This document shows positions 1 through 64,000 of a stretch of 64,000 bases of DNA, piece after piece. Both the position numbers and the translations under genes were made by a program. Location of the stretch: NCBI GenBank assembly GCA_011959285.1, contig BLLW01000006.1:1-64000 (forward strand). Direction: 5' to 3'. Positions within the stretch are counted from its first letter, which is position 1. Every line of letters begins with the position of its first letter. A model generated the notes under the pieces. The model did no database searches. It was not told where the DNA came from and worked only from the letters and a program-made list of their open reading frames with translations. The stretch comes from Lachnospiraceae bacterium (GTDB lineage Bacteria; Bacillota; Clostridia; Lachnospirales; Lachnospiraceae).

Positions 1-1612
1 CAAGTTCAAAAATATAGGCACAAATCTTGTGGGGAGCTGACTCCTGATAAGCCGTCTCCATCATGGCATTGAAGCCTGCCATCTCCAGCATAAGGGCTTT
101 CTCGGCATCGCTGTCCGCCTGCCTTAATACGGCTCCTTCCAGTGTACCGCCCTGCTCTTTGATCTTATTTAAGATAGACTTGATCCTGACGATCGTATAC
201 AGGATATAAGGACCCGTATCTCCTTCAAAGGAGGTAAATTTATCGATGTCAAAAATGTAATCCTTAGACGCCTGATTGGACAGATCGCCGTATTTAATGG
301 CGGATAGCGCCACCACCTTTGCCGTCTGCCTTGCCTCCTCTTCATCCACCTGGCGGTTATCGGTTATCTTCCGATACATCTCATCATTGATTTCCTTGAT
401 CAGAATTTCCAGACGCATGACGCCGCCTTCTCTGGTCTTAAAGGGCTTTCCGTCCTTGCCGTTCATGGTTCCGAATCCGATATGCAGTAAATCCGTCTCC
501 GGCTCCACCAGCTTCGTCTTTCTCGCGCAGCGGAAAACCTGCTCAAAATAAAGTTCCTGCCGCTTGTCCGTAAGATAGATCATCCGGTCCGGGTGGTATT
601 CCCGCATCCGCTCCATAATGGTTGCCAGATCGGTGGTGTTATATAAGGATGCGCCGTCTGACTTTAAGATCATACAGGGCGGGATTTCCTTCGTGTCCGT
701 CTCTTCCTTCACATCCACCACCAGAGCGCCGTCGCTAATATAAGCGTAGCCCTCCTTCTTCATATAATCTACCATGCCCGGTATCACATCATGTACATCT
801 GACTCTCCCTTCCACAGGTCGAAGTCCACATTAAGGTCCTGATAATTCTTCTTTAAATCCGCCACGGACACGCTGATAATATGATCCCACAGCGCCCGGT
901 ATCCCCTGACGCCGCTCTGCAGTTTAAAGGTAGCTTCCATAGCACGCTCTTTGTAGGCAGGGTCCTCCTTTGACTTATTGCTGGCAGTGGGATAGATTTC
1001 CTCCAATTCTGAAATGGTAAAGGGAGCCTCCTTGGGATAATCTCCCTGATAAGTATCGTCAAAGTATAAAAGATCCGGCTGCCGCTCCTTCAGTTCTGTG
1101 ATAATCAGTCCCATCTGCAGCCCCCAGTCTCCCAGATGAATATCACCAATCACATCATGCCCGGCATATCTTGCAATCCGCTTGATACTCTCCCCTATGA
1201 CGGCAGAGCGCAAATGCCCTACATGGAGGGGCTTTGCCACATTGGGTCCGCCGTAATCGACTATGATACGGCTTGGGTTCTCGGGCATTTCCAGACCGAA
1301 TTTAGGTTCATGGCACATCTTTGTAAGATAATCGGTCACGAAGCTTTCTTTTACCTTCAGGTTTAGGAACCCGGGAGGGACTGCCTCCACGCTTGAAAAA
1401 GCTTTACTGTCTTTACATTTTTCCGCCACATCCTGGGCAATCATAAGGGGGGCTTTCTTATAAAGCTTGGCGCCTGCCATAGCGCCGTTGCACTGATATT
1501 CACATAAGTCCGGACGGTTTGAAAGGGTCACTTTGCCTAATTCCCTGTCGTAGCCGGATGCTTCAAAAGCTTGTTTCATTTCTTCTGAAATAAGATCCAG
1601 AAACTTTTTCAT
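1..1612 (-). CDS. argS: Arginyl-tRNA synthetase, C-terminus cut by window edge
   Basis: This is a cytoplasmic class I aminoacyl-tRNA synthetase that charges tRNA-Arg. I translated it by hand from an ATG at 1612, which follows a GGAGG-type site with normal spacing. The N-terminal tRNA-recognition domain occupies roughly residues 1-110. The ATP-binding signature reads GPNVAKPLHVGHLRS, with HVGH at about 130-133 standing for HIGH. Further ArgS blocks are DWGLQMG, NTTDLATI and FEGDTGPYILY. The frame is open to base 1, so part of the DALR anticodon-binding domain lies outside the window. It is transcribed leftward, probably from its own promoter. Identity is near certain. Confidence 0.96.
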   Translation of the reverse strand, partial: MKKFLDLISEEMKQAFEASGYDRELGKVTLSNRPDLCEYQCNGAMAGAKLYKKAPLMIAQDVAEKCKDSKAFSSVEAVPPGFLNLKVKESFVTDYLTKMCHEPKFGLEMPENPSRIIVDYGGPNVAKPLHVGHLRSAVIGESIKRIARYAGHDVIGDIHLGDWGLQMGLIITELKERQPDLLYFDDTYQGDYPKEAPFTISELEEIYPTASNKSKEDPAYKERAMEATFKLQSGVRGYRALWDHIISVSVADLKKNYQDLNVDFDLWKGESDVHDVIPGMVDYMKKEGYAYISDGALVVDVKEETDTKEIPPCMILKSDGASLYNTTDLATIMERMREYHPDRMIYLTDKRQELYFEQVFRCARKTKLVEPETDLLHIGFGTMNGKDGKPFKTREGGVMRLEILIKEINDEMYRKITDNRQVDEEEARQTAKVVALSAIKYGDLSNQASKDYIFDIDKFTSFEGDTGPYILYTIVRIKSILNKIKEQGGTLEGAVLRQADSDAEKALMLEMAGFNAMMETAYQESAPHKICAYIFEL

Positions 1613-1651
1613 CTTCTTTCCTCCATATGGTTTCTTTTCGCGGGTAGTTTT

Positions 1652-1680
1652 ATCCTATCATTACATTTGCTTTTTCGCAA
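1652..1680 (-). promoter_or_regulatory. Candidate argS promoter
   Basis: On the minus strand a TTGCGA -35-like hexamer (1675-1680) is followed 17 bp later by TAGGAT (1652-1657), each matching 4 of 6 consensus bases. It sits about 40 bp upstream of the argS start, in the only gap before the gene. Confidence 0.35.
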
Positions 1681-1689
1681 GAGGGAGGA

Positions 1690-3027
1690 TCAAAAGTTGT
1701 GGGCGAGGGCTAATCCTATCAGGCGGTCTGTGTGGTCTGCCATGAATAGCGGGATATTTAGGACATCGTTGTCCAACTTTAGATTTTCCAAAGAGAATCT
1801 TACCCGGAGTTTGACTTGGTCGGGGAATAGGTCTTTGAATTTTTTAAGGCTCCTGCTGGTGGTGTTGGTCTCGGATTTGACTTCTACAGGGAAAATATCA
1901 TTTTCCCTCTGGATGAGGAAGTCTATCTCATAGGGAGGATTGCTCTGGCTCCAGTAACGGGGGACTACTTCAAATTGCGTAAGCAGGGTCTGCAGCACGT
2001 AGTTTTCGGTTAGTGCGCCTTTGAACTCGGTAAAAAGGCGGCTGCCTTCTCCAAATGCCGTAGGAGCCAGATGTGCCAAGCGGCGAAGCAGACCTACATC
2101 CACCAAGTAAATTTTGAATGCAGATAGGTCGTCGTAAGCAGTCATCGGCAGCCTAGGGGCTGTACTGCGGTAGATTTTGTGCACCAGCCTTGCATCCACC
2201 AGCCACTGCAGGGCATCTTCGTATTCACGGGCTCTTGCCCCCTCTTTGACAACTTTATAAATAAATTTCTTGTTTTCCCTTGCCAGCTGAGAGGGAATGG
2301 ACTTCCAGATCATTGAAATCTTCGGGAACTCGCTGATGCTGGGGTGTTTGGCAAAGTCACGCTCATAAGCACCAATGATCCCGGACAGAGCTTCCTGCAT
2401 AGCAGAAACGTCCCGCGCTTCCGTCCACATCAGTACCGGCTCCGGCATGCCTCCGGTGACATAGTACATTTTTAATTTCTCGTAGAGAGGATTGAAAAAG
2501 GCATCCGGGATTGGCTCGATGGCATCCACACTTTGCAGGTATCTGGCAAGGTTTTCGTCTCCGTTGGCAAGCAGAAATTCAGAAAACGTCATTGGATCAA
2601 TCTGCATGAAATTGACCTTGCCCACTGGGAAAGAAGATGGCTTCGCCAAGGAAATACCAAGCAGCGAACCGGCACAGGCAATATGGTACTGGGGGGCATT
2701 CTCACAAAAATATTTCATAGAATTGATTACCTCAGGACAATCCTGCACCTCATCAAATAGGAGGAGGGTTTTTTCCGGCACAATTCTCTGACCGCTGGCA
2801 AGCATCAGATTCTGCAGGATGCGGTTCACATCCTTAGTGGTCTCAAAGAACTGCTTATACTCCTCGTTCTCATCAAAGTTAAAATAGGCTGTATTTTCAT
2901 AATAGCGTCTGCCAAATTCCTTGAGAATCCAGGTCTTGCCTACCTGACGCACCCCCTTTAAAATGAGTGGTTTACGATAGGGAGAGTTCTTCCACTGCAG
3001 TAGTTTTGATAAAATCGTTCGTTCCAC
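1690..3027 (-). CDS. AAA-type ATP-binding protein with DUF4143 C-terminus
   Basis: The 445-residue protein has a P-loop GVRQVGKT at residues 25-32 and a Walker B stretch LLLFDEVQDCPE near 88-99. The C-terminal half resembles DUF4143 and ends in a restriction-endonuclease-like patch (EIDFLIQ followed by PVEVKS). Proteins of this family are common, often mobile, single-gene ATPases of unknown role in bacteria and archaea; a link to toxin-antitoxin or defence functions has been suggested but is not established. The start is GTG at 3027, eight bases after GGAGG. It appears to be monocistronic, between argS and a degenerate intergenic stretch. The family call is secure; the function is unknown. 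Confidence 0.85.
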   Translation of the reverse strand: MERTILSKLLQWKNSPYRKPLILKGVRQVGKTWILKEFGRRYYENTAYFNFDENEEYKQFFETTKDVNRILQNLMLASGQRIVPEKTLLLFDEVQDCPEVINSMKYFCENAPQYHIACAGSLLGISLAKPSSFPVGKVNFMQIDPMTFSEFLLANGDENLARYLQSVDAIEPIPDAFFNPLYEKLKMYYVTGGMPEPVLMWTEARDVSAMQEALSGIIGAYERDFAKHPSISEFPKISMIWKSIPSQLARENKKFIYKVVKEGARAREYEDALQWLVDARLVHKIYRSTAPRLPMTAYDDLSAFKIYLVDVGLLRRLAHLAPTAFGEGSRLFTEFKGALTENYVLQTLLTQFEVVPRYWSQSNPPYEIDFLIQRENDIFPVEVKSETNTTSRSLKKFKDLFPDQVKLRVRFSLENLKLDNDVLNIPLFMADHTDRLIGLALAHNF

Positions 3028-3386
3028 AGAAATCCTCCTTCACACTTTTATAATATCTTTCGTGTATAATTATCACATAATTATTATATTTAAAACACAT
3101 AAAAATAACAATCCCTATCACACAATTATTTTAATTTTTCCACTTGCTCCCCACCAAAACAGAGGTAGTCTACGACACCACGGAATGAGGGATTGGATTG
3201 GAACTGTCGCAGGAAGTCCCAGTTACTGATTGACCGCTGCGTCAGCGTGCAGAACGCTCTCGGCTCCCGGTATAGCATGGCTTTTGTTGACAGCATATTG
3301 CACCCCATAGTTGCCAAACAGGAACGCGGCAGTTATTTGTGCACCGATATTTTTTTGTGTATAATAAAGTCCAGGAGGTACGGAAG
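3028..3386. other. Intergenic region with possible gene remnant
   Basis: About 360 bp without a convincing gene. The first 100 bases are AT-rich and should hold the promoter of the DUF4143 gene. A minus-strand open frame at about 3126-3317 gives a protein-like tail (NWDFLRQFQSNPSFRGVVDY) but has no start signal, and another minus frame nearby also reads as protein-like. This is compatible with a broken gene fragment that I cannot name. At the right end, TATAAT at 3360-3365 with TTGTGC 17 bp upstream is a plausible promoter for the XRE gene. Confidence 0.3.
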
Positions 3387-4061
3387 ATGGAATTTAAAGA
3401 AAAATTGCAGATGTTAAGGGCTGAAGCAAAAATTTCCCAGGAGGAACTAGCCGCAAAGCTAAATATATCCCGCCAATCTGTCACCAAGTGGGAAAACGGT
3501 CAATCTTTCCCTGATATCCAGAACCTGATCCAACTCAGTGATATCTTTAAAGTCTCTATCGACCGACTTGTAAAAGATAACGACAATTGTAATCTGAATA
3601 TTTTGGACAGACAGCAAGTTTCCGAACAGGATATGCGGATGTTTTTGATAAGAGCTAAAAACAGCACATATATTTCAGGCAGCAATCTCTCTGTATCCTC
3701 AAAACCAAATACCTATGAATATCATTATGCAGAAGGAGAATTTACCTATACCGACTCTTATATGGGGAACGAACATTTTGCAGGAGAGGAAACGGTCTAT
3801 CTGAAAAACCTCCCGGTATATGCAATGAATTATTATGGACAGATTTTGCGTGAAGATTTCAATATAGATTTCTTAAAAGAAATGCTTTCCCTTGTATCCT
3901 ATGAGAAACCTTTCAGGGGACCAGAGTATCACCAACAAGGCGGCTATGCTTATCATTGTAAAGTTCATGGAAATTTTGACTGTTTTTATGGAGAAGAGAC
4001 GATTTATTATCAACATGAAAAAGTGTATTTTTGTTTATTTCACGGAGGTGGTTTGTCTTGA
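3387..4061 (+). CDS. XRE-family transcriptional regulator with DUF5680-like domain
   Basis: An N-terminal helix-turn-helix (about residues 1-60, including KISQEELAAKLNISRQSVTK) is a typical XRE/Cro fold that binds DNA. The C-terminal 150 residues resemble DUF5680, a domain often fused to XRE in Firmicutes and thought to sense a ligand. The ATG at 3387 lies 8 bases after AGGAGG; the longer frame from 3339 would overlap the promoter, so I use the shorter form (224 aa). Its TGA overlaps the TTG start of the radical SAM gene, so the two are translationally coupled. Confidence 0.82.
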   Translation: MEFKEKLQMLRAEAKISQEELAAKLNISRQSVTKWENGQSFPDIQNLIQLSDIFKVSIDRLVKDNDNCNLNILDRQQVSEQDMRMFLIRAKNSTYISGSNLSVSSKPNTYEYHYAEGEFTYTDSYMGNEHFAGEETVYLKNLPVYAMNYYGQILREDFNIDFLKEMLSLVSYEKPFRGPEYHQQGGYAYHCKVHGNFDCFYGEETIYYQHEKVYFCLFHGGGLS

Positions 4062-4915
4062 AGATAATTGAAAAAGAAGTCACAGTAAAAAATTATCTCA
4101 CAAAATCAAATCTGCCTGCCAGCGATTATGTGATCAATCCCTATATCGGCTGTCCCCATGCCTGCAGGTATTGCTATGCCCGTTTCATGAAACGGTTTAC
4201 CGGGCATACGGAAGAATGGGGCAGCTTTATTGATATAAAACGCTGCGATAAGCCCATCGATACCAAAAAGCTGCATCACAAATCCGTTTTTATCTCTTCC
4301 GTGACCGATTGCTATAATCCTTTTGAAGCCAAATACCAGATCACCAGAAATCTATTGGCTCAACTAAAACAAGCAGATTGCTCTGTCACCGTCTCTACAA
4401 AATCTGATTTGATCTTAAGGGATATAGATCTTCTGAAGGAAATAAGAAATTTGAAGGCAGCAATTTCAATCAACACATTAGACCCTGATTTTCAAAAAGC
4501 TATGGACCATGGCAGCAGCATCTCAAAACGTATCGATGCCTTAAGGGCATTAAGAACGCAGGGAATCTACACCGTTTTGTTTATGTCTCCCATATTTCCA
4601 TACATAACAGATTTTAAGGAAATCGTTGCAGCAACAGAAGAATTTGTGTGTGAATATTGGTTTGAAAACTTAAATCTGCGGGGGGATTATAAACAAGAGA
4701 TTTTATCTTACATATCGGAAAGATATCCTCAATATTTAAATGGATATAAGGAAATCTATAATAAGAAAAATATGGACTACTGGCAGCAATTGTCGGTGGA
4801 TATTGATTCCTACTGCTCTCAGAAAAAGATAAAATATACAAATTATTTTTATCACGATTTACTTGTTGCAGAAAAGAAGGCAAATAATCCAAAACCCTGC
4901 GGCAAGCTGACGTAA
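4058..4915 (+). CDS. SPL-family radical SAM protein
   Basis: This radical S-adenosylmethionine protein binds a [4Fe-4S] cluster through CPHACRYC (Cys 32, 36 and 39 from the chosen start). The preceding NPYIGCPHACRYCYAR pattern and overall size (285 aa) match the spore-photoproduct-lyase-like group, most members of which have no known substrate. The start is TTG at 4058, seven to ten bases after GGAGGTGG and overlapping the stop of the XRE gene; the upstream TTG at 4031 precedes that ribosome site and is unlikely. The XRE/radical SAM coupling suggests joint regulation. Confidence 0.82.
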   Translation: MKIIEKEVTVKNYLTKSNLPASDYVINPYIGCPHACRYCYARFMKRFTGHTEEWGSFIDIKRCDKPIDTKKLHHKSVFISSVTDCYNPFEAKYQITRNLLAQLKQADCSVTVSTKSDLILRDIDLLKEIRNLKAAISINTLDPDFQKAMDHGSSISKRIDALRALRTQGIYTVLFMSPIFPYITDFKEIVAATEEFVCEYWFENLNLRGDYKQEILSYISERYPQYLNGYKEIYNKKNMDYWQQLSVDIDSYCSQKKIKYTNYFYHDLLVAEKKANNPKPCGKLT

Positions 4916-4974
4916 GATAAAGCCTGCCGCGTAACAATTTGGACGAAGGGATTGTGTAAAAAACTTATTTTCCA

Positions 4975-5026
4975 TTGACAAATATATCGAAGTGCGATAC
5001 ATTATATAGTAGTGCGATGCATCGCA
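4975..5026 (+). promoter_or_regulatory. padR promoter with palindromic operator
   Basis: TTGACA (4975-4980) and TACATT (4998-5003) are separated by 17 bp. The sequence AGTGCGATRCAT occurs twice (4991 and 5011). The second copy is part of a perfect 14-bp palindrome, TGCGATGCATCGCA, at 5013-5026, just past the -10. This is where a PadR repressor would bind to regulate its own operon. Confidence 0.65.
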
Positions 5027-5052
5027 GTAAAACCTAATGACGGAGGAAAACA

Positions 5053-5367
5053 TTGGATCAGCATATAAAAAAAGTTTATGTTCCCATGACGGAAACAGCT
5101 TTTTATATTTTACTATGTTTGAAAAAGCCTAATCACGGCTACGGCATTGTTCAAATAGTCGAAAAGCTGACAGACGGTGCGATACGGCTTGCCCCCGGCA
5201 CAATGTACGGCAGCTTATCAAAGATGGAGCGGGACGGTTTAATCCGATTTATTCAGGAAGAAGATAAACGAAAAATCTATCAAATTACTGATTTGGGATT
5301 AGAAGTACTGCAAATTGAACTGAAGCGTATCGAACGTCTATATCGAATTGCCCAGGAGGAAATGTAA
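5053..5367 (+). CDS. PadR-family transcriptional regulator
   Basis: A 104-residue winged-helix regulator of the PadR family; the block LKKPNHGYGIVQIVEKLT and the wing LAPGTMYGSLSKMERDGLI are diagnostic. The short C-terminus (PadR subfamily 2) holds one dimerisation helix. It starts with TTG at 5053, six bases after GGAGG. It is followed without a gap by a DUF2812 membrane protein, a common pairing in which PadR represses the operon. The palindrome at the promoter is the likely operator. Confidence 0.9.
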   Translation: MDQHIKKVYVPMTETAFYILLCLKKPNHGYGIVQIVEKLTDGAIRLAPGTMYGSLSKMERDGLIRFIQEEDKRKIYQITDLGLEVLQIELKRIERLYRIAQEEM

Positions 5368-5898
5368 ATGGAAACCAAAAATACTTTCAAAATTTTTACC
5401 ATATTTGAATATGAAAAAGAACAGGATTATCTTCGGAAAATGCATCAGTCAGGTTGGAAACTCGTCAAAGTTTCCGGCTTGGGCGCTTATCATTTTGAAA
5501 AATGTGTGCCGGAAGATGTGATTTATCAGCTGGATTACAACCCAAACGGCATTGCGCACAAAGATGAGTATGTAAAAATGTTCAACGACTGCGGATGGGA
5601 ATATCTGCAGGATTATGTAGGGTATAGTTACTTCCGAAAGCCCGCATCAGAAACAGGCGGAAATGAAGAAATATTTTGCGACGACGAATCAAGATTACAG
5701 ATGTTGGACCGTGTATTCAAAGGCAGAATGCTTCCGCTGGCTGTTTTGTTCTTATGCATATTGGTGCCTCAATTTATCCACGGTCTGGTCACCAACTCCA
5801 TACTTCTCACCATCATGTTCGGAATGCTGCTTGGTCTATACGCTTCATTTTTTGTGATGTTTTCCTGGCAGTATTGGAAATTGAAAGGGAAAAAATAA
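5368..5898 (+). CDS. DUF2812 membrane protein
   Basis: The first 95 residues (FTIFEYEKEQDYLRKMHQSG, and later YQLDYNPNG) match DUF2812, a soluble domain usually encoded next to PadR regulators. Two hydrophobic helices follow at about residues 122-142 and 146-168, so the domain is tethered to the inner face of the membrane. ATG 5368 abuts the padR stop and the padR end supplies the AGGAGG site. The role is unknown, perhaps sensing for the PadR circuit. It is convergent with queH. Confidence 0.8.
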   Translation: METKNTFKIFTIFEYEKEQDYLRKMHQSGWKLVKVSGLGAYHFEKCVPEDVIYQLDYNPNGIAHKDEYVKMFNDCGWEYLQDYVGYSYFRKPASETGGNEEIFCDDESRLQMLDRVFKGRMLPLAVLFLCILVPQFIHGLVTNSILLTIMFGMLLGLYASFFVMFSWQYWKLKGKK

Positions 5899-5933
5899 TA
5901 TCTATGAGATGCTTTGCATCTCTATGGGCACAT

Positions 5934-6572
5934 CTACTTGGTTCGGTGCCCGCGGGAATAGATACATCCGCAGTAATTCTGGCGGTACAGGTCGTATTCT
6001 TTGGAGAGCTCTATGGAACGCTTGTACCCCTCTTTCTTTTTGAAGTCAGAAGGGAGGAAGGGTAGCCCGTATTCCTCTGCAAGGGCATCTCCTATTTCAT
6101 TGATTTTGGGAGCATTTTTTAAGGGACTGATGGTAAGGGTGGTGGTAAAATAATCGGCACCGGCTTGTCTTGCCCTAATCGCTGTCTCCCTGAGACGGAG
6201 TTCGTAACAGACAAAGCATCTTTCTCCCCCTTCCTTGCAATACTCCAAACCTTTTACCCTGTCAAAAAAGAACGTCTTGTCGTAATCCCCCTCTATCACT
6301 TCAATGGGATAAGCATCCATCCCCCCTCCTGACCGGAGCTGTCTGTTAAATTCCGCAATCAGCCGTTTCTGCTCCGCCACCCGCTTTTGATACTCTTCTT
6401 CCATCGTGATATTGGGATTATAGTAAAATACGGTGATTCTGAAAAAAGGACGCAGATATTCCAGCACATAACTGCTGCAGGGAGCGCAGCAGCTGTGGAG
6501 GAATAAATGCTTCCCTTTATTTTCTTCCCTTGCAAGTATCTGATCTAATTCCTTTGCATAGTTCCGGTTCAT
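5934..6572 (-). CDS. queH: Epoxyqueuosine reductase QueH
   Basis: QueH (formerly DUF208) reduces epoxyqueuosine to queuosine in the last step of the tRNA wobble-base modification, using Fe-S chemistry. The 212-residue length is typical. HSCCAPCSSY gives Cys 28, 29 and 32, and CFVCYELRL and YCGCIYS supply the remaining conserved cysteines. It lies 30 bp downstream of purA on the same strand and is probably co-transcribed with it. Confidence 0.92.
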   Translation of the reverse strand: MNRNYAKELDQILAREENKGKHLFLHSCCAPCSSYVLEYLRPFFRITVFYYNPNITMEEEYQKRVAEQKRLIAEFNRQLRSGGGMDAYPIEVIEGDYDKTFFFDRVKGLEYCKEGGERCFVCYELRLRETAIRARQAGADYFTTTLTISPLKNAPKINEIGDALAEEYGLPFLPSDFKKKEGYKRSIELSKEYDLYRQNYCGCIYSRGHRTK

Positions 6573-6602
6573 GCTTTTACCTTCTTCATGACATCCGCCG
6601 CT

Positions 6603-7895
6603 TTAGTTTTTCAGCGGACTTTCCCTGTAAATAATATCGTCTCTTCCCGGTCCGTTGGAAACCATAGTAATGGGATATCCAATCTGTCCCTCAATAAACT
6701 CTACGTATTTTCTGCAGTTCTCCGGCAGATCCTCGTATTTTTTGATACCCCTAATATCACACTTCCAGCCGGGCAGGGTCTTAAGGACCGGTTTTGCTTT
6801 CTCTAATTTATGGGTTACAGGAAAGTCTGTGGTCACTTCCCCATCGATTTCATACCCAACGCACACCGGAATCTCGTCCAGATATCCCAGCACATCCAAA
6901 ACGGTAAAGGCAACATCAGTGGTTCCCTGCAGTCTGCATCCGTATTTGGAGGCAACACAGTCAAACCATCCCATGCGTCTGGGACGCCCTGTAGTTGCGC
7001 CAAATTCTCCGCCGTCTCCGCCTCTGCGGCGCAGTTCGTCCGCTTCGTCCCCAAAAATCTCAGAGACGAACGCCCCTGCTCCCACTGCGGAGGAGTAAGC
7101 CTTGCACACGGTAATGATTTCTTTTATCTCATAAGGCGGGATTCCAGCTCCAATAGCGCCGTAGGCAGCCAGTGTGGAGGAGGATGTGACCATGGGATAA
7201 ATGCCGTGATCCGTATCTTTTAAAGTTCCAAGCTGTCCCTCCAGCAAAATGGTCTTTCCCTCTTTGATAGCCTTATGCAGATAAGAAGATACGTCGCATA
7301 CATAAGGCTCGATCATTTCTTTATATTCATGGAGCGTCGCAAGCAGCTCCCCAGGATCGATGACCGGCTTATGGTACATGTGTTCAAGCATGACGTTTTT
7401 CTGCTCGCAGACCCGCTCTACCTTTTCTTTAAGCAGTTCCTCGTCAAAAAGCTCGCTCACCTGGAAACCGATCTTGGCATATTTATCTGAATAGAAAGGC
7501 GCAATGCCGGATTTGGTGGAACCGAAAGACTTTCCGCCCAGCCGTTCTTCTTCGTATTGATCGAACAGAATATGGTACGGCATCACCATCTGCGCCCTGT
7601 CTGAAACCAGAATCTTAGGCATCGGCACATTTCTGTCTGTGATCGATTTAATCTCGTTAAAAAGAACTGGAATATTTAATGCCACTCCATTGCCGATAAT
7701 GCTGGTGGTGTGGCTATAGAACACACCCGACGGCAGCGTATGCAGCGCAAACTTGCCATACTCATTTACAATCGTGTGTCCTGCATTGGCGCCTCCCTGA
7801 AAACGGACGATGATATCCGCCTGCTGTGCCAGCATATCTGTAATCTTACCTTTTCCTTCGTCGCCCCAATTGGCGCCCACTACTGCTTTAACCAT
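6603..7895 (-). CDS. purA: Adenylosuccinate synthetase
   Basis: This enzyme joins IMP and aspartate using GTP, the first committed step from IMP to AMP. GANWGDEGKGK near the N-terminus is the GTP-binding signature, followed by FQGGANAGHT and later SSAVGAGAF and TGRPRRMGWFD. I place the start at ATG 7895 (MVKAVVG, 430 aa). An in-frame ATG four codons earlier overlaps the GGAGG ribosome site and is therefore unlikely. A 9-bp hairpin lies in the leader. queH follows. Confidence 0.96.
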   Translation of the reverse strand: MVKAVVGANWGDEGKGKITDMLAQQADIIVRFQGGANAGHTIVNEYGKFALHTLPSGVFYSHTTSIIGNGVALNIPVLFNEIKSITDRNVPMPKILVSDRAQMVMPYHILFDQYEEERLGGKSFGSTKSGIAPFYSDKYAKIGFQVSELFDEELLKEKVERVCEQKNVMLEHMYHKPVIDPGELLATLHEYKEMIEPYVCDVSSYLHKAIKEGKTILLEGQLGTLKDTDHGIYPMVTSSSTLAAYGAIGAGIPPYEIKEIITVCKAYSSAVGAGAFVSEIFGDEADELRRRGGDGGEFGATTGRPRRMGWFDCVASKYGCRLQGTTDVAFTVLDVLGYLDEIPVCVGYEIDGEVTTDFPVTHKLEKAKPVLKTLPGWKCDIRGIKKYEDLPENCRKYVEFIEGQIGYPITMVSNGPGRDDIIYRESPLKN

Positions 7896-7933
7896 TTTCT
7901 CCTCCATCCCGAAGCGTTTTACGCTGAGAGGGC

Positions 7934-7956
7934 GAGCGAAATGTCAGATTTCGCTC
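7934..7956 (-). promoter_or_regulatory. Hairpin in purA leader
   Basis: GAGCGAAAT (7934-7942) and ATTTCGCTC (7948-7956) form a perfect 9-bp stem with a 5-nt loop about 40 nt upstream of the purA start. There is no T-run, so it is not a terminator. It may stabilise the mRNA or be a regulatory element. I cannot assign it to a known riboswitch. Confidence 0.4.
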
Positions 7957-8007
7957 TGCACAAGCCTGCGCTGCACTTCGCATTGCATTCTTAATGATTG
8001 TGATAAT

Positions 8008-8037
8008 AAAAAGCAGGTTCGTAAAAACCTGCTTTTT
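8008..8037 (-). terminator. Intrinsic terminator between the CofE-like gene and purA
   Basis: AAAAAGCAGGT (8008-8018) pairs with ACCTGCTTTTT (8027-8037) in an 11-bp stem with an 8-nt loop. It is symmetrical enough to act on both strands. It ends the transcript of the upstream minus-strand gene. The adjoining 8038-8179 stretch is AT-rich and I see nothing else in it. Confidence 0.75.
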
Positions 8038-8179
8038 ATTATCAGTTTCTTACTTTATGATTATACATAAAGAATAGTCATAAGTAAAATCGTTCTTTTT
8101 TATACATGATATAATTTTCGTTTATATTATGTGTTTCTATTAAAATCTCAGCAAAGGCAGCAATCTTCCTTTTCAATGA

Positions 8180-9370
8180 TCAGCTTACATAATTGTCAAA
8201 ATATCCCTGAATCAGGATTACCGGCGTTCCCTTATCACCGGAACCGCTGGTCAGGTCGCACAAGGAGCCAATCAGATCTGTCAGCCTTCTCGGCGTGGTT
8301 CCCTGGGATGCCATATCGCCTACCAGATTTTCTTTCTTTTCTCTGATGCGGTTGGAAATCGCTTCCTTCAATGCCTCGCCGGACAAATCCTTGAAATCAT
8401 TGTCGGCAAGGTATTTCAGCTTCACTTCATTGGGCGTCCCCTCAAGTCCCGGTGTGCTTGCCGGAGATACGCAAGGGTCCGCCAGCTCCCAAATCTTTCC
8501 TACCGGATCTTTAAATGCGCCGTCGCCGTATACCATGACTTCCACATGCTTGCCGGTTCTGTCTAAGATTTCTTTCTGAATATCCAGCACCAGATCCGTA
8601 CACTCTCTGGGGAATAATTTGATTGTGTCTTCTGTAGACTTATTGGAACCGAGCAGACCATATTTCTCATTGCAGCCGCTTCCGTCTACAGGACTGGTAA
8701 GAATATCATCCATCCCCACTACCGCCTCGGCGCCTGCCGCCTTTAAAAGCCTCTTAGTCCGCACCCTTGTGTGAATATCACAGTTCAGAACCTTTTTCGC
8801 ATAGGGGAGGATGCTGCGGCAGTCATTTGCAAAGATGATTTCCACCTCCGCGCCTGCCTCCTTGATCAGCTCTCCATAATACGCCACATAGTCTACTCCT
8901 GTAAAGGGATGTTTGTTTTCACCGAACAATTCTCTATATCTTTCCAATGTAAGAACATCGCTGTAAGGATTGATGCCTGCCTCATCCAACTGATCCAGAG
9001 AAACGAGTTCATTGCCTACCTCGTCACTGGGATAGCTTAGCATCAGGACTACTTTCTTTGCGCCCATGGCAATTCCGCGAAGGCAGATTGCAAAACGGTT
9101 CCTGGATAAAATAGGGAAAATGACGCCTATGGTCTCTCCTCCCAGCTTCGCGCGTACATCCTTGGCAATGGCTTCCACCGATGCATAGTTGCCCTGTGAC
9201 CTGGCTACCACCGATTCTGTCACTGCAATGACGTCTCTGTCACGAATCTCAAAACCTTCCGCCTGTGCCGCCTCCAACACGCTGTCTGTCACAATCTTTA
9301 CCAGATCGTCGCCCTTGCGGATAATCGGACAACGGATTCCTCTTGATACGGTTCCTACTCTTCTTTCCAT
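8180..9370 (-). CDS. Coenzyme F420-0:L-glutamate ligase-like protein
   Basis: The 396-residue protein matches the F420_ligase (CofE-like) family found widely in Clostridia, although these bacteria are not known to make F420. Recognisable stretches are RDVIAVTESVVARSQGNY near residue 45, GVIFPILSRNRF and VYGDGAFKDPVGKIWELADP. The true substrate in Firmicutes is unknown. I start at ATG 9370 (MERRVGTV), eight bases after GGGAG; ATG 9376 is too close to that site. A TATAAT at 9457-9462 is a plausible -10. Confidence 0.8.
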   Translation of the reverse strand: MERRVGTVSRGIRCPIIRKGDDLVKIVTDSVLEAAQAEGFEIRDRDVIAVTESVVARSQGNYASVEAIAKDVRAKLGGETIGVIFPILSRNRFAICLRGIAMGAKKVVLMLSYPSDEVGNELVSLDQLDEAGINPYSDVLTLERYRELFGENKHPFTGVDYVAYYGELIKEAGAEVEIIFANDCRSILPYAKKVLNCDIHTRVRTKRLLKAAGAEAVVGMDDILTSPVDGSGCNEKYGLLGSNKSTEDTIKLFPRECTDLVLDIQKEILDRTGKHVEVMVYGDGAFKDPVGKIWELADPCVSPASTPGLEGTPNEVKLKYLADNDFKDLSGEALKEAISNRIREKKENLVGDMASQGTTPRRLTDLIGSLCDLTSGSGDKGTPVILIQGYFDNYVS

Positions 9371-9457
9371 CTTCATTTCTCCCTTAGTCGTATTTCTGCT
9401 GCGATTGCCAATACCTATCCTCCACATATTCCACCAGTACCGGCGCCGCCTTTTTTA

Positions 9458-10228
9458 TTATAATATATGAAGTGGAAAAACAAAAGGATTTTCCAGTTGA
9501 TTCAATATAAACTTTTCAAGTAAAGGATTTAATTCTTTGGAATTACGCATCGGGAAGTCGTGACCTGCCTTTTTTAATATTATGGTTTGGCAGTTTGGAT
9601 TTTCAGCAAGCAGTGTGAGAGATGTCTTCATATCTCCAGTTTCCCTGCTCCCGCAAACAGCCATCATAGGGAGCTTTACCATCTGATATTCAGGTATCTT
9701 TGACAAATCTAATGTGTTCGCAAAAAAGGAACGATATATTTGCGGTGTAATCAATTTTGAGTACTCTGACATAGTATCGGTTTGTTGTGCCGTGTAATGC
9801 CAATATTTCCCCTGAAGTCTCACCAGATATTTGCAGTGAAGCATTTGGGCAGCTAATCCTGCAAGAGAACAATAGTTGCGAATCGTTTTGGGTCTGGGAT
9901 TTACCCATGCACTTAAGAAAACGGCAAAATAAAATAACTCAGGTCTTCTGCTGACAAGCATTATTGCTATCTGACCTCCAAGGGAGTGACCGACTACGCC
10001 AATCCTCTTTTTCTGCAGGGCATTTATAAGCACAAAGAGTTCCTCTACGGTCTTTTCCGGATCATAGATTTCATCCGCCGTCTTTCCTGCGCCTGCCAGA
10101 TGCGGCACAACAAGATGGTATTTATCTGAAAAGCAATACTGCCTGCAAAAGGTATCAAGCGCGCCTGCGCCGTGCAGCAGCAGGATTGTTGTATTATCAC
10201 GATTTCCATATTCGTCATATTGCAGCAT
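9458..10228 (-). CDS. Alpha/beta hydrolase
   Basis: A 256-residue serine hydrolase fold. LLLHGAG near residue 18 forms the oxyanion region, VVGHSLGG near 79-86 holds the nucleophilic serine, and KAGHDFPMRN near 222 supplies the catalytic histidine. The substrate is unknown. The start at 10228 is one base after the stop of a second hydrolase, so both follow tetR as one operon. Confidence 0.85.
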   Translation of the reverse strand: MLQYDEYGNRDNTTILLLHGAGALDTFCRQYCFSDKYHLVVPHLAGAGKTADEIYDPEKTVEELFVLINALQKKRIGVVGHSLGGQIAIMLVSRRPELFYFAVFLSAWVNPRPKTIRNYCSLAGLAAQMLHCKYLVRLQGKYWHYTAQQTDTMSEYSKLITPQIYRSFFANTLDLSKIPEYQMVKLPMMAVCGSRETGDMKTSLTLLAENPNCQTIILKKAGHDFPMRNSKELNPLLEKFILNQLENPFVFPLHIL

Positions 10229-10229
10229 C

Positions 10230-10805
10230 TTATTTTATCCCCATATGAATTGTCCTGCAGATGAAATTCTCTATCTCGCTGTTTACCTGCTCTGGATTGT
10301 CGCCATTGGAAAAATGCTTTGCCCTGCTTATTATATGTAAAGGATAGCCTGTCTGTTTTGCCCATTCTTTACAATATGCTTTTACCTTGCCTGTACTGTC
10401 ATTATCTCCCACCAATATCAATACGGGAAATGGGAAATCAACATCTTTATTCTCCATAATAAAATACATATCAGGATAACTATCGGCAAAATGCTGACTT
10501 GGATAGCCGCCCATGGACATTCCGACTAAAAATGTTTTTTCGATGCCTTCTTTACGCAGAATGCTGTGCAATATTTCTGCCGTATCACGATAGGAAAAGC
10601 TCTGATAGGGTCTTGACAATCCATGCATGGGAACATCCCAAACAAGAACCGTATAGTTATTAGAAAAGTAAGATACCTGCCGTTCAAACATGGTATGATC
10701 TGCCGTTAGTCCATGGGTAAAAACAATACTGTCTGCCATATTTTCCTTTTTGTCAATCCAATAGTGTACAGTTCCGCCCTGCGCCATGATTGTCTTGTGC
10801 TGCAT
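10230..10805 (-). CDS. Alpha/beta hydrolase lacking its lid region
   Basis: From ATG 10805, six bases after AGGAGGT, the protein is 191 residues. It keeps VFTHGLTADHTMFE, the nucleophile elbow VGMSMGG and the Asp region LILVGDND. The distance from GMSMGG to LILVGDND is only about 30 residues, whereas family members usually carry a cap of about 70-80 residues more. The cap therefore seems to have been lost in frame. The catalytic His may be in SRAKHFSNGDNP. It may be inactive or have an open active site. It is co-operonic with tetR and the next hydrolase. Confidence 0.75.
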   Translation of the reverse strand: MQHKTIMAQGGTVHYWIDKKENMADSIVFTHGLTADHTMFERQVSYFSNNYTVLVWDVPMHGLSRPYQSFSYRDTAEILHSILRKEGIEKTFLVGMSMGGYPSQHFADSYPDMYFIMENKDVDFPFPVLILVGDNDSTGKVKAYCKEWAKQTGYPLHIISRAKHFSNGDNPEQVNSEIENFICRTIHMGIK

Positions 10806-10806
10806 T

Positions 10807-11418
10807 TTATACCTCCTGCGTGTAAACCTTTTTCCATAAATCAATGAGAGCAATAATCTCCCGCTCAATTTCGTCTGGAATAATACAATCAGAGCGATAT
10901 TTTTTGAGCATATATCCATCGACGGCATAGAGGATTTCATCATACATTATCTTTAAATCAATGTCTTTGCGAAATACTGACGTATCCATTTTTTTAAATA
11001 CTGTCATTTCGCTTGCCTTGCTGACATCGGTAAAATTTCTCTGAATGGAATTTTGTATTTCTGGAGCCGTTTCATAATATGCCCTGAGTGAAAAAGCATA
11101 CATATGCGGATAGCGACGCATAAGCGCGCATTTCGATAACAGACTTCTTTTCAGCATCTCAAAAAAATCAGCCGTTTCCAAAGTCTTATACTCGGAAATT
11201 GCTTTCCTTGTCATTTCAATCGCATTCGTCCATAAATACATATATAATTCTTTCTTGTTTATAAAATAATGGAAAAGCAATGCCTTTGAAATGCCGCTCT
11301 CATATGCAATTTCCGACATGGGCGCTTTTTTATAGCTGTTCTCTGAAAACACCTTGTAAGCAGCGTTTATGATCCGCTGCTGTTTTTCTGGCGGGAGTTT
11401 AAAAAATTTGTCATTCAT
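10807..11418 (-). CDS. TetR/AcrR-family regulator
   Basis: A 203-residue TetR-type repressor. The N-terminal helix-turn-helix (about 12-58, with AYKVFSENSYKKAPMSEIAYESGISKALLFHYF as its core, seen across residues 20-52) is characteristic, and the rest is a helical ligand-binding domain. ATG 11418 follows AAGGATTATAT. It heads an operon with two alpha/beta hydrolases, so the inducer may be a hydrolase substrate or a toxic ester. A palindrome overlapping its -10 box suggests autoregulation. Confidence 0.9.
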   Translation of the reverse strand: MNDKFFKLPPEKQQRIINAAYKVFSENSYKKAPMSEIAYESGISKALLFHYFINKKELYMYLWTNAIEMTRKAISEYKTLETADFFEMLKRSLLSKCALMRRYPHMYAFSLRAYYETAPEIQNSIQRNFTDVSKASEMTVFKKMDTSVFRKDIDLKIMYDEILYAVDGYMLKKYRSDCIIPDEIEREIIALIDLWKKVYTQEV

Positions 11419-11444
11419 ATATAATCCTTATTGACCTTTTCGGT

Positions 11445-11462
11445 TAATACGGTTGTATTATA
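11445..11462 (-). promoter_or_regulatory. tetR promoter and operator
   Basis: TAATAC (11445-11450) and GTATTA (11455-11460) form an inverted repeat with a 4-bp centre. It overlaps a perfect minus-strand TATAAT (11457-11462), which has a weak TTCTCA -35 at 17 bp spacing. This is a typical layout for an autoregulated TetR gene. Confidence 0.55.
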
Positions 11463-11537
11463 TATCTGTTGACCGTTTTTGAGAAGACCCTGCCTCAATT
11501 TTTTCCCAAATGGGCAGCAGTTGATTTATATGGAAAT

Positions 11538-12053
11538 TCATTCCAAGATTCCATAAATCACATGCATTTTGCTCACGACCACCACCTTCAGCTTGTCCCC
11601 CTCCTTGGCACGCCGGAATTGCCTTTGGGAAATCGGCGTAATCTCCCCATTGATTTCCGGGCATTTGTAAAAATCCACTCTGTACTTATGCTTGCCAGAG
11701 CCTTGGTATCGAAAGTTTATTTCCGAAATGGAACTGACAACAAGAGTATATTCGCCATTTTTCAGGCACTGATAAATTTTATTATTTCTTCTGTTAATAG
11801 CTGTCCTGCACACCAAAAATATAGCTGCCATGACACAGAATACAAACACAGGGACAATGAATGACCTTATCATTTCTGCATTGGTTTTTTCACCATTCCT
11901 CGCTTCACAAAAAAGATGATAGCAAAGAAAAACCAACACGGCTCCACTCCCTGCGAAGAATGCCGCTGTCAATGCATTCAAAATCTTCCTGTCCCCCGGA
12001 AGACCATACTTAAAATTATCAATTTCCGCTTTGGTCAGTTGATTTTCCCCCAT
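11538..12053 (-). CDS. Small two-TM membrane protein
   Basis: From ATG 12053, close behind GGAGGGAGT, this gives 171 residues with two hydrophobic helices (about residues 25-47 and 62-85) and a soluble C-terminal domain rich in basic residues and beta-like segments. I do not recognise the family. The frame is open upstream into the broken M56 peptidase gene, so it could be read as that gene's new tail, but its ribosome site and the loss of M56 homology at exactly this point suggest an independent gene. Confidence 0.55.
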   Translation of the reverse strand: MGENQLTKAEIDNFKYGLPGDRKILNALTAAFFAGSGAVLVFLCYHLFCEARNGEKTNAEMIRSFIVPVFVFCVMAAIFLVCRTAINRRNNKIYQCLKNGEYTLVVSSISEINFRYQGSGKHKYRVDFYKCPEINGEITPISQRQFRRAKEGDKLKVVVVSKMHVIYGILE

Positions 12054-12625
12054 ACTCCCTCCTGTTTTTACGCTTTTTTCTCCAAAGGCAATAGGGCAGC
12101 TCATTTGCTCCGGTTCTCCTGAAAGATACAAAAGTGTGTCTGCATATGCCTTCTTGTTTTCATATCCTGTCTTTTTCAACACCGCTTCGTCACAGGACAG
12201 CCCATATCGCTTTCCATAAAGTGAAACGCCGCCCAGACAAAGGGATTGAACCAGTGCAGGCATACCCTGGCAAAGGCTATGGGCTTTATCAGATGGTCTC
12301 TCCGCCTGATATGCATCAGTTCATGCTCCCAAACCAGCTCCTGCTGCTCTTTGGACAATCCTTGGGGAAAATAAACTACAGGCTTGATGATTCCGAAAAC
12401 GAAAGGCGCTTTTATCCCCTTCGCCACAATCCTCCTGCATATCCTTCCATACCTCTCCTCTTCGCCAATTTCCATGCTTTTCAGCCTCTTCCGCGTCGTC
12501 AATAAACTCCCCAGACAGTATAAAAACAGCAGACATGCCCCTGTAAAATAAATACCGATTACAGCCATCCATCCCCTTGCCGCCGATATGCTCATATTCA
12601 ATATTGTAATAAAAAATTTGATCAT
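12054..12625 (-). pseudogene. Broken M56 (BlaR1/MecR1-type) sensor peptidase
   Basis: M56 peptidases are membrane zinc proteases that cleave the partner BlaI repressor on a signal. Here the zinc motif WEHELMHIRRRDH is intact, but three lesions are visible. The N-terminal membrane part is shortened, with NMSISA joined almost directly to the last helix. At about 12199-12203 one base is missing, so MESDMG ends in a wrong frame while the expected LSCDEAVLKKTGYENKKAY continues in another. Finally, homology stops after PIAFGEKSVKT, where the next gene begins. The protein is unlikely to work. It overlaps blaI by 4 bp. Confidence 0.8.
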
Positions 12626-13005
12626 TCCCTTCCCTCCCCTGCATCTCCCCCCAAATTTTCATCGATAAGCCTTCGCATCTCCTCCGCTTCCTGCAAAGAC
12701 AATTTTCTTCCGCTGCAGAACGCCGTCAGAAAACGGGGCAGGGAACCTGCAAACATATGCTCCACATACTCCCTGCTCTGCGCCCCGTAAAATTCCTCTT
12801 TGCTCATCTTCGCGCGCACCAATGCGTTTTCATTTTGAAAAATCCCCTTATCACACAGTTTTTTCAATACTGTATATGTGGTTGATTTCTTCCAGTTCAT
12901 TTCCTTTTCACAGATTTTTACCAGCTCCGGGGATGGAATCGGCTCCCTGTCCCAGATGATCTCTGCAAATCTCTTTTCCGTATCCGCTAATTTATATCCT
13001 CCCAT
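12622..13005 (-). CDS. BlaI/MecI/CopY-family repressor
   Basis: A 127-residue winged-helix repressor. KLADTEKRFAEIIWDREP and KKSTTYTVLKKLCDKGIF are the family's DNA-binding signature, and the C-terminal helices dimerise. I use ATG 13005 (MGGYKLA), about 8 bases after GGAAGGA; the ATG at 13026 has a poor ribosome site. It appears intact although its protease partner is broken, which would leave the operon locked down unless another protease acts. Two operators lie upstream. Confidence 0.88.
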   Translation of the reverse strand: MGGYKLADTEKRFAEIIWDREPIPSPELVKICEKEMNWKKSTTYTVLKKLCDKGIFQNENALVRAKMSKEEFYGAQSREYVEHMFAGSLPRFLTAFCSGRKLSLQEAEEMRRLIDENLGGDAGEGRE

Positions 13006-13048
13006 ATACCCGTTCCTTCCCTGCATAAATCTTTCGGCATTGCCGATA

Positions 13049-13108
13049 GTCTATTCTTTATAGACCAACGTATACGAATAGTCTATCGCTTATAGACTGC
13101 ATTGTCAA
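13049..13108 (-). promoter_or_regulatory. blaI promoter with two BlaI-type operators
   Basis: GTCTAT-N5-ATAGAC occurs twice, at 13049-13065 and 13081-13097, 32 bp apart, about three helical turns. A minus-strand TTGACA (13103-13108) with TAGACT 17 bp downstream (13080-13085) puts the second operator on the core promoter. This is strong evidence for BlaI autoregulation. Confidence 0.7.
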
Positions 13109-13340
13109 GGAAAAGTTCATTCTCCATCTGCGGAATTATAACAGTTCGGTGAAAAACGATATGAATATTCCGTCCTCTCCGTTAATTGAAAAACTGAAAA
13201 AAGGGCTTATGTCGGTTGATATTTTATACTCTCATTTGCGCACAAAAGAAGGATCCATCACTCATTATGATGAACCCTTCCAACTTCAAGAACATCTTGC
13301 AGACTAAACTGTTACAAATACTGTCCTAAATCGGGATTTT
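13109..13340 (+). other. Intergenic region with a possible 48-codon ORF
   Basis: A plus-strand frame from ATG 13161 to TAA 13305-13307 encodes 48 residues with protein-like composition (VDILYSHLRTKEGSITHYDE). It has no clear ribosome site and could be a fragment of a lost gene. I do not recognise it. Nothing else stands out here. Confidence 0.25.
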
Positions 13341-14516
13341 TCAATTTTCCAAATCAACAGGCACTACCACCGCGCCTTCCCACCCTTTCTGCTGTTCAAA
13401 TAACTCTCTGGTAATGCAGGTATAGCCGGATAATCCATTGGTATCATAGTAAAACGCAATCTGATCAAAATTTCCATCCGTTTTCTCAAAAAAGTAAGTG
13501 ATGTCGCTTGAAAGCAGTTCGCCGTTTTCGGCTATATAAAAGGCATAAACCGCCTTATACTCCTCATGGATTCCAAGCTGCTCTTCCAAAAAACGCTGCG
13601 CATCCCGGCGCCCCTGCGGCGTCCTCTCCTTTGCCTGCTCTTCCGTCAGCCTGGGCGTATTCCGCATAGAAGGTATGCTTACACTTATATACATAATGCT
13701 GCCGTCCACCGTACTGATAGAAAAATAGTAATAGCAAACGCTTTGAATCTCATAAGTAATATGATAGGTCGGGACATCGAACCATTCTTCATCCAGATAA
13801 ATTATCTCCTCCATGCCGTCGGTAGATACACCGAAGAAAGTATTCATCCACTCCTGCGCCACTGCAACAGCCTCCGCTTCGCTGATGCCGCCGCCTGCCT
13901 GCACCTGTGTCTTAATCTCATTTTGCTCTTTCTCATGGTTCTCTATCACCGCCTGCACTTCAGGGTCTAATGTCAGCGCATATTCCCGCTTATAATTAAA
14001 TTCTATAATTTCCAGAATCTCTTCGTCAGTCAGCTCACGGTCCGGAAGATAAAAGCACCCCGTACTTTCCAGATAGCAAAGGGTATCTTCCGTCACTTGT
14101 TCTTCCTCCTCTACTATAAGCAGCTGCCTCTCGGGAAAAATACCATTCTGATAGTCCCTGAAAAGCGCTTCCATCCGCTGCTTTTCGTTTGGAGAATACT
14201 CCCTGGAAAAAAGATCTGCACCATTCGTCTGCTCTTTCTGCATTTCCAGAGTCTCTTCCATCTCCTCTTTGGGAATGCTTTCCATTCTCTCCTTTATCAG
14301 ATAGCGGATACCCGCCTGAACCGGGATACTGACAATTCCCACTGCCAGAAGAATCGCTGCCACTGCCGAAAGGCTTCTTTTAATGGAATGAGGTTTATGA
14401 TGATATCGATACCGTCCCTGCTCTTCCTGCCTGCGAAGGTTCTGTATCATCTCTTGCTGCACAGCCTCCGAAATATTTATCTGTTCTATAGCTTCTTTCA
14501 ATTGCATGTCTTCCAT
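13341..14516 (-). CDS. Putative anti-sigma factor, single-pass membrane protein
   Basis: The 391-residue protein has a cytosolic N-terminus of about 45 residues, one transmembrane helix (about 49-68, SLSAVAAILLAVGIVSIPV) and a large acidic extracytoplasmic domain. It overlaps the ECF sigma gene by 19 bp and is therefore translationally coupled to it. That arrangement and topology are those of membrane anti-sigma factors of the RsiV/DUF4179-like kind, though I cannot assign a family firmly. It would hold the sigma factor until an envelope signal arrives. Confidence 0.6.
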   Translation of the reverse strand: MEDMQLKEAIEQINISEAVQQEMIQNLRRQEEQGRYRYHHKPHSIKRSLSAVAAILLAVGIVSIPVQAGIRYLIKERMESIPKEEMEETLEMQKEQTNGADLFSREYSPNEKQRMEALFRDYQNGIFPERQLLIVEEEEQVTEDTLCYLESTGCFYLPDRELTDEEILEIIEFNYKREYALTLDPEVQAVIENHEKEQNEIKTQVQAGGGISEAEAVAVAQEWMNTFFGVSTDGMEEIIYLDEEWFDVPTYHITYEIQSVCYYYFSISTVDGSIMYISVSIPSMRNTPRLTEEQAKERTPQGRRDAQRFLEEQLGIHEEYKAVYAFYIAENGELLSSDITYFFEKTDGNFDQIAFYYDTNGLSGYTCITRELFEQQKGWEGAVVVPVDLEN

Positions 14517-14977
14517 CTACCCTCTTCCTCCTTCCATGACAGCCGCAGATATTCCCTGCCCCGCTGCATCCTCTTTTTCACTGCACTTTCTGTAATCTTC
14601 AGGATATCTGCAATTTCCTTTACACTGTAGCCATCTACATAGTGAAGATAAATAACCGCTTTCTGCTTAGGCGGCAATTCCATCAGCTCTGTCAGAACAT
14701 CCCTTTGCGCCGGCGCTGCAAGAACATTTGACAGATTGTCTATGGAAACCTTTGGATGCCGGCTCCTCGCACGGAGCATGTCCCGGCAGATGTTGGACGC
14801 CACACGGATCAGCCAGGCTTTCCCATGCTCCTCATTTGTAAAGTCCGGTCTCTTTTCCAGATACCTGCAGAAGGTATCCTGAACGGCGTCCTTTGCATCC
14901 TGCTCGTTACACAACATAACGATGCAGATTTTATAAAGCGTGTTGCTGTACTTAAGTACAAGTTCCTCTATACACAT
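14498..14977 (-). CDS. ECF-type RNA polymerase sigma factor
   Basis: A 159-residue sigma-70-family factor with only regions 2 and 4. Region 2 includes DAKDAVQDTFCRYLEKRPDF (about 27-46) and KAWLIRVASNICRDMLR. Region 4 includes LPPKQKAVIYLHYVDGYSVK and the helix-turn-helix EIADILKITESAVKKRMQRG. It starts at ATG 14977 after GGGAGGA. The coupled downstream gene is its likely anti-sigma factor. Confidence 0.92.
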   Translation of the reverse strand: MCIEELVLKYSNTLYKICIVMLCNEQDAKDAVQDTFCRYLEKRPDFTNEEHGKAWLIRVASNICRDMLRARSRHPKVSIDNLSNVLAAPAQRDVLTELMELPPKQKAVIYLHYVDGYSVKEIADILKITESAVKKRMQRGREYLRLSWKEEEGRWKTCN

Positions 14978-15125
14978 AGTTCCTCCCTTCTTGATGCTTC
15001 CTGCTTCTTATGTGTCTAATACGTATAAAGCCGGGGAATGGTGACATTTTCTATTTCACGGACAACACTCAAACTTTCCGATTTGCAAGATAAACACCCC
15101 CACACGCAAGTCGCGCAGGCAGCAC

Positions 15126-15153
15126 TTGTGGATTTAAGCCGGTTCTGTATAAT
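15126..15153 (+). promoter_or_regulatory. Promoter of the LytTR/DUF3021 operon
   Basis: TATAAT at 15148-15153 with TTGTGG (15126-15131) 16 bp upstream precedes an AGGAGGT site. It is divergent from the ECF sigma gene. Confidence 0.5.
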
Positions 15154-15176
15154 GACTGTTATAGGAGGTGCACACG

Positions 15177-15641
15177 TTGAAAGTACAATACTTAAAGGAG
15201 CCATTACTAAAAGAGGATTACGTGGATGTCCATTACCGGGAAGAGACTGAATCCATTGCGCTGGTCAAAGACTTTTTTCAATCTCTACACAGTATCATCG
15301 GAAAAAAGGATGACTGCATGCAAAAACTGCATCCCGGCAGTATCTACTACTTGGAAGTGGTAGACCGGAAACTCTTTGCCTATCAGGAAAAGGAGGTCTA
15401 CCAGCTGGATTACAGCCTGCGGAGTTTCCTTGCCTGTTTTGAAAACAGCGGATTTGTGAGAATCGGAAAGTCCACGGCAGTAAATCTCTATAAAGTCAAT
15501 AAAGTGAAAGCAGATTTAAATATGAGGCTCCATCTTGTGATGGAGAACGGAGAGATGCTAATTCTCAACAGGAGCTATAAAAAATCATTTTTGGATGCAT
15601 TGCATCATATACAGGAGGTTTGTCATGAAAGTGATTCATAA
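15177..15641 (+). CDS. LytTR-domain DNA-binding protein
   Basis: A 154-residue protein made almost entirely of a LytTR DNA-binding domain without a receiver (IYYLEVVDRKLFAYQEKEVY, FVRIGKSTAVNLYKVNKV, LILNRSYKKSF). Such stand-alone LytTR regulators are usually encoded with a DUF3021 membrane protein that inhibits them; that pair is present here with a 17-bp overlap. The start is TTG 15177, eight bases after AGGAGG; the GTG at 15168 lies inside that site. Confidence 0.88.
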   Translation: MKVQYLKEPLLKEDYVDVHYREETESIALVKDFFQSLHSIIGKKDDCMQKLHPGSIYYLEVVDRKLFAYQEKEVYQLDYSLRSFLACFENSGFVRIGKSTAVNLYKVNKVKADLNMRLHLVMENGEMLILNRSYKKSFLDALHHIQEVCHESDS

Positions 15642-16062
15642 ACAAAATTTTTTCCCCATCGTCTGTATCTGTTTTACCCTGCTGTCAATCGGCAACGTAA
15701 TTTTGGAAGCCATTACCCTTGGGAAATTTGGACACGACCAGCAGAATCTGCTGTTGATGCTGCTGTTGTCTGTGCTTGCAGTAGCCGTCCTTTCCCAGCA
15801 CTACCGCTTTGGCAGCGTTCCCCTTACGCTGGTCATTCTGGTGCAATATCTGCTGGCAATCGGTATTGTCATGCTGCTTACATGGGTTTCCTCCTTTTTT
15901 GAAACTCTGCACGAAGACGCTTACCGGGATATGTTTTTATCTTTTACCATTCCTTATGCCATCGGCGCAGCAGTCTACTACGTCTCGCTATTTGTTGAAA
16001 TCAAACATGCCAACAAAACTTTAGAAGAAATACGGAGGTATCAAGTTGAAAAAACAATCTGA
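15625..16062 (+). CDS. DUF3021 membrane protein
   Basis: A 145-residue integral membrane protein with four predicted helices (about 8-30, 43-60, 68-92 and 108-130). Size, topology and position after a LytTR gene identify DUF3021, the membrane inhibitor half of LytTR regulatory systems described in streptococci and other Firmicutes. ATG 15625 follows AGGAGGT. It overlaps the next gene by 17 bp, so the three genes form one unit. Confidence 0.82.
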   Translation: MKVIHKQNFFPIVCICFTLLSIGNVILEAITLGKFGHDQQNLLLMLLLSVLAVAVLSQHYRFGSVPLTLVILVQYLLAIGIVMLLTWVSSFFETLHEDAYRDMFLSFTIPYAIGAAVYYVSLFVEIKHANKTLEEIRRYQVEKTI

Positions 16063-16750
16063 AACAAAAAACCAAAACAAGGAGCCGCTTGGCTCATTGC
16101 CCGCTGGAATAAAAGGCGGCAGTTATCTAAATCTTGGGTTATATGCCTTTGCTGGTCTGGGAATGGAAGCTGTTTACGCATTCCTGCTGGAACCTGTCCT
16201 TTATGGAACTGCTATGGAAAACTGGAACGCCGGACAGACGATTGCGCACTGGCTCCTCACCTGCGCCACATGGGGAATCATTGCTTTCGCTCTCATAAAA
16301 AGTGCACGGGAGCGATACGGATTTGACCTGCTGGAAAAAAGAAAGCCCTTGCGGCTATGGCAATGGGGCTTAAGCCTGCTTTTTGTTTTGCTTGCATTCT
16401 GGCAGAGCTACCATTCCTGGGGCGGTTTTAAAGTATATCTGGAATATGCCGGAAAGGGACCTTTGCTCTTTGCCTTTCAGTATCTTTACTATGCATTTGA
16501 GACCATGCTGTTTTTACTGATCATCATATTTGGGCAAAAAGCCTGCGAAGTATGGTTCTGCAAGGAAGGTTTTCCCTACGGCGGCATCATCTGCGGTCTC
16601 ACCTGGGGGCTGGGGCATATCCTCACCAAAGACTTTGCCACCGGTATTATGGGCGCCGCCCTCGGGTTTGCCTTTGGATGCGTATTCCTTTTAGTAAACA
16701 GAGATTTAAAGAAAGCATACCTCGTCCTGTTTTTCATGTTCGTGCTATAA
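16046..16750 (+). CDS. CPBP-like membrane protein
   Basis: The 234-residue polytopic protein has about six or seven hydrophobic helices. The C-terminal motif YGGIICGLTWGLGHILTKDF resembles the last conserved motif of CPBP (CAAX protease/bacteriocin-processing) proteins, but the glutamate motif of active members is not obvious, so catalysis is doubtful. TTG 16046 follows GGAGG. As the third gene of the LytTR/DUF3021 unit it is the likely regulated output. An intrinsic terminator follows. Confidence 0.6.
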   Translation: MKKQSETKNQNKEPLGSLPAGIKGGSYLNLGLYAFAGLGMEAVYAFLLEPVLYGTAMENWNAGQTIAHWLLTCATWGIIAFALIKSARERYGFDLLEKRKPLRLWQWGLSLLFVLLAFWQSYHSWGGFKVYLEYAGKGPLLFAFQYLYYAFETMLFLLIIIFGQKACEVWFCKEGFPYGGIICGLTWGLGHILTKDFATGIMGAALGFAFGCVFLLVNRDLKKAYLVLFFMFVL

Positions 16751-16758
16751 GACAGCAA

Positions 16759-16797
16759 CAGTTCCGCCTTCTGCCGAAAGCGGAACTGCCTTTCTTA
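16759..16797 (+). terminator. Intrinsic terminator after the LytTR operon
   Basis: CAGTTCCGC (16759-16767) pairs perfectly with GCGGAACTG (16780-16788), followed by CCTTTCTTATTT. It sits between convergent operons. Confidence 0.75.
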
Positions 16798-17562
16798 TTT
16801 AACGGTTCTTTTATCTTTATAGAGGGAAAACAAGAGCAAAATTCCCGCTATAGCCCCCATAAAAAGGAAGGATTGAATAAACGGCATGAACTGATAAGTT
16901 CCTCCCTGCCAGAAATCCGCAAACTCATTGGCGATGTACGTCATGGGAAAGGCAGCTGCAATTTTTTGCATCACATTCGGCAGTGCGCTTGTCTTTATCC
17001 CCATCATTCCGCATAAGATGATCATTAAAAAGTATATTCCCATTTCCACCCCAAAGACAATGCTGAATTTTTTGAAAAGATTGGCAAGCGCATGGGATAT
17101 GACCAGTAAAATAACCCCTATCAAATATAATGATATTACAAGGCATAAAAAGGAAGAAACTGCAGGCACTGATACCTTCGTCACTGCCATCTGAAAAAAT
17201 GCAAAAATCACAAAAGCAATCGTAAGCAGAATCAAATGCGCGAAGACCTTTGCCATGATCGCACTCTTTTCTTCAAATCCAAAAAGCCGCATTCTAAGAG
17301 GAATCCCTCTTTCAACCTCCTGTGCATACACAGCGCCGTATCCCAAAAACATAATCGACATGGGAATCACGATTGCCATTGAAAGCATAATCGAATCGGT
17401 CACCTTCTGCTGTATATCCGCCGGCAGCCCGCTTGCCACCGCCCTGGGCAGAAGCATGCACATCAGATTAGGAAAAATAATCCCAAAAAAGTGGGGCATG
17501 AGATTCCCGTTTAAGTTTCTCAATTCATATAAAACCATCTTCAAGGTACATTTCTTTTTCAT
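16795..17562 (-). CDS. ABC-2 type transporter permease
   Basis: A 255-residue membrane protein with six hydrophobic segments in an ABC-2 arrangement (for example IVIPMSIMFLGYGAVYAQE, then ERGIPLRMRLFGF as the connecting helix). It overlaps the upstream ATPase by 4 bp and forms an exporter with it. With the two-component system upstream, the four genes resemble drug- or peptide-responsive export units. The substrate is unknown. Confidence 0.82.
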   Translation of the reverse strand: MKKKCTLKMVLYELRNLNGNLMPHFFGIIFPNLMCMLLPRAVASGLPADIQQKVTDSIMLSMAIVIPMSIMFLGYGAVYAQEVERGIPLRMRLFGFEEKSAIMAKVFAHLILLTIAFVIFAFFQMAVTKVSVPAVSSFLCLVISLYLIGVILLVISHALANLFKKFSIVFGVEMGIYFLMIILCGMMGIKTSALPNVMQKIAAAFPMTYIANEFADFWQGGTYQFMPFIQSFLFMGAIAGILLLFSLYKDKRTVK

Positions 17563-18443
17563 GCTTCCATTCCTCCCTGTTTCTTATAAAACTGTTCCCT
17601 TGCATTGACAAATATCATTTCAATGTCCGAATGACTTCTCTTAAAATCCACATTATTCTTGATCAGCACCGCCGCCAGTTCTTCTTCCTCTCTTTCGTCC
17701 TTACAGGAGAGAGCAAGCTGGTGGTCTGTGGATTTCAATATTTTGATTCCCTGTGAAAGGGTTCGGTTTTCCGGCGTGTTTTCCAATAAGAACACCGCTT
17801 TGCCACAATACGTCTCAAATAACTCTTCCTTTTTCCCATAGGCAATCACTTTTCCCTGATCCAGAATCAAAAGCTTATCCGCCATCTGTTCCAGTTCCTC
17901 ATAGTAGTGGGAAATGATTACCAGCGTATCATCTTTGTCCTTGTACCACTCCACCAGTTTCTCCATCAATTTCTGTCTGGTCTCAAAGTCCAGACCTGAA
18001 GTGACCTCATCGTAAAAAGTCAGCTCTGCATTCTGCATCATGACCATAATGATCGTGAACTTCTGCTTCTGCCCGCCGGAAAGGGTATTATACCTTTTTT
18101 TAAGACAGTCTTCAAAATCAAAGAAGGCAATCAATTCCTTAAGCTTTTCATCTTCTTTTATCTTTGTATTTAATATGGTTTCCATGATACATTTCACCGG
18201 GACAGTGGTCACATACTCATTTTGCTGCATATGTACTGCCATCTGTTCCGGTGTAAGCTGGGTGATCACCCTTCCCTCATAAGGGATCAGCCCAAGCAGG
18301 GCGTTTACCATGGTGGTCTTTCCCGCACCGTTAGAACCGATTACGCCGATCCGTTCCCCTTTTTCAAAGGCAATCGGCTCATTAATATTAAGAGCTGTCT
18401 GCTCTCCATATTTTACCCGCATTTGTTTGATCGTCATCAACAT
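17559..18443 (-). CDS. ABC transporter ATP-binding protein
   Basis: The 294-residue ATPase has Walker A GSNGAGKTT at about 36-44, the ABC signature LSGGQKQKF near 118, Walker B LTFYDEVTSGLD near 138 and the switch His in VIISHYYEE. It energises the permease encoded next. It lies 40 bp downstream of the histidine kinase, in the same direction. Confidence 0.93.
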   Translation of the reverse strand: MLMTIKQMRVKYGEQTALNINEPIAFEKGERIGVIGSNGAGKTTMVNALLGLIPYEGRVITQLTPEQMAVHMQQNEYVTTVPVKCIMETILNTKIKEDEKLKELIAFFDFEDCLKKRYNTLSGGQKQKFTIIMVMMQNAELTFYDEVTSGLDFETRQKLMEKLVEWYKDKDDTLVIISHYYEELEQMADKLLILDQGKVIAYGKKEELFETYCGKAVFLLENTPENRTLSQGIKILKSTDHQLALSCKDEREEEELAAVLIKNNVDFKRSHSDIEMIFVNAREQFYKKQGGMEA

Positions 18444-18483
18444 GTTTCTATTCCTTTCTCTTCAAAACTTTTGCCTGCAGCCA

Positions 18484-20109
18484 TTATTTTGTCTCCTTAA
18501 AGATGAGCCTTGTGCGCACGCCGTTTTCTATATTGTCAATCTTCAGTTCAAATCCCATAAGCCTGCTGTAATAGGACGCCACATACAGTCCCAGTCCTTT
18601 CCCCTTCCTGCTCTCGTCACTGCTGACAAAAGGATCAAAGACATTCGGAAGCAGGGCTTCATCTATGGTGACACCGCTGTTTTCTATTTGGATTTCGCTA
18701 TCTGAAAGCATAATCGTAATCTGTTCTCCCTCCGGCGTATATCCTGCCGCATTGGAACATAGATTATCCAATATCTTCTTCATCATTTCCCGGTCTGCCT
18801 GAACAATTCCATTTCCTGTGACAGTCAGGTTCAACTTCTTATCCTCCAGCTGAACCATGTAAGCCTTTAAAAGTTCTTCCGTCAATTCCTTGAGGGAAAC
18901 CGGTTCCCTCTGCATATGACCTGCATGATAATTCAGATACAGGATATCCTCCACAATCTTTCTCATGGATAAAAGCTGCTTTTTTACTTCCGGAAGATAT
19001 TCCTTGGTGTTCTTATATTTCCCCACCTCGTTTATCATGCCTTCTACCAGCAAAAGCGCCGCTGAAATCGGTGTCTTGAGCTGATGGGAAGAGGCTCTTA
19101 AGAAAACCTCCTGTCTGGTATTTTCCTCTTGCAGGGCATTGTTCTTCTGCTCCAGCTCCAGATACTTATCCCTAAGCTCCTCATATAATTCCTGCAAAGC
19201 CCTTCCCAAGGCGCCAATCTCGTCTTCACCGCCTCCGTCAAAGGCTTCCACATCAAAATTCTTGGCAAACTTTGCACTTTCCGCATACCCTGCCAAACGG
19301 ATAATGGGATTTACAATCTTGCCTGAAAAAAAGCGGGAGGAAATCAAAATCAGCAGAAAAGTAACTGCAATGATCATAGGCAGGCTTCCCACCACCACCG
19401 GTCTGATTTCATCCATTCTGGGCGTCAATGTTGGAACGACCGTAATGATATAGGCGTCCTGCGTGCCAGAAAGCGCCGTATAAGTTGTATACCCATAGTT
19501 TCCGTCTGAGGCTCCCGCCTCATAGACCAGAACCTGATCTGATACCGCATGAACCTTCATATACTCTTCCGTGAACTCGCCCATGCTCTCTTTCTTTTCT
19601 ACCTGTACTTCTACGAAATCCTCTCCTGAAAACAGATCTGCATCTGCAAATTTTTCCTTAATCGTGTCCCATTGTTCCTGAAATCCTTCTTCCCCAAATT
19701 CCTCCGAAACTTCCTCTTCTTCAATACTTTCATGGGATTGCGCTTCTTCTGAAAAAGTCTGCTCGCCCATGCCCTTCATTCTGTTTCTGAGGTTATCCAG
19801 CATAGTGATCAATTCTGTGTCCTTTATGTCTGCAGTAAGTTTAAAGAATTTTCCTGACAGATAAAGCTTCGTCCCTTCATAGGGCACCTCCAGGGTATAA
19901 GCTGACGAAGGGTTTTTAACCTCCAGATTATCGTAACTGCGGCTTTCTATATATCCTTCCTGAATCGCCACCACATTTTTAAAATTGCTTTCTTTCACAT
20001 AATCCACATATAGCGAAGGCAGCATAAGGACAAAATATCCTATGATAAAGACGACCATAATCGCTGCAATCGCCATGCTGTATAGAAACGTTTTTTTAGA
20101 CAGTCCCAT
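18484..20109 (-). CDS. Membrane sensor histidine kinase
   Basis: From ATG 20109 the kinase is 541 residues. TM1 lies at about 6-28, a 200-residue extracytoplasmic sensor rich in acidic residues follows, and TM2 is near 244-264 with a HAMP linker. The H-box is ASSHQLKTPISAAL, and the ATPase domain shows the N-box DNLCSNAAGYTP and the G-box GKGLGLYVASYYSRL. It phosphorylates the OmpR-type regulator encoded upstream. An ATG four codons earlier overlaps the GGAGG site and is not used here. Confidence 0.92.
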   Translation of the reverse strand: MGLSKKTFLYSMAIAAIMVVFIIGYFVLMLPSLYVDYVKESNFKNVVAIQEGYIESRSYDNLEVKNPSSAYTLEVPYEGTKLYLSGKFFKLTADIKDTELITMLDNLRNRMKGMGEQTFSEEAQSHESIEEEEVSEEFGEEGFQEQWDTIKEKFADADLFSGEDFVEVQVEKKESMGEFTEEYMKVHAVSDQVLVYEAGASDGNYGYTTYTALSGTQDAYIITVVPTLTPRMDEIRPVVVGSLPMIIAVTFLLILISSRFFSGKIVNPIIRLAGYAESAKFAKNFDVEAFDGGGEDEIGALGRALQELYEELRDKYLELEQKNNALQEENTRQEVFLRASSHQLKTPISAALLLVEGMINEVGKYKNTKEYLPEVKKQLLSMRKIVEDILYLNYHAGHMQREPVSLKELTEELLKAYMVQLEDKKLNLTVTGNGIVQADREMMKKILDNLCSNAAGYTPEGEQITIMLSDSEIQIENSGVTIDEALLPNVFDPFVSSDESRKGKGLGLYVASYYSRLMGFELKIDNIENGVRTRLIFKETK

Positions 20110-20767
20110 CTTTTCCTCCATTCTGAAACTGATAACCGACTCCGATTACTGTTTTGATATAATTCCCGGGAAGTTTCTTCCGCAGATTTTTTACATGTGC
20201 ATCGATAATCCTGTCATTTCCCACATAATCCTCATTGAATATGCGCAGAATCAACTGCTCTCTGGTAAACGCCCGCTTCGGTTCCTTATAGAGCACCTGC
20301 AGCAGCAGAAATTCGCTCAAGGTCAGTTCCAGCGCCGCGCCGTCATAAAATGCCTGGTAAGACTCTTCATGGAGCACCAGCCCCTTCTCTTCCCTCTGCT
20401 CGGTCCTTTTCACCCGCCGCAGAATGGTCTCCATTCTTTTTAACAAAATAATAGGAGACACCGGCTTGATGACATAATCGTCCGCATAGAGATTAAATGC
20501 CTGCACCTGGGTCTTTTCATCTCCCAGCGCCGTCAGCATGATCGTCGCCATCTCCGGCTTATGCTCTTTGATATAAGCAAGCACGTCAAGCCCGCTCACC
20601 TTGGGAACCATGATATCCAGCACCGCCATATCAAAGTGCCCGGTCTTTAAATATTCCAACGCCTCTTTGCCATCACCGGCACAGATTACATCGTAATTCT
20701 GCATTTTCATATATTCCGTCAGAACCTCCCGTATGGTGGGTTCATCTTCTAAAAATAAAATCTGCAT
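20096..20767 (-). CDS. OmpR/PhoB-family response regulator
   Basis: The 223-residue regulator has an N-terminal receiver (EDEP acidic pocket, MAVLDIMVPKVSG with the phosphoacceptor Asp near 52, Lys in YVIKPVS) and a C-terminal winged helix (FTREQLILRIFN, RIIDAHVKNLRKKL). It overlaps the kinase by 14 bp. The ABC exporter downstream is the probable target, as is usual for such four-gene sets. Confidence 0.94.
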   Translation of the reverse strand: MQILFLEDEPTIREVLTEYMKMQNYDVICAGDGKEALEYLKTGHFDMAVLDIMVPKVSGLDVLAYIKEHKPEMATIMLTALGDEKTQVQAFNLYADDYVIKPVSPIILLKRMETILRRVKRTEQREEKGLVLHEESYQAFYDGAALELTLSEFLLLQVLYKEPKRAFTREQLILRIFNEDYVGNDRIIDAHVKNLRKKLPGNYIKTVIGVGYQFQNGGKDGTV

Positions 20768-21027
20768 TCTCTCCTCCTCATTTGGACGTATTCGTCAGAT
20801 AAGCGCTTATTCTCAAATACGATACACTTATTGTAACACAGGCTTATGAATTCTATATGAAGATGATATGAGAAAGCTGTTTGATTTTTTGTTGACTTGT
20901 CATATATATCTGTTATAATGACATAAACAGGAACTAACTGATAAGAAATTCACTTCTGAGTTCTCATAGTGTCCGCATTGTCAAAAGAATAACCTTCTGA
21001 CAAAATCATAATTTTTTTACACAACAA
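20768..21027. other. Intergenic region upstream of the response regulator
   Basis: About 260 bp of AT-rich sequence between the minus-strand two-component operon and the plus-strand RNA locus. It must contain the promoter of the two-component system. I could not identify a convincing -35/-10 pair or operator, and I see no open frame of note. Confidence 0.3.
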
Positions 21028-21056
21028 TTGCTATTTCCCAAATAATCGAATATAAT
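21028..21056 (+). promoter_or_regulatory. Promoter of the antitoxin-like RNA
   Basis: TTGCTA (21028-21033) and a perfect TATAAT (21051-21056) are separated by 17 bp. Transcription would begin around 21062-21064, a few bases before the first RNA repeat. The promoter looks functional. Confidence 0.65.
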
Positions 21057-21069
21057 AAGGGTACAATAA

Positions 21070-21171
21070 GATTATCGCCTAAGAGCAGGGCGAGACTAAA
21101 ATAAAGACGGCTCAATGGATGATTCTCCTTGTAGAGCGCAAGGAGCTTAAACAAAAGAAGGCTCAATGGAT
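21070..21171 (+). repeat. Two 51-nt tandem repeats of the antitoxin RNA
   Basis: Copy 1 spans 21070-21120 and copy 2 spans 21121-21171. They share GATT at the start, the AGAGC loop, an A-rich linker and the end GGCTCAATGGAT. Most other differences fall in the stem. Confidence 0.8.
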
Positions 21172-21174
21172 TAG

Positions 21175-21203
21175 TACCCTCTGCATAAGCAGAGGGTATT
21201 TTT
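21175..21203 (+). terminator. Intrinsic terminator between antitoxin RNA and toxin
   Basis: TACCCTCTGC (21175-21184) and GCAGAGGGTA (21189-21198) form a perfect 10-bp stem with an ATAA loop, followed by TTTTTATA. In type III systems such a terminator limits toxin expression relative to the RNA. Confidence 0.85.
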
Positions 21204-21216
21204 ATAGGAGCATACT

Positions 21217-21631
21217 ATGCAATTAAAAATACTTTCTGAAAAATTTTATGATACATATTAGAATTATAAAGAAATATTAAAAAAGAAAACTGACCTTATG
21301 CATGCCTAACCATACAGCTGAGCGGACATTTATTTGCGATTCCATTTCGACATCATATTAAACATCCGTATGCCTTTTACACCATAGGAGAATACGGACT
21401 TGATTACACCAAAACTGTCATAATTACAGACCCACTCTTTTTATCTAATGAAAGCCCCTCTATAGAAAACAAAGAATATGCCATTATAAAACGCGAGGAA
21501 CAAAAATACGCTATGGTCTCTCCCAATATGCCAATCAATACAAAAGGGCTATGAAGCATCCATACAATCCCAGAAGTAAGAATATATTAAAATACAGTAC
21601 GTTAAAATACTTCACAGAATATTTATCATGA
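21217..21631 (+). pseudogene. Decayed TenpN/ToxN-like type III toxin
   Basis: ATG 21217 follows TAGGAG by six bases and opens MQLKILSEKFYDTY, then a TAG stop. Reading on with one frame change near 21295-21302 gives PYACLTIQLSGHLFAIPFRH, HIKHPYAFYTIGEYGLDYTK and SPSIENKEYAIIKREE. A second frame change in an A-run near 21507-21513 restores RYGLSQYANQYKRAMKHPYN and SKNILKYSTLKYFTEYLS up to TGA 21629-21631. Joined, this is about 138 residues, close to the 150-170 of TenpN/ToxN endoribonucleases. The FAIPFRHHIKH block resembles that family as I remember it. One nonsense and two frameshift lesions mean no active toxin. Confidence 0.72.
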
Positions 21632-21641
21632 TACCCATCTT

Positions 21642-22445
21642 TCAGTTTCCCGTACTATAATATCTTTTCACGCTCACCCGCCAAAATACATATGCCACAA
21701 GGTACACGATAATCCCCACAAGCGGCGCGATATAAATGTAGATTTCATTATAATTCACCATATCCGGCTTCCGCAAAAGGTATTGCGCCGGAAAGTAGTT
21801 CACGAATGCAAAGGGAATCACATATATGATCAGCCCTTGTATCAATTTGTGGTAAATACTGATTGGATAACCTGCGAACTTACGCATGTTCCAATAAAAA
21901 ATCTCCCGGATGCTGTTGGTCTCCACAAAATAAAAGCTCAAGGATGAAAAAATAATGAACATTCCCCCCTGTATTAAGACGCCGCTAATAATCGCGCATA
22001 CATAATATAGAATCGTTGCAAAGTTCCAGTGTATTCCCACCTTTCCTGCAGATACGAGAAACAAAAGCACCCCTAAAGTCCCATGTCCCACCGATGCAAT
22101 TAAATCCGCATTGTTCAAAATCAGCTGGAACAAAAGCCCCCTTGGTCTTACAAGCAGCCGGTCAAATCTGCCTTCCCTGATCATCCGCGAGAAATCCCGC
22201 AAATCGGCAAACAGGGAAACGACAAATGCATAAGTCAGAAACAAAATGCTGAACAGAAACAACATCTCATTTACATTCCAACCGTTGATGCTGTCAAATT
22301 TAAGCAGTGCCAGATAAATGACAATGATATTGGCAGATTCCCTGATAAACACCGCCAGCGCAGCCACCAGCGAATCCACCCTGTACTGCATCCTTGTGCT
22401 GAAACTCATCTTCAGCGACTGCAAAGCAATCCTCACTTCACCCAT
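21642..22445 (-). CDS. ABC-2 family permease (COG3694-like)
   Basis: This 267-residue polytopic membrane protein has about six helices and the cytosolic motif MIREGRFDRLLVRPRGLLFQ typical of the COG3694 (DUF990) permeases. It is the last of a four-gene exporter operon with a COG4587 permease and two ATPases. I start at ATG 22445, since the in-frame ATG at 22457 overlaps the GGAGG site. Its 3' end nearly touches the convergent toxin remnant. Confidence 0.85.
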   Translation of the reverse strand: MGEVRIALQSLKMSFSTRMQYRVDSLVAALAVFIRESANIIVIYLALLKFDSINGWNVNEMLFLFSILFLTYAFVVSLFADLRDFSRMIREGRFDRLLVRPRGLLFQLILNNADLIASVGHGTLGVLLFLVSAGKVGIHWNFATILYYVCAIISGVLIQGGMFIIFSSLSFYFVETNSIREIFYWNMRKFAGYPISIYHKLIQGLIIYVIPFAFVNYFPAQYLLRKPDMVNYNEIYIYIAPLVGIIVYLVAYVFWRVSVKRYYSTGN

Positions 22446-22481
22446 TTTTTCCTCCATTCCGAAGCGTTTAACGCCATCCTT

Positions 22482-23270
22482 TTACCCTCCCTGCACCACA
22501 AGTTTTTTCACGCCCTTTTTCCAGAACGCGTTTGCAATCAAGCCAAGAACGGCAATCCACATAATCTGAACCGCCAAAGCCCAAAGAAGCTCCATTCCCT
22601 CCAGCTCGCCCAGATAAATCCTCACCGGCGTAAAATAAATGGATTCAAAGGGCGTGACGGAAATGATGCCCCGAAGCGCCTCCGGCATGAACCATAAGGG
22701 CAGAAGCGATCCCGACAAAATACTTACGAACACATTCTTGATGGTAATGATTCCCCACACACTGAACAGCCAGAAGCTCCACGTCTGGATGATAAAGCTA
22801 ATCAGCCACAGGATCAGATACCCCAGCACAACACTTAAAAACATGGCAAACAGTCCCAGCACGCTCTCGGGCGGGCACAGTTTCGTATATAAGATGGTAA
22901 TCCCCAGCGCTGGAAGAAAGTGGAAAATGATTTTAAACGCACCTTCCCCAATATTTTCAGAAAGGAGCCGCAGGATAAAGCTGACCGGCTTTAAAAACTC
23001 ATTGGTTATGCTCCCGTCCCGAATCTTATCCTGTAAAAACATTTCATTGTAATGAAAAGCGTTTGAAAGCCCCAGCGTAATCACGAAATTGGTAGCCACC
23101 ATGGAATAGGATATCCCGTCTACATCCGCTGCATTTCCATACAGCGCTCTATAGATACACAGATAAACCAAAATAGTAATCGCGGTATTGACGATTCCCA
23201 TAAAGAAATCTAATCTATATGCCATTTTGTCCTGAAATTTCTTAATGGCAAATTCTAAATAAGCCCTCAT
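22482..23270 (-). CDS. ABC-2 family permease (COG4587-like)
   Basis: A 262-residue membrane protein with six helices; LQDKIRDGSITNEFLKPVSF is the cytosolic signature of this permease family, and it pairs with the COG3694-like partner to form a heterodimeric channel. ATG 23270 follows AGAGAGGAAC, and the stop of the upstream ATPase lies 3 bp before it. The transported substrate is unknown. Confidence 0.86.
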   Translation of the reverse strand: MRAYLEFAIKKFQDKMAYRLDFFMGIVNTAITILVYLCIYRALYGNAADVDGISYSMVATNFVITLGLSNAFHYNEMFLQDKIRDGSITNEFLKPVSFILRLLSENIGEGAFKIIFHFLPALGITILYTKLCPPESVLGLFAMFLSVVLGYLILWLISFIIQTWSFWLFSVWGIITIKNVFVSILSGSLLPLWFMPEALRGIISVTPFESIYFTPVRIYLGELEGMELLWALAVQIMWIAVLGLIANAFWKKGVKKLVVQGG

Positions 23271-23273
23271 ACG

Positions 23274-24239
23274 CTAGTTCCTCTCTGCTTCTAGGTCGTC
23301 AAGAATCACTCTTCCCTCATAAATATCACGGATAATGCTGTCGATTTCCGACTCACAGAGCGTAATATCCTTGATATTCTTTTCAGAAAAAAGAGATTCC
23401 ATCACCACGCTCATGGGCGTCTTGCTTACGTCAAAAGTTTTGGTCTCTTTTCTTCCATCTTCAAGCAGTAATTCAATCGTCTTGACATTGGCATATCTAT
23501 TCTTGATTTCCCCGATACTTCCATCGTAGATTTTTTTCCCTTTGTCAATGATAATCAGCCGGTCGCAGACTTTCTCTATATCCTGCATATCGTGGGTGGT
23601 AAAGATGATGGTGGTGCGCTCCGTCTCATTCATATATCTGACAAACTCCCGTATCCTTTCCTTTGCCACCACATCCAGACCAATGGTAGGCTCATCCAGA
23701 AACACGATTTCCGGCGAATGGAGAAGGGATGCAACGATATCCCCCCGCATCCTCTGTCCCAGCGACAACTGCCTGACAGGTTGGTTGATAAATTCTTCCA
23801 TGTCAAGGAGCTTGGAAAAAAGACGCAGATTTTCTTCATACTTTTTTTGGGGTATCTTATAGATGAATTTCATAAGCTCAAAACTTTCAATCAAAGGCAG
23901 ATCCCAATTGAGCTGTGATTTCTGACCGAACACCACGCCGATGTTCTTTACATATTGCTTTCGCTGTTTATATGGGATAAATCCGCTTACTTTCACTTCT
24001 CCTGCATCCGGGTATAGGATACCGGATAAAATTTTGACTGTTGTGGATTTGCCTGCGCCGTTGGGACCAATAAATCCTACGATTTCCCCTTTTTTTATGG
24101 AAAAGCTGATATCATCCACTGCCCTCTTTGTCTCATATTTTCTGTTAAAAAGATTTCCTGCCGCGGCTGCCATTCCTTTTTCCCGCTTTGCAATTTTGTA
24201 ATACTTCTTTACATCCCGGACCTCGATCATATTTTCCAT
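23274..24239 (-). CDS. ABC transporter ATP-binding protein (COG4586-like)
   Basis: The 321-residue ATPase shows Walker A GPNGAGKST, an extended Q-loop region VVFGQKSQLNWDLP, the signature LSLGQRMRGD and Walker B VFLDEPTIGLD. The Q-loop and LSLGQRMR variant are typical of COG4586 ATPases that work with COG4587/COG3694 permeases. ATG 24239 (MENMIEV) follows GGAGGAGAA; the upstream ATG at 24263 would put the ribosome site inside the gene. Confidence 0.92.
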   Translation of the reverse strand: MENMIEVRDVKKYYKIAKREKGMAAAAGNLFNRKYETKRAVDDISFSIKKGEIVGFIGPNGAGKSTTVKILSGILYPDAGEVKVSGFIPYKQRKQYVKNIGVVFGQKSQLNWDLPLIESFELMKFIYKIPQKKYEENLRLFSKLLDMEEFINQPVRQLSLGQRMRGDIVASLLHSPEIVFLDEPTIGLDVVAKERIREFVRYMNETERTTIIFTTHDMQDIEKVCDRLIIIDKGKKIYDGSIGEIKNRYANVKTIELLLEDGRKETKTFDVSKTPMSVVMESLFSEKNIKDITLCESEIDSIIRDIYEGRVILDDLEAERN

Positions 24240-24269
24240 TTCTCCTCCCATTCCGCCGCGCAAGCGGCT

Positions 24270-25175
24270 TTACCCTCTATAAATCTTCTTAATCGTATCT
24301 TCCAAATTTGGTTCAAAAAGCTTTACATCCTTAATCTTGCATTTCTCCATGACCTGTTTTAAAATCTGGGCTGTCCCAATCTTTTGCTTATCGTAGACAA
24401 TGGTCAGCCCATCGTTATCCATACTGTACTTTTCAAGCGGCAGATCCTCGAAATCAGGAAAGCCCTCCGAAATCTTTATCTCTATCCGATAATAAGGCGA
24501 GAACTGCTTCATGATCCGCTCCATGCTTCCGTCAAAGATCAGTCTTCCTTGGTCAATCAGAAGCACCCTGTCGCACAGCTGTTCCACCTCTGCAAGCTGG
24601 TTGCTGGTATAGATCATGGTGACCCGCCTCTCATTTTTATATTTCTCAAAGTACCCCATGATCTTATATTTGATTGAAAGATCCAGTCCATTCATGACCT
24701 CATCGAGCATCAAAATCTTCGGCTGTGCAAGCAGCGCGTAAACCATTTCGCACCGCATCCTTTCCCCCAGAGACAGTCCCTCCGGCGTCCTGTCCATAAA
24801 TGCCCTTATTTCAAAGATATCGGCAAGCAGTATAAGCCTTTCTCCGGCATCCTTCCGGTTCAGCCGGTACATGCTGATACAGTTGTCAAAGGAGTCCTTC
24901 ACCTTGAGCGTCTCCCATAGCTGGGACCTTGTACCCGATACATATGCCAGCTTTCTGAGCGCCTGCTTTTCTTCTATCAGACTCTCCTTTCCGCCCGACC
25001 TTATGAATCCGGAATCCGGCTTGATCATTCCGGCAATGGTATTTAACAGCGTCGTCTTCCCGGCACCGTTTAATCCGATGATTCCAACATTTTCATTTTC
25101 TGCGATATGAAAGGAGATATCCTTAAGCACCTCCCTGCCGGATAAAGTCTTGCACACATTCTGAAGTACAATCAA
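24270..25175 (-). CDS. ABC transporter ATP-binding protein
   Basis: A 301-residue ATPase closely related to the next one: Walker A GLNGAGKTT, signature LSLGERMRCE and Walker B LMLDEVMNGLD. The residue after Asp-Glu is Val rather than Pro. It starts with TTG at 25175 behind GGTGGAGTG. Two ATPases plus two permeases suggest a heteromeric exporter. The operon begins just downstream of a 39-bp tandem repeat. Confidence 0.9.
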   Translation of the reverse strand: MIVLQNVCKTLSGREVLKDISFHIAENENVGIIGLNGAGKTTLLNTIAGMIKPDSGFIRSGGKESLIEEKQALRKLAYVSGTRSQLWETLKVKDSFDNCISMYRLNRKDAGERLILLADIFEIRAFMDRTPEGLSLGERMRCEMVYALLAQPKILMLDEVMNGLDLSIKYKIMGYFEKYKNERRVTMIYTSNQLAEVEQLCDRVLLIDQGRLIFDGSMERIMKQFSPYYRIEIKISEGFPDFEDLPLEKYSMDNDGLTIVYDKQKIGTAQILKQVMEKCKIKDVKLFEPNLEDTIKKIYRG

Positions 25176-25200
25176 TCACTCCACCGCCTGTCTTTATTTG

Positions 25201-25299
25201 CCTTCGCGAGGCATACTCATACCATACAACGGGCGCCTCACCTTGCGAGGCACCCTTATGCCATACAACGGGCGCCTCACCTTGCGAGGCACCCTTATG
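25201..25299 (-). repeat. 39-bp tandem repeats with hairpin potential
   Basis: One complete unit (25231-25269), a second copy truncated after about 30 bases (25270-25299) and a degenerate partial copy (25201-25230) lie in tandem. Each full unit has GCCTC and GAGGC arms around a 7-nt spacer. On the minus strand they precede the ABC exporter operon, so they may be in its leader or promoter region. Confidence 0.75.
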
Positions 25300-25305
25300 T
25301 TATAT

Positions 25306-25338
25306 AAAAATATCCCACACGTCAATTCATGTGGGATA
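25306..25338 (-). terminator. Intrinsic terminator of the LytTR/GHKL operon
   Basis: TATCCCACA (25311-25319) pairs with TGTGGGATA (25330-25338), followed on the minus strand by TTTTTATA. It lies just past the kinase stop codon. Confidence 0.8.
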
Positions 25339-25346
25339 AACAACTT

Positions 25347-26132
25347 TTATATGGGGACGAACAACAGCATAACGCTCACAATAAACATTTCCTTATTCTC
25401 ATAAATATCTACATTCCCATTATACTTTTCCGCAATCGCCTTAATCTGCTTCATGCCATATCCATGTCCCGGCTCCTCCTTGGAAGATTTAAGTTCCGGG
25501 TTCTTTTCAAGGACGGACTCATCAATGCTGTTCCTGACCGTTATCACATCGATTCCTTTCCTTGAAGCAATGTTCACTTCAAGCCGTTTCTTGTGAGAAT
25601 GGCGCGCCGCACAGATGGCATTATCCAGCATATTATTGAGCAGTGAGGAAAAGTCCACGCTGTCCATATATGCAAAGGGCAGATTCTCTATTTCAGCCTT
25701 GATCTCCACGCCCTCTTCCTTTGCCGCTGAGAGCTTGCTGTTGATGATATAGCTTAACAGGGAATTGCCTACATTGACATAGGTGTACATTCTGTTGAGT
25801 TTGTCCAGAATCTCACCCGCATACTGCTTCGCTTCCTTGATTTTATCCTCCTCAAGGTAGGATAAGATGACCAGCGTATGATTCTTCATATCATGCTTCA
25901 ATAACCCGATTTGCTGCTGTGTCCTTTGGATTTCATCCGCCATCTCCTGCTGCCTGTCATAATCAACCTTCATATCCGCCAAACGCTTGCTTAAGTCCAG
26001 ATTATCTGCCACCGACTGCGTAAGCGCCTCGTCCTGTTCCTCGTATCTTACTTTGTCTGCTTTTCTCTTATTCACTTCTCTTATCATCAGTATCCCTTGG
26101 ACAATGATGATTGCTGCAAGCACGATATACAT
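25347..26132 (-). CDS. GHKL-type sensor kinase with one TM helix
   Basis: The 261-residue protein resembles the catalytic half of AgrC-type kinases: one N-terminal helix (about 2-17), a coiled-coil stretch, the phosphoacceptor region GLLKHDMKNHTLVILSYL, the N-box NNMLDNAICAA and the G-box GHGYGMKQIKAIAEKY. Typical AgrC proteins carry five to seven membrane helices before this; here they are missing. It lies 34 bp downstream of its LytTR regulator and may have a membrane partner elsewhere or respond to a cytosolic cue. Confidence 0.82.
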   Translation of the reverse strand: MYIVLAAIIIVQGILMIREVNKRKADKVRYEEQDEALTQSVADNLDLSKRLADMKVDYDRQQEMADEIQRTQQQIGLLKHDMKNHTLVILSYLEEDKIKEAKQYAGEILDKLNRMYTYVNVGNSLLSYIINSKLSAAKEEGVEIKAEIENLPFAYMDSVDFSSLLNNMLDNAICAARHSHKKRLEVNIASRKGIDVITVRNSIDESVLEKNPELKSSKEEPGHGYGMKQIKAIAEKYNGNVDIYENKEMFIVSVMLLFVPI

Positions 26133-26166
26133 CCAAACTCCATTCCGGCACTCTTTTACAGCCTGC

Positions 26167-26886
26167 TCAATTCTCGTCGCGAATCATCTCATAAATCATT
26201 TTCCGAACATCTTTTTCATAACTTCTGCCTACAGGAATCGCTATGCTCTCCTCCCCCTGCCTTATCATGACCTCTGTGCCTTTTAATTTCTCAATGTGCC
26301 AGGTGTTCACCAGATACCCTTTGTGGCATCGGATAAATCCTTTTCCGCAAAGCTTATTTTCCATATTGGTCATGGTTTCCCTTATACGAATCTTTTCATT
26401 TTTCAGCTGCAGCACAAGATAGTTTCCTTCCGCTTCTATATAAAGCAGATCACCAAGAAGCAGCCGGTACAGCTCCTGCCCTTTCTGGATGATTAATTCC
26501 TGCTGACCTTCCAGCAATTCCCTGCGGATCCGCAGCGTCAGCTCTTCCAATTCTTCCTCTATATGGGTTTTCCTGATAAAGCCAAAGGGTCTATACGCAA
26601 AGGTCTGATAAACCAGCGCATCATGACTTGTCACGAAGACAAGAATCGTCCTGCGCTCCTGCCTGCTCATATATCCCGCAATCTCCATCCCACTGTGATA
26701 AGGCATATCTATATCAAGAAACAATACATCTATCCTTTCATCCTCAATGCGCGCCATTAAATCCCTTGCATCATCAATGCACGTGTACTTGGCTTGTATC
26801 CCAGTTTTATCAAAACAATCCTGAATTTTCTTATGTAGGTCACTCAAAATCTCTTTTTCATCATCGCATATCACTACATGATACAT
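26167..26886 (-). CDS. LytTR-family response regulator
   Basis: A 239-residue AgrA-like regulator. The receiver (VICDDEKEI, then DVLFLDIDMPYHSGMEIA with the phosphorylated Asp near 57) is joined to a LytTR DNA-binding domain (LLYIEAEGNYLVLQL, FIRCHKGYLVNTWHIEKL). It forms a two-component pair with the GHKL kinase downstream. Direct repeats for binding were not evident in the short upstream gap. Confidence 0.92.
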   Translation of the reverse strand: MYHVVICDDEKEILSDLHKKIQDCFDKTGIQAKYTCIDDARDLMARIEDERIDVLFLDIDMPYHSGMEIAGYMSRQERRTILVFVTSHDALVYQTFAYRPFGFIRKTHIEEELEELTLRIRRELLEGQQELIIQKGQELYRLLLGDLLYIEAEGNYLVLQLKNEKIRIRETMTNMENKLCGKGFIRCHKGYLVNTWHIEKLKGTEVMIRQGEESIAIPVGRSYEKDVRKMIYEMIRDEN

Positions 26887-26938
26887 ATTCTCTCCCCTTC
26901 ATTTACCTGCCCTGATTTTCCAAAAAAGAACCAGCTTG

Positions 26939-27175
26939 TCAGTCTTCACGATTTATTTCTGCCATAAACATTTCTGCAATATCCGATGGTCCACTCCACC
27001 ACAGCTTAGATTGCTCATCATATAACAGCTTTCCTGTCTTTGAAGCTACAAATTGGGGTAATAATTCTGTAGGTTTCATATGTATGTTTTCAGCAACTTC
27101 ATCCACCACCATCATTACCATCAAATCAATCGCATTCTTCTTTGTATCATCTGAAACTATTTTTTCTACAGCCAT
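26939..27175 (-). CDS. Small protein of the DUF3990 module
   Basis: A 78-residue acidic protein with helical N-terminus and the C-terminal pattern SKTGKLLYDEQSKLWWSGPS. It overlaps the DUF3990-like gene by 10 bp and is translated from ATG 27175 after GAGGAAAG. By recall, similar small proteins follow DUF3990 genes in other Lachnospiraceae, but I cannot name the family. An immunity or accessory role is an inference from position. Confidence 0.7.
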   Translation of the reverse strand: MAVEKIVSDDTKKNAIDLMVMMVVDEVAENIHMKPTELLPQFVASKTGKLLYDEQSKLWWSGPSDIAEMFMAEINRED

Positions 27176-27729
27176 ATCTTCTCACTTTCCTCAAATACAA
27201 GACTATCAAGTGCCTTATTTGTCCTAAAGCAAAACTGATTCTGCAGCCGCTCCGGGAGCAGCAAGCCAATACAGATATCATCTGCCGATTTCGTGCCAAT
27301 TACTCCAAATGCCCCTGCCATATACGTCGTTATCGTCGCATTTGTACTATCATTTGCAATTTTCCCTGCAATAACATCATAACTTTCCAGTTCAGAAATG
27401 ATATTGGAAAAAGTATTTCTCCTTCTATGTCCGACCACACAGTGAAGCCACTGCGCATCTGCTGCAGAATAGCTTTGAACTAAAAGTTTTTCTACAAATC
27501 GAGTCCGAAAGACAGATACCATACCATGCTTCTGATCCGTATCGATCGTCCCTTTCTTTATTGCTTTTCTGACGCTGATTTTCGCAAAGTTCTCTGCCTG
27601 CTCTTTAGATGTTGTCAGATAAAATCCCTGACCAAAATCTTTATACTTTGCACATCTGCTTAAATCAGGTGTGTTTACTTCACAGTAACTTCCATGATAC
27701 AGCAGCATATCATTCATTAATCTTTTCAT
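27166..27729 (-). CDS. DUF3990 protein, putative ADP-ribosyltransferase fold
   Basis: The 187-residue protein matches DUF3990: LLYHGSYCEVNTPDLSRC, then KDFGQGFYLTTSKEQAENFA. Such YHGS and GFYLTT blocks correspond to the first two motifs of the ADP-ribosyltransferase superfamily (NAD-binding His and Tyr). The third motif (Glu) is not obvious to me. DUF3990 proteins are generally encoded with DUF3791 partners and are suspected toxins. The gene overlaps the upstream DUF3791 gene by 20 bp and the downstream small gene by 10 bp, giving a tightly coupled trio. Confidence 0.78.
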   Translation of the reverse strand: MKRLMNDMLLYHGSYCEVNTPDLSRCAKYKDFGQGFYLTTSKEQAENFAKISVRKAIKKGTIDTDQKHGMVSVFRTRFVEKLLVQSYSAADAQWLHCVVGHRRRNTFSNIISELESYDVIAGKIANDSTNATITTYMAGAFGVIGTKSADDICIGLLLPERLQNQFCFRTNKALDSLVFEESEKIWL

Positions 27730-27946
27730 TCCATGAAACTCCTTTATTCTTAAGATATCCTACAATATCTTCAAGTATTGCTTCATCCCCTTCTACGTGA
27801 AAAATCCCAAAACAATCCTCAATATACTTTAAAACATGATGTTTATCAAACAATTCCGCAATTCTCTCTATTGGTTCGCCCCATTTTTCTGACGCCAGCC
27901 TTATAAGCCGTGCCTGCATGTATATGATCTGCTGTCTCTCATTCAT
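27710..27946 (-). CDS. DUF3791 protein, likely partner of DUF3990
   Basis: From ATG 27946 (MNERQQIIYMQ, seven bases after GGGAG) it is 78 residues. The helical content and ending YIEDCFGIFHVEGDEAILED match DUF3791, the usual small partner of DUF3990. A start at 27976 is possible but would overlap the upstream gene. It is likely the antitoxin or regulatory member of the trio. Confidence 0.75.
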   Translation of the reverse strand: MNERQQIIYMQARLIRLASEKWGEPIERIAELFDKHHVLKYIEDCFGIFHVEGDEAILEDIVGYLKNKGVSWNEKINE

Positions 27947-27965
27947 AATACTACTCCCATCCTTA

Positions 27966-28712
27966 TCAAATGTCATTCAAAAACCCCAGGTATTCATCAA
28001 AAATATTAAAAAGCATATCCCCCGCACACACCGGAATCTCCGCAGTGGTATCTTTCAGCTGCACATACCGGTAAAGGTCATGCGCCTTCGTGAGCACCAG
28101 CACCGGAATCACGTCATATGCCGGTCCAAACAGCACTTCCAGATAAGCGCTGTATTTTGCCGCCTGCAGAACCTCTTCCTCTTCTATCTTATCGTTCATT
28201 TTAAACTCCAGCGAAAACACATACTTTTCCGTAATCACCAGCACATCCGCATAAATTCTTATGAAACGGGACTTTTTGATGCGAAGCTCAAAGGCAATCT
28301 CCCAATCCCTGTAATCAATTCCCTCCAAATCGGCAAATAACGCCCGCATAGTCTCCCCGGTATCCCGAAAGGAATGGAACAATCCTCTGGTGTCATTCAG
28401 ATTGCGTCCAATTTCCTTGCAGCCGGATGTCAAGGCATCAAACCATTCCTCTGCATCCAAGTCAAGGAACTCTCCGACGGTGGAATAATACCCGCAAAAA
28501 TCGCCCAGCCCCTTATGGAGGCGCATCTGACGGATATATCCATGCCAGTTGAAATCCTCGTCGCAGTAGCAGAGCTCATGCATGTACGGGGAGGCATAGA
28601 GGTAATGATTGATTACCCCCTTCTCTTTCTTTAATTTCTTCGCTATTTCCCTTGCTTTTATGCCGTCACTGCTGCAGATCAAAGCATAAATGTCCCTCTC
28701 TATGATATCCAT
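27966..28712 (-). CDS. Winged-helix protein with PD-(D/E)XK-like domain
   Basis: A 248-residue protein. Residues 1-60 form a probable winged helix (REIAKKLKKEKGVINHYLYA). The C-terminal region contains RIYADVLVITEKYVFSLEFK followed by AAKYSAYLEVLF, the Asp...Glu-x-Lys arrangement of PD-(D/E)XK nucleases. The exact family is not known to me. It begins 6 bp after luxC ends and sits 20 bp before the DUF3791 gene, linking the two sets. A DNA-targeting defence role is possible but unproven. Confidence 0.6.
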   Translation of the reverse strand: MDIIERDIYALICSSDGIKAREIAKKLKKEKGVINHYLYASPYMHELCYCDEDFNWHGYIRQMRLHKGLGDFCGYYSTVGEFLDLDAEEWFDALTSGCKEIGRNLNDTRGLFHSFRDTGETMRALFADLEGIDYRDWEIAFELRIKKSRFIRIYADVLVITEKYVFSLEFKMNDKIEEEEVLQAAKYSAYLEVLFGPAYDVIPVLVLTKAHDLYRYVQLKDTTAEIPVCAGDMLFNIFDEYLGFLNDI

Positions 28713-28718
28713 ACCTTC

Positions 28719-30053
28719 CTATCCTTCGCAAATTTCCACGTCCACTGCCCGCACATACCGCCGCAGGGAATAATCGCCGTCATGGGCTTCTCCCAGGAAG
28801 GTCTCCGACATCCTTCCTGCCGAAGTGATCCGCACTACCCCGCAGGATGCCAGGCACTTAGTCAGTTCCTCACGCTTATCTTTGGGGCACAAAAGTCCTG
28901 CCGTCTGAAGGCACCCCTTTTTCCTGCGGAGCACCTCCATCATCTTTTCCCTGGGCAGGCGCTTGACCAGACAATTTCCAAACATCTCCGACAGTTCCAG
29001 TTCCATATCCTCACAGACTGTCAGGCTGCAATTTTTTCCGGCATATACCTGTCTTTTTGCCGCCTCGCCTCCAGTGATGATTTTTTGCAGCGTTTCGCAG
29101 TATCTCCTCATGGAAAGATCCGCCCGCATTCCTGCCGACTTTGCCGGAAACTTATGCGCCGCCTCTTCCAAATAAGGTAGAAGCCTGTTGCAGAAATCCT
29201 TTACCGCCTCCATCCCTGGCTGATCTAAATAAATCACCTGACAGGAACTACAAAGAACCTGCCTGGTGGATACAATATGCTCCGCCAGCGCCTGCAGCTC
29301 CCGGTCAAGGACCGCTTCTTCTATTTCATTAAGACCGGAAAGATAAGCGAAACTCAGCTTGTGCCCCCATTCAATCAGCTTAGCGCCTGCCGGGGCAAAC
29401 CGCCTTACCGCCTCTACTGCCTCATCTCCGCCCCAGACCACGATTCCGTCACTCATCGCCGCCATAGCGCACATGGCATCCAAATCGGTGGAGGGCGTAT
29501 CGAACACATAAATATATTCCGCAAGATGCGGCTCTATCTCCAAAAGCGCCTGCAGGATTTCTATAGACAGCCCCTGGTCTGCCTGCGGCAGCTTTAAGAT
29601 ATTGATATTCCCTGTGAGCAGCCCTTCCAGCACACTGTACACGGGAAGACCTTCCCGGTTCCCTGCCGCAATGTGAAAAAGCGTTCCCAGCGGATAGATA
29701 TACGTATCCACCGCTTCTAAGCATCTCCCCCGCCTGCCTTTTATGACCTGTCCCTTTAAGAACGGCTCCCGCAGCTGCCCCAGCTCTACTTCCAATCTGT
29801 AGGTTAAGTTTTCCCTGTCTGTCATGGCTATTACGGTGCGGATCTGCTCTTCCATCCCCTCTATGCCCAGCCGGGCAATTTTTTCATGATAAATACCGGC
29901 TTTCAGCTTCTGCCCAATGGCATCTACCGCATCGATTACCTTGGAAATATCCAGCTTCCTATGAATGCGGGTATCATTGATATCCTGTTCCAGCCGGGCA
30001 AGGAGCCTTTCCTGTTCTTTTGTTTCGTATAATTTCCCTTTATAGAGTATCAT
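28719..30053 (-). CDS. LuxC-like acyl-CoA reductase
   Basis: The 444-residue protein matches the LuxC family, NADPH-dependent fatty acyl reductases of the aldehyde dehydrogenase fold. Recognisable blocks are IYPLGTLFHIAAGNREGLPV near 115-135 and the probable catalytic cysteine region HIVSTRQVLCSSCQVIYL near 262-280. In bioluminescent bacteria LuxC makes the aldehyde for luciferase; no luxAB is here. It follows luxE by 16 bp. Its likely job is making an aldehyde or alcohol from an activated acyl group. Confidence 0.85.
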   Translation of the reverse strand: MILYKGKLYETKEQERLLARLEQDINDTRIHRKLDISKVIDAVDAIGQKLKAGIYHEKIARLGIEGMEEQIRTVIAMTDRENLTYRLEVELGQLREPFLKGQVIKGRRGRCLEAVDTYIYPLGTLFHIAAGNREGLPVYSVLEGLLTGNINILKLPQADQGLSIEILQALLEIEPHLAEYIYVFDTPSTDLDAMCAMAAMSDGIVVWGGDEAVEAVRRFAPAGAKLIEWGHKLSFAYLSGLNEIEEAVLDRELQALAEHIVSTRQVLCSSCQVIYLDQPGMEAVKDFCNRLLPYLEEAAHKFPAKSAGMRADLSMRRYCETLQKIITGGEAAKRQVYAGKNCSLTVCEDMELELSEMFGNCLVKRLPREKMMEVLRRKKGCLQTAGLLCPKDKREELTKCLASCGVVRITSAGRMSETFLGEAHDGDYSLRRYVRAVDVEICEG

Positions 30054-30069
30054 GCTTTCTCCCTGCCTT

Positions 30070-31185
30070 TTACTTCTTCAAATATGCCGATGCGCCTGCC
30101 GCACAGGTCTGGATATCCTGAAAGCCAATGCGCCCTATGATTTCCAGATAAGGCGATTCGATGCCGCAGCCGCATTCTTTCCCCTCATGCAGCACCCCCA
30201 GATCATCCGTCATAATACTTAAAATGGGGGTGGCAAGGGTCATAGGCGTGAGCAGGTTCACCAATCCCACCTGCCCTGTCCCGACAGGCGCTAACGTATC
30301 TACATCCCGTATGATCACCCGGCTGTATACCGGCACATGGAAATGGTGTTTTGGACAGTCGCAGTACAAAATGGGATGCTCCACTGCCCCAAAAAACTCT
30401 ACGACTTCCGACTCCTTCACCCCTAGAACCTTCTCTGCCAATTCATACAACGTCTGTTTATCCACCTGCTCCGTGTAAAACTGCTTCCAGCCGCCGCCCA
30501 AAAGGATCTTGGATCCCTTGGGAAGCTTTACCTCAATCTTTTGCTCCTCCATCTTTCGCAGTACAAAGTATAGATAAGAGGGAAAGCCCATAAAACGCAC
30601 GGGAAAATGTCCCTTGCTGTGCCTTACGACTGCATCGATCACTCCGTCTAAATCCGGCTCATACGCTCCGTTCTTCATCTTTAGAGCAAAGGTCCTGCTA
30701 AGGGCAGGGGTAAAAAGGGTGGCGCCGTATGCCGTCTTCGTCACCGCCGTCTCATTTCCCTTATGAGGCTTATACCCAAGCACAATATAATGGGCAGGAC
30801 AGATGGAAAACAAGTTCCTCCATTTTCCCACCCGCAGAACCATCCGAAGACCGCTCCACAAACCTCCAAATTCAAATCCTACCCGGCTGAATTTCCCCTT
30901 TGTGCCGGAAGAGGTTGCCTGAATCAGCATCTTTCTTTTTGGCATGGAAAAAAGTATGTGATTCTTGAATACCCAGGTAGGCAGAAAAGGCAGCCTTTCC
31001 ATATCCTTACTTTCCTTTAAATCCTCCGGGGAAAAATGAAAATGGTCTAAAATTTTCCGGTAAGACTCGCAATGAGTATATTGAAAACGGCAGTTTCCCC
31101 TCATAGCTGCAAGGAATAAGTCTTCTGTTTCCTTCACAGCGAAAGGATCCTTCCACCTAAAAAGCCTGCTTCTTGCTTTCATCAT
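30070..31185 (-). CDS. LuxE-like acyl-protein synthetase
   Basis: A 371-residue member of the LuxE family (acyl-protein synthetase, related to adenylating enzymes). LIQATSSGTKGKFSRVGF near 90-107 is the Ser/Thr/Gly-rich ATP-binding motif, and VEFFGAVEHPILYCDCPKHH carries conserved Glu and His/Cys positions. It would activate a carboxylic acid as acyl-AMP and pass the acyl group to LuxC, encoded immediately downstream. ATG 31185 follows GGGAGGG. Confidence 0.85.
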   Translation of the reverse strand: MMKARSRLFRWKDPFAVKETEDLFLAAMRGNCRFQYTHCESYRKILDHFHFSPEDLKESKDMERLPFLPTWVFKNHILFSMPKRKMLIQATSSGTKGKFSRVGFEFGGLWSGLRMVLRVGKWRNLFSICPAHYIVLGYKPHKGNETAVTKTAYGATLFTPALSRTFALKMKNGAYEPDLDGVIDAVVRHSKGHFPVRFMGFPSYLYFVLRKMEEQKIEVKLPKGSKILLGGGWKQFYTEQVDKQTLYELAEKVLGVKESEVVEFFGAVEHPILYCDCPKHHFHVPVYSRVIIRDVDTLAPVGTGQVGLVNLLTPMTLATPILSIMTDDLGVLHEGKECGCGIESPYLEIIGRIGFQDIQTCAAGASAYLKK

Positions 31186-31257
31186 AGGCAGCCCTCCCTA
31201 AACTTTCTATCCACATTCTAACGATTCTGGCCATTCCCGTCAATAACGGCAATATGA

Positions 31258-32123
31258 TTAAGATAAAGAGGCGCGGCTGCCAGATGGAGGGGCAGAGAGC
31301 GGACTGCATGCACAGCGCTGTGCAATGAGCGTATCCATACAGTGTTTATGGGGAATGCCACCACTGTTACAGTCAAACACCTCTTCCTTGCAGGCATGGA
31401 ACAGCCAGTCATGATAGTATGTGAACAACTCCCCCGAACGCCACAACTGCCCTTTTTCCTCTTCCTGTGTAAGATCCGGCGCCGGGTCGATAAATGGCTT
31501 TTCTACAAATACATTCATCGCATGGATGCCTTTGTCTGCGGTATGCACTTTCAATCTGTCAAAAAGTTCCTTCCTCTGTACTTCTGGAACGAAATGGAGT
31601 GTTCCGCTGCTGAATATAATGTCATACTCCGTATCAGGGCGATAATCAAAAATGTCTGCCTTAAAAAAGCGGATATTGACCTGATTATGCGCAGCAAGCC
31701 TCTTTGCCTTTTCAACCCCCTGTTCTGATACATCGAACGCCGTTACCGCATAACCGCATTTTGCAAAAAAGACCGCATCCTTTCCTTCTCCGCACCCCAT
31801 GTCCAATACACGATACGGCTTAATTGGCGGCATAATTTTCATAATATCATAGCAGACAGGATTCGGCTTAAGTCCCCAGTAATACCCCTCCGTCTCATAT
31901 TTTCTGTCATACCCCGCGCCTTGCCGCTGTATCCAAGCAGCGCATCAACCGTCGTGCCAAGCACTGCGGCAAGTTTAGGAAGCATCACTACATCCGGATA
32001 CACCCGCTCATTCTCCCATTTAGACACTGCCTGAAAAGATATGCCAAGCAGGTTGGCAAGCTGTCTCTGTGTGAGCCCAAGCTCCTTCCTTCTTTTACTT
32101 ATCATTTCCCGCATTTTCTTCAC
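31258..32123 (-). pseudogene. XRE regulator-SAM methyltransferase fusion, frameshifted
   Basis: Two adjacent frames encode an N-terminal XRE helix-turn-helix (LGLTQRQLANLLGISFQAVS, frame from ATG 32123) and a class I methyltransferase with VLDMGCGEGKDAVFFAKCGY (frame ending 31258). Between them, a third reading joins the two: after about 31912 the sequence can be read as GYDRKYETEGYYWGLKPNP and VCYDIMKIMPPIKP without a stop. This shows one ancestral gene broken by loss of one G in a GGGG run at 31912-31915. The fused architecture is known in Firmicutes. It is a pseudogene, a phase-variable gene or a sequencing error. Confidence 0.75.
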
Positions 32124-32215
32124 GATTATGATATTCCTATATTAATATAATTACCTATACACCTCAATAACGCATCACGGGAATTTGCCGCGGCGGTTCA
32201 ACCATCAGTTGAATA

Positions 32216-32244
32216 TTGACAAAAGCATCCCCATATCCTATGAT
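32216..32244 (+). promoter_or_regulatory. Promoter of the CZB chemoreceptor gene
   Basis: Perfect TTGACA (32216-32221), a 17-bp spacer and TATGAT (32239-32244, 5 of 6). It lies inside the longer open frame from 32185 and so fixes the translation start at 32269. Confidence 0.7.
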
Positions 32245-32268
32245 ATTTTCAGGAAAAGAGGGACGCAT

Positions 32269-33672
32269 ATGACTATATTAATGAAACCAAAAAAGAAAAC
32301 TTTATTACAATCCATGTCGGAGTTAAGCGCTGCCAATTACAGCCAGAAGTCTCCCGAAATGGCACAGATTTACGACCGTCTGATTGCCGGACGGGCACAA
32401 TTTGAGGAAGTGATGTCTGATGTTTTTGATTCCCTGATGCGGATCAGTTCTTTGGACCTTTCTTTAAATCACTACTCCCAAATGCTGCAACAGATATCAG
32501 ACAGCGTTTCAGAAGCCACCACACTCATTCATACCGCTTCCGGCGAAGCGGCAAGCGTGTCCGAAACGGTGTCTGTTCAGCATGAAGACCTGACCCATAC
32601 CATTATCGATATTTCTGAAGAAACCTCCGGCGTTTATCAAAAAATAGACGAAGGTCAAAAGGCACTGACAGAAACCAATGATTTATCCGGCAAGACTATC
32701 CTTGCCTCAAAAGAGATGCAGCAAGATATGAATCAATTATCCCAGATCATCAGCCAGATGAACAGCGTCATTGACGGCATTAATTCCATCTCCTCCCAGA
32801 CGAATCTGCTTGCACTGAATGCTTCTATCGAAGCTGCAAGAGCCGGAGAAGCCGGAAAAGGATTTGCAGTAGTCGCCGATGAGATACGAAAACTTGCCGA
32901 TGAAACGCAGAGTCTGACCGCAAGCATGGGACATTTTGTATCCGACATCCAGACCGCATCCGCCAAAAGCGTAAAAAGCGCAGACCATACCATAAATTCA
33001 TTGGAAACGGTCACGCAGAAAATCAGCTATGTGTGGGAAATAAACGAACATAACAGGCAGCACTTGGAGAGAATTACCAATAATATATCCTCTCTTGCAA
33101 GCCTGAGCGAAGAAATCAGCAGTTCCATCATTGAACTGGAATCGCGTGCAGCAGATATTGATAATCAGTGCGGTGTATTAGAAGAAGATATTACAAAGCT
33201 GCGGGAACACGGTCAGGATATCGACCGCATTTCAGCGCCTTTGTCATCTATAGAAACGACTCTGGACGCGTCTGCAAAAGTCATGGGAAAAATGGCGGAA
33301 GACGCCTTTTACAAACTGGAAAACAAATATTTCATAGAATATATCGAAAAAGCCATCAACGCACATCAAAACTGGCTGGACACCCTTGGAAAAATCCTTA
33401 AGGAAAAAACTATCCTGCCACTGCAGATTAACGATAAAAAATGCGGATTCGGTCATTTTTACTATGCAATAAATCCCACCAGTCCAGAAGTCGTAAAGAT
33501 TTGGAAAAGCCTAGGCGAAAAACATAAAAAATTCCATTCCTACGGTCAACAGGTAATAGATGCCTTGTTGGCAGGAAATAATCAACAGGCAGAGAATATT
33601 TATAAAGAAGCCTGTCAGTATTCAAAAGGTCTGATGCAAGATTTAGAGCGTATCAAGAAAATATCCGTGTAA
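32269..33672 (+). CDS. Soluble methyl-accepting chemotaxis protein with CZB domain
   Basis: From ATG 32269 the protein is 467 residues with no membrane helix. The middle is the MCP coiled-coil hairpin, with the CheA/CheW-contact tip [20 protein letters not shown] and [18 protein letters not shown]. The C-terminus is a chemoreceptor zinc-binding (CZB) domain: His in [10 protein letters not shown], Cys in [12 protein letters not shown], and two His in [10 protein letters not shown], a 3His/1Cys zinc site. CZB receptors respond to zinc or oxidants such as HOCl. No other chemotaxis genes occur in the window. Confidence 0.88.
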
Positions 33673-33877
33673 ATGGATACATAAAAGTATTTATTGAGGA
33701 GGTTGAGGACACGATTTCTAAAATCTATATCAAATAGGCATATACCACCAATCTCCTATTAACTTTTTGCCACAATCATACGATATATATAATAACAAAG
33801 GAATCGTTTTTCAATACACTATTCAAATACGCATCCAAGGAGGGATAATCGCAGCAAAAGGATTTTCAAGTATTTTT

Positions 33878-34108
33878 ATGGTGCATTCAGTAGCAGCTGT
33901 TCCTAAGACTGGAAAGATCAAGCGTGATCAACAAAAGACATTTGATTCTGAATCCGGAAACCAGAGTTCTAACGGCTCTTTTGCAAAGGTACTTGAAAAT
34001 GCCAAAAGAGAAGCCCAGAACGCTCCCATGGATTGCCACACCACAACCTACGGTCGTGACAGCCGGATACAGACTTTCTTCTATCAGCCAAGGGAATACC
34101 GCTTCTGA
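33878..34108 (+). CDS. Small protein of unknown function
   Basis: A 76-residue basic, Ser/Gln-rich protein ending in CHTTTYGRDSRIQTFFYQPR. The frame is open further upstream and AAGGAGG at 33838-33844 would fit a non-standard ATA/ATC start about 30 codons... more precisely near 33846-33849, so the start is uncertain; ATG 33878 is the conventional choice. The coding pattern looks real and similar short proteins are familiar to me from Lachnospiraceae. An intrinsic terminator follows directly. Confidence 0.5.
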   Translation: MVHSVAAVPKTGKIKRDQQKTFDSESGNQSSNGSFAKVLENAKREAQNAPMDCHTTTYGRDSRIQTFFYQPREYRF

Positions 34109-34130
34109 ACAACAAGTGTCCACACAGTTA

Positions 34131-34176
34131 AAAAGACTTTGAAGAGTCTCTTACAAGTTCTTCAAAGTCTTTTTTG
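34131..34176 (+). terminator. Strong bidirectional terminator
   Basis: AAAAGACTTTGAAGA (34131-34145) pairs perfectly with TCTTCAAAGTCTTTT (34159-34173), extended by further T. It closes both the plus-strand small gene and the long minus-strand nickel operon. Confidence 0.85.
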
Positions 34177-34191
34177 ATTATCTCTTTCTTT

Positions 34192-35844
34192 CTACTGCAC
34201 CACGCCGGTTCCCGGTCTAGTCCATACAATATTCTCCCGAATCATCTGATCGATGTCCATTCCAATAATCTGTGACGCCCGTTCCTTTGCGGACGCTTCA
34301 TTAGACGTTCCTAAATTTTTGTAAATCTCATAAGCAGGCTTTTTGTTGCCGCTTAAGTCGCACAATCCAAGCGCTAAGTGGCTTTCCATCTCGTGGGCGT
34401 CATCGGTGTGCCGAAATAAGATAAAAGCATCGATATCAGGTATGGATGCCGCTTTCAGATAGCCATAGGCTATGGACGCCTCCTGCGCATCTGTTCCAAA
34501 ATCAGAGGTATATCCAATCTCCGCCAGAGAAATACTCCTTACCTCTCCTGCAGGATTTAAAAACTGCTTCTGATGCATATAATCAATTAATATATCAATG
34601 TTCTGCATGGTAATATAAGGGCTGGAAATGCTTTCCTTGACCCATGCTTCCGGTCCATTCCATGCATAGGGATCATATAGGGGCGAATTATACGGATGGA
34701 AGGAAAGACTCCAGTCAATATTTCCCTCCCGAATCATATAGTAATTGAACTGATCCAGATATTCCTTTGCCAGGAAACTTCCTGGGTTGGATTTGCGGTT
34801 CCACTCCTGGTCTATAGAATTATAAATTCTCACATTGGCATTCATGCTCTTCATTTCATTATAGATGATACGGAATGCCTTGACATAATTATTTACATTG
34901 TAATCCAGAGACGTGGAATTGCTATACCACCATGACGTCCGGGCATTCACTTCATTCCCAATAATCCAATTATCCACCTGCCCATATTCAAACCTTCCAG
35001 AATAACGCTGTCCCAGAAAAGCGCCTATTGCCTTTAAATAATTGGTACCAGCGGCATCCGCTATATTAAGGGCATATCCTTCACACACACCATCCCGTGC
35101 CGAAGGATGGACCAAATCCTGAGAATAAGTCCCCTTTCCGCCGTTTAAGATCACCATCGTGACCTGCATGCCGTAGCTGTTAAACGTCCGCACTGCCCCG
35201 TCATAATTTTTCACCATCTCCCCGTCAAAGTAATAAGTCTGCCCATTATACTCGAAAGGAATGGCTCCAGGAACAGATGCTCCGGAACAGATATCATCCA
35301 AATGCATATTATAGACCACCTGCTGAATCCCCAGTTCCTGCAAATCTCCATTTGCAATTTTCTCGATCTCCGGCAAAATCCCCTTGATTCCTACATTCAT
35401 GCGGGGGGAAGTCAGCGCCGCTAGGACTTCCGGATTCGTGATATAATGTTCATCGCTCACCTGGTACATCTGCCCGTTCCGCTTTACTGCCACCAAAAAC
35501 TTACGGCTCAAGTTTGAATCTGCCGTATTATAGTTCAATGGAAAACTCACAGAAACAGAGGTCCCAGCCTTCACTGAAGCTACGATTTCCCCAGCTGTTC
35601 CGTCCAGATAGACTTCATCTGCATAAATATAAAACTTGCCGTCGTCACTTGCAGGAACACTGCCTGTCTTAATATGGCACACCACATCCGTCCCTGAAAT
35701 CAGGCAGGAGTCAATTGCCACACTGCGTCCTGCTGCCTGTGCCTTGAGCGGTTTATCAAAAAAAAGTACCATACTTCCTATCATGAATATGATGGCAGCA
35801 AGCGCTGCCATCATTTTTGTCATTGGTTTTTTACTTCTGTCCAT
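34192..35844 (-). CDS. Secreted DUF5722-like protein
   Basis: From ATG 35844 (after GAGGGAGA) the protein is 550 residues. A signal peptide or anchor covers about 8-38 (KMMAALAAIIFMIGSMVLFF, then AQAAG). The mature part has an N-terminal beta domain and a TIM-barrel-like domain with glycoside-hydrolase-style blocks: DNWIIGNEVNARTSWW, DWSLSFHPYNSP and SLAEIGYTSDF, where the Glu residues of NEV and AEI are in the places of acid/base and nucleophile of GH-A clans. This matches DUF5722 as I recall it. The substrate is unknown. It is the last gene of the hyp operon. Confidence 0.7.
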   Translation of the reverse strand: MDRSKKPMTKMMAALAAIIFMIGSMVLFFDKPLKAQAAGRSVAIDSCLISGTDVVCHIKTGSVPASDDGKFYIYADEVYLDGTAGEIVASVKAGTSVSVSFPLNYNTADSNLSRKFLVAVKRNGQMYQVSDEHYITNPEVLAALTSPRMNVGIKGILPEIEKIANGDLQELGIQQVVYNMHLDDICSGASVPGAIPFEYNGQTYYFDGEMVKNYDGAVRTFNSYGMQVTMVILNGGKGTYSQDLVHPSARDGVCEGYALNIADAAGTNYLKAIGAFLGQRYSGRFEYGQVDNWIIGNEVNARTSWWYSNSTSLDYNVNNYVKAFRIIYNEMKSMNANVRIYNSIDQEWNRKSNPGSFLAKEYLDQFNYYMIREGNIDWSLSFHPYNSPLYDPYAWNGPEAWVKESISSPYITMQNIDILIDYMHQKQFLNPAGEVRSISLAEIGYTSDFGTDAQEASIAYGYLKAASIPDIDAFILFRHTDDAHEMESHLALGLCDLSGNKKPAYEIYKNLGTSNEASAKERASQIIGMDIDQMIRENIVWTRPGTGVVQ

Positions 35845-35893
35845 TCCAATCTCCCTCTGGATGCTGCAGACCAAAGTGTCTTCTCGCATATTG

Positions 35894-36931
35894 CTATTCC
35901 GCTCTTGCCATCGCTGTCTTGAAATCTTTCTGATCCGTAAAGATTTCGTTGGTATAAGGATTCTTCTTCTGCGTCTTCGCGCGTTTCAATATCACGGCAA
36001 ACACTACAATATTGACTGCAATGGACAGAATGGAAATGATACCCTGCGCCGTGGGATTTGCCACTGTAGGCATTGCCTCTCCAAACGCTGCTGCCACTCC
36101 TCCTGCTCCGTATACGGAAGATACCGTTGTAAAACGGCTTCCGTCCTGGAACAGCGGGAATACCTGTGCAAACATACACCACAATGCCAATGTGTTGGCA
36201 CGGTTCTGAATCCATCCGCCCTTATTCCAGAAAGCATTAGCAACTGTAGGCGCCAGCAGAAGGGCAAAACCGCAGAACCATGCATGGGTAGGCAGATTCA
36301 AATAGGTATACTGGAAATTCCAGATATCATAAGCTAAGATAAAACACCATGTCATATCCGGCCAGAGCATATCCTTTTTATCTTTAGAGGAATAAATTCC
36401 CCACCAGCCTGTCATACATAGGATATTAAGAATGCCGGCAATACCGTTTAAAATGTTCCACCATCCGCCATAAAGCCACACACCTTCAGAGGATTTCCAC
36501 CATCCGCCCATGATGTTTCCGGCTCTCACCACAGATTCAAAATCTGATACCACCGCAATCATAATATTGATCGCAACGATTACAAAGGGAAACACCTTAA
36601 ATGCATGGGATTTTCCCAGCTTTCCCCAGTGATATTTGATAATCATAAAGCCGATACACCCGGCCAACGCCGCATACAGCTTTGCATAGTGGAACCAGCT
36701 GTTCATGTGCACATAGGTCTGATTATTCAACGCCCATTCGGCTCCCTGCGCCGCTCCCACGTAAATCGCAATGAAATAAACCGTCAGCACCGCAGGAATG
36801 GCAAAGAAACAGATTCCCCCTCCAATCTTGGTTCGGCGCGCGATCTCATTCATAATAATAAGCCCAGCAAACACCATGGCCCAGCCCAGCAAATGCCAGA
36901 TAATCCTTTCATCATAAATTTGAAAAATCAT
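35894..36931 (-). CDS. DUF5692-like polytopic membrane protein
   Basis: The 345-residue protein has about nine or ten hydrophobic helices, unusually many Trp residues (GGWWKSSEGVWLYGGWWNIL) and a charged C-terminal tail. It matches DUF5692 as I recall it, a family without function. It starts 30 bp after hypA stops, and the secreted DUF5722-like protein follows 49 bp later. The pair could act in the envelope. Confidence 0.72.
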   Translation of the reverse strand: MIFQIYDERIIWHLLGWAMVFAGLIIMNEIARRTKIGGGICFFAIPAVLTVYFIAIYVGAAQGAEWALNNQTYVHMNSWFHYAKLYAALAGCIGFMIIKYHWGKLGKSHAFKVFPFVIVAINIMIAVVSDFESVVRAGNIMGGWWKSSEGVWLYGGWWNILNGIAGILNILCMTGWWGIYSSKDKKDMLWPDMTWCFILAYDIWNFQYTYLNLPTHAWFCGFALLLAPTVANAFWNKGGWIQNRANTLALWCMFAQVFPLFQDGSRFTTVSSVYGAGGVAAAFGEAMPTVANPTAQGIISILSIAVNIVVFAVILKRAKTQKKNPYTNEIFTDQKDFKTAMARAE

Positions 36932-36961
36932 AATCTCACCCTCTCTTTCTTGCCTTATAGC

Positions 36962-37306
36962 TTAATATACTTCAATCTCTTTAATATTAAATTCATTTCC
37001 CTGCAAAAGCCAAGTATCCGGGCTTTGACAATAGGGGCAGATTTTTCCATATTCCACGGTGGGATAAGTCTGACCGCATCCCTCACAATAGGTAACTGCG
37101 GGAAGCTGTTCCACAGCAAGTTCCGCTTCCGCAAACAGCTCCCGCTTTTTTATCGCCCATTTCCAGCAGTTCTGTAGGTAGGACTCAATCACCGTCGACA
37201 CCTCGCCCAGCTCCAGAACTACTTTAGAGATGCCTTTCACTTGATTTTCCTCAGCAACCTTTTCCAGATTATCCATTATGTGAAATACTACTCCCAATTC
37301 ATGCAT
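36962..37306 (-). CDS. hypA: HypA-like nickel metallochaperone
   Basis: A 114-residue nickel chaperone. The N-terminus MHELG supplies the nickel-binding amine and His2, and Cys 74/77 and 90/93 (CEGC and CPYC) make the structural zinc site. HypA usually hands Ni(II) to [NiFe]-hydrogenase or urease maturation with HypB, which is encoded one gene upstream. No nickel hydrogenase is present here, so it may serve the Lar cofactor pathway or the neighbouring oxidoreductase. ATG 37306 lies three bases after the oxidoreductase stop. Confidence 0.9.
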   Translation of the reverse strand: MHELGVVFHIMDNLEKVAEENQVKGISKVVLELGEVSTVIESYLQNCWKWAIKKRELFAEAELAVEQLPAVTYCEGCGQTYPTVEYGKICPYCQSPDTWLLQGNEFNIKEIEVY

Positions 37307-37309
37307 CGC

Positions 37310-40096
37310 TTAATCCTTCTTCGGCGCAAATTTGACTTTCAAAGACTGCTTAATCATATTCGGCAGCACATATTTAAGTTTATCCTCGGATTTCACCATC
37401 TCAGAACAGCCCGGCAATTCCCTGTGCAGGGTAATTGCATCAAATACACACTTCGTCGTACAAAGACCGCACCCGATACATTTGTTAGGGTCTACCACGG
37501 ATGCGCCGCAGGATAGACAGCGTGAAGTCTCCGCCTTCACCTGTTCCTCCGTCAACGTATGGGACAGGTCTCGGAAACTGCGCATCTGAGCTTCCTCCGC
37601 CTTCTCGGGTCTTTGCCTGTCAGTGTTGTCATAGCTGGCAATATAGATATCTTCTTTGTCAAGTTCAATAAAATCTCTCCGGTTACGTCCGATGGTCAAG
37701 GTGCAATGCTCATGTACAAACCGGTGCAGGGAAATCGCCCCTTCCCTTCCTGCCGCAATGGCATCTATTGCAAATTTCGGTCCGGTATAGACATCCCCAC
37801 CTACAAAAATATCTGGCTCCGCCGTCTGATAGGTCAGCCTGTCGGCAATGGCTCCGCCATTCGGACGAAGTTCCACCCTCGTTCCTTTCAGCAGATCTCC
37901 CCAGATAATTCCCTGACCTACGCTGAAGATCACGCTGGCACAGGAAACCGTCATGGTATCCTCTTCGTCATAAAGCGGCGCAAATCTATGGTTCTCGTCA
38001 AATACGCGGGTGCACCTCTTAAATACCACTCCCACAGCCCTTCCATTTTCCGTAAGGATTTCCTTGGGACCCCATCCGTTATTGATGGCTATCTTCTCCT
38101 CTGCAGCTTCCAGAATCTCTTCCCTGCTTGCAGGCATCTCATCCCTGCTCTCCAAGCAGAACATAGATACCTTCCCTTGTCCGCAGCGAGTGCTGGTCCT
38201 TGCCGCATCGATGGCAACATTTCCGCCTCCGATGACAATCACATCGCCCACCAAGTCAAAGCCCTCTTTTGCACCAACCTCTTTCAGGAAATCTACTGCT
38301 GTATAAACTCCTTGGGCATCCTCCCCGGGAACCCCTGCCTTTCTGCCGCCCTGACAGCCAATGGCAATATAAAATCCCTTATATCCCTGGGCGCGGAGCT
38401 GTTCAATGGTAACATCCTTTCCCACCTCAACACCACACTTGATTGTGACGCCCATGGCTTTGATTATGTCGATTTCCGCCTCTATCAGATCCTTCTCCAG
38501 CTTATAAGAAGGGATTCCGTATGTAAGCATACCGCCGGGTCTTTCGTTTTTCTCAAATATAGTAGGCTTATACCCTTTATCAGCCAAGTAGTAAGCACAG
38601 GAAAGTCCTGCAGGACCAGCGCCGATGATAGCAATCTTTTCTTCAAAATATCCCTTTAAGGAGGGAACGGTGGGCTTTGGTATGTAACGGGTCTCCGCTT
38701 TCAAATCTCTCTCCGCCACAAACCGCTTCACCTCATCGATGGCAACCGCTTCATCTAAGGTGCCACGAGTACAGGCATCCTCACAGCGGCGATTACAGAT
38801 ACGTCCGCAGATTGCCGGCAGGGGATTATCTTTCTTAATAAGCGCCAGCGCTTCTTCGTAACGCCCTTCCTTTGCCAGCTGAAGATATCCCTGCACTGCA
38901 ATATGTGCAGGGCATGCCGTCTTGCAAGGCGCCGTTCCGGTATCATAGCAGTTGATCCGGTTCACATCCCTGTAATTATGGGTCCACATATGCTCTCCCC
39001 ACTTCTGTTCCTGGGGAAGGGGCATCTTGGGATAAGCAACCTCGCTGCCGTCCTTTTTGCAGAGCTTCTGTCCCAGCTTCACTGCGCCTGCCGGACATAC
39101 CTCCACACATTTGCCGCAGGCAACGCACTTACTCTTATCTACCTTTGCCACATACGCCGAGCGGGACATATTTGGCGTGTTAAAAAGCTGTGAAGTCCGC
39201 AGAGCGTAACATACATTCACATTACAGTTACAGATGGCAAAAATCTTGTTGGCGCCGTCAATATTGGTAATCTGATGGACAAACCCGTTATCCTCCGCCT
39301 GTTTAAAAATTGCCAGAGCTTCCTCTCTGGTAATGTACCGCCCATCCTTCTGGGTCTCCACCACATAATCCGCCATATCGCCTACGGCAACGCACCATCC
39401 CTCCGGATCGTCCCCACAACCTTCATCATGATACAGCCGGGAACGCCGGCAGGAACAAGGACTGGCGGCATACTTGCCCTCATACTTGGTAAGCCAGTAA
39501 GAAATATGCTCTAAATCGATGGATTCGCTCTCCATCTCGATTGCCTTTTCCACCGGAATGACATGCATGCCGATTCCGTTGCCGCCTTCTCCTACAAAGG
39601 GCGTGACATGTTCAAGGGGAAGCCTTGACATATGCTCAAAAAATAACGTAACTTCCGGATTCTTCTCCATGACAGCGCTGTTCATGTTGAAAAACTCTGC
39701 CGCTCCCGGCACGAACATGGGAAGCACATACTGCTTTTCGTGCTGGGGATTTTCCCAGTTGTACTCTAAAATGCCCTTCACAGACATTTCCTGCAGCTTC
39801 GGCTCTAACTCTTCTTCCGGCATGCCCGTCAGCTTCACCATGGCTTTTAAAGTCTTCGGCTTTCTCACGCCCATCTTCAAAGCGATTTCCGCTTCCTCAT
39901 CCGTAAGTACTCCTGCAAGCCCCCAATACTCAGGATCATCCTGGGTGATCTTCTTGATTCCCAGCTTCTGGGGAATCCTGTCCGTCATCATCTTCCCCAG
40001 TTTGATAATGCTTTCCCTTGGCGGTGCGTTGTGATCCGCCTGATGCTCGGGATAAACATAATCAGGATATAGTTCTTTGTCCAGTTTTCTCTCCAT
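37310..40096 (-). CDS. Multi-domain Fe-S/FAD oxidoreductase (GltD-like)
   Basis: At 928 residues it has several redox modules. An N-terminal 320-residue region holds unusual Cys groups (SPCSCRRSRLYHDEGCGDD near 214 and ICNCNVNVC near 290). A [4Fe-4S] ferredoxin motif CVACGKCVEVCPAGA is near 325. A GltD/NfnB-type domain follows (TACPAHI, CGRICNRRCEDAC, FAD site IGAGPAGLSCAYYL near 500, NAD(P) site VIGGGNVAIDAARTS near 625), and a final CIGCGLCTTKC lies near 885. It is a cytosolic electron-transfer enzyme with unknown acceptor, sandwiched between hypB and hypA. Confidence 0.82.
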   Translation of the reverse strand: MERKLDKELYPDYVYPEHQADHNAPPRESIIKLGKMMTDRIPQKLGIKKITQDDPEYWGLAGVLTDEEAEIALKMGVRKPKTLKAMVKLTGMPEEELEPKLQEMSVKGILEYNWENPQHEKQYVLPMFVPGAAEFFNMNSAVMEKNPEVTLFFEHMSRLPLEHVTPFVGEGGNGIGMHVIPVEKAIEMESESIDLEHISYWLTKYEGKYAASPCSCRRSRLYHDEGCGDDPEGWCVAVGDMADYVVETQKDGRYITREEALAIFKQAEDNGFVHQITNIDGANKIFAICNCNVNVCYALRTSQLFNTPNMSRSAYVAKVDKSKCVACGKCVEVCPAGAVKLGQKLCKKDGSEVAYPKMPLPQEQKWGEHMWTHNYRDVNRINCYDTGTAPCKTACPAHIAVQGYLQLAKEGRYEEALALIKKDNPLPAICGRICNRRCEDACTRGTLDEAVAIDEVKRFVAERDLKAETRYIPKPTVPSLKGYFEEKIAIIGAGPAGLSCAYYLADKGYKPTIFEKNERPGGMLTYGIPSYKLEKDLIEAEIDIIKAMGVTIKCGVEVGKDVTIEQLRAQGYKGFYIAIGCQGGRKAGVPGEDAQGVYTAVDFLKEVGAKEGFDLVGDVIVIGGGNVAIDAARTSTRCGQGKVSMFCLESRDEMPASREEILEAAEEKIAINNGWGPKEILTENGRAVGVVFKRCTRVFDENHRFAPLYDEEDTMTVSCASVIFSVGQGIIWGDLLKGTRVELRPNGGAIADRLTYQTAEPDIFVGGDVYTGPKFAIDAIAAGREGAISLHRFVHEHCTLTIGRNRRDFIELDKEDIYIASYDNTDRQRPEKAEEAQMRSFRDLSHTLTEEQVKAETSRCLSCGASVVDPNKCIGCGLCTTKCVFDAITLHRELPGCSEMVKSEDKLKYVLPNMIKQSLKVKFAPKKD

Positions 40097-40170
40097 ACCT
40101 TCCTCCCTTGTAAAATTTGTTTTCTTATGTAAAACTTATTAAAAAATTCCTGTTAGCATTCGGCGTTTTA

Positions 40171-40845
40171 CTACCTCTTCTCACGCCAGCTTATAACCTC
40201 CTCCTTAAGCCATCCGCTCCATTCCTCAATCCCTTCCCCTGTCTTTGCACAGATTGGAATGATTTTCGCTTTAGGATTTCGCATGTGAATATATTCCTTA
40301 CACTTTTCCATGTCAAAATCAAAATAAGAAAGCACGTCCACCTTATTGATCAGCACCACATCGCAGATAGTGAACATCAGCGGATATTTCAGCGGTTTAT
40401 CATGTCCTTCCGGCACAGAAAGAATCATGGCATTCTTCACCGCACCCGTGTCAAACTCCGCCGGGCAGACAAGATTTCCCACATTTTCAAGAATTGCCAG
40501 TTCCACATCGCTGGTTTCCAATCCTGTAAGCCCCTGCCTAGTCATCTCTGCGTCCAGATGGCACATGCCCCCTGTATGGAGCTGAATCACCTTTGCACCT
40601 GATTCTGATATGGTCCGTGCATCCACATCCGAATCGATGTCAGCCTCCAAAATACCAATTTTAAAAGTGTTCTTAAGAACTTCTATGGTGCGCATCAGCG
40701 TGGTCGTCTTGCCAGCGCCCGGAGAAGACATCAGATTTAAAAGAAATACCCCCTTTTCCTTCAAATCCTGCCGTAATAAATCCGCCTGCCGGTCATTGTC
40801 GGCAAAGACGCTCTGCTTGATTTCTAAAATTCTCACTTCACGCAT
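40171..40845 (-). CDS. hypB: HypB GTPase, nickel insertion
   Basis: A 224-residue GTPase that works with HypA in nickel delivery. The P-loop SSPGAGKTT is at 40-48, EADIDSDVDA follows, the shared metal site GGMCHLD has Cys 95 and His 96, and the G4 motif is NKVD. It lacks an N-terminal His-rich nickel store. It lies 10 bp after the small ORF that follows larE. No hydrogenase gene is visible. Confidence 0.93.
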   Translation of the reverse strand: MREVRILEIKQSVFADNDRQADLLRQDLKEKGVFLLNLMSSPGAGKTTTLMRTIEVLKNTFKIGILEADIDSDVDARTISESGAKVIQLHTGGMCHLDAEMTRQGLTGLETSDVELAILENVGNLVCPAEFDTGAVKNAMILSVPEGHDKPLKYPLMFTICDVVLINKVDVLSYFDFDMEKCKEYIHMRNPKAKIIPICAKTGEGIEEWSGWLKEEVISWREKR

Positions 40846-40854
40846 GGATGTACC

Positions 40855-40995
40855 TCATCTTTCACACATTCTCTCTATATCAGTATATCCATTCCTCAAG
40901 TTAAAATCAACCCATATTGGATTAGTACCCTCGCACCCCAGCGCACTCTCACTCACCTTTAAATTGCTGTATCTTTTCAATTCTCTATACTTCAT
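40855..40995 (-). CDS. 46-residue protein between larE and hypB
   Basis: An ORF from ATG 40995 to TGA 40855-40857, with AAGGAAGGT six bases before the start. It encodes 46 residues beginning MKYRELKRYSNLK, with Cys at 21 and 44 and a Trp in NPIWVDFNLRNGY. No hydrophobic helix. The strong ribosome site and snug position (23 bp after larE, 10 bp before hypB) support a real gene. I recognise no family. A role in nickel handling is only an inference from context. Confidence 0.55.
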   Translation of the reverse strand: MKYRELKRYSNLKVSESALGCEGTNPIWVDFNLRNGYTDIERMCER

Positions 40996-41018
40996 AACGA
41001 TACCTTCCTTTCCATCCT

Positions 41019-41846
41019 TTATTTATCTCTGTTGAAATCTACATCCATGCTGCCGGAACGAAACCCTTCAAGGTCTAATGTTATGTAAACAAAACCCAGT
41101 TTTTTCAGATACCCTGTGATTTCCTCCTTATGCACCAGAAATTCAGAAAATGCACTTGTATCAATCTCAATCCTTGCAATCCCGCCATGTACCCTTATTC
41201 TGACATTATGTAAACCAAATGTTTTTAAGAAAGCCTCGCCTTTGTCCACCTGCTCCATTTTTGCATAGGTAAGCTCTGTCCCATAAGGAAACCGCGTGGC
41301 AAGGCAGGGGGTTGACGGTTTAGAAGCGGCAGCAAGACTATACTCGCCAGCCATTTTCCTCACCTCTGCCTTTGTCATGCCAGCTTCCGCCAAAGGACTG
41401 ATAATCTGCAGTTCCCTAAGCGCCTGTATGCCCGGACGATATACGTGAAGATCGTCCTCATTGGTCCCCTCCAAAATCGCATTTATACCAAGTTCTGCTG
41501 CCCGCTCCTTCATCTTAAGGAACAGATACCTTTTGCACAAATAGCAGCGGTTCACCGGGTTATTCATGATTCCTGCTTCCTTAAGTTCATCCACGGCAAT
41601 CACAATGTGAACTGCCCCGATTTCATCACATACTCTTTTTGCCTCTTCAATTTCCCCTCCCGGGTGCAGGCGGGTCTGCATAGTCAACGCATAAACCTTC
41701 CTGCCGGTCTTATCCGCCGCCATACATGCCAGTTTTAAAAGCAGGCAACTGTCAACGCCTCCCGAAAAAGCCACTGCCACATCCTGCTCAGCATACTGGG
41801 TCACATGATGAATCAGCCTTCCTCTTTTTGCTGCATACTCCTCCAT
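41019..41846 (-). CDS. larE: LarE, sulfur transferase for the nickel-pincer cofactor
   Basis: LarE adenylates P2CMN carboxylates and inserts sulfur. The 275-residue protein has the PP-loop FSGGVDSC (28-33 region). Cys 181 in STPCLATRFPYG is in the position of the sacrificial cysteine of the Lactiplantibacillus enzyme (Cys176). Cys 101 and 104 (RCYLCK) are additional and could support the Fe-S-dependent version of LarE, an inference. It overlaps larC by 34 bp. Confidence 0.92.
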   Translation of the reverse strand: MEEYAAKRGRLIHHVTQYAEQDVAVAFSGGVDSCLLLKLACMAADKTGRKVYALTMQTRLHPGGEIEEAKRVCDEIGAVHIVIAVDELKEAGIMNNPVNRCYLCKRYLFLKMKERAAELGINAILEGTNEDDLHVYRPGIQALRELQIISPLAEAGMTKAEVRKMAGEYSLAAASKPSTPCLATRFPYGTELTYAKMEQVDKGEAFLKTFGLHNVRIRVHGGIARIEIDTSAFSEFLVHKEEITGYLKKLGFVYITLDLEGFRSGSMDVDFNRDK

Positions 41847-43105
41847 ATTACCTCCTGCAAAGGCATTCCTTTTTTCTTCGCCACCCTGACCGCGCTCTCA
41901 TACTCCGGGTAGAGCCTCACTCTGCCATCCGGCAAAATGCATTTTTTTACTTTTATCTTCTCTTCCCCAAGTGTGATTTCCATATGTTCCCTCTCTAAAA
42001 CCGTGCGTTCCATCTTGATTCTTCGTATTCCTATGGTGGTGGTCTCTTCAAAAAGAATCTGCTCTAGTTCCTTTACCTTCTCTTCATCACAGATGACGGT
42101 AAGCAGATAGGCAGGACGGTTCTTCTTCATATACACAGGCGTAAAATGGACGTCCCTTGCCCCAGCATCCATCAGCCTGTCCATCACATACCCAAGCGCT
42201 TCCCCGGTACAATCGTCAACATTGGTTTCCAGCTTGTAAATCCAATCCTGTGCGGCGGCTTCTCCTGCCAGCTTCCTGTTCTTGTCCGTTGCTTTTTCCT
42301 CAATCAGCATTGCCCGGAGCAGGCTGGGTCTTTCATAATTCCGCTTTCCTGCCCCCATTCCGATTTTGGAAATCGTAAATTGCGCTGGCAATTCTGATGT
42401 AGTCCTTATTGCTGCAACAATTGCAGCTCCTGTGGGGGTTACAAGTTCCCCTTCCACTTCCGTCATCCTGACCGGAATTTGGTGAGCTTCCACAATATTC
42501 ATCACCGCCGGAACAGGCACCGGAAGAACGCCATGCTGGCATCTCACCGTCCCCTTCCCCTCACACACAAAAGGCACTGCCACTTCCGTGATGCCCAGGT
42601 TATCCAGACATACTGCCACCGCAACGATATCCACAATGGAGTCCACTGCTCCCACTTCGTGGAAATGCACCTGATCTATGGGCACACCATGGGCTTTTGC
42701 CTCCGCCTGTGCCAGTATATGGAAAATCTTTTCAGCGGTCTTCTTTGCCCCTGCACTGATTTCGGCGACTTCAATGATTTTCAGTATCTCCGGCAGCCCT
42801 CTATGCTCATGTGTATGCACATGAACATCATAATGATTTTCATAATGATGTCCGTGGCTGTGCCCATGCAGATATTCCATGTCATGATCATGATTCTCGT
42901 GCTGTGCATCCAGTTTTACAGAAAAGTCGCATACATCCAGCCCTGCCTTTTTCACCCTGCTGATTTCAATTTCAAACCCATGTACGGGAAGGCTTGCAAG
43001 CGCTTTCTTAAGCACACCGGCATCCGCTCCCAAGTCCAGCAGCGCCGCCACCGTCATATCCCCGCTAATTCCTGAATAACATTCTAAATACAAAATCCTG
43101 CCCAT
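41813..43105 (-). CDS. larC: LarC, nickel insertase of the pincer cofactor
   Basis: LarC inserts Ni into the dithio precursor in a CTP-dependent step. The 430-residue protein starts YLECYSGISGDMTVAALLDL, shows HFHEVGAVDSIVDIVAVAV and later ETNVDDCTGEALGYVMDRLM. A His-rich segment (about 80-110, including HGHSHGHHYENHYDVHVHTH) may hold nickel. In some lactobacilli larC needs a ribosomal frameshift; here it is one frame. I start at ATG 43105, because the ATG at 43117 overlaps the GGAGG site. Confidence 0.92.
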   Translation of the reverse strand: MGRILYLECYSGISGDMTVAALLDLGADAGVLKKALASLPVHGFEIEISRVKKAGLDVCDFSVKLDAQHENHDHDMEYLHGHSHGHHYENHYDVHVHTHEHRGLPEILKIIEVAEISAGAKKTAEKIFHILAQAEAKAHGVPIDQVHFHEVGAVDSIVDIVAVAVCLDNLGITEVAVPFVCEGKGTVRCQHGVLPVPVPAVMNIVEAHQIPVRMTEVEGELVTPTGAAIVAAIRTTSELPAQFTISKIGMGAGKRNYERPSLLRAMLIEEKATDKNRKLAGEAAAQDWIYKLETNVDDCTGEALGYVMDRLMDAGARDVHFTPVYMKKNRPAYLLTVICDEEKVKELEQILFEETTTIGIRRIKMERTVLEREHMEITLGEEKIKVKKCILPDGRVRLYPEYESAVRVAKKKGMPLQEVIWRSMQQKEEG

Positions 43106-43139
43106 CTTTGCCTCCATGCCAAAACAATTTATCAAACAT

Positions 43140-43901
43140 TCACGCTTCCTGATCCCCGCCTCTGCATCCAAGCCGATTAATCTGCGTTGCGATATATCCC
43201 GCCCCATAACCATTGTCGATATTGACCACGGCGATTCCGTTTGCACAGGAATTGATCATGGTAAGCAATGCCGAGAGCCCGTGCATGCTTGCCCCATAGC
43301 CCACAGAAGTAGGCACGGCAATCACCGGTCTGCTGACCAGACCGCCCAATACGCTTGCCAGTGCGCCTTCCATTCCCGCCACTGCCACCACACAGTTTGC
43401 CTCCTGTATCACGTCAAGGCGGGAAAGTAGCCTATGCAGACCACTCACTCCCACATCATAGATCCGTTCAACAAAGGAGCCGAAATACTCCGCTGTCTGC
43501 GCCGCCTCCTCCGCCACCGGAATATCCGCCGTACCGGCAGTACAGACCGCAATCTTTCCGCACCGCCTCTTCCCTTCCTTTTCCACCTTTAAAATCCGGG
43601 ATACTTTATCATATGTCACTTGGGGAAGAACCTCCCTCACCAGTTCATACTGCCGTTCCTGTGCCCTAGTCCCGAAGACTTCTCCGGTTTCCTCAAACAA
43701 CCACTTATAAATGGAGAGTAGATAGGCATCCGGTTTACCGCTGCAGTAAACCACTTCCGGAAATCCCGATCGGATTTCCCTGTGGGTATCCAGCTTTGCA
43801 TACCCCAATTCCTCAAAGGGCTGTCTTCGGAAATATTTCTCCGCTTCCTCCACCGACATGTTCCCCGTCTTCACCTGCTCCAATATCTCTCTTGCTTCCA
43901 C
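43140..43901 (-). CDS. larB: LarB, P2CMN/pincer cofactor precursor synthase
   Basis: LarB carboxylates and hydrolyses nicotinic acid adenine dinucleotide to give the pyridinium-3,5-biscarboxylate mononucleotide. The 253-residue protein has an AIR-carboxylase-like C-terminal half with AVCTAGTADIPVAEEAA, VVAVAGMEGALASVLGGLV and VGYGASMHGLSALLTMINSC. It is the first gene of the Lar set, with a GTG start at 43901. Product use would need a LarA-type enzyme, which is not in the window. Confidence 0.93.
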   Translation of the reverse strand: MEAREILEQVKTGNMSVEEAEKYFRRQPFEELGYAKLDTHREIRSGFPEVVYCSGKPDAYLLSIYKWLFEETGEVFGTRAQERQYELVREVLPQVTYDKVSRILKVEKEGKRRCGKIAVCTAGTADIPVAEEAAQTAEYFGSFVERIYDVGVSGLHRLLSRLDVIQEANCVVAVAGMEGALASVLGGLVSRPVIAVPTSVGYGASMHGLSALLTMINSCANGIAVVNIDNGYGAGYIATQINRLGCRGGDQEA

Positions 43902-43977
43902 CCGAACTCTTCTCCATTCTATAAATTAGTCAAACCCGTGCCTATATGCTTTCACCTACAGCAAAATATATTATGAG

Positions 43978-44013
43978 AAAAATAAGGCATTCAAACTTGC
44001 AAGCTTGAATACC
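43978..44013 (-). terminator. Intrinsic terminator of ilvE
   Basis: GGCATTCAA (43986-43994) pairs with TTGAATACC (44005-44013), including one G-T pair, followed on the minus strand by TTATTTTTC. It separates ilvE from larB. Confidence 0.7.
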
Positions 44014-44046
44014 CTATTATTACCAAACATCAATACGCATGATTCG

Positions 44047-45075
44047 CTATTGAACTTCTACAATCCATCCCTCAGGCGCCTTAATCGTGCCCATCTGAAT
44101 GCCGGTAAGTGTTTCGTACAGTTTCTTAGTGACAGGTCCCATTTCCGCCATTCCACTAGGGAAACAGATTTCCTTACCGTGATCCACCACCTTACCTACC
44201 GGTGAAATGACTGCCGCTGTACCGCACAATCCGCATTCCGCAAAATCTTTCAGCTCGTCTAAATAAACCTCTCTCTCCTCTGCCTCCAGTCCCAGATATT
44301 CTCTGGCAACCTGCATCAGGGAACGCCTTGTGATAGAAGGGAGGATACTGTCTGACTTAGGTGTTACCACCTTTCCGTCCCTGGTTACGAACAGGAAGTT
44401 TGCTCCGCCTGTCTCTTCCACCTTTGTCCTGGTACCTGCATCAAGATACATATTCTCATCATAGCCCTGCTTGTGTGCATCCATAATTGCATGCAGACTC
44501 ATCGCATAGTTGAGTCCTGCCTTGATATGACCGGTTCCGCACGGAGCCGCACGGTCAAAATCACTGACGCGGATGGTCAGAGGCTTAACGCCGCCCTTGA
44601 AATAAGGTCCCACCGGTGTGGTGAACACCCTGAACTGATATTCATCCGCCGGCTTTACACCGATAACCGCATTACTGCCGAACATATAAGGGCGCACATA
44701 CAAGGTTGCACCGCTGCCGTAAGGAGGCACATAAGCTTCATTTGCTTTAATTGTCTGAAGCACAGCTTCCACAAACCGCTCTTTCGGAAAAACCGGCATT
44801 TCAAGGCGCACCGCACTCTGTTCCATTCTCTCTGCATTCAAATCAGGGCGGAAGGTAACAATGCGTCCATCCGCTGTGGTATATGCCTTCATACCTTCAA
44901 AAATTGTCTGCGCATACTGCAGGACGCCTGCACATTCACTGATGACCACATTTGCATCCTGTGTCATAACCCCTTCATCCCATGCGCCATTCTTATAATC
45001 AGATACGAATCTGTAATCCGTCTGGATATAACCAAATCCAAGATTTGCCCAATCGATATTCTTCTTTTCCATCAT
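44047..45075 (-). CDS. ilvE: Branched-chain amino acid aminotransferase
   Basis: A PLP enzyme that interconverts Leu/Ile/Val and their 2-oxo acids. The 342-residue length and sequence are of the fold-type IV, long (BCAT-II-like) group: VLQYAQTIFEGMKAY, TLYVRPYMFGSN, the PLP-lysine region GTGHIKAGLNYA and LDAGTRTKVEETGGANFLFV. It has its own promoter and terminator. Confidence 0.95.
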   Translation of the reverse strand: MMEKKNIDWANLGFGYIQTDYRFVSDYKNGAWDEGVMTQDANVVISECAGVLQYAQTIFEGMKAYTTADGRIVTFRPDLNAERMEQSAVRLEMPVFPKERFVEAVLQTIKANEAYVPPYGSGATLYVRPYMFGSNAVIGVKPADEYQFRVFTTPVGPYFKGGVKPLTIRVSDFDRAAPCGTGHIKAGLNYAMSLHAIMDAHKQGYDENMYLDAGTRTKVEETGGANFLFVTRDGKVVTPKSDSILPSITRRSLMQVAREYLGLEAEEREVYLDELKDFAECGLCGTAAVISPVGKVVDHGKEICFPSGMAEMGPVTKKLYETLTGIQMGTIKAPEGWIVEVQ

Positions 45076-45102
45076 ACTGCGCTCCCTCTTAAGTTTCTTT
45101 TT

Positions 45103-45131
45103 ATTATTATACTTTTTACACTAAAAGTCAA
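45103..45131 (-). promoter_or_regulatory. ilvE promoter
   Basis: TTGACT (45126-45131) and AATAAT (45103-45108) on the minus strand are 17 bp apart, 5 of 6 matches each. The -35 overlaps the end of folA. No T-box leader is seen. Confidence 0.6.
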
Positions 45132-45616
45132 CACTTCTCATATTTCAGAAAATGATAAGTAATATCGAAATAGGTCTGTTCATCGCTGTCTGCTGCTATT
45201 TTCCACTCCGGCATCTCATCCAGATTAGGGAAATACGCATCTGCCTCATATACATGATCGATTTTGGTAATATGCGCCACATCACAGTACGGGAGGAGCT
45301 GTCTGTAAATGCTTTCCCCTCCTACAATATAGACATCCTCTGTATCATATTTTTTCAGTTCTGAAAACAGTTCCTCAAGACTATGCACCACTACCGCATC
45401 TTTCACCTTATATTCCTGATTGGCAGATAAAATAATGTTCGTCCTGTTCTTAAGGGGTAACCCCTGAGGAAAAGTTTCTAAAGTCTTCCTTCCAAGCACG
45501 ATCACCTTCCCGGTAGTCTCCTGTCGAAAATACTTGTGATCCGCCGGAATCCTGATCAATAAATCCCCACTGTTTCCAATTGCCCAATTTTCATCCACTG
45601 CCGCTATTAGATTCAT
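45128..45616 (-). CDS. folA: Dihydrofolate reductase
   Basis: The enzyme reduces dihydrofolate to tetrahydrofolate with NADPH. At 162 residues it has the classic blocks MNLIAAVDENWAIGNSGDLL, VIVLGRKTLETFP and VYIVGGESIYRQLL. It lies 45 bp downstream of thyA, which consumes the folate cofactor, in one operon. Confidence 0.96.
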   Translation of the reverse strand: MNLIAAVDENWAIGNSGDLLIRIPADHKYFRQETTGKVIVLGRKTLETFPQGLPLKNRTNIILSANQEYKVKDAVVVHSLEELFSELKKYDTEDVYIVGGESIYRQLLPYCDVAHITKIDHVYEADAYFPNLDEMPEWKIAADSDEQTYFDITYHFLKYEKC

Positions 45617-45661
45617 ATCTTATCTTTCCTTTCCTGGTACATTTCCAATATGCTTTTTCCT

Positions 45662-46510
45662 TTATATGGCAATCGGAATGTTCTTGATCTGTTCCCCTGT
45701 CACGTAGCCTTCCACCTTCACATCATCCCTTGTAAACTGGTAAAAATCCTTTATCTCAGGATTGAGCCAGAAAGACGGCGCCGGATAGGATTCTCTTTTG
45801 ATCAGCTCCTCTATAATCGGGATATGCCTGTCATAGATATGTGCATCCGCGATTACATGAACCAGTTCTCCTACCTTCATACCGCACACCTGTGCCAGCA
45901 TATGGACCAGCACTGCATACTGCACCACATTCCAGTTATTAGCGGTAAGCACATCCTGGGAACGCTGATTCAGGATTGCATTCAGGGTAAGCTTTTCCTC
46001 TCCCTTCTTCTGCGTCACATTGAACGTCATGCTGTAGGCACAGGGGTATAGATTCATCTCATGAAGATCCTGATGCACATAAATGTTGGTCATGATCCGG
46101 CGGCTGAAAGGATTGTTCTTAAGATCGTAGATCACTCTGTCCACCTGATCCATCATGCCCTCTTTGTACTGGTGTTTCACTCCCATTTGATAACCATACG
46201 CCTTACCGATGGAACCGTCCGCATCCGCCCACTCATCCCATATATGGCTGTGCAGATCGTGGATATTATTGGACTTGCACTGCCAAATCCAGAGCATTTC
46301 ATCTGTTGCGCTCTTTAACGCCGTTTTTCTTAAAGTCAGTATGGGAAATTCCTTTGACAGATCATACCTGTTCACCACGCCGAATTTCTTGATTGTATAG
46401 GCAGCCGTCCCGTCTTCCCATTTAGGACGCACCTTTTCCCCTTCTGTGCTTGTTCCGTTTTCAAGGATATCCCTGCACATATTGATGAATATTCCATCTG
46501 CCAAACTCAT
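45662..46510 (-). CDS. thyA: Thymidylate synthase ThyA
   Basis: ThyA methylates dUMP to dTMP using methylene-tetrahydrofolate. The 282-residue protein shows LPFQ-equivalent variations: the catalytic Cys region reads LYPCAYSMTFNVTQKKGEEK, followed by LNAILNQRSQDVLTANNWNV and LVHVIADAHIYDRHI. It belongs to the divergent ThyA group (TS of about 280 aa) with a Bacillus-phage-like N-terminus. The following folA makes a natural pair. Confidence 0.9.
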   Translation of the reverse strand: MSLADGIFINMCRDILENGTSTEGEKVRPKWEDGTAAYTIKKFGVVNRYDLSKEFPILTLRKTALKSATDEMLWIWQCKSNNIHDLHSHIWDEWADADGSIGKAYGYQMGVKHQYKEGMMDQVDRVIYDLKNNPFSRRIMTNIYVHQDLHEMNLYPCAYSMTFNVTQKKGEEKLTLNAILNQRSQDVLTANNWNVVQYAVLVHMLAQVCGMKVGELVHVIADAHIYDRHIPIIEELIKRESYPAPSFWLNPEIKDFYQFTRDDVKVEGYVTGEQIKNIPIAI

Positions 46511-46541
46511 TTCCGTTCTCCTCCATTATCCTTCGCTGTCT

Positions 46542-48140
46542 CTATATCTCCCACTTGTCGCAAAGGGAATTAATCTGATCGGCAAATTTTGCCAGTTCTT
46601 TATTTGGTCCACCCTCATTTTTGCGGATTACTGCAATCAGCCTCTGGCCTGCTGCCACAAGACGTGTAAATACATCAGATACCACTTTCGCTTTCTTGTG
46701 GATAAGAATAGGCACTGCTTCATATTCAATCTTATCCGTCAGCAGGTTAAATACCGTTCCGCTGTAGGGTGCATATGCCTTGATCCCATGCTCCACCCAA
46801 AGACACTCTGTAAAGCTCTTGCATACAGAATCCTCTCCGTGTACTACAAAAACGCGCCGGGGTTTTTCTTTAAATCCCTCTACCCATTCAAGCAGTCCGT
46901 TCTTATCCGCATGCCCTGAAAGTCCCGCAAGGGTGCGTATGGAAGCACGCACGGCAATAGGTTCACCAAATAATTTCACTTCGTCAATGCCTTCAATCAA
47001 CAGTCTGCCCAGCGTGCCCACCGCCTGATATCCCACAAAGAGAATCGTGCATTCCTCTCTCCACAGGTTATGCTTTAAATGATGTCGGATTCTTCCCGCC
47101 TCACACATGCCGGAAGCTGATATGATGACCTTGGGGGTCGCTTCAAAGTTGATTTCTTTTGATTCCTCACTGGTAATGGTGAGATTAAGTCCGGGGAAGG
47201 ACAGTGGATTGATTCCAGCCTCCACCAGTTTCATCGCTTCTTCATCAAAGCAGCTTTCTTCATTTTTGTAAAAGATATTGGTTGCTTCCACTGCCAGCGG
47301 ACTATCCACATACACAGGGAAATTCCCGTGTCCCGTCACCAGCCGGTCCACCTTTATTTTACGCAGAAAATATAATATCTCCTGGGTTCTTCCCACTGCA
47401 AAAGAAGGAATGACTACGTTTCCGCCCTTATCAAAAGTTTCCTGCAAAATCTTTGCAAGCTCTTTTACATAGTCTGGGTGCTCTCCCGGATGAAGCCTGT
47501 CCCCATAAGTCGATTCCATGACCACATAATCCGCTTCTTCAATTCTGCTTGGACTTTTGATCAGCGGCAAATCCTTGTTTCCAATATCCCCCGAAAAGAC
47601 AATCTTCCTAGTACTATCTCCTTCTGATGCCCATACTTCGATACTTGCTGAACCTAAGAGATGTCCTACGTCCGTGAAACGAATCTTGATTCCCTCGCAG
47701 AGTTCTATTTCCTGTCCGTACTCACAAGGCACAATCCTTTTAATCGCTGCCTCTGCATCTTCCATCGTGTAAACAGGCTCCTGATAAGCTACGTTCGCAT
47801 TTCTCTTCGCCTTACGGCTCTTCCACTCTGCCTCCTGCATTTGGATGTGCGCACAGTCCCGCAGCATGATACTGCACAAATCCGCCGTCGGTTTCGTGGT
47901 AAAAATCTGCCCCCTGAATCCCCTTGCCGTAAGCCTCGGAATCATACCGGAATGATCAATGTGCGCGTGGGTGAGCAGCACATAATCTATGTACGACTCC
48001 TGCACCGGAAGATCACAGTTCTCAAACACATTTACCCCCTGCTCCATACCATAGTCCACAAGGATGTGCTTTCCACAAGCATTCAGATAGTGACAGCTTC
48101 CCGTCACCTCATGTGCCGCCCCTACAAAGATTAATTTCAT
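46542..48140 (-). CDS. MBL-fold beta-CASP RNA nuclease
   Basis: A 532-residue metallo-beta-lactamase with the beta-CASP domain, the architecture of RNA-processing exo/endonucleases (RNase J and YSH1 relatives). The HAHIDH zinc motif is at 58-63, DVGHLLGSASIEVW follows, then VVMESTYGDR, FAVGRTQEIL, ISASGMCEAGRIRHHLKHNL and the C-terminal VVHGEDSVCKSF. It is probably an mRNA-decay or rRNA maturation factor. It lies upstream of thyA in the same direction. Confidence 0.88.
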   Translation of the reverse strand: MKLIFVGAAHEVTGSCHYLNACGKHILVDYGMEQGVNVFENCDLPVQESYIDYVLLTHAHIDHSGMIPRLTARGFRGQIFTTKPTADLCSIMLRDCAHIQMQEAEWKSRKAKRNANVAYQEPVYTMEDAEAAIKRIVPCEYGQEIELCEGIKIRFTDVGHLLGSASIEVWASEGDSTRKIVFSGDIGNKDLPLIKSPSRIEEADYVVMESTYGDRLHPGEHPDYVKELAKILQETFDKGGNVVIPSFAVGRTQEILYFLRKIKVDRLVTGHGNFPVYVDSPLAVEATNIFYKNEESCFDEEAMKLVEAGINPLSFPGLNLTITSEESKEINFEATPKVIISASGMCEAGRIRHHLKHNLWREECTILFVGYQAVGTLGRLLIEGIDEVKLFGEPIAVRASIRTLAGLSGHADKNGLLEWVEGFKEKPRRVFVVHGEDSVCKSFTECLWVEHGIKAYAPYSGTVFNLLTDKIEYEAVPILIHKKAKVVSDVFTRLVAAGQRLIAVIRKNEGGPNKELAKFADQINSLCDKWEI

Positions 48141-48156
48141 AGCCTACCTCCTTTGT

Positions 48157-48432
48157 TTAATTTTCATACCATATCATATAGTCTGTTCTCCCAAACATAG
48201 TTTCCACCGCTGTCAAAAAAATATCTTTGTCTTCTTCCTTTTCTACATCTCCATGAAAGAAAAAAACACCGATATCATAGAGCCTTTCCAGTTCTTCTTT
48301 CACCATCCTGCCAAGTTCCTTATTTTTAATGATCAGAGCAATAAAACAGCCTTCTCTGGCATATTTTTCTAAAAGAGAGTACTCTGCATTCCCTACCTTT
48401 CCGGCAAGTACGCATACTTTTGTATCAATCAT
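48157..48432 (-). CDS. Short Rossmann-like protein, possible dehydrogenase remnant
   Basis: A 91-residue protein whose layout imitates the first half of a short-chain dehydrogenase: VCVLAGKVGNAEYSLLEKYA (degenerate Gly-rich loop), then FHGDVEKEEDKDIFLTAVET and MFGRTDYMIWYEN. The Gly motif lacks its usual TGxxxGxG spacing and the catalytic Tyr-x-x-x-Lys part is absent. It could be a truncated SDR or a small protein with its own role. It is followed closely by the MBL gene. Confidence 0.55.
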   Translation of the reverse strand: MIDTKVCVLAGKVGNAEYSLLEKYAREGCFIALIIKNKELGRMVKEELERLYDIGVFFFHGDVEKEEDKDIFLTAVETMFGRTDYMIWYEN

Positions 48433-48540
48433 GACATATTACGCACCTTTCTTTGCTTATGCCGACAAAATCTTTCAAATATCGTAGTCAAATTATACCA
48501 TATCTGAATATAATATAGCAAATCTAAAAGGCAGTATGAC

Positions 48541-49128
48541 ATGACCTTATCTACTTATTTTTTTCTACTTTTGGTAGTCGTTCTTTCTATGGACGCTTTT
48601 GCCGCGGGATTATCTTATGGAATAGAAAAAGTACGGGTTTCCTTTGTTTCTGTTTTCATTATAGCGCTGCTTTCAGGCAGCATGCTCACACTCTCCCAGC
48701 TTGTGGGAAATGTTTTTCTTTGCCTGATTCCCGATCATCTTACAAAGGGAATTTCCTTCTCTATACTTTTTCTGCTTTCACTATATAAATTTTATGATGC
48801 TCTGCCCCAGCTCCATAAAAAAGACGCAGGATTGACCACAAGAACGATTTCACGAAAAATAAACAAAGAAGATAAAGCAGTACTTTCCTGCCGCGAAGCT
48901 GCTCTTTTGGCATTTGCCCTGTCTGTCGACAACATCTCGGCAGGGCTGTGCACCGGAACAGTCTCCTTACCTCCTATTATACTACTGCTTGTAACAACTG
49001 CAATCCATTTTCTTGCCATAAGGCTGGGGCTTTTTACTGGGTGCCTGCTCTCCCGCAGAAGTTCACACAATTTCGCCTGGCTGGGTGCTGCCATTCTCAT
49101 GCTGTTGTCCTTTGTCCGCATCTTCTGA
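48541..49128 (+). CDS. ytaF: Sporulation membrane protein YtaF (MntP family)
   Basis: A 195-residue six-helix membrane protein of the MntP/YtaF family: LSMDAFAAGLSYGIEKVRV at the N-terminus and FALSVDNISAGLCTGTVSL in the second half carry the paired Asp residues of the family. YtaF is linked to sporulation in Bacilli and Clostridia. Its 3' end overlaps the convergent P-type ATPase gene by 66 bp. A TATAAT at 48509-48514 precedes it. Confidence 0.82.
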   Translation: MTLSTYFFLLLVVVLSMDAFAAGLSYGIEKVRVSFVSVFIIALLSGSMLTLSQLVGNVFLCLIPDHLTKGISFSILFLLSLYKFYDALPQLHKKDAGLTTRTISRKINKEDKAVLSCREAALLAFALSVDNISAGLCTGTVSLPPIILLLVTTAIHFLAIRLGLFTGCLLSRRSSHNFAWLGAAILMLLSFVRIF

Positions 49129-51792
49129 TGCCCCTATATCTGCCCTTTTTAACAAATTTTCCGAAAGGACTAAGAGCTCATGGACCAGAAGCGGCATACT
49201 TGCAAGCATTCCAAGCATCCCCCATTCTGAAAGGCTGAGCCTGCTGGTCCCAAACAGATTTACAAAATACGGAATTTCCGTAACCAGCGCCTGAAGCGCA
49301 ATGCCTGCTCCCCACGCCATAATCATGTAAACATTTTCCAGATGATTCATTTTAAAAATGGATTTATTCACATCCCGCATTCCCACCGCATGCATTAACT
49401 GGCTCATGCCGAGTACAGTAAATGCATGCGTCTGCGCTTTATTAAGGACAAGTGGAAGCCGCAGAATCTTTTCCAGATTCTGTATATTTACAGGCAGGTC
49501 TTTGGCTATCAGTTCCTGATAAGGAACTGCTGCAAAGGCAAGCAGGCTTATGATACCGATCACTGCCCCATAGCACAGTGTGCAGGCAAGCCCTCCGTGT
49601 GAAAACAGACTGTCGGTGCTTTTTCTGGGCGGTTCCTTCATCAAAGCGTTTCCGTCATTTTTATCTACCCCCAGCGCAAGCGCCGGCAGGGAATCCGTGA
49701 TCAAATTGATCCATAATATATGACTTGCCTTAAGCGGTGTGGGAAAGCCTGCCAGAATTGCAACGAGCATGGTAATAATCTCCCCAAAGTTGGAAGAAAG
49801 GAGAAATAAGATTGTTTTACGGATATTTTCATAAATCCCCCTGCCTTCTTTCATCGCCTTTTCGATGGTTGCAAAATTATCATCTGTCAGGACCAGATCC
49901 GCCGCATTGCGGGCTACGTCTGTTCCCTCCTTCCCCATAGCGATTCCTACATCCGCCGCCTTTAAGGATGGCGCATCATTGACGCCGTCCCCCGTCATTG
50001 CCACCGTTTTGCCCCGGGACTTTAACGCCTCCACGATCCGCACCTTGTGCTCCGGCGAAACCCTGGCAAAGACGCGGATGGATTCAACACGGTTCACAAA
50101 ATCTCTGCTGTCTGATTCCTCAATCTCTGCCCCTGTCATGCACTGGCTTCTATCTGTCGCGATCCCCAAGTCCTTTGCTATGGCAAAAGCCGTATCCACA
50201 TGGTCTCCTGTGATCATGACGGTATCCACATGGGCGCCTTTGAAGCTCTCTACTGCCCCACGTGCTTCTGCCCTCGGCGGATCGATCATACCGACGAGTC
50301 CTACAAAGACCATGTTCTTTTCATCTTTTAAGTCCCCTTTATGTTTTACTGCAATTGCCAGTACCCGGTAGGCTTTGCCCGCCATCTCCCCCACCGCCGC
50401 CTTTGCCTCTCTTTTAGCTTTGGCAGAAAAAGGCATCTCCTTTCCATGCATGCAGACACTTTGACAGCGGTCAATCAGTTCATCCGCAGCCCCTTTCACA
50501 TAGGCGATTTTTCCTGCTCCACTTCTATGTACCGTGGTCATCCTTTTCCGCTCAGAATCAAAAGACCGTTCATCCACCCTGGGGAATTTTTTCTCAAGCT
50601 GCCCCTTTTCCATTCCATAATTACGGGCAAGATCAAGCAGCGCCAGTTCGGTAGGATCCCCAAGCCTGTTCTCTCCAATGGAAGCATCATTGCATAGGGT
50701 ACATGCCTCCAGCAAAAAATGATTTTCATCTGGATTAAGCGCTTCCTCATTCAGCAGCCGTCCGTCCACATAGCATTCCCTAACTGTCATCCGATTCTGG
50801 GTCAGCGTCCCTGTCTTATCAGAACAGACGGTGTTGACTGCTCCAAGTGTCTCCACAGAAGGAAGACGCCGGACGATGGTGCCTACCTTGACCATCCGTG
50901 ATACGCTCAGTGCCAGCACAATCGTAACGATTGCCGCTAACCCTTCCGGCACTGCCGCTACTGCAAGAGAAATCGCTGTAAGCAGCATGTCCCCCACATC
51001 GCGCTTTTGCAGCACTGCCACCAAGAATAAAAAGGCACATATGCCGACTGCAAGAATGCTGAGCAGCTTTCCTAAGTCTGCCAGCCTCTTCTGCAACGGT
51101 GTCATTTCTCCCCCGTCTGCATCAATCAGACCTGCAATCTTTCCGATTTCTGTGTCCATCCCGGTAGCCGTTACGATTCCTTCTCCCCTGCCATACGTCA
51201 CAGTTGTGGACATATACGCTAGATTAATTTTGTCACCGACGCTTTTTTCTCCTCCCGTCAGTTCTTTCGTAATTTTCTCCACGGGAACCGACTCCCCTGT
51301 AAGCGCCGATTCCTCCACCTTTAAGTTTACCGCCTCAAGAAGCCGCAAATCTGCCGGCACCTGTCTTCCTGCCTCCAGAAATACGATATCCCCCGGCACC
51401 AGCTGCGAACTTGCTATCTCATATTCTTTTCCATCCCGCTTTACCAGCGCTTTTGGACTTGCCAGCTGTTTCAGCGCCTCAATCGCCTTCCGGGCCTTGT
51501 CCTCCTGAATGACGCCCACCATGGAATTTAAAATAATAACGGCTGCAATAATTGCCGCATCCCCCACTTCCTTCAGAAAAAAGGATATGGCTATCGCCAC
51601 CATCAGAATATATATGAGAGGGTCATTGAGCTGCTCTAAAAACAGCATAACGATTCCCTTTTTCTTCTGTTCCTTAAGTTGGTTAGGACCATATTTCCGA
51701 AGCCGTACCTCCGCTTCTAATGTGGTCAGCCCTTTTTCTTTGCTGCTCTCAAGCTGCCTTATCACCTCTGCCGTTTTCTGATCTGCATACAT
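49063..51792 (-). CDS. Calcium-type P-type cation ATPase
   Basis: A 909-residue P2A-type pump. The N-terminal domain starts SSKEKGLTTLEAEVRLRKYG. The membrane part includes the ion-site motif AVAAVPEGLAAIVTIVLAL, the phosphorylation motif is CSDKTGTLTQNRMTVREC, then MITGDHVDTAFAIA and VAMTGDGVNDAPSLKAADVG. Around ten helices are visible. The E in VPEGL and the ND in WINLITDSLPALALG fit Ca2+ or Mn2+/H+ transport of the SERCA/PMR1-like group. Confidence 0.92.
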   Translation of the reverse strand: MYADQKTAEVIRQLESSKEKGLTTLEAEVRLRKYGPNQLKEQKKKGIVMLFLEQLNDPLIYILMVAIAISFFLKEVGDAAIIAAVIILNSMVGVIQEDKARKAIEALKQLASPKALVKRDGKEYEIASSQLVPGDIVFLEAGRQVPADLRLLEAVNLKVEESALTGESVPVEKITKELTGGEKSVGDKINLAYMSTTVTYGRGEGIVTATGMDTEIGKIAGLIDADGGEMTPLQKRLADLGKLLSILAVGICAFLFLVAVLQKRDVGDMLLTAISLAVAAVPEGLAAIVTIVLALSVSRMVKVGTIVRRLPSVETLGAVNTVCSDKTGTLTQNRMTVRECYVDGRLLNEEALNPDENHFLLEACTLCNDASIGENRLGDPTELALLDLARNYGMEKGQLEKKFPRVDERSFDSERKRMTTVHRSGAGKIAYVKGAADELIDRCQSVCMHGKEMPFSAKAKREAKAAVGEMAGKAYRVLAIAVKHKGDLKDEKNMVFVGLVGMIDPPRAEARGAVESFKGAHVDTVMITGDHVDTAFAIAKDLGIATDRSQCMTGAEIEESDSRDFVNRVESIRVFARVSPEHKVRIVEALKSRGKTVAMTGDGVNDAPSLKAADVGIAMGKEGTDVARNAADLVLTDDNFATIEKAMKEGRGIYENIRKTILFLLSSNFGEIITMLVAILAGFPTPLKASHILWINLITDSLPALALGVDKNDGNALMKEPPRKSTDSLFSHGGLACTLCYGAVIGIISLLAFAAVPYQELIAKDLPVNIQNLEKILRLPLVLNKAQTHAFTVLGMSQLMHAVGMRDVNKSIFKMNHLENVYMIMAWGAGIALQALVTEIPYFVNLFGTSRLSLSEWGMLGMLASMPLLVHELLVLSENLLKRADIGASEDADKGQQHENGSTQPGEIV

Positions 51793-51869
51793 AGTTCATC
51801 CCTCCTGCTCTTATGATTTTATATGCCGCCGCAGAAAGGAATATTCGCAGGAATTTCAAATTGCAGAAG

Positions 51870-51941
51870 GCTGCCGCAAAAGCGGCAGCGCTTCGCGCAC
51901 CATCTTATTGTAAAAAAGGCTGCCGCAAAAGCGGCAGCCTT
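51870..51941 (-). terminator. Terminator with duplicated hairpin
   Basis: AAGGCTGCCGC/GCGGCAGCCTT (51916-51941) with an AAAA loop and a following minus-strand T-run ends the Cys-repeat protein gene. A second copy of the same hairpin, GCTGCCGC/GCGGCAGC (51870-51889), lies 42 bp further without a T-run, so the sequence has been duplicated. Confidence 0.75.
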
Positions 51942-51945
51942 AGAA

Positions 51946-53112
51946 TTAATGTCCAATAGCCGGTGTATAGTTGTCAAAATAACTGTAATTACATCTGACA
52001 CAAGTATAAGCCGTATACCCCTGTGTGGTCGATGTTGCCGGAATGACCACCGCACGGAATGTATGGTTGTTCATGTCCAGCTCAATGCTTTCCGCCTTAC
52101 TGCTGCCACAGCTGCATACAAAGGAACGAATCCCTTTTTCTGTACAATTCGCCTCTTTCAGCACATAAGACTGGTAATTGTGCGAATGGGGTGTAGCCGA
52201 AGGCGCTGCAGATGGTGTTGGTGCAGTTGTGGGCGCTGAAGATGAAGAACTCTGACCTGTACTTGCTGCCGGAGCCGCGCTGGCTCCAGGGCTTGGAGAG
52301 AGCATGTTCACCGGTCTTGAATCCAAAAGGACACCACATACCACGCACGTTCTCTCTTCTGTCCCCATTTTCGTTGTGGTGGGTTCTGCCGCCACCGTCC
52401 AGTCTGTTGCTACGTGACCGGGTGCAGGTATCATTTCTGTATAGAAGTTTCCACAGCTGCATGTATATTTCCGAAGCCCTGCCAGAACACAGCTGGGTTC
52501 TCTTTCGGTAGATGCCGTATACTGATGCGTATGAGGCGCCTGCGACTCACCATTTGCCCCGCTTCCTGACGAACCACCGTTAACATTTTCAAGTAGAAGA
52601 TTTTCCTGTGCCATGATTTCATCACAGTAAATACACTTTCTTACCCTAAGTCCATCCTTCTCTGCCGTAGGCTTTCTGACCGTTTCCCAATCGCCTGCCA
52701 CATGACCAGTTGACATAACATCTACATAATAGGTATCTCCGCACTCACAGGTATATTTAATCCTTCCTGCACTGTAGCAGTTCGCTCTTTTCTCCAAAGA
52801 TTCCTTATAATCATGAACATGATCAAAAACCGGGAATCTGTTCAGCATAGGTGCTGGCGTTTCTTCCGCCTCCGGCGAAGCTGTCCCCTCTGGTATCTGC
52901 GTAGGTACCGCTGACGCTTCTGCGTCAGTTGGTGCTTCCGCATCAGCTCCTACTTCCCCATCCGCCGCCTCCTCACTTCTTGAGGCTTGCACGCTATCCT
53001 TTTCTTTTTCGCCGTCTATCAGGGAATAACCCACTATTCCGACTGTGGCAAGACAGGCGATTACTGCCAGGACGCCCAAAATGCCCGTTAAAACTTTTAC
53101 AATTCCATTCAT
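51946..53112 (-). CDS. Cell-surface protein with three Cys/His repeats
   Basis: The 388-residue protein has a signal/anchor helix (about 7-31), an acidic Ala/Pro-rich linker (about 35-90) and three repeats. Repeats begin with H-x-H-x-Y (VHDYKES, THQYTAS, SHNYQSY), continue with C-x-x-x-G-x-x-x-x-x-C-x-CG (CECGDTYY, CSCGNFY, CSCGSSK), a Gly-His or Asn-His, and end with a C-x-x-C pair (CIYC, CVVC, CVRC). These suggest small metal-binding modules displayed outside the membrane. A Ser/Pro/Ala linker precedes the third repeat. The function is unknown. Confidence 0.7.
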   Translation of the reverse strand: MNGIVKVLTGILGVLAVIACLATVGIVGYSLIDGEKEKDSVQASRSEEAADGEVGADAEAPTDAEASAVPTQIPEGTASPEAEETPAPMLNRFPVFDHVHDYKESLEKRANCYSAGRIKYTCECGDTYYVDVMSTGHVAGDWETVRKPTAEKDGLRVRKCIYCDEIMAQENLLLENVNGGSSGSGANGESQAPHTHQYTASTEREPSCVLAGLRKYTCSCGNFYTEMIPAPGHVATDWTVAAEPTTTKMGTEERTCVVCGVLLDSRPVNMLSPSPGASAAPAASTGQSSSSSAPTTAPTPSAAPSATPHSHNYQSYVLKEANCTEKGIRSFVCSCGSSKAESIELDMNNHTFRAVVIPATSTTQGYTAYTCVRCNYSYFDNYTPAIGH

Positions 53113-53198
53113 TCTGGATTCTCCATTATCATTGCTGTCATTTTCATTTAGCTTCTATCTTTTAAGTATATAATCTTTCCTGTTTTTTGTAAAGAGAC

Positions 53199-55142
53199 TT
53201 AGTTTTGCTCATTTGCCCGGAAAAATCCAAATTTTACGCCATTATACTCAAATTCTTCATGCAGATAAAAATGGTCTGTTAACCCCGGATATTCTTCCTG
53301 CATATACCAAAGGCTCGTCAACGAGCAGAAAAAATACGGTACTTCTTCCAAATCATACCGGATTCTTTCCATTGTATCAAGAGGCATATTAAGGTAAGAC
53401 CATTCTGTGGTATGCATATGGGTGTCTCTGTCTATCAATGCCATCAATTCCGGGACACCCTCACCAAATGATGCCGCGTCCGGCGGAATCTGGACATAGA
53501 CATATTGGGCAAATTCCATCAATTCGTCCTTTTTCCAAATCGTCTCTGATGATGTTTTCCACGCCTTCGGCATAGAGTAAAGACCATCAAACGCCATAAT
53601 AAACAGAATAAAGGCAGTCACTGCACGGAGAGAAAGCAATAAAAAACGGTCTGGCACAGCAAAAACGCTGCTTTCTTCTGTTTTCCATCCAAGATAAATA
53701 TCCTGACCTTTCTGCAAAATAATCGCCTGCCAGATCAACATAGGGAAAAGTACAATGAACATGCTTCCCTCTACCGGACGATTAATATAATACAGCATCA
53801 AAGCAATACTCATAGTTCCAAGAAAAAAATAAAACGGTCTAAGTTTCCTTTCATCCTTCCCCGGAAAGAACATCCCAAACACTGCCGGACAGACAGCGCC
53901 TAAAAACAGGACAGATGTGCCTATCCATGCATGTGTGACATCCGGAAGCTCCAGTTCTATCTTATCGATGTAGCCCCTGTCGGAAATAAGCGGAAACATA
54001 AACTCCCCAAATCTAAGGACAACTCCCCCAGCCATAAGATTGTAGCCATTTATCACAAGATACGATATCGCAAATGGAAGCAATGCATAAACCGCCATCT
54101 CACGGAGCAAAAACAACGCCTTTCGCAGGGAAAAGGGCTCCCCATCCATAACCCGCTGTATCCACCTGTAAAGTGCAAAGGAAAGCATCGTAACAATCCC
54201 CACCTCTGTTGACCACACAAAAGACAGCACAAGAAGGACGACCGCCAAGGCAGAATACTTCTTTTTGTTCTTATGCTCCTGCAGCACAAGTGCTGTCATA
54301 AGCACCGGAAAAATCATACGGTGCGGATGCACCTGAAGATAAACGCCGCCCTGCATGAGCATAAAATATTCTTCTCCGATAGCGAACATACCAAGATAAA
54401 AAATCAAATCGTTTTTGGCAAAATAATCCAGCACATATAGGAAAAAAAGAATTGAAATGCCGGCAATCACCGCAGACACAACAAAAATCCCCGTCAGATA
54501 GTCCACACGGAAACATTTATGAAGAAACTTTAGGACCGGCATATATAAAATTCCGTAGTGTCCATAGAGAGACTCCATGTTCTCACTATAAGGAATCAGC
54601 CAACAGGCATTTATAATACTGTTTGTATACGCATGGCTGTGATAGGTCCCGCCCTGAATGTCACGAAAGATATTGGGCGCATAAAACTGTATGGATGTTC
54701 CCGCCGTAAATGCAAGTGCAACGGCAGCACGTATCCTCTTTCTGAGTTTCAGCGTTTTTTCCTTGGGTTCTCTGCGTAAAACAAAAAGGCAGACGGCTGT
54801 TCCCAAAATCATCAATGTAATCCAAAGAGGGAACGGAAAAGACCTTCGTATCAGCTCTGATCCACTAAGGGCATGTTCTGCATTGGTTTCATTGACATAA
54901 AAGAGAATCATCCACACAGCTAACAGCACAATTGCAGAAATACTCCAAACTTTTCCGCTCAAAGGTTCTTCATTACCCTTTTTTTGGTTTAAAATGAAAT
55001 ACGAAAGTATCGCTATGCAGACAAAGACAACACATGCTGCTGCAAAAAACTCCATATTGTGCAGGGGTATGATATCGCGCATCGCTGCAAAAAGAATAAA
55101 TGCAATGCTCCCCACAAAAAAACTTTTTGCATCCTTAGACAT
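53199..55142 (-). CDS. Large polytopic membrane protein
   Basis: From ATG 55142 (after AAAGGA) it is 647 residues with about 12 hydrophobic helices in the first 530 residues, then a soluble 100-residue tail. The first loop after TM5 (SIQFYAPNIFRDIQGGTYHS) and the overall layout remind of GT-C membrane glycosyltransferases, but I see no decisive Asp motif (NIFRD is a weak candidate), so I do not assign an activity. The upstream MCP gene is separate. Confidence 0.6.
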   Translation of the reverse strand: MSKDAKSFFVGSIAFILFAAMRDIIPLHNMEFFAAACVVFVCIAILSYFILNQKKGNEEPLSGKVWSISAIVLLAVWMILFYVNETNAEHALSGSELIRRSFPFPLWITLMILGTAVCLFVLRREPKEKTLKLRKRIRAAVALAFTAGTSIQFYAPNIFRDIQGGTYHSHAYTNSIINACWLIPYSENMESLYGHYGILYMPVLKFLHKCFRVDYLTGIFVVSAVIAGISILFFLYVLDYFAKNDLIFYLGMFAIGEEYFMLMQGGVYLQVHPHRMIFPVLMTALVLQEHKNKKKYSALAVVLLVLSFVWSTEVGIVTMLSFALYRWIQRVMDGEPFSLRKALFLLREMAVYALLPFAISYLVINGYNLMAGGVVLRFGEFMFPLISDRGYIDKIELELPDVTHAWIGTSVLFLGAVCPAVFGMFFPGKDERKLRPFYFFLGTMSIALMLYYINRPVEGSMFIVLFPMLIWQAIILQKGQDIYLGWKTEESSVFAVPDRFLLLSLRAVTAFILFIMAFDGLYSMPKAWKTSSETIWKKDELMEFAQYVYVQIPPDAASFGEGVPELMALIDRDTHMHTTEWSYLNMPLDTMERIRYDLEEVPYFFCSLTSLWYMQEEYPGLTDHFYLHEEFEYNGVKFGFFRANEQN

Positions 55143-55186
55143 AAAATTGATCCTTTCCGCCAATCGCTTTACTTCAAGTTTCTTTA

Positions 55187-56116
55187 TCACTCGCTGGTAT
55201 ACTCTTCTATGATTGGAGGAATCTGCGAAAGCATATTGTCGATATCCTCAAACATAGCGCTCTTTGTCGTCCCCATATTGCTTGCACGGTTGATATGCTG
55301 TACAACTTCCTGATACTGTCTCTTTGTATTTTCAAAAAAATCATATAGTGTCTGAAGCGAAGCTTTGGACTCGTCGACTACCTGGGCGATCTCTGCCTGC
55401 ACAGTGGTTGTTCCCTCTGCCGCCTGTGTAATACTGTCAAATGTTTCATACGCCTCTTCTACCTTGGAAAGACTCTGCGCCAGAGCTTCGTGAGAAGTGT
55501 CTATGCTGGCATTAAGATGCTCTGTTCCCTGTTCCACATCTTCAATGCTGGAATCCACCTCTGCTGCAAGATTTTTGATTTCATCCGACAGACTCTTTAC
55601 TTCCTCCGCAACGACTGCAAAACCCTTTCCCTGTTCCCCTGCTCTGGCAGCTTCGATGGAAGCGTTGAGAGAAAGGATATTGGTCTGATCCGCAATAGAA
55701 ACGATTTTCCCCATACATCCTTTGATTTCCCTTAATGCCCTCTGAAATTCTTCAAAAGTATTCTGCATCTCTTCAAAATGCGTCTCTACCTGAAGGGAAC
55801 TGTACTTCAGCTGTTCGATTTCACCTTGTGCCTGAATCACAGATTGAGAAATGTTGTCCTTCACAGCAGCAAACTGCCCTGACACCGTATTAATATTTGA
55901 AAACGTTTCTCCAAAGCCCCTTAATGTATCTTTAAAGTTTTCTGATTCCCTAAGCACGTTGCCAAAGGATTTGCTTACCATGCTCAGTTCCCACAAAGAG
56001 GAAACCTCGCTTTGCACAAGCTCATGATGATAATCTTTAAGACTTCCAATCACATATAATACCGGATACAAGCTTTTAGACTTGCGCCGGGGTTTTTTCT
56101 TTATTATCATATCCAT
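55187..56116 (-). CDS. Soluble methyl-accepting chemotaxis-type signalling protein
   Basis: The 309-residue protein has a basic N-terminus but no membrane helix or recognised sensor domain. The MCP hairpin tip is clear: [20 protein letters not shown] and [18 protein letters not shown]. It is 8 bp downstream of a FIST sensor gene and thus a likely partner of it: FIST would detect the ligand and the MCP relay it to CheA elsewhere or act on another target. Confidence 0.82.
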
Positions 56117-56124
56117 TCCTCCAT

Positions 56125-57180
56125 TTATTCAAACACAACGCAAGTCATAGACTGGTTGACGAATCGATTATTGTAATGTTCTCCATATCCCACCAGACCG
56201 GCATGATTTCCAAGCACCGCCATCTCATTCAGGTATTCCTGCATATAATGATTCTCTGTAAACAACAAATACCGGAACAGACAGTTCACGGAAAATACAG
56301 CTGAAATCTTAGGGAAATCCTTGCGGATCGTCTGAATCGTGTTCTTCACGATTGCCTTATAATCGCCTAATTCCAGCATAATAAGCACATCAGAATCATT
56401 TACCTGCCTGAAGCAGGTCAACGAATTGCCGCTCACTTCTTTAATGGATATAATACAAATATCGTCCCCGTTAATCTTTCCAAAGGGATTCTTAAAGGTC
56501 TGCGTCAGTATCTCTTTTTCCGTCACATGCAAAATATCTTGGTAAACCTGTTTGGCCGGAACTCCATTCAACTTTCCGAGAATATAGTTTGCCTTGTCTG
56601 TCTTAGACGCAATAAAACGGTAATTTCCCATCTGTCTGTAAATATTTTCCTTGTAAGCTTTTACTCGTCCATTATTATTCTTGACCAGTCCGTACGCTAC
56701 TGCATCCGAATAAATCTTTCCATTTGCCGATACCTTTCCTCCATCGCCGGTTCCGCCCACCAAGGAAATATTTTTATGTTTAAGAACGCTATGTATCGTG
56801 GTGAGTACACACGCATCATTACCGCAGCAAAAATCAATACAAATCGTATCATTCAGCGAACCGTTTATGGTGCGCACATCCTGTTCCAGCCGTTCAATAT
56901 ATTTCACCGGCATGACAGATACCTCTTCCAGCACATTTGCAGTTGCCGTAATTCCATCATAAAATGCAACAACACCGACGCCTTTCTCCACTACCTTTGT
57001 ATCGTAGCTCATTCCTATACACCCAATGCTGGGGATTTGGGGATAAAGCTCTTCCAGCTTTTTTACATGTGCTTCAAACTGGTCATTGTTAGATAACAGC
57101 ATAATGAACTGGGGGTTATGCAGCCCCTTGACTGCTTCTTGCAGATTTCCGCTCTGACTCATTCCGAAAAACTGTTTCAA
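56125..57180 (-). CDS. FIST-domain sensor protein
   Basis: A 351-residue soluble protein matching FIST (F-box and intracellular signal transduction) N- and C-terminal domains: [51 protein letters not shown] and the C-terminal [37 protein letters not shown] domains are thought to bind small ligands such as amino acids. It starts with TTG 57180 after GAGAGGATAA. The MCP gene follows with 8 bp between. Confidence 0.82.
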
Positions 57181-57277
57181 TGTCTTATCCTCTCTTCCTT
57201 TTTAATGAATTGTTTTCCTCTTATTTATGATGTAAGATTATACCATATACAGCATACATATACAATAAACATATGCT

Positions 57278-57859
57278 TCAAAATATTCCTGTGATGAAGA
57301 TTTCTATGCCGATTAAAATCAAAATGCTTCCTCCTAATATGGCTGCTTTGCCTGACAGACCGGTTCCAAATTTTCTGCCTGCAATCAAACCTGCAAAACA
57401 GATGCAGAATGTTACAGCTGCTATGATCAGCGCGCTGGCAAACGCCATTGCAGGGGTGTATGCTGCAATCGTAAATCCTACGGACAATGCATCGATTGAA
57501 GTCGCGATCCCCTGCACAAGAAGTACTCCTAAACTTATCCGGGCATGGGAAACCTCTTCCTCATCTTTCCTTCCCTCCACCACCATCTTTCCGCCGATAA
57601 ACAACAGCAGTAAAAGTGCAATCCACGGAATCATTTTTTCAAAGGTGGCAAAATACCGGGCAGCCGTATGCACACATACCCAGCCGATGATAGGCATGAG
57701 CGCCTGAAAAAAAGCAAACACGCCTGCAATTGCACACATTTTCTTTTTGCTCATCCCCGGCTCATTCAACCCGTTTGCCAGTGACACCGAAAAGGCATCC
57801 ATCGAAAGCCCTGCCCCAAGCAGAATGCTGTTAACGAAAAATAATGGGTTCCATTCCAT
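57278..57859 (-). CDS. mntP: Manganese efflux pump MntP
   Basis: MntP exports Mn2+ from the cytosol. The 193-residue protein, from ATG 57859 after GGAGGGACGAAAG, has six helices with the duplicated motif GLSMDAFSVSLANGL and ATSIDALSVGFTIAAY carrying the conserved Asp residues. The long structured leader with a yybP-ykoY riboswitch and terminator shows Mn-dependent control. Confidence 0.92.
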   Translation of the reverse strand: MEWNPLFFVNSILLGAGLSMDAFSVSLANGLNEPGMSKKKMCAIAGVFAFFQALMPIIGWVCVHTAARYFATFEKMIPWIALLLLLFIGGKMVVEGRKDEEEVSHARISLGVLLVQGIATSIDALSVGFTIAAYTPAMAFASALIIAAVTFCICFAGLIAGRKFGTGLSGKAAILGGSILILIGIEIFITGIF

Positions 57860-57950
57860 CTTTCGTCCCTCCTGTATATTTTTTCTCCCTGCTCGCCGCG
57901 TGGTCCGCATACTGCATCAACAGCCGCCTTCCATATACGGACCTGCGCAT

Positions 57951-57984
57951 AAAAATCCCGGTACAGCCTTATAGCTATACCGGG
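57951..57984 (-). terminator. Terminator in the mntP leader (expression platform)
   Basis: CCCGGTACAGC (57957-57967) and GCTATACCGGG (57974-57984) pair apart from one C/A mismatch, with a minus-strand T-run at 57951-57955. It lies 46 nt downstream of the riboswitch aptamer and 91 nt before the mntP start, where a manganese riboswitch would control read-through. Confidence 0.65.
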
Positions 57985-58030
57985 TTCTTCTTTACGATAG
58001 ACAGACGCCATGTATAGCTTAAGCCTATAC

Positions 58031-58112
58031 ATGAGTCTCGCAATTTAAAGCAAGCCAGACCACTCGGGTCAGTATGTTGACTTGCTGCGCCGCGCGCTTG
58101 CTACTCCCTCAT
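58031..58112 (-). promoter_or_regulatory. yybP-ykoY manganese riboswitch
   Basis: The minus-strand RNA begins AUGAGGGAGUAG, the diagnostic 5' box of the yybP-ykoY (Mn2+) aptamer, and ends with GCGAGACUCAU, the matching 3' box. AUGAG pairs with CUCAU to make P1. In between, GCAAGUC pairs with GGCUUGC around GUCAACAUACUGACC-type loop sequence. The position upstream of mntP and a later terminator fit a manganese-induced switch. The element class is from recall of conserved boxes, not a covariance search. Confidence 0.85.
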
Positions 58113-58127
58113 GGGAATTTCATAAAT

Positions 58128-58156
58128 AATCTACCATTACTTTTTTCAATTGTCAA
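58128..58156 (-). promoter_or_regulatory. Promoter of the riboswitch-mntP transcript
   Basis: On the minus strand TTGACA (58151-58156) and TAGATT (58128-58133) are 17 bp apart. Transcription would start about ten bases before the aptamer, giving a leader of about 260 nt. Confidence 0.65.
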
Positions 58157-58182
58157 CTCTTCTTATGAAGGAAGGAAAAATT

Positions 58183-60750
58183 TCAATTCTTTATCTGCCG
58201 TCCCTCAAAGTTTAAGTGATAATGATCCTTGTAGATCAATTCCGAAAGGGGAACGATCTCATATCCCTCTCCTTCCAAGGCAGTGATCAGATCGTCCAGC
58301 ACCGCCGCCGTATACTCTGCTCCATTATGGCACAGTATAATACTCCCGTTCCCAAGATTCTTGTGCTCCGTCACCGTCTCAATGATAGAATCAATCCCCT
58401 TATTCTGCCAATCCAGAGAATCCACATCCCATTGAATCCCATAATAACCGCAGTCTTTAAGTACATCCACGACGGCGTTGTCATAATCACCGTAGGGCGG
58501 TCTAAACAGGAACATGTCATATCCTGTGAGATTTTTTACCTTTTCATGGACCTTCATGATTTCTTCCCGCTTCTCATCATCGGAGAGCTGACTCATATTC
58601 TTGTGATTTTCACTGTGATTGCCTAAATCGTGTCCTGCGGCAAGGATATTTTTCACATCTTCCGGGTAACTTTCCACCCATCCGCCTGTCATAAAAAAGG
58701 TCACATGAACGTCATGTTTCTCCAAGATCTCCAAGATTTCCTCTGTGTCTTCATTCCCCCATGCGGCGTCAAAGGTAAGGGCAATCTTCTTCTCCTGAGT
58801 ATCCACACAGTAAATGGGCAGTTTATGTCCGTTTACATCATGGTCTGCCGTCGTCAGGTCTGCCGGAGTTTCATCACCGTTTTCACTTTTCCCATCCTCA
58901 TCACCGCTGTCTGCTTCTTCCGCTGCCATCTGTTTCATTCCAAGAGGGAGTTTCATGTCAAATTCCTCATAAGGAATCGTAACTTCCTGAAAGCCTGCTG
59001 CAAAGCACGCCAATGCATAGGGCGGAAAATAGAAATGAATCCCCTCCTTCGACAAATAGAAATCGGAATCAAGGCTTACGCCCTCATTTACCGTCTCCAA
59101 GGCATCCTCCCAGAATGCTTCCGGGTTTTCCCCGATATACTGCGCAAAGTATTCTGCCACAAGCTCTCTTAGTTCCTCTTCGCTGTTTCCAATAAGATCC
59201 GCAAGATAAATTCGTTCCCCTGTCTCCAGGTCAAATGTATACCCAATCTGGTACAGCATCCCATGGGCGCCTCCCTCATAAGCATCGCCGTGCTGACAAA
59301 AGCTGAAATAATTGCCATCAAAATAAGTGATTGCCGATGGATAGCTGGTATTGCTGAACAGTCCCAGCATATCGCGAACGTCTCCCCCCTTTTCTTCCAG
59401 CTCATCATCTATCCATTTGGTGCTGTCTTTTTCGTAGGAAATACATTCTTCCAGAAAACTGCTTAATGTGCGATTGATTTTCGATGCGCCTGCAAATTTT
59501 TCATCTACTACAATGCTCTGGTATGTTACTTCTCCGCGGATAGCATCCGGGCTTATCTCGCTGTAAATTGGTTCATAATATGTTTCAAGCACGCCTACTT
59601 TCCCAATTTCTTTATCAAAATAAGCCTCACCCAGAATCTCTTCTGTATCTATATCTTCAGTACTTCTGCGCGCAAGATACATCGCATAGTCTTTTTCCGC
59701 AATATAATACACATATCCATTACAGATGACAAAACCCATAGCCTGAGAAAGTGGATGCGGTTCGATTCCCACATGTATCGTAAAGAAACTGCTTCTCTCG
59801 CCATTTTCAAGCGCAATTCTTTCATAAATATAACCATGGTCTTCTTTATCATCTTGATACCGCACGGCATAAACATATTTGTCATCCAGCCCCAGTATCC
59901 AGCCATTATATTCACTGTCGAGACAAGTAAGCATCCTCGTCTCTAACGTCTGTGCATCCTTTAGATACAACTCTTTACCGCCCGCCTCGTTATAAGATAA
60001 GCAAAGAATATAATCCCTGTTCCAATTTTCTATGATGTCCTCCCCAAATAAGGTCTCCGCTTTCGTCTGTGGATCTATCATTACTGCTTTCAAATTCTTA
60101 TCGCGCAACAATATGTATCCATAATTCTCCACGCTCTCAAAAGGTGTCAGCGCCCCGATCATGCTATAGTCTTCCGGAATTTTATAGGGCATATTTTCCG
60201 TCAACTCTTCCGAAAAAGACAATCCTCCGTCTTCTCCGATTTCGTATGCCCGCACAAGATTCCAAAGGCAGTAAACATACAGTGCCTGGTCGGAACAATA
60301 CATGGTATGAAAAGGATTTTCCAGCTCATCTATTTTTTCATATCCTGTTCCGTCTGTATCGATCATAGAAAGGATTTCCTTTTCCTCATAAGCCACCCTC
60401 ACATGTTCGATAAAATACAGCTTGTCGCCTGCAAGTACAGCCTGCCCGCCCCCATAGCTGAGCATATCCATTTCTTCTGTCCCGCTCTCCCATAAAACCG
60501 TTACCTCCTGACTGTCCTTATCAACCTTTCGGATCTGCCCGGTACCGCAAATATAGACAGCTTTATCATCTTCTAAAACCGCACTGCTGTCTCCGCTATA
60601 TACTACGGGAGTCTCTTCACTGACTGCCGGAGCCGTATCAGGGGGGTCTGTCTCAATCCCCTGTCCGTCTCCTCTTCCCTCCACACCTTCCCCGCATCCT
60701 GTAAGCAATGCGAAAATCAACGTCATCGCCAAAACCCATTTTTTCTTCAT
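58183..60750 (-). CDS. Polysaccharide deacetylase lipoprotein
   Basis: From ATG 60750 (after AAGGAG) it is 855 residues. A lipoprotein signal ends at LLTGC near residue 20. A 450-residue beta-rich region follows (propeller-like, repeated Tyr/Gly segments), then a DUF3298/RsiV-like segment (YTFDLETGERIYLADLIGNS), then a NodB domain from about 650: TFDAAW, HSENH metal box, RPPYG, WDVDSLDW and LCHNG. TFDAAW replaces TFDDG as in PdaB-type enzymes. It probably trims acetyl groups from cell-wall glycans outside the membrane. Confidence 0.85.
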   Translation of the reverse strand: MKKKWVLAMTLIFALLTGCGEGVEGRGDGQGIETDPPDTAPAVSEETPVVYSGDSSAVLEDDKAVYICGTGQIRKVDKDSQEVTVLWESGTEEMDMLSYGGGQAVLAGDKLYFIEHVRVAYEEKEILSMIDTDGTGYEKIDELENPFHTMYCSDQALYVYCLWNLVRAYEIGEDGGLSFSEELTENMPYKIPEDYSMIGALTPFESVENYGYILLRDKNLKAVMIDPQTKAETLFGEDIIENWNRDYILCLSYNEAGGKELYLKDAQTLETRMLTCLDSEYNGWILGLDDKYVYAVRYQDDKEDHGYIYERIALENGERSSFFTIHVGIEPHPLSQAMGFVICNGYVYYIAEKDYAMYLARRSTEDIDTEEILGEAYFDKEIGKVGVLETYYEPIYSEISPDAIRGEVTYQSIVVDEKFAGASKINRTLSSFLEECISYEKDSTKWIDDELEEKGGDVRDMLGLFSNTSYPSAITYFDGNYFSFCQHGDAYEGGAHGMLYQIGYTFDLETGERIYLADLIGNSEEELRELVAEYFAQYIGENPEAFWEDALETVNEGVSLDSDFYLSKEGIHFYFPPYALACFAAGFQEVTIPYEEFDMKLPLGMKQMAAEEADSGDEDGKSENGDETPADLTTADHDVNGHKLPIYCVDTQEKKIALTFDAAWGNEDTEEILEILEKHDVHVTFFMTGGWVESYPEDVKNILAAGHDLGNHSENHKNMSQLSDDEKREEIMKVHEKVKNLTGYDMFLFRPPYGDYDNAVVDVLKDCGYYGIQWDVDSLDWQNKGIDSIIETVTEHKNLGNGSIILCHNGAEYTAAVLDDLITALEGEGYEIVPLSELIYKDHYHLNFEGRQIKN

Positions 60751-60797
60751 CCGTCTATTCTCCTTCGTATTTGTGCCTCTTTTACCTGTATTGTTAC

Positions 60798-60938
60798 TTA
60801 TCCCGCCAGAATCATAGACTGGGATGCGAGGATCATCGACACACCGATCATCAATCCCCACAGCAAAATGCCCCCTATTATCCGCAAACGTCCTTTTTTC
60901 GTTTTGTTTTCTATATCCACATATCTTTCTCTCTGCAT
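60798..60938 (-). CDS. 46-residue membrane peptide
   Basis: ATG 60938, about ten bases after AAGGGAGAG, to TAA 60798-60800. It encodes 46 residues with a basic N-terminal part and one hydrophobic helix (IIGGILLWGLMIGVSMILAS). It lies 21 bp after the FAD/Rieske gene and 47 bp before the deacetylase start, in the same direction. I do not recognise a family; a small membrane partner for either neighbour is possible. Confidence 0.6.
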   Translation of the reverse strand: MQRERYVDIENKTKKGRLRIIGGILLWGLMIGVSMILASQSMILAG

Positions 60939-60959
60939 CAGTCTCTCTCCCTTAAACTT

Positions 60960-62396
60960 CTATTTTCCAATTCTCCATTTTGCCGGATCATCTATCAGAT
61001 TTCCGTGAATATCAAACCTTGATCCATGACAGGGGCAGTCCCAGCTGGATTCTTCCGGATTCCAGCTAAGCTCACATCCCATATGGGGGCAGCGGAGCGA
61101 TACCCTGTGTACGGTTCCATCTTTCTCTTTATAACAGCCGTACCTTTTCCAACCCTTCCGCACCACACCTCCCTGCCCGTTTTTAAGGTCTGCCTCCTTT
61201 TGTGTCGTGAACAGATTCCGCAGCCATAATAATCCCGCACTGCTTTCTCCTAAATCCGCCATGAACTTTTTTATCCCTGCAGCAAAATTACATCTCTGGG
61301 GAGAAAATAATTCTGCATAAGGATTTTCTTTCCCCATGACCGCATCTGCTATGACCGATGCCGCAATCATAGATGAGGTCATGCCCCATTTTCTGAACCC
61401 GGTTGCCACATACCAGTAAGGACGAAAACGGGAATATCTTCCGATGAATGGGAGTTCATCGTGGGGCATACAGTCCTGTGCCGACCAGCAGACAGCCTCC
61501 TGTGCCTTGGGAAAATCATTCTTCACTTTCCGCCTGATGGACTCATAACATCCTTCTGGCTTAGACTTGCCGGTGCGGTGGGCGCTGCCCCCTGCCAAAA
61601 GGAAATTATGATAACTTCTATAAGAAAGTCCTTCTGCGTCCGCACTGTAATACATTCCGTCCAGCGTCCCTACCCCCGTATATGCCACCACATAGCTTCT
61701 CTCTTGATGCTGCCGTAGAAAATAAAATCCAGGGACATTTACCATTGGATAATGGGTTGCAAAAATGATATTCTGTGCAGTTATCTTTCCATGGCTGGTG
61801 GTAAGCACATGCCCTCTTACCGATAAAGCCTTTGTGCCCTCATAAATTTCCAGTTCCTTTGCCAATTCCTTTATGAATTTTAACGGATGAAACTGCGCCT
61901 GGTCTTCAAAGCATACCGCACCTTTTACATCAAAAGGCAGGGAAATCTTTTTGCAAAAGTGTGCAGGTATTCCAAGATCTGCGGCAGCTTCTACCTCCTT
62001 TTTGAGCTTTTCCTCATCCTCCACAGAATACAGATAAGCGGGAAGCCTTTCAAAATCACATGCAATCTGATGTTTTTCAATCAGTTTCTCAAATCGGTCA
62101 ATTGCCTCCCTGTTTGCAGCTGCATACAGCCCTGCTTTTTCCCACCCGTATGTTTCAATCAGCTTTTCATACCGCATTCCGTGCTGCCCTGTAATCTTTG
62201 CTGTAGTGTTTTTGGTCTGCCCACTGCCGATCTGGTCTGCCTCTAGTACAATTACCTGCCTGCCCCTTTCTTTTAACAGATATGCGGTCAATATCCCTGC
62301 CATTCCAGCGCCAACGACCGCCACATCCACGTTTAAATCAGAAGGGCACACTGGTCTTTGTGGCATCTGTACGCTTTTGCTCCAAATAGATTCCAT
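60960..62396 (-). CDS. FAD-dependent oxidoreductase with C-terminal Rieske domain
   Basis: The 478-residue protein joins a DAO-type flavoprotein (VDVAVVGAGMAGILTAYLLK near residue 23-42, and LPFIGRYSR, YVATGFRKWGMTSSMIAASV in the C-part) to a Rieske [2Fe-2S] domain (RCPHMGCELSW and WDCPCHGSRFD). This fusion is found across Firmicutes and its substrate is unknown. Cytosolic location is likely as no signal peptide is visible. Confidence 0.9.
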   Translation of the reverse strand: MESIWSKSVQMPQRPVCPSDLNVDVAVVGAGMAGILTAYLLKERGRQVIVLEADQIGSGQTKNTTAKITGQHGMRYEKLIETYGWEKAGLYAAANREAIDRFEKLIEKHQIACDFERLPAYLYSVEDEEKLKKEVEAAADLGIPAHFCKKISLPFDVKGAVCFEDQAQFHPLKFIKELAKELEIYEGTKALSVRGHVLTTSHGKITAQNIIFATHYPMVNVPGFYFLRQHQERSYVVAYTGVGTLDGMYYSADAEGLSYRSYHNFLLAGGSAHRTGKSKPEGCYESIRRKVKNDFPKAQEAVCWSAQDCMPHDELPFIGRYSRFRPYWYVATGFRKWGMTSSMIAASVIADAVMGKENPYAELFSPQRCNFAAGIKKFMADLGESSAGLLWLRNLFTTQKEADLKNGQGGVVRKGWKRYGCYKEKDGTVHRVSLRCPHMGCELSWNPEESSWDCPCHGSRFDIHGNLIDDPAKWRIGK

Positions 62397-62454
62397 TTTC
62401 TATCTCACTTTCTAATAATATCCTTGTAAGATAGTCTTGGCTTTTTTTTACATT

Positions 62455-63849
62455 TTAGTCGCTAAATCTGAAGGCATCCTCATTTTCATCATAATAGATT
62501 AGACAATCCCCTCCCCATAAGGTCTCTTTTTCATCTGAAATGCAAAGCGCCAGCTCGTGAACAAATCCATCCTCTTCCTGCAGACATCTATTATAATACA
62601 GTAAAACAGGCTCGCCTTTCATAAGTCCTATATAAAACTGCTCCGGAGGTTCTACTCCTATCAGTTTTTCATAAGAGTCTCTTATTTCTTCCGAAGCATA
62701 ACAAGCTGGAAGCACCTGGGCTTTTATTAGAAATTCTTCCGCCGCCTTTTCAAGTACCCAGACTGGCTCTCTTTCGGTCCCATAATCACATATGTGATAA
62801 TCACGAAGATTCCTAATCTCTTCTCTTGAAGGCACTGCATCATAAAAGCTCCGAATCTCGCTGTAAACGCTCTCCTTGACATATTCATCTGCCCAGCAAA
62901 GACCGTCGTCCTGCACTCCCTCCTTAACAGGATAAATTGACAACTGTTCGTTTACCCTAAATCCCTGCACATATATCTTCTCCATCATGCTGTTAAGCTG
63001 CTGGCAGTACAGTCTGTTGATCCATCCGTCCTTTTCCATCAAAGCCGCGCCTGTCCCGTTTTCCCAAAAGGATTCATCCTCTGGCTGCGCGTTCAGTTCC
63101 TCCGGCGCCTTCCAGAACCGTGCATCCGCAGCCGCCTTCCAATCTTCCCTGCTCTGCTGCCAGATGCCCGCCAGATGCCTTCCTTCCGCATCCAGATCCT
63201 CATATAGCACCATGGTGAGCTTCCCAAGTTCATTACACCATTCCAGATCGAATGCCTCCTGCCTGGCTCTGATTTCAGCCTCACATCCCTCATACATAGA
63301 TAACGCATATTGCCTGTCAGTATCGTCGGTAAACGTTCCGCGGATATCTTTGATAAAAGCGCAGCGGTAAATCTGCGCGCTGTGCCAGAGCCGTTCCTCT
63401 GCCCCTACCCCCATATACTCCATCAGGTTCTTCTGGGCATCCACCGCCTGACAAACTGCAGCCAGATATTCCTCTGCCATCTCTTGATCTTTTGCATAGC
63501 TGCATCTTGATCCGTAATCCTCCAAATATGCCTCCAGTTGTCCTCTCCATGTATTTTCATACATCTCAAGTACCGCCGCTTTATCCTCCCTGCCGTCTGC
63601 CAAAATCATGGGAAGATAAAGCTCGTCGATGGGATTATCGAATCCCTCCGCCTGTCTGAATGAATCATTTTCCTCCCCTGTTTCCTCCACTTCACACTCT
63701 TTAGCGCTTTCTACTCCTTCCCCGGTTTTCTTTCCAGCAATATATATATAAAGCATCATCATTCCAAAAAATAGAATAAGACAGGAAATGGATATCCATA
63801 ATCTCTTCCCTGTCTTGTTCATTTCTCTGCAATTTTCTTTCCCGCACAT
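62455..63849 (-). CDS. Membrane-anchored extracytoplasmic protein
   Basis: The 464-residue protein has a short cytosolic start, one helix (about 18-38, SISCLILFFGMMMLYIYIAG) and an acidic, Cys/Trp-containing outer part. The region around 100-220 has evenly spaced Cys and helical pattern resembling LprI-like (DUF1311) lysozyme-inhibitor domains, but I cannot assign it firmly. ATG 63849 is chosen because GAGAGGAG lies about ten bases upstream. The gene follows a promoter region with four phased direct repeats, so it is likely tightly regulated. Confidence 0.6.
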   Translation of the reverse strand: MCGKENCREMNKTGKRLWISISCLILFFGMMMLYIYIAGKKTGEGVESAKECEVEETGEENDSFRQAEGFDNPIDELYLPMILADGREDKAAVLEMYENTWRGQLEAYLEDYGSRCSYAKDQEMAEEYLAAVCQAVDAQKNLMEYMGVGAEERLWHSAQIYRCAFIKDIRGTFTDDTDRQYALSMYEGCEAEIRARQEAFDLEWCNELGKLTMVLYEDLDAEGRHLAGIWQQSREDWKAAADARFWKAPEELNAQPEDESFWENGTGAALMEKDGWINRLYCQQLNSMMEKIYVQGFRVNEQLSIYPVKEGVQDDGLCWADEYVKESVYSEIRSFYDAVPSREEIRNLRDYHICDYGTEREPVWVLEKAAEEFLIKAQVLPACYASEEIRDSYEKLIGVEPPEQFYIGLMKGEPVLLYYNRCLQEEDGFVHELALCISDEKETLWGGDCLIYYDENEDAFRFSD

Positions 63850-63898
63850 GCTTTGATGCTCCTCTCTTTCGTCTGATACCTATAGATTACATGCACGG

Positions 63899-63939
63899 TG
63901 CATCAAATTAGCATCATTTTTGCATCATAGTTGCATCAT
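63899..63939 (-). repeat. Four 11-bp phased direct repeats
   Basis: GCATCA occurs at 63900, 63911, 63922 and 63933, exactly 11 bp apart, each in a context like TGCATCATTTT. One helical turn spacing is typical of binding sites for tandem OmpR/PhoB-type regulators. The repeats lie about 50-90 bp upstream of the 63849 start; ATGCAC-C-GTGCAT adds an inverted repeat at 63891-63903. Confidence 0.75.
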
Positions 63940-63999
63940 TTTTTTATTTTCATTCTGCTGCTTCAAAAATTGCTCTCGTGCTCTTTCATTCAAAACCGC
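63925..63999 (-). CDS. Possible C-terminus of an upstream gene
   Basis: A minus-strand frame entering from the window edge encodes about 24 residues ending KQQNENKKMMQL with stop TGA at 63925-63927. The codon pattern looks plausible for a coding tail, but it is too short to identify. If real, its stop lies inside the phased repeats. Confidence 0.3.
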   Translation of the reverse strand, partial: AVLNERAREQFLKQQNENKKMMQL

Positions 64000-64000
64000 C

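Follow-up and report, generated by a model that had tools for sequence, protein, structure and literature searches.

In the ToxIN and CptIN systems, the endoribonuclease toxin cuts its own leader RNA into units, and these pseudoknotted units lock the toxin; a terminator keeps the RNA in excess of the toxin mRNA. The solved type III antitoxins are pseudoknots, as passages of PMC5086642 describe, and the TenpIN system of Photorhabdus aborts phages, according to part of PMC5377504. The stretch of Lachnospiraceae DNA analyzed here (64,000 nucleotides, hereafter the window) holds, at positions 21028–21631, a broken copy of this already known TenpIN type. A first-pass annotation had proposed a decayed type III locus with an apparently intact RNA part, and we found the family, the anatomy, the lesions, and a whole copy in a sister genome. 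Because an Rfam match, a TenpIN match, the whole sister copy, and the stops and frame changes coincide, this is very probably a decayed chromosomal TenpIN locus in which the toxin is a pseudogene and the RNA cassette (promoter-like site, two units, and terminator) is whole.

All features of the locus lie on the plus strand. It begins with a promoter-like stretch, TTGCTA-17-TATAAT (positions 21028–21056), which a consensus scan scored at 10 of 12 matches and which is unaltered in the sister genome L035; sites of this kind are frequent in the window (9, against 5.7 in shuffles, S.D. 2.5) and are no evidence on their own. Two antitoxin RNA units of 51 nt each follow (unit 1, 21070–21120; unit 2, 21121–21171) and agree at 35 of 51 positions. 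Their best self-match over 38 nt (29/38, at a lag of 51) was equalled in none of 500 first-order Markov resamples; Tandem Repeats Finder had no entry at the two units. Between the RNA and the toxin lies a terminator hairpin with a T-rich tail (21173–21205), identified from its core and its predicted fold. The core (21175–21198) is a perfect 10-bp stem with a 4-nt loop, 12 pairs form in the predicted fold, and a T-rich stretch comes after it; the hairpin was absent from the list of a simple terminator scan. The region 21066–21204 folds better than its shuffles (z = −4.31; 0 of 200 equally good). A ribosome-site-like AGGAG, read from the sequence (21206–21210), stands 6 nt 5′ of the ATG (21217–21219) of the TenpIN-family toxin pseudogene (21217–21631); read in the frame of its whole relative, this would terminate at the TGA at 21629–21631.

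The coordinates and the order given in the first-pass annotation for the promoter, the two 51-nt repeats, the 10-bp terminator, the ribosome site, and the toxin start were correct. It had also been right that the stretch escapes ORF calls: no ORF of at least 60 aa starting with ATG, GTG, or TTG was listed between 20768 and 21641, the interval separating a response-regulator gene (20096–20767, minus strand) from an ABC-2 permease gene (21642–22457, minus strand). Annotation based on ORFs misses such loci. Elsewhere in the window, a 39-bp tandem repeat (25201–25299; 2.5 copies, 91% matches) lies beside an ABC transporter gene (24270–25175).

When the whole window was searched against Rfam, a single match reached its gathering score: unit 2 is RF02925, “6A RNA” (45.2 bits, gathering score 41.2, E = 1.2 × 10−5), and spans the whole model. 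The Rfam search of the repeat RNA that the first-pass annotation had proposed came out in its favor with unit 2, RF02925 being a family that often precedes TenpIN-like toxins; unit 1 alone gave no Rfam match up to E = 1. Three other RNA families fell short of their gathering scores and were rejected: PyrR (26.7 bits, gathering score 54), PsrR1 (19.7 bits, 42), and the Betaproteobacteria toxic sRNA (18.3 bits, 50).

We aligned 20 units from 13 genomes, drawn from 27 units by omitting 4 identical and 3 near-identical copies. A hairpin with a loop-to-tail pseudoknot was paired in 94.7% of 228 cells; shifting the partner lowered this to 35 to 41%. The structure was derived from the aligned sequences, so the shifted control favors it; the compensating changes are independent of that. 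Such changes on both sides were seen at 11 of 12 pairs overall and at all four pseudoknot pairs, whose cells were 98.8% paired in the 20 units, and the covariation score was reached by 0 of 500 shuffles. In the window, unit 1 has the covariation-supported hairpin and a GAGC/GCUC pseudoknot, the stem and pseudoknot are present in unit 2, and both units retain all four pseudoknot pairs. The 6A units are thus predicted to fold as a covarying pseudoknot. The model line of RF02925 displays none, whereas the units here are predicted to form one.

At E ≤ 1 × 10−4, 6A RNA was found in 13 of 392 genomes of an order sample, in 2 of 398 of a phylum sample (own genome included), and in 3 of 37 of the genus (own included), giving 16 different genomes, in which toxins were assigned by reading frames. 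A whole TenpIN-like toxin lay directly downstream of the RNA in 10 of the 16 (G004, G137, G153, G175, G245, G267, G280, G303, G411, and G782); in the remaining six the toxin was upstream (G044), broken (G000, the window's genome, and G019), or missing (G074, G106, and G135). Eight whole toxins scored over the cut-off of the NCBIfam TenpIN profile NF047358 (G411, G245, G280, G137, G044, L035, G267, and G175), and visual inspection was the basis for G153, G303, and G782. The order in G044 (contig C6; L006/L038) is reversed, with the toxin (L006, 854–1405; 109.5 bits) upstream of two 6A units from L038, 6311; these units have a promoter-like site of their own, and no units were seen 5′ of the toxin.

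RF02925 is classed in Rfam simply as an sRNA gene, and this class and the three genomes with 6A RNA and no toxin would both suit a common type of small regulatory RNA that acts on some other target, next to which the toxin is incidental. That reading is very unlikely in view of the toxin directly downstream in 10 of 16 genomes, the resemblance of the covarying pseudoknot units to the solved type III antitoxins (as passages of PMC5086642 describe them), and the opposite direction of the window genes on either side. On the grounds of toxin adjacency and the covarying pseudoknot, we instead read 6A RNA as likely to be the antitoxin units of a TenpIN branch. This assignment is made here, in place of the sRNA class given by Rfam; a literature search on RF02925 returned no papers, and neither did one on “6A RNA” with Clostridium and small RNA. 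An Rfam family labelled merely as sRNA thereby gains a likely identity.

For the toxin, the pieces were searched unjoined. The middle piece matched NF047358 with E = 3.1 × 10−18 and 66.4 bits, below the 90-bit whole-protein cut-off, as can happen with a fragment; neither the first nor the last piece had an NCBIfam match on its own. In a profile search of the window's own genome, the middle and C-terminal pieces scored 69.8 and 22.3 bits, and no TenpIN match over the cut-off was present in its 317 contigs. The pieces had been likened to TenpN-like toxins, which the match of the middle piece and the whole orthologue in L035 (134.8 bits) bear out; of the families then named for comparison, TenpIN matches through NCBIfam, but the Pfam ToxN profile PF13958 does not, either with the window pieces or with the whole relative. 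No toxin piece matched Pfam or PADLOC. A single-sequence structure prediction was too poor for a fold (pLDDT 46.6), and PDB sequence searches found no solved TenpIN relative; a ribosomal L4 chain (E = 0.017) was taken as a chance match.

A further type III-like remnant, unlike the one described above, is present on contig C58 of the window's own genome (L002, ∼3350–3508, minus strand); the leader in front of it contains a terminator-like hairpin. The toxin-like frame of this remnant scored 31 bits to TenpIN over profile positions 3–54 only, and the family sequence is lost part-way. A leader similar to that of L002 occurs in G019 (contig C28, L052), where the front part of the toxin is missing. 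Rfam had no name for the other type III leaders L002, L052, L061, L041, L044, and L049.

The sister genome L035 is an uncultured Lachnospiraceae MAG (contig CATLAK010000002.1, 302,971 bases); it and contig C2 of G004 carry an identical toxin and were taken as one contig. L035 and the window are 96.8% identical over 8259 columns, with the locus at the corresponding place. Its toxin frame is open, encodes 138 aa, and scored 134.8 bits with NF047358 against the cut-off of 90. An intact copy in relatives, which the first-pass annotation had suggested looking for, thus exists, with the repeat-terminator-gene order and a whole toxin. Of the 13 substitutions that distinguish the window toxin from that of L035 over 415 bases, 6 are silent, 5 replace an amino acid, and 2 create stops; there are also two indels. 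The two frame changes noted earlier were found as such; the in-frame stops number two, where a single TAG had been counted.

Could the toxin be whole in the organism and the lesions be assembly errors? The genome is fragmented into 317 contigs, and indels, a frequent kind of error, make up two of the four lesions. However, the other two are stop-making substitutions, 11 further substitutions separate the toxin from that of L035, and one small gene is unlikely to have collected four errors independently, so that we regard assembly error as extremely improbable. A decayed toxin gene is the reading that we retain.

The site of the module varies among related genomes. The permease was detected at E ≤ 1 × 10−40 in 13 of 37 genomes of the genus; besides G004, five were close (82 to 97% identity: G013, G035, G034, G009, and G019). 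The slot between permease and response regulator is free of the module in G013 (gap of ∼171 bp) and G019 (∼67 bp). In G034 and G009 the response-regulator side was unmatched, and another gene is located there. In G035 (contig C32, L067), the slot is filled by an unrelated open frame, 178 codons long from stop to stop. Because the slot is empty or differently filled in close genomes, the TenpIN module of the window is, judged from these sequences, an accessory insert.

We then compared rates of change between the window and L035. From promoter to terminator, 1 of 176 positions had changed, against 14 of 260 in the upstream intergenic DNA (P = 0.006); the difference in rate between RNA and toxin fell short of 0.05 (Fisher P = 0.076), and both comparisons rest on two genomes only. 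Over the whole stretch 262 of 8254 positions differed, with 19 of 672 in the response regulator, 17 of 816 in the first permease, and 3 of 789 in the second permease. The RNA cassette thus appears to change slowly, yet the second permease is equally slow, and with one genome pair, selection after toxin loss is not demonstrable.

The slow change of the cassette relative to the upstream DNA would nevertheless be expected if the cassette were retained after toxin loss as an anti-addiction shield against cognate TenpIN toxins that incoming elements bring into the cell. Against this, half of the divergence between the window and L035 falls in the lineage with the whole toxin. Other decayed loci bear on the same reading. 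TenpIN matches at E ≤ 0.01 occurred in 15 of 37 genomes of the genus and exceeded the cut-off in 8. By hand reading, the toxin was broken and at least one folded RNA unit was kept in the window (G000:C6) and at G019:C29, G035:C36, G009:C4, and G010:C192; the remnant at G019:C29 scored 18 bits (E = 0.0025). The retained units at these four other loci favor a shield. Another broken toxin, at G035:C12, had no RNA unit found. This count of decay omits weaker or other-branch matches (G000:C58, G019:C28, G027:C35, G005:C129, G035:C26, G009:C67, G015, and G020).

The invariance of the RNA is matched where the toxin is whole. Comparison of G029:C144, G032:C12, G035:C36, and G009:C4 with one another gave 0 or 1 difference in the 103 bases of the two units and 68 to 129 in the 470 to 490 bases of the toxins; in the whole-toxin pair G029:C144 and G032:C12, the RNA differs at 0 of 103. 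Because that pair is equally invariant, invariance of the RNA alone is no proof of selection after loss, and conservation before the loss can explain it.

Of nine open-frame matches of at least 130 bits, eight had at least one RNA unit upstream, and the contig of the ninth (G060:C85) has 127 nt before the match. No whole toxin shown to be without RNA was seen among the hand-read loci of the genus, which matches the expected order of loss. Several loci depart from the common plan. At G029:C135 (L057), unrelated sequence takes the place of the C-terminal part of the toxin, the frame stays open, and one RNA unit is left upstream. In G060:C149 (L043), an insert that contains a 75-bp repeat separates the RNA terminator from the toxin frame, and the sequence ahead of the toxin match showed no ATG. 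Seven loci (L041, L042, L044, L045, L046, L048, and L051) belong to a second TenpIN antitoxin branch with 51–52-nt units and a CGGT/ACCG or CTGT/ACAG pseudoknot; Rfam at gathering score named nothing in the two that were tried, L041 and L044.

In genus g100, 6A RNA occurs where no toxin was found. Three of its four genomes (G074, G106, and G135) hold two 6A units preceded by a promoter-like stretch that was recognized by eye; a low-molecular-weight phosphatase gene flanks them on one side and an opposite-strand gene for a stress protein on the other (G074, L098, ∼6950–7060; the others in L099 and L100). In G106 the contig ends within the locus. In the fourth genome, G116, only a phosphatase of 54% identity was found. 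TenpIN was found in none of the four genomes, in a search whose 14 controls were silent too; the genus search with the same model had given its matches in 15 of 37. From −91 to +52, which covers unit 1 and the sequence upstream, 0 of 144 aligned bases differed in any of the three genome pairs. The P values of this conserved stretch against the phosphatase gene were 0.009, 0.009, and 0.04; against the next gene, P was 0.59 for G074-G106 and <1 × 10−7 for the other two pairs. Differences in unit 2 number 2 to 4 over 52 positions, with one pseudoknot pair lost in G106, and the three genomes amount to close to two lineages.

The g100 RNA, present in three of four genomes with TenpIN in none and identical through unit 1 and the upstream stretch, speaks for a shield, but the variation of unit 2, the near-redundancy of the genomes, and the silence of all 14 controls speak against it. 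TenpIN-like genes were present in 56 plasmid records, all below 60% identity, a point in favor of a shield; no related toxin was found in phage records or viral contigs, and one narrow 6A pattern gave 0 matches in viral contigs. Anti-addiction by orphan antitoxins has been proposed for type II systems, according to part of PMC7354431. Weighing these points, we consider retention of the window cassette as a shield possible but improbable. It is likewise doubtful that toxin-less type III antitoxin RNAs form a standing class that serves as an RNA shield against incoming TenpIN toxins; such RNAs were not found in titles or abstracts on orphan or solitary antitoxins, TenpN, or anti-addiction. If the shield reading is true, the window would represent the first step, with the toxin dead and the RNA whole, and the g100 genomes the end state.

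If the ToxIN/CptIN mechanism extends to the TenpIN branch of the window, loss of the RNA beside an active toxin should harm the cell, and the toxin would have to fail first. After such a failure, the antitoxin RNA may linger or be reused. The window toxin cannot be made whole, and the RNA would therefore be at most a free antitoxin; it may still be made and would now be partnerless in its cell. The decayed TenpIN locus can be read as a type III module caught in the course of decay, the toxin having failed first; a sister genome has a whole copy, and in others the site is free of the module.

Compared with known systems, the locus is closest to TenpIN (NF047358; Photorhabdus luminescens), which it resembles in the toxin family by profile, the order of repeats, terminator, and toxin, and the pseudoknot units; it differs in that the toxin is broken and the two 51-nt units are only 35/51 alike, and its activity is putative. 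ToxIN and CptIN are alike in gene order and in the pseudoknot antitoxin, as far as passages of PMC5086642 describe them, but their profile (PF13958, ToxN) is the one left unmatched here. In the orphan antitoxins of type II systems, as part of PMC7354431 presents them, an antitoxin is likewise left without its toxin; those antitoxins are proteins, whereas that of the window is an RNA with a hypothetical protective role. Should toxin-less cassettes of the g100 kind prove protective, the anti-addiction model would cover RNA as well as protein antitoxins.
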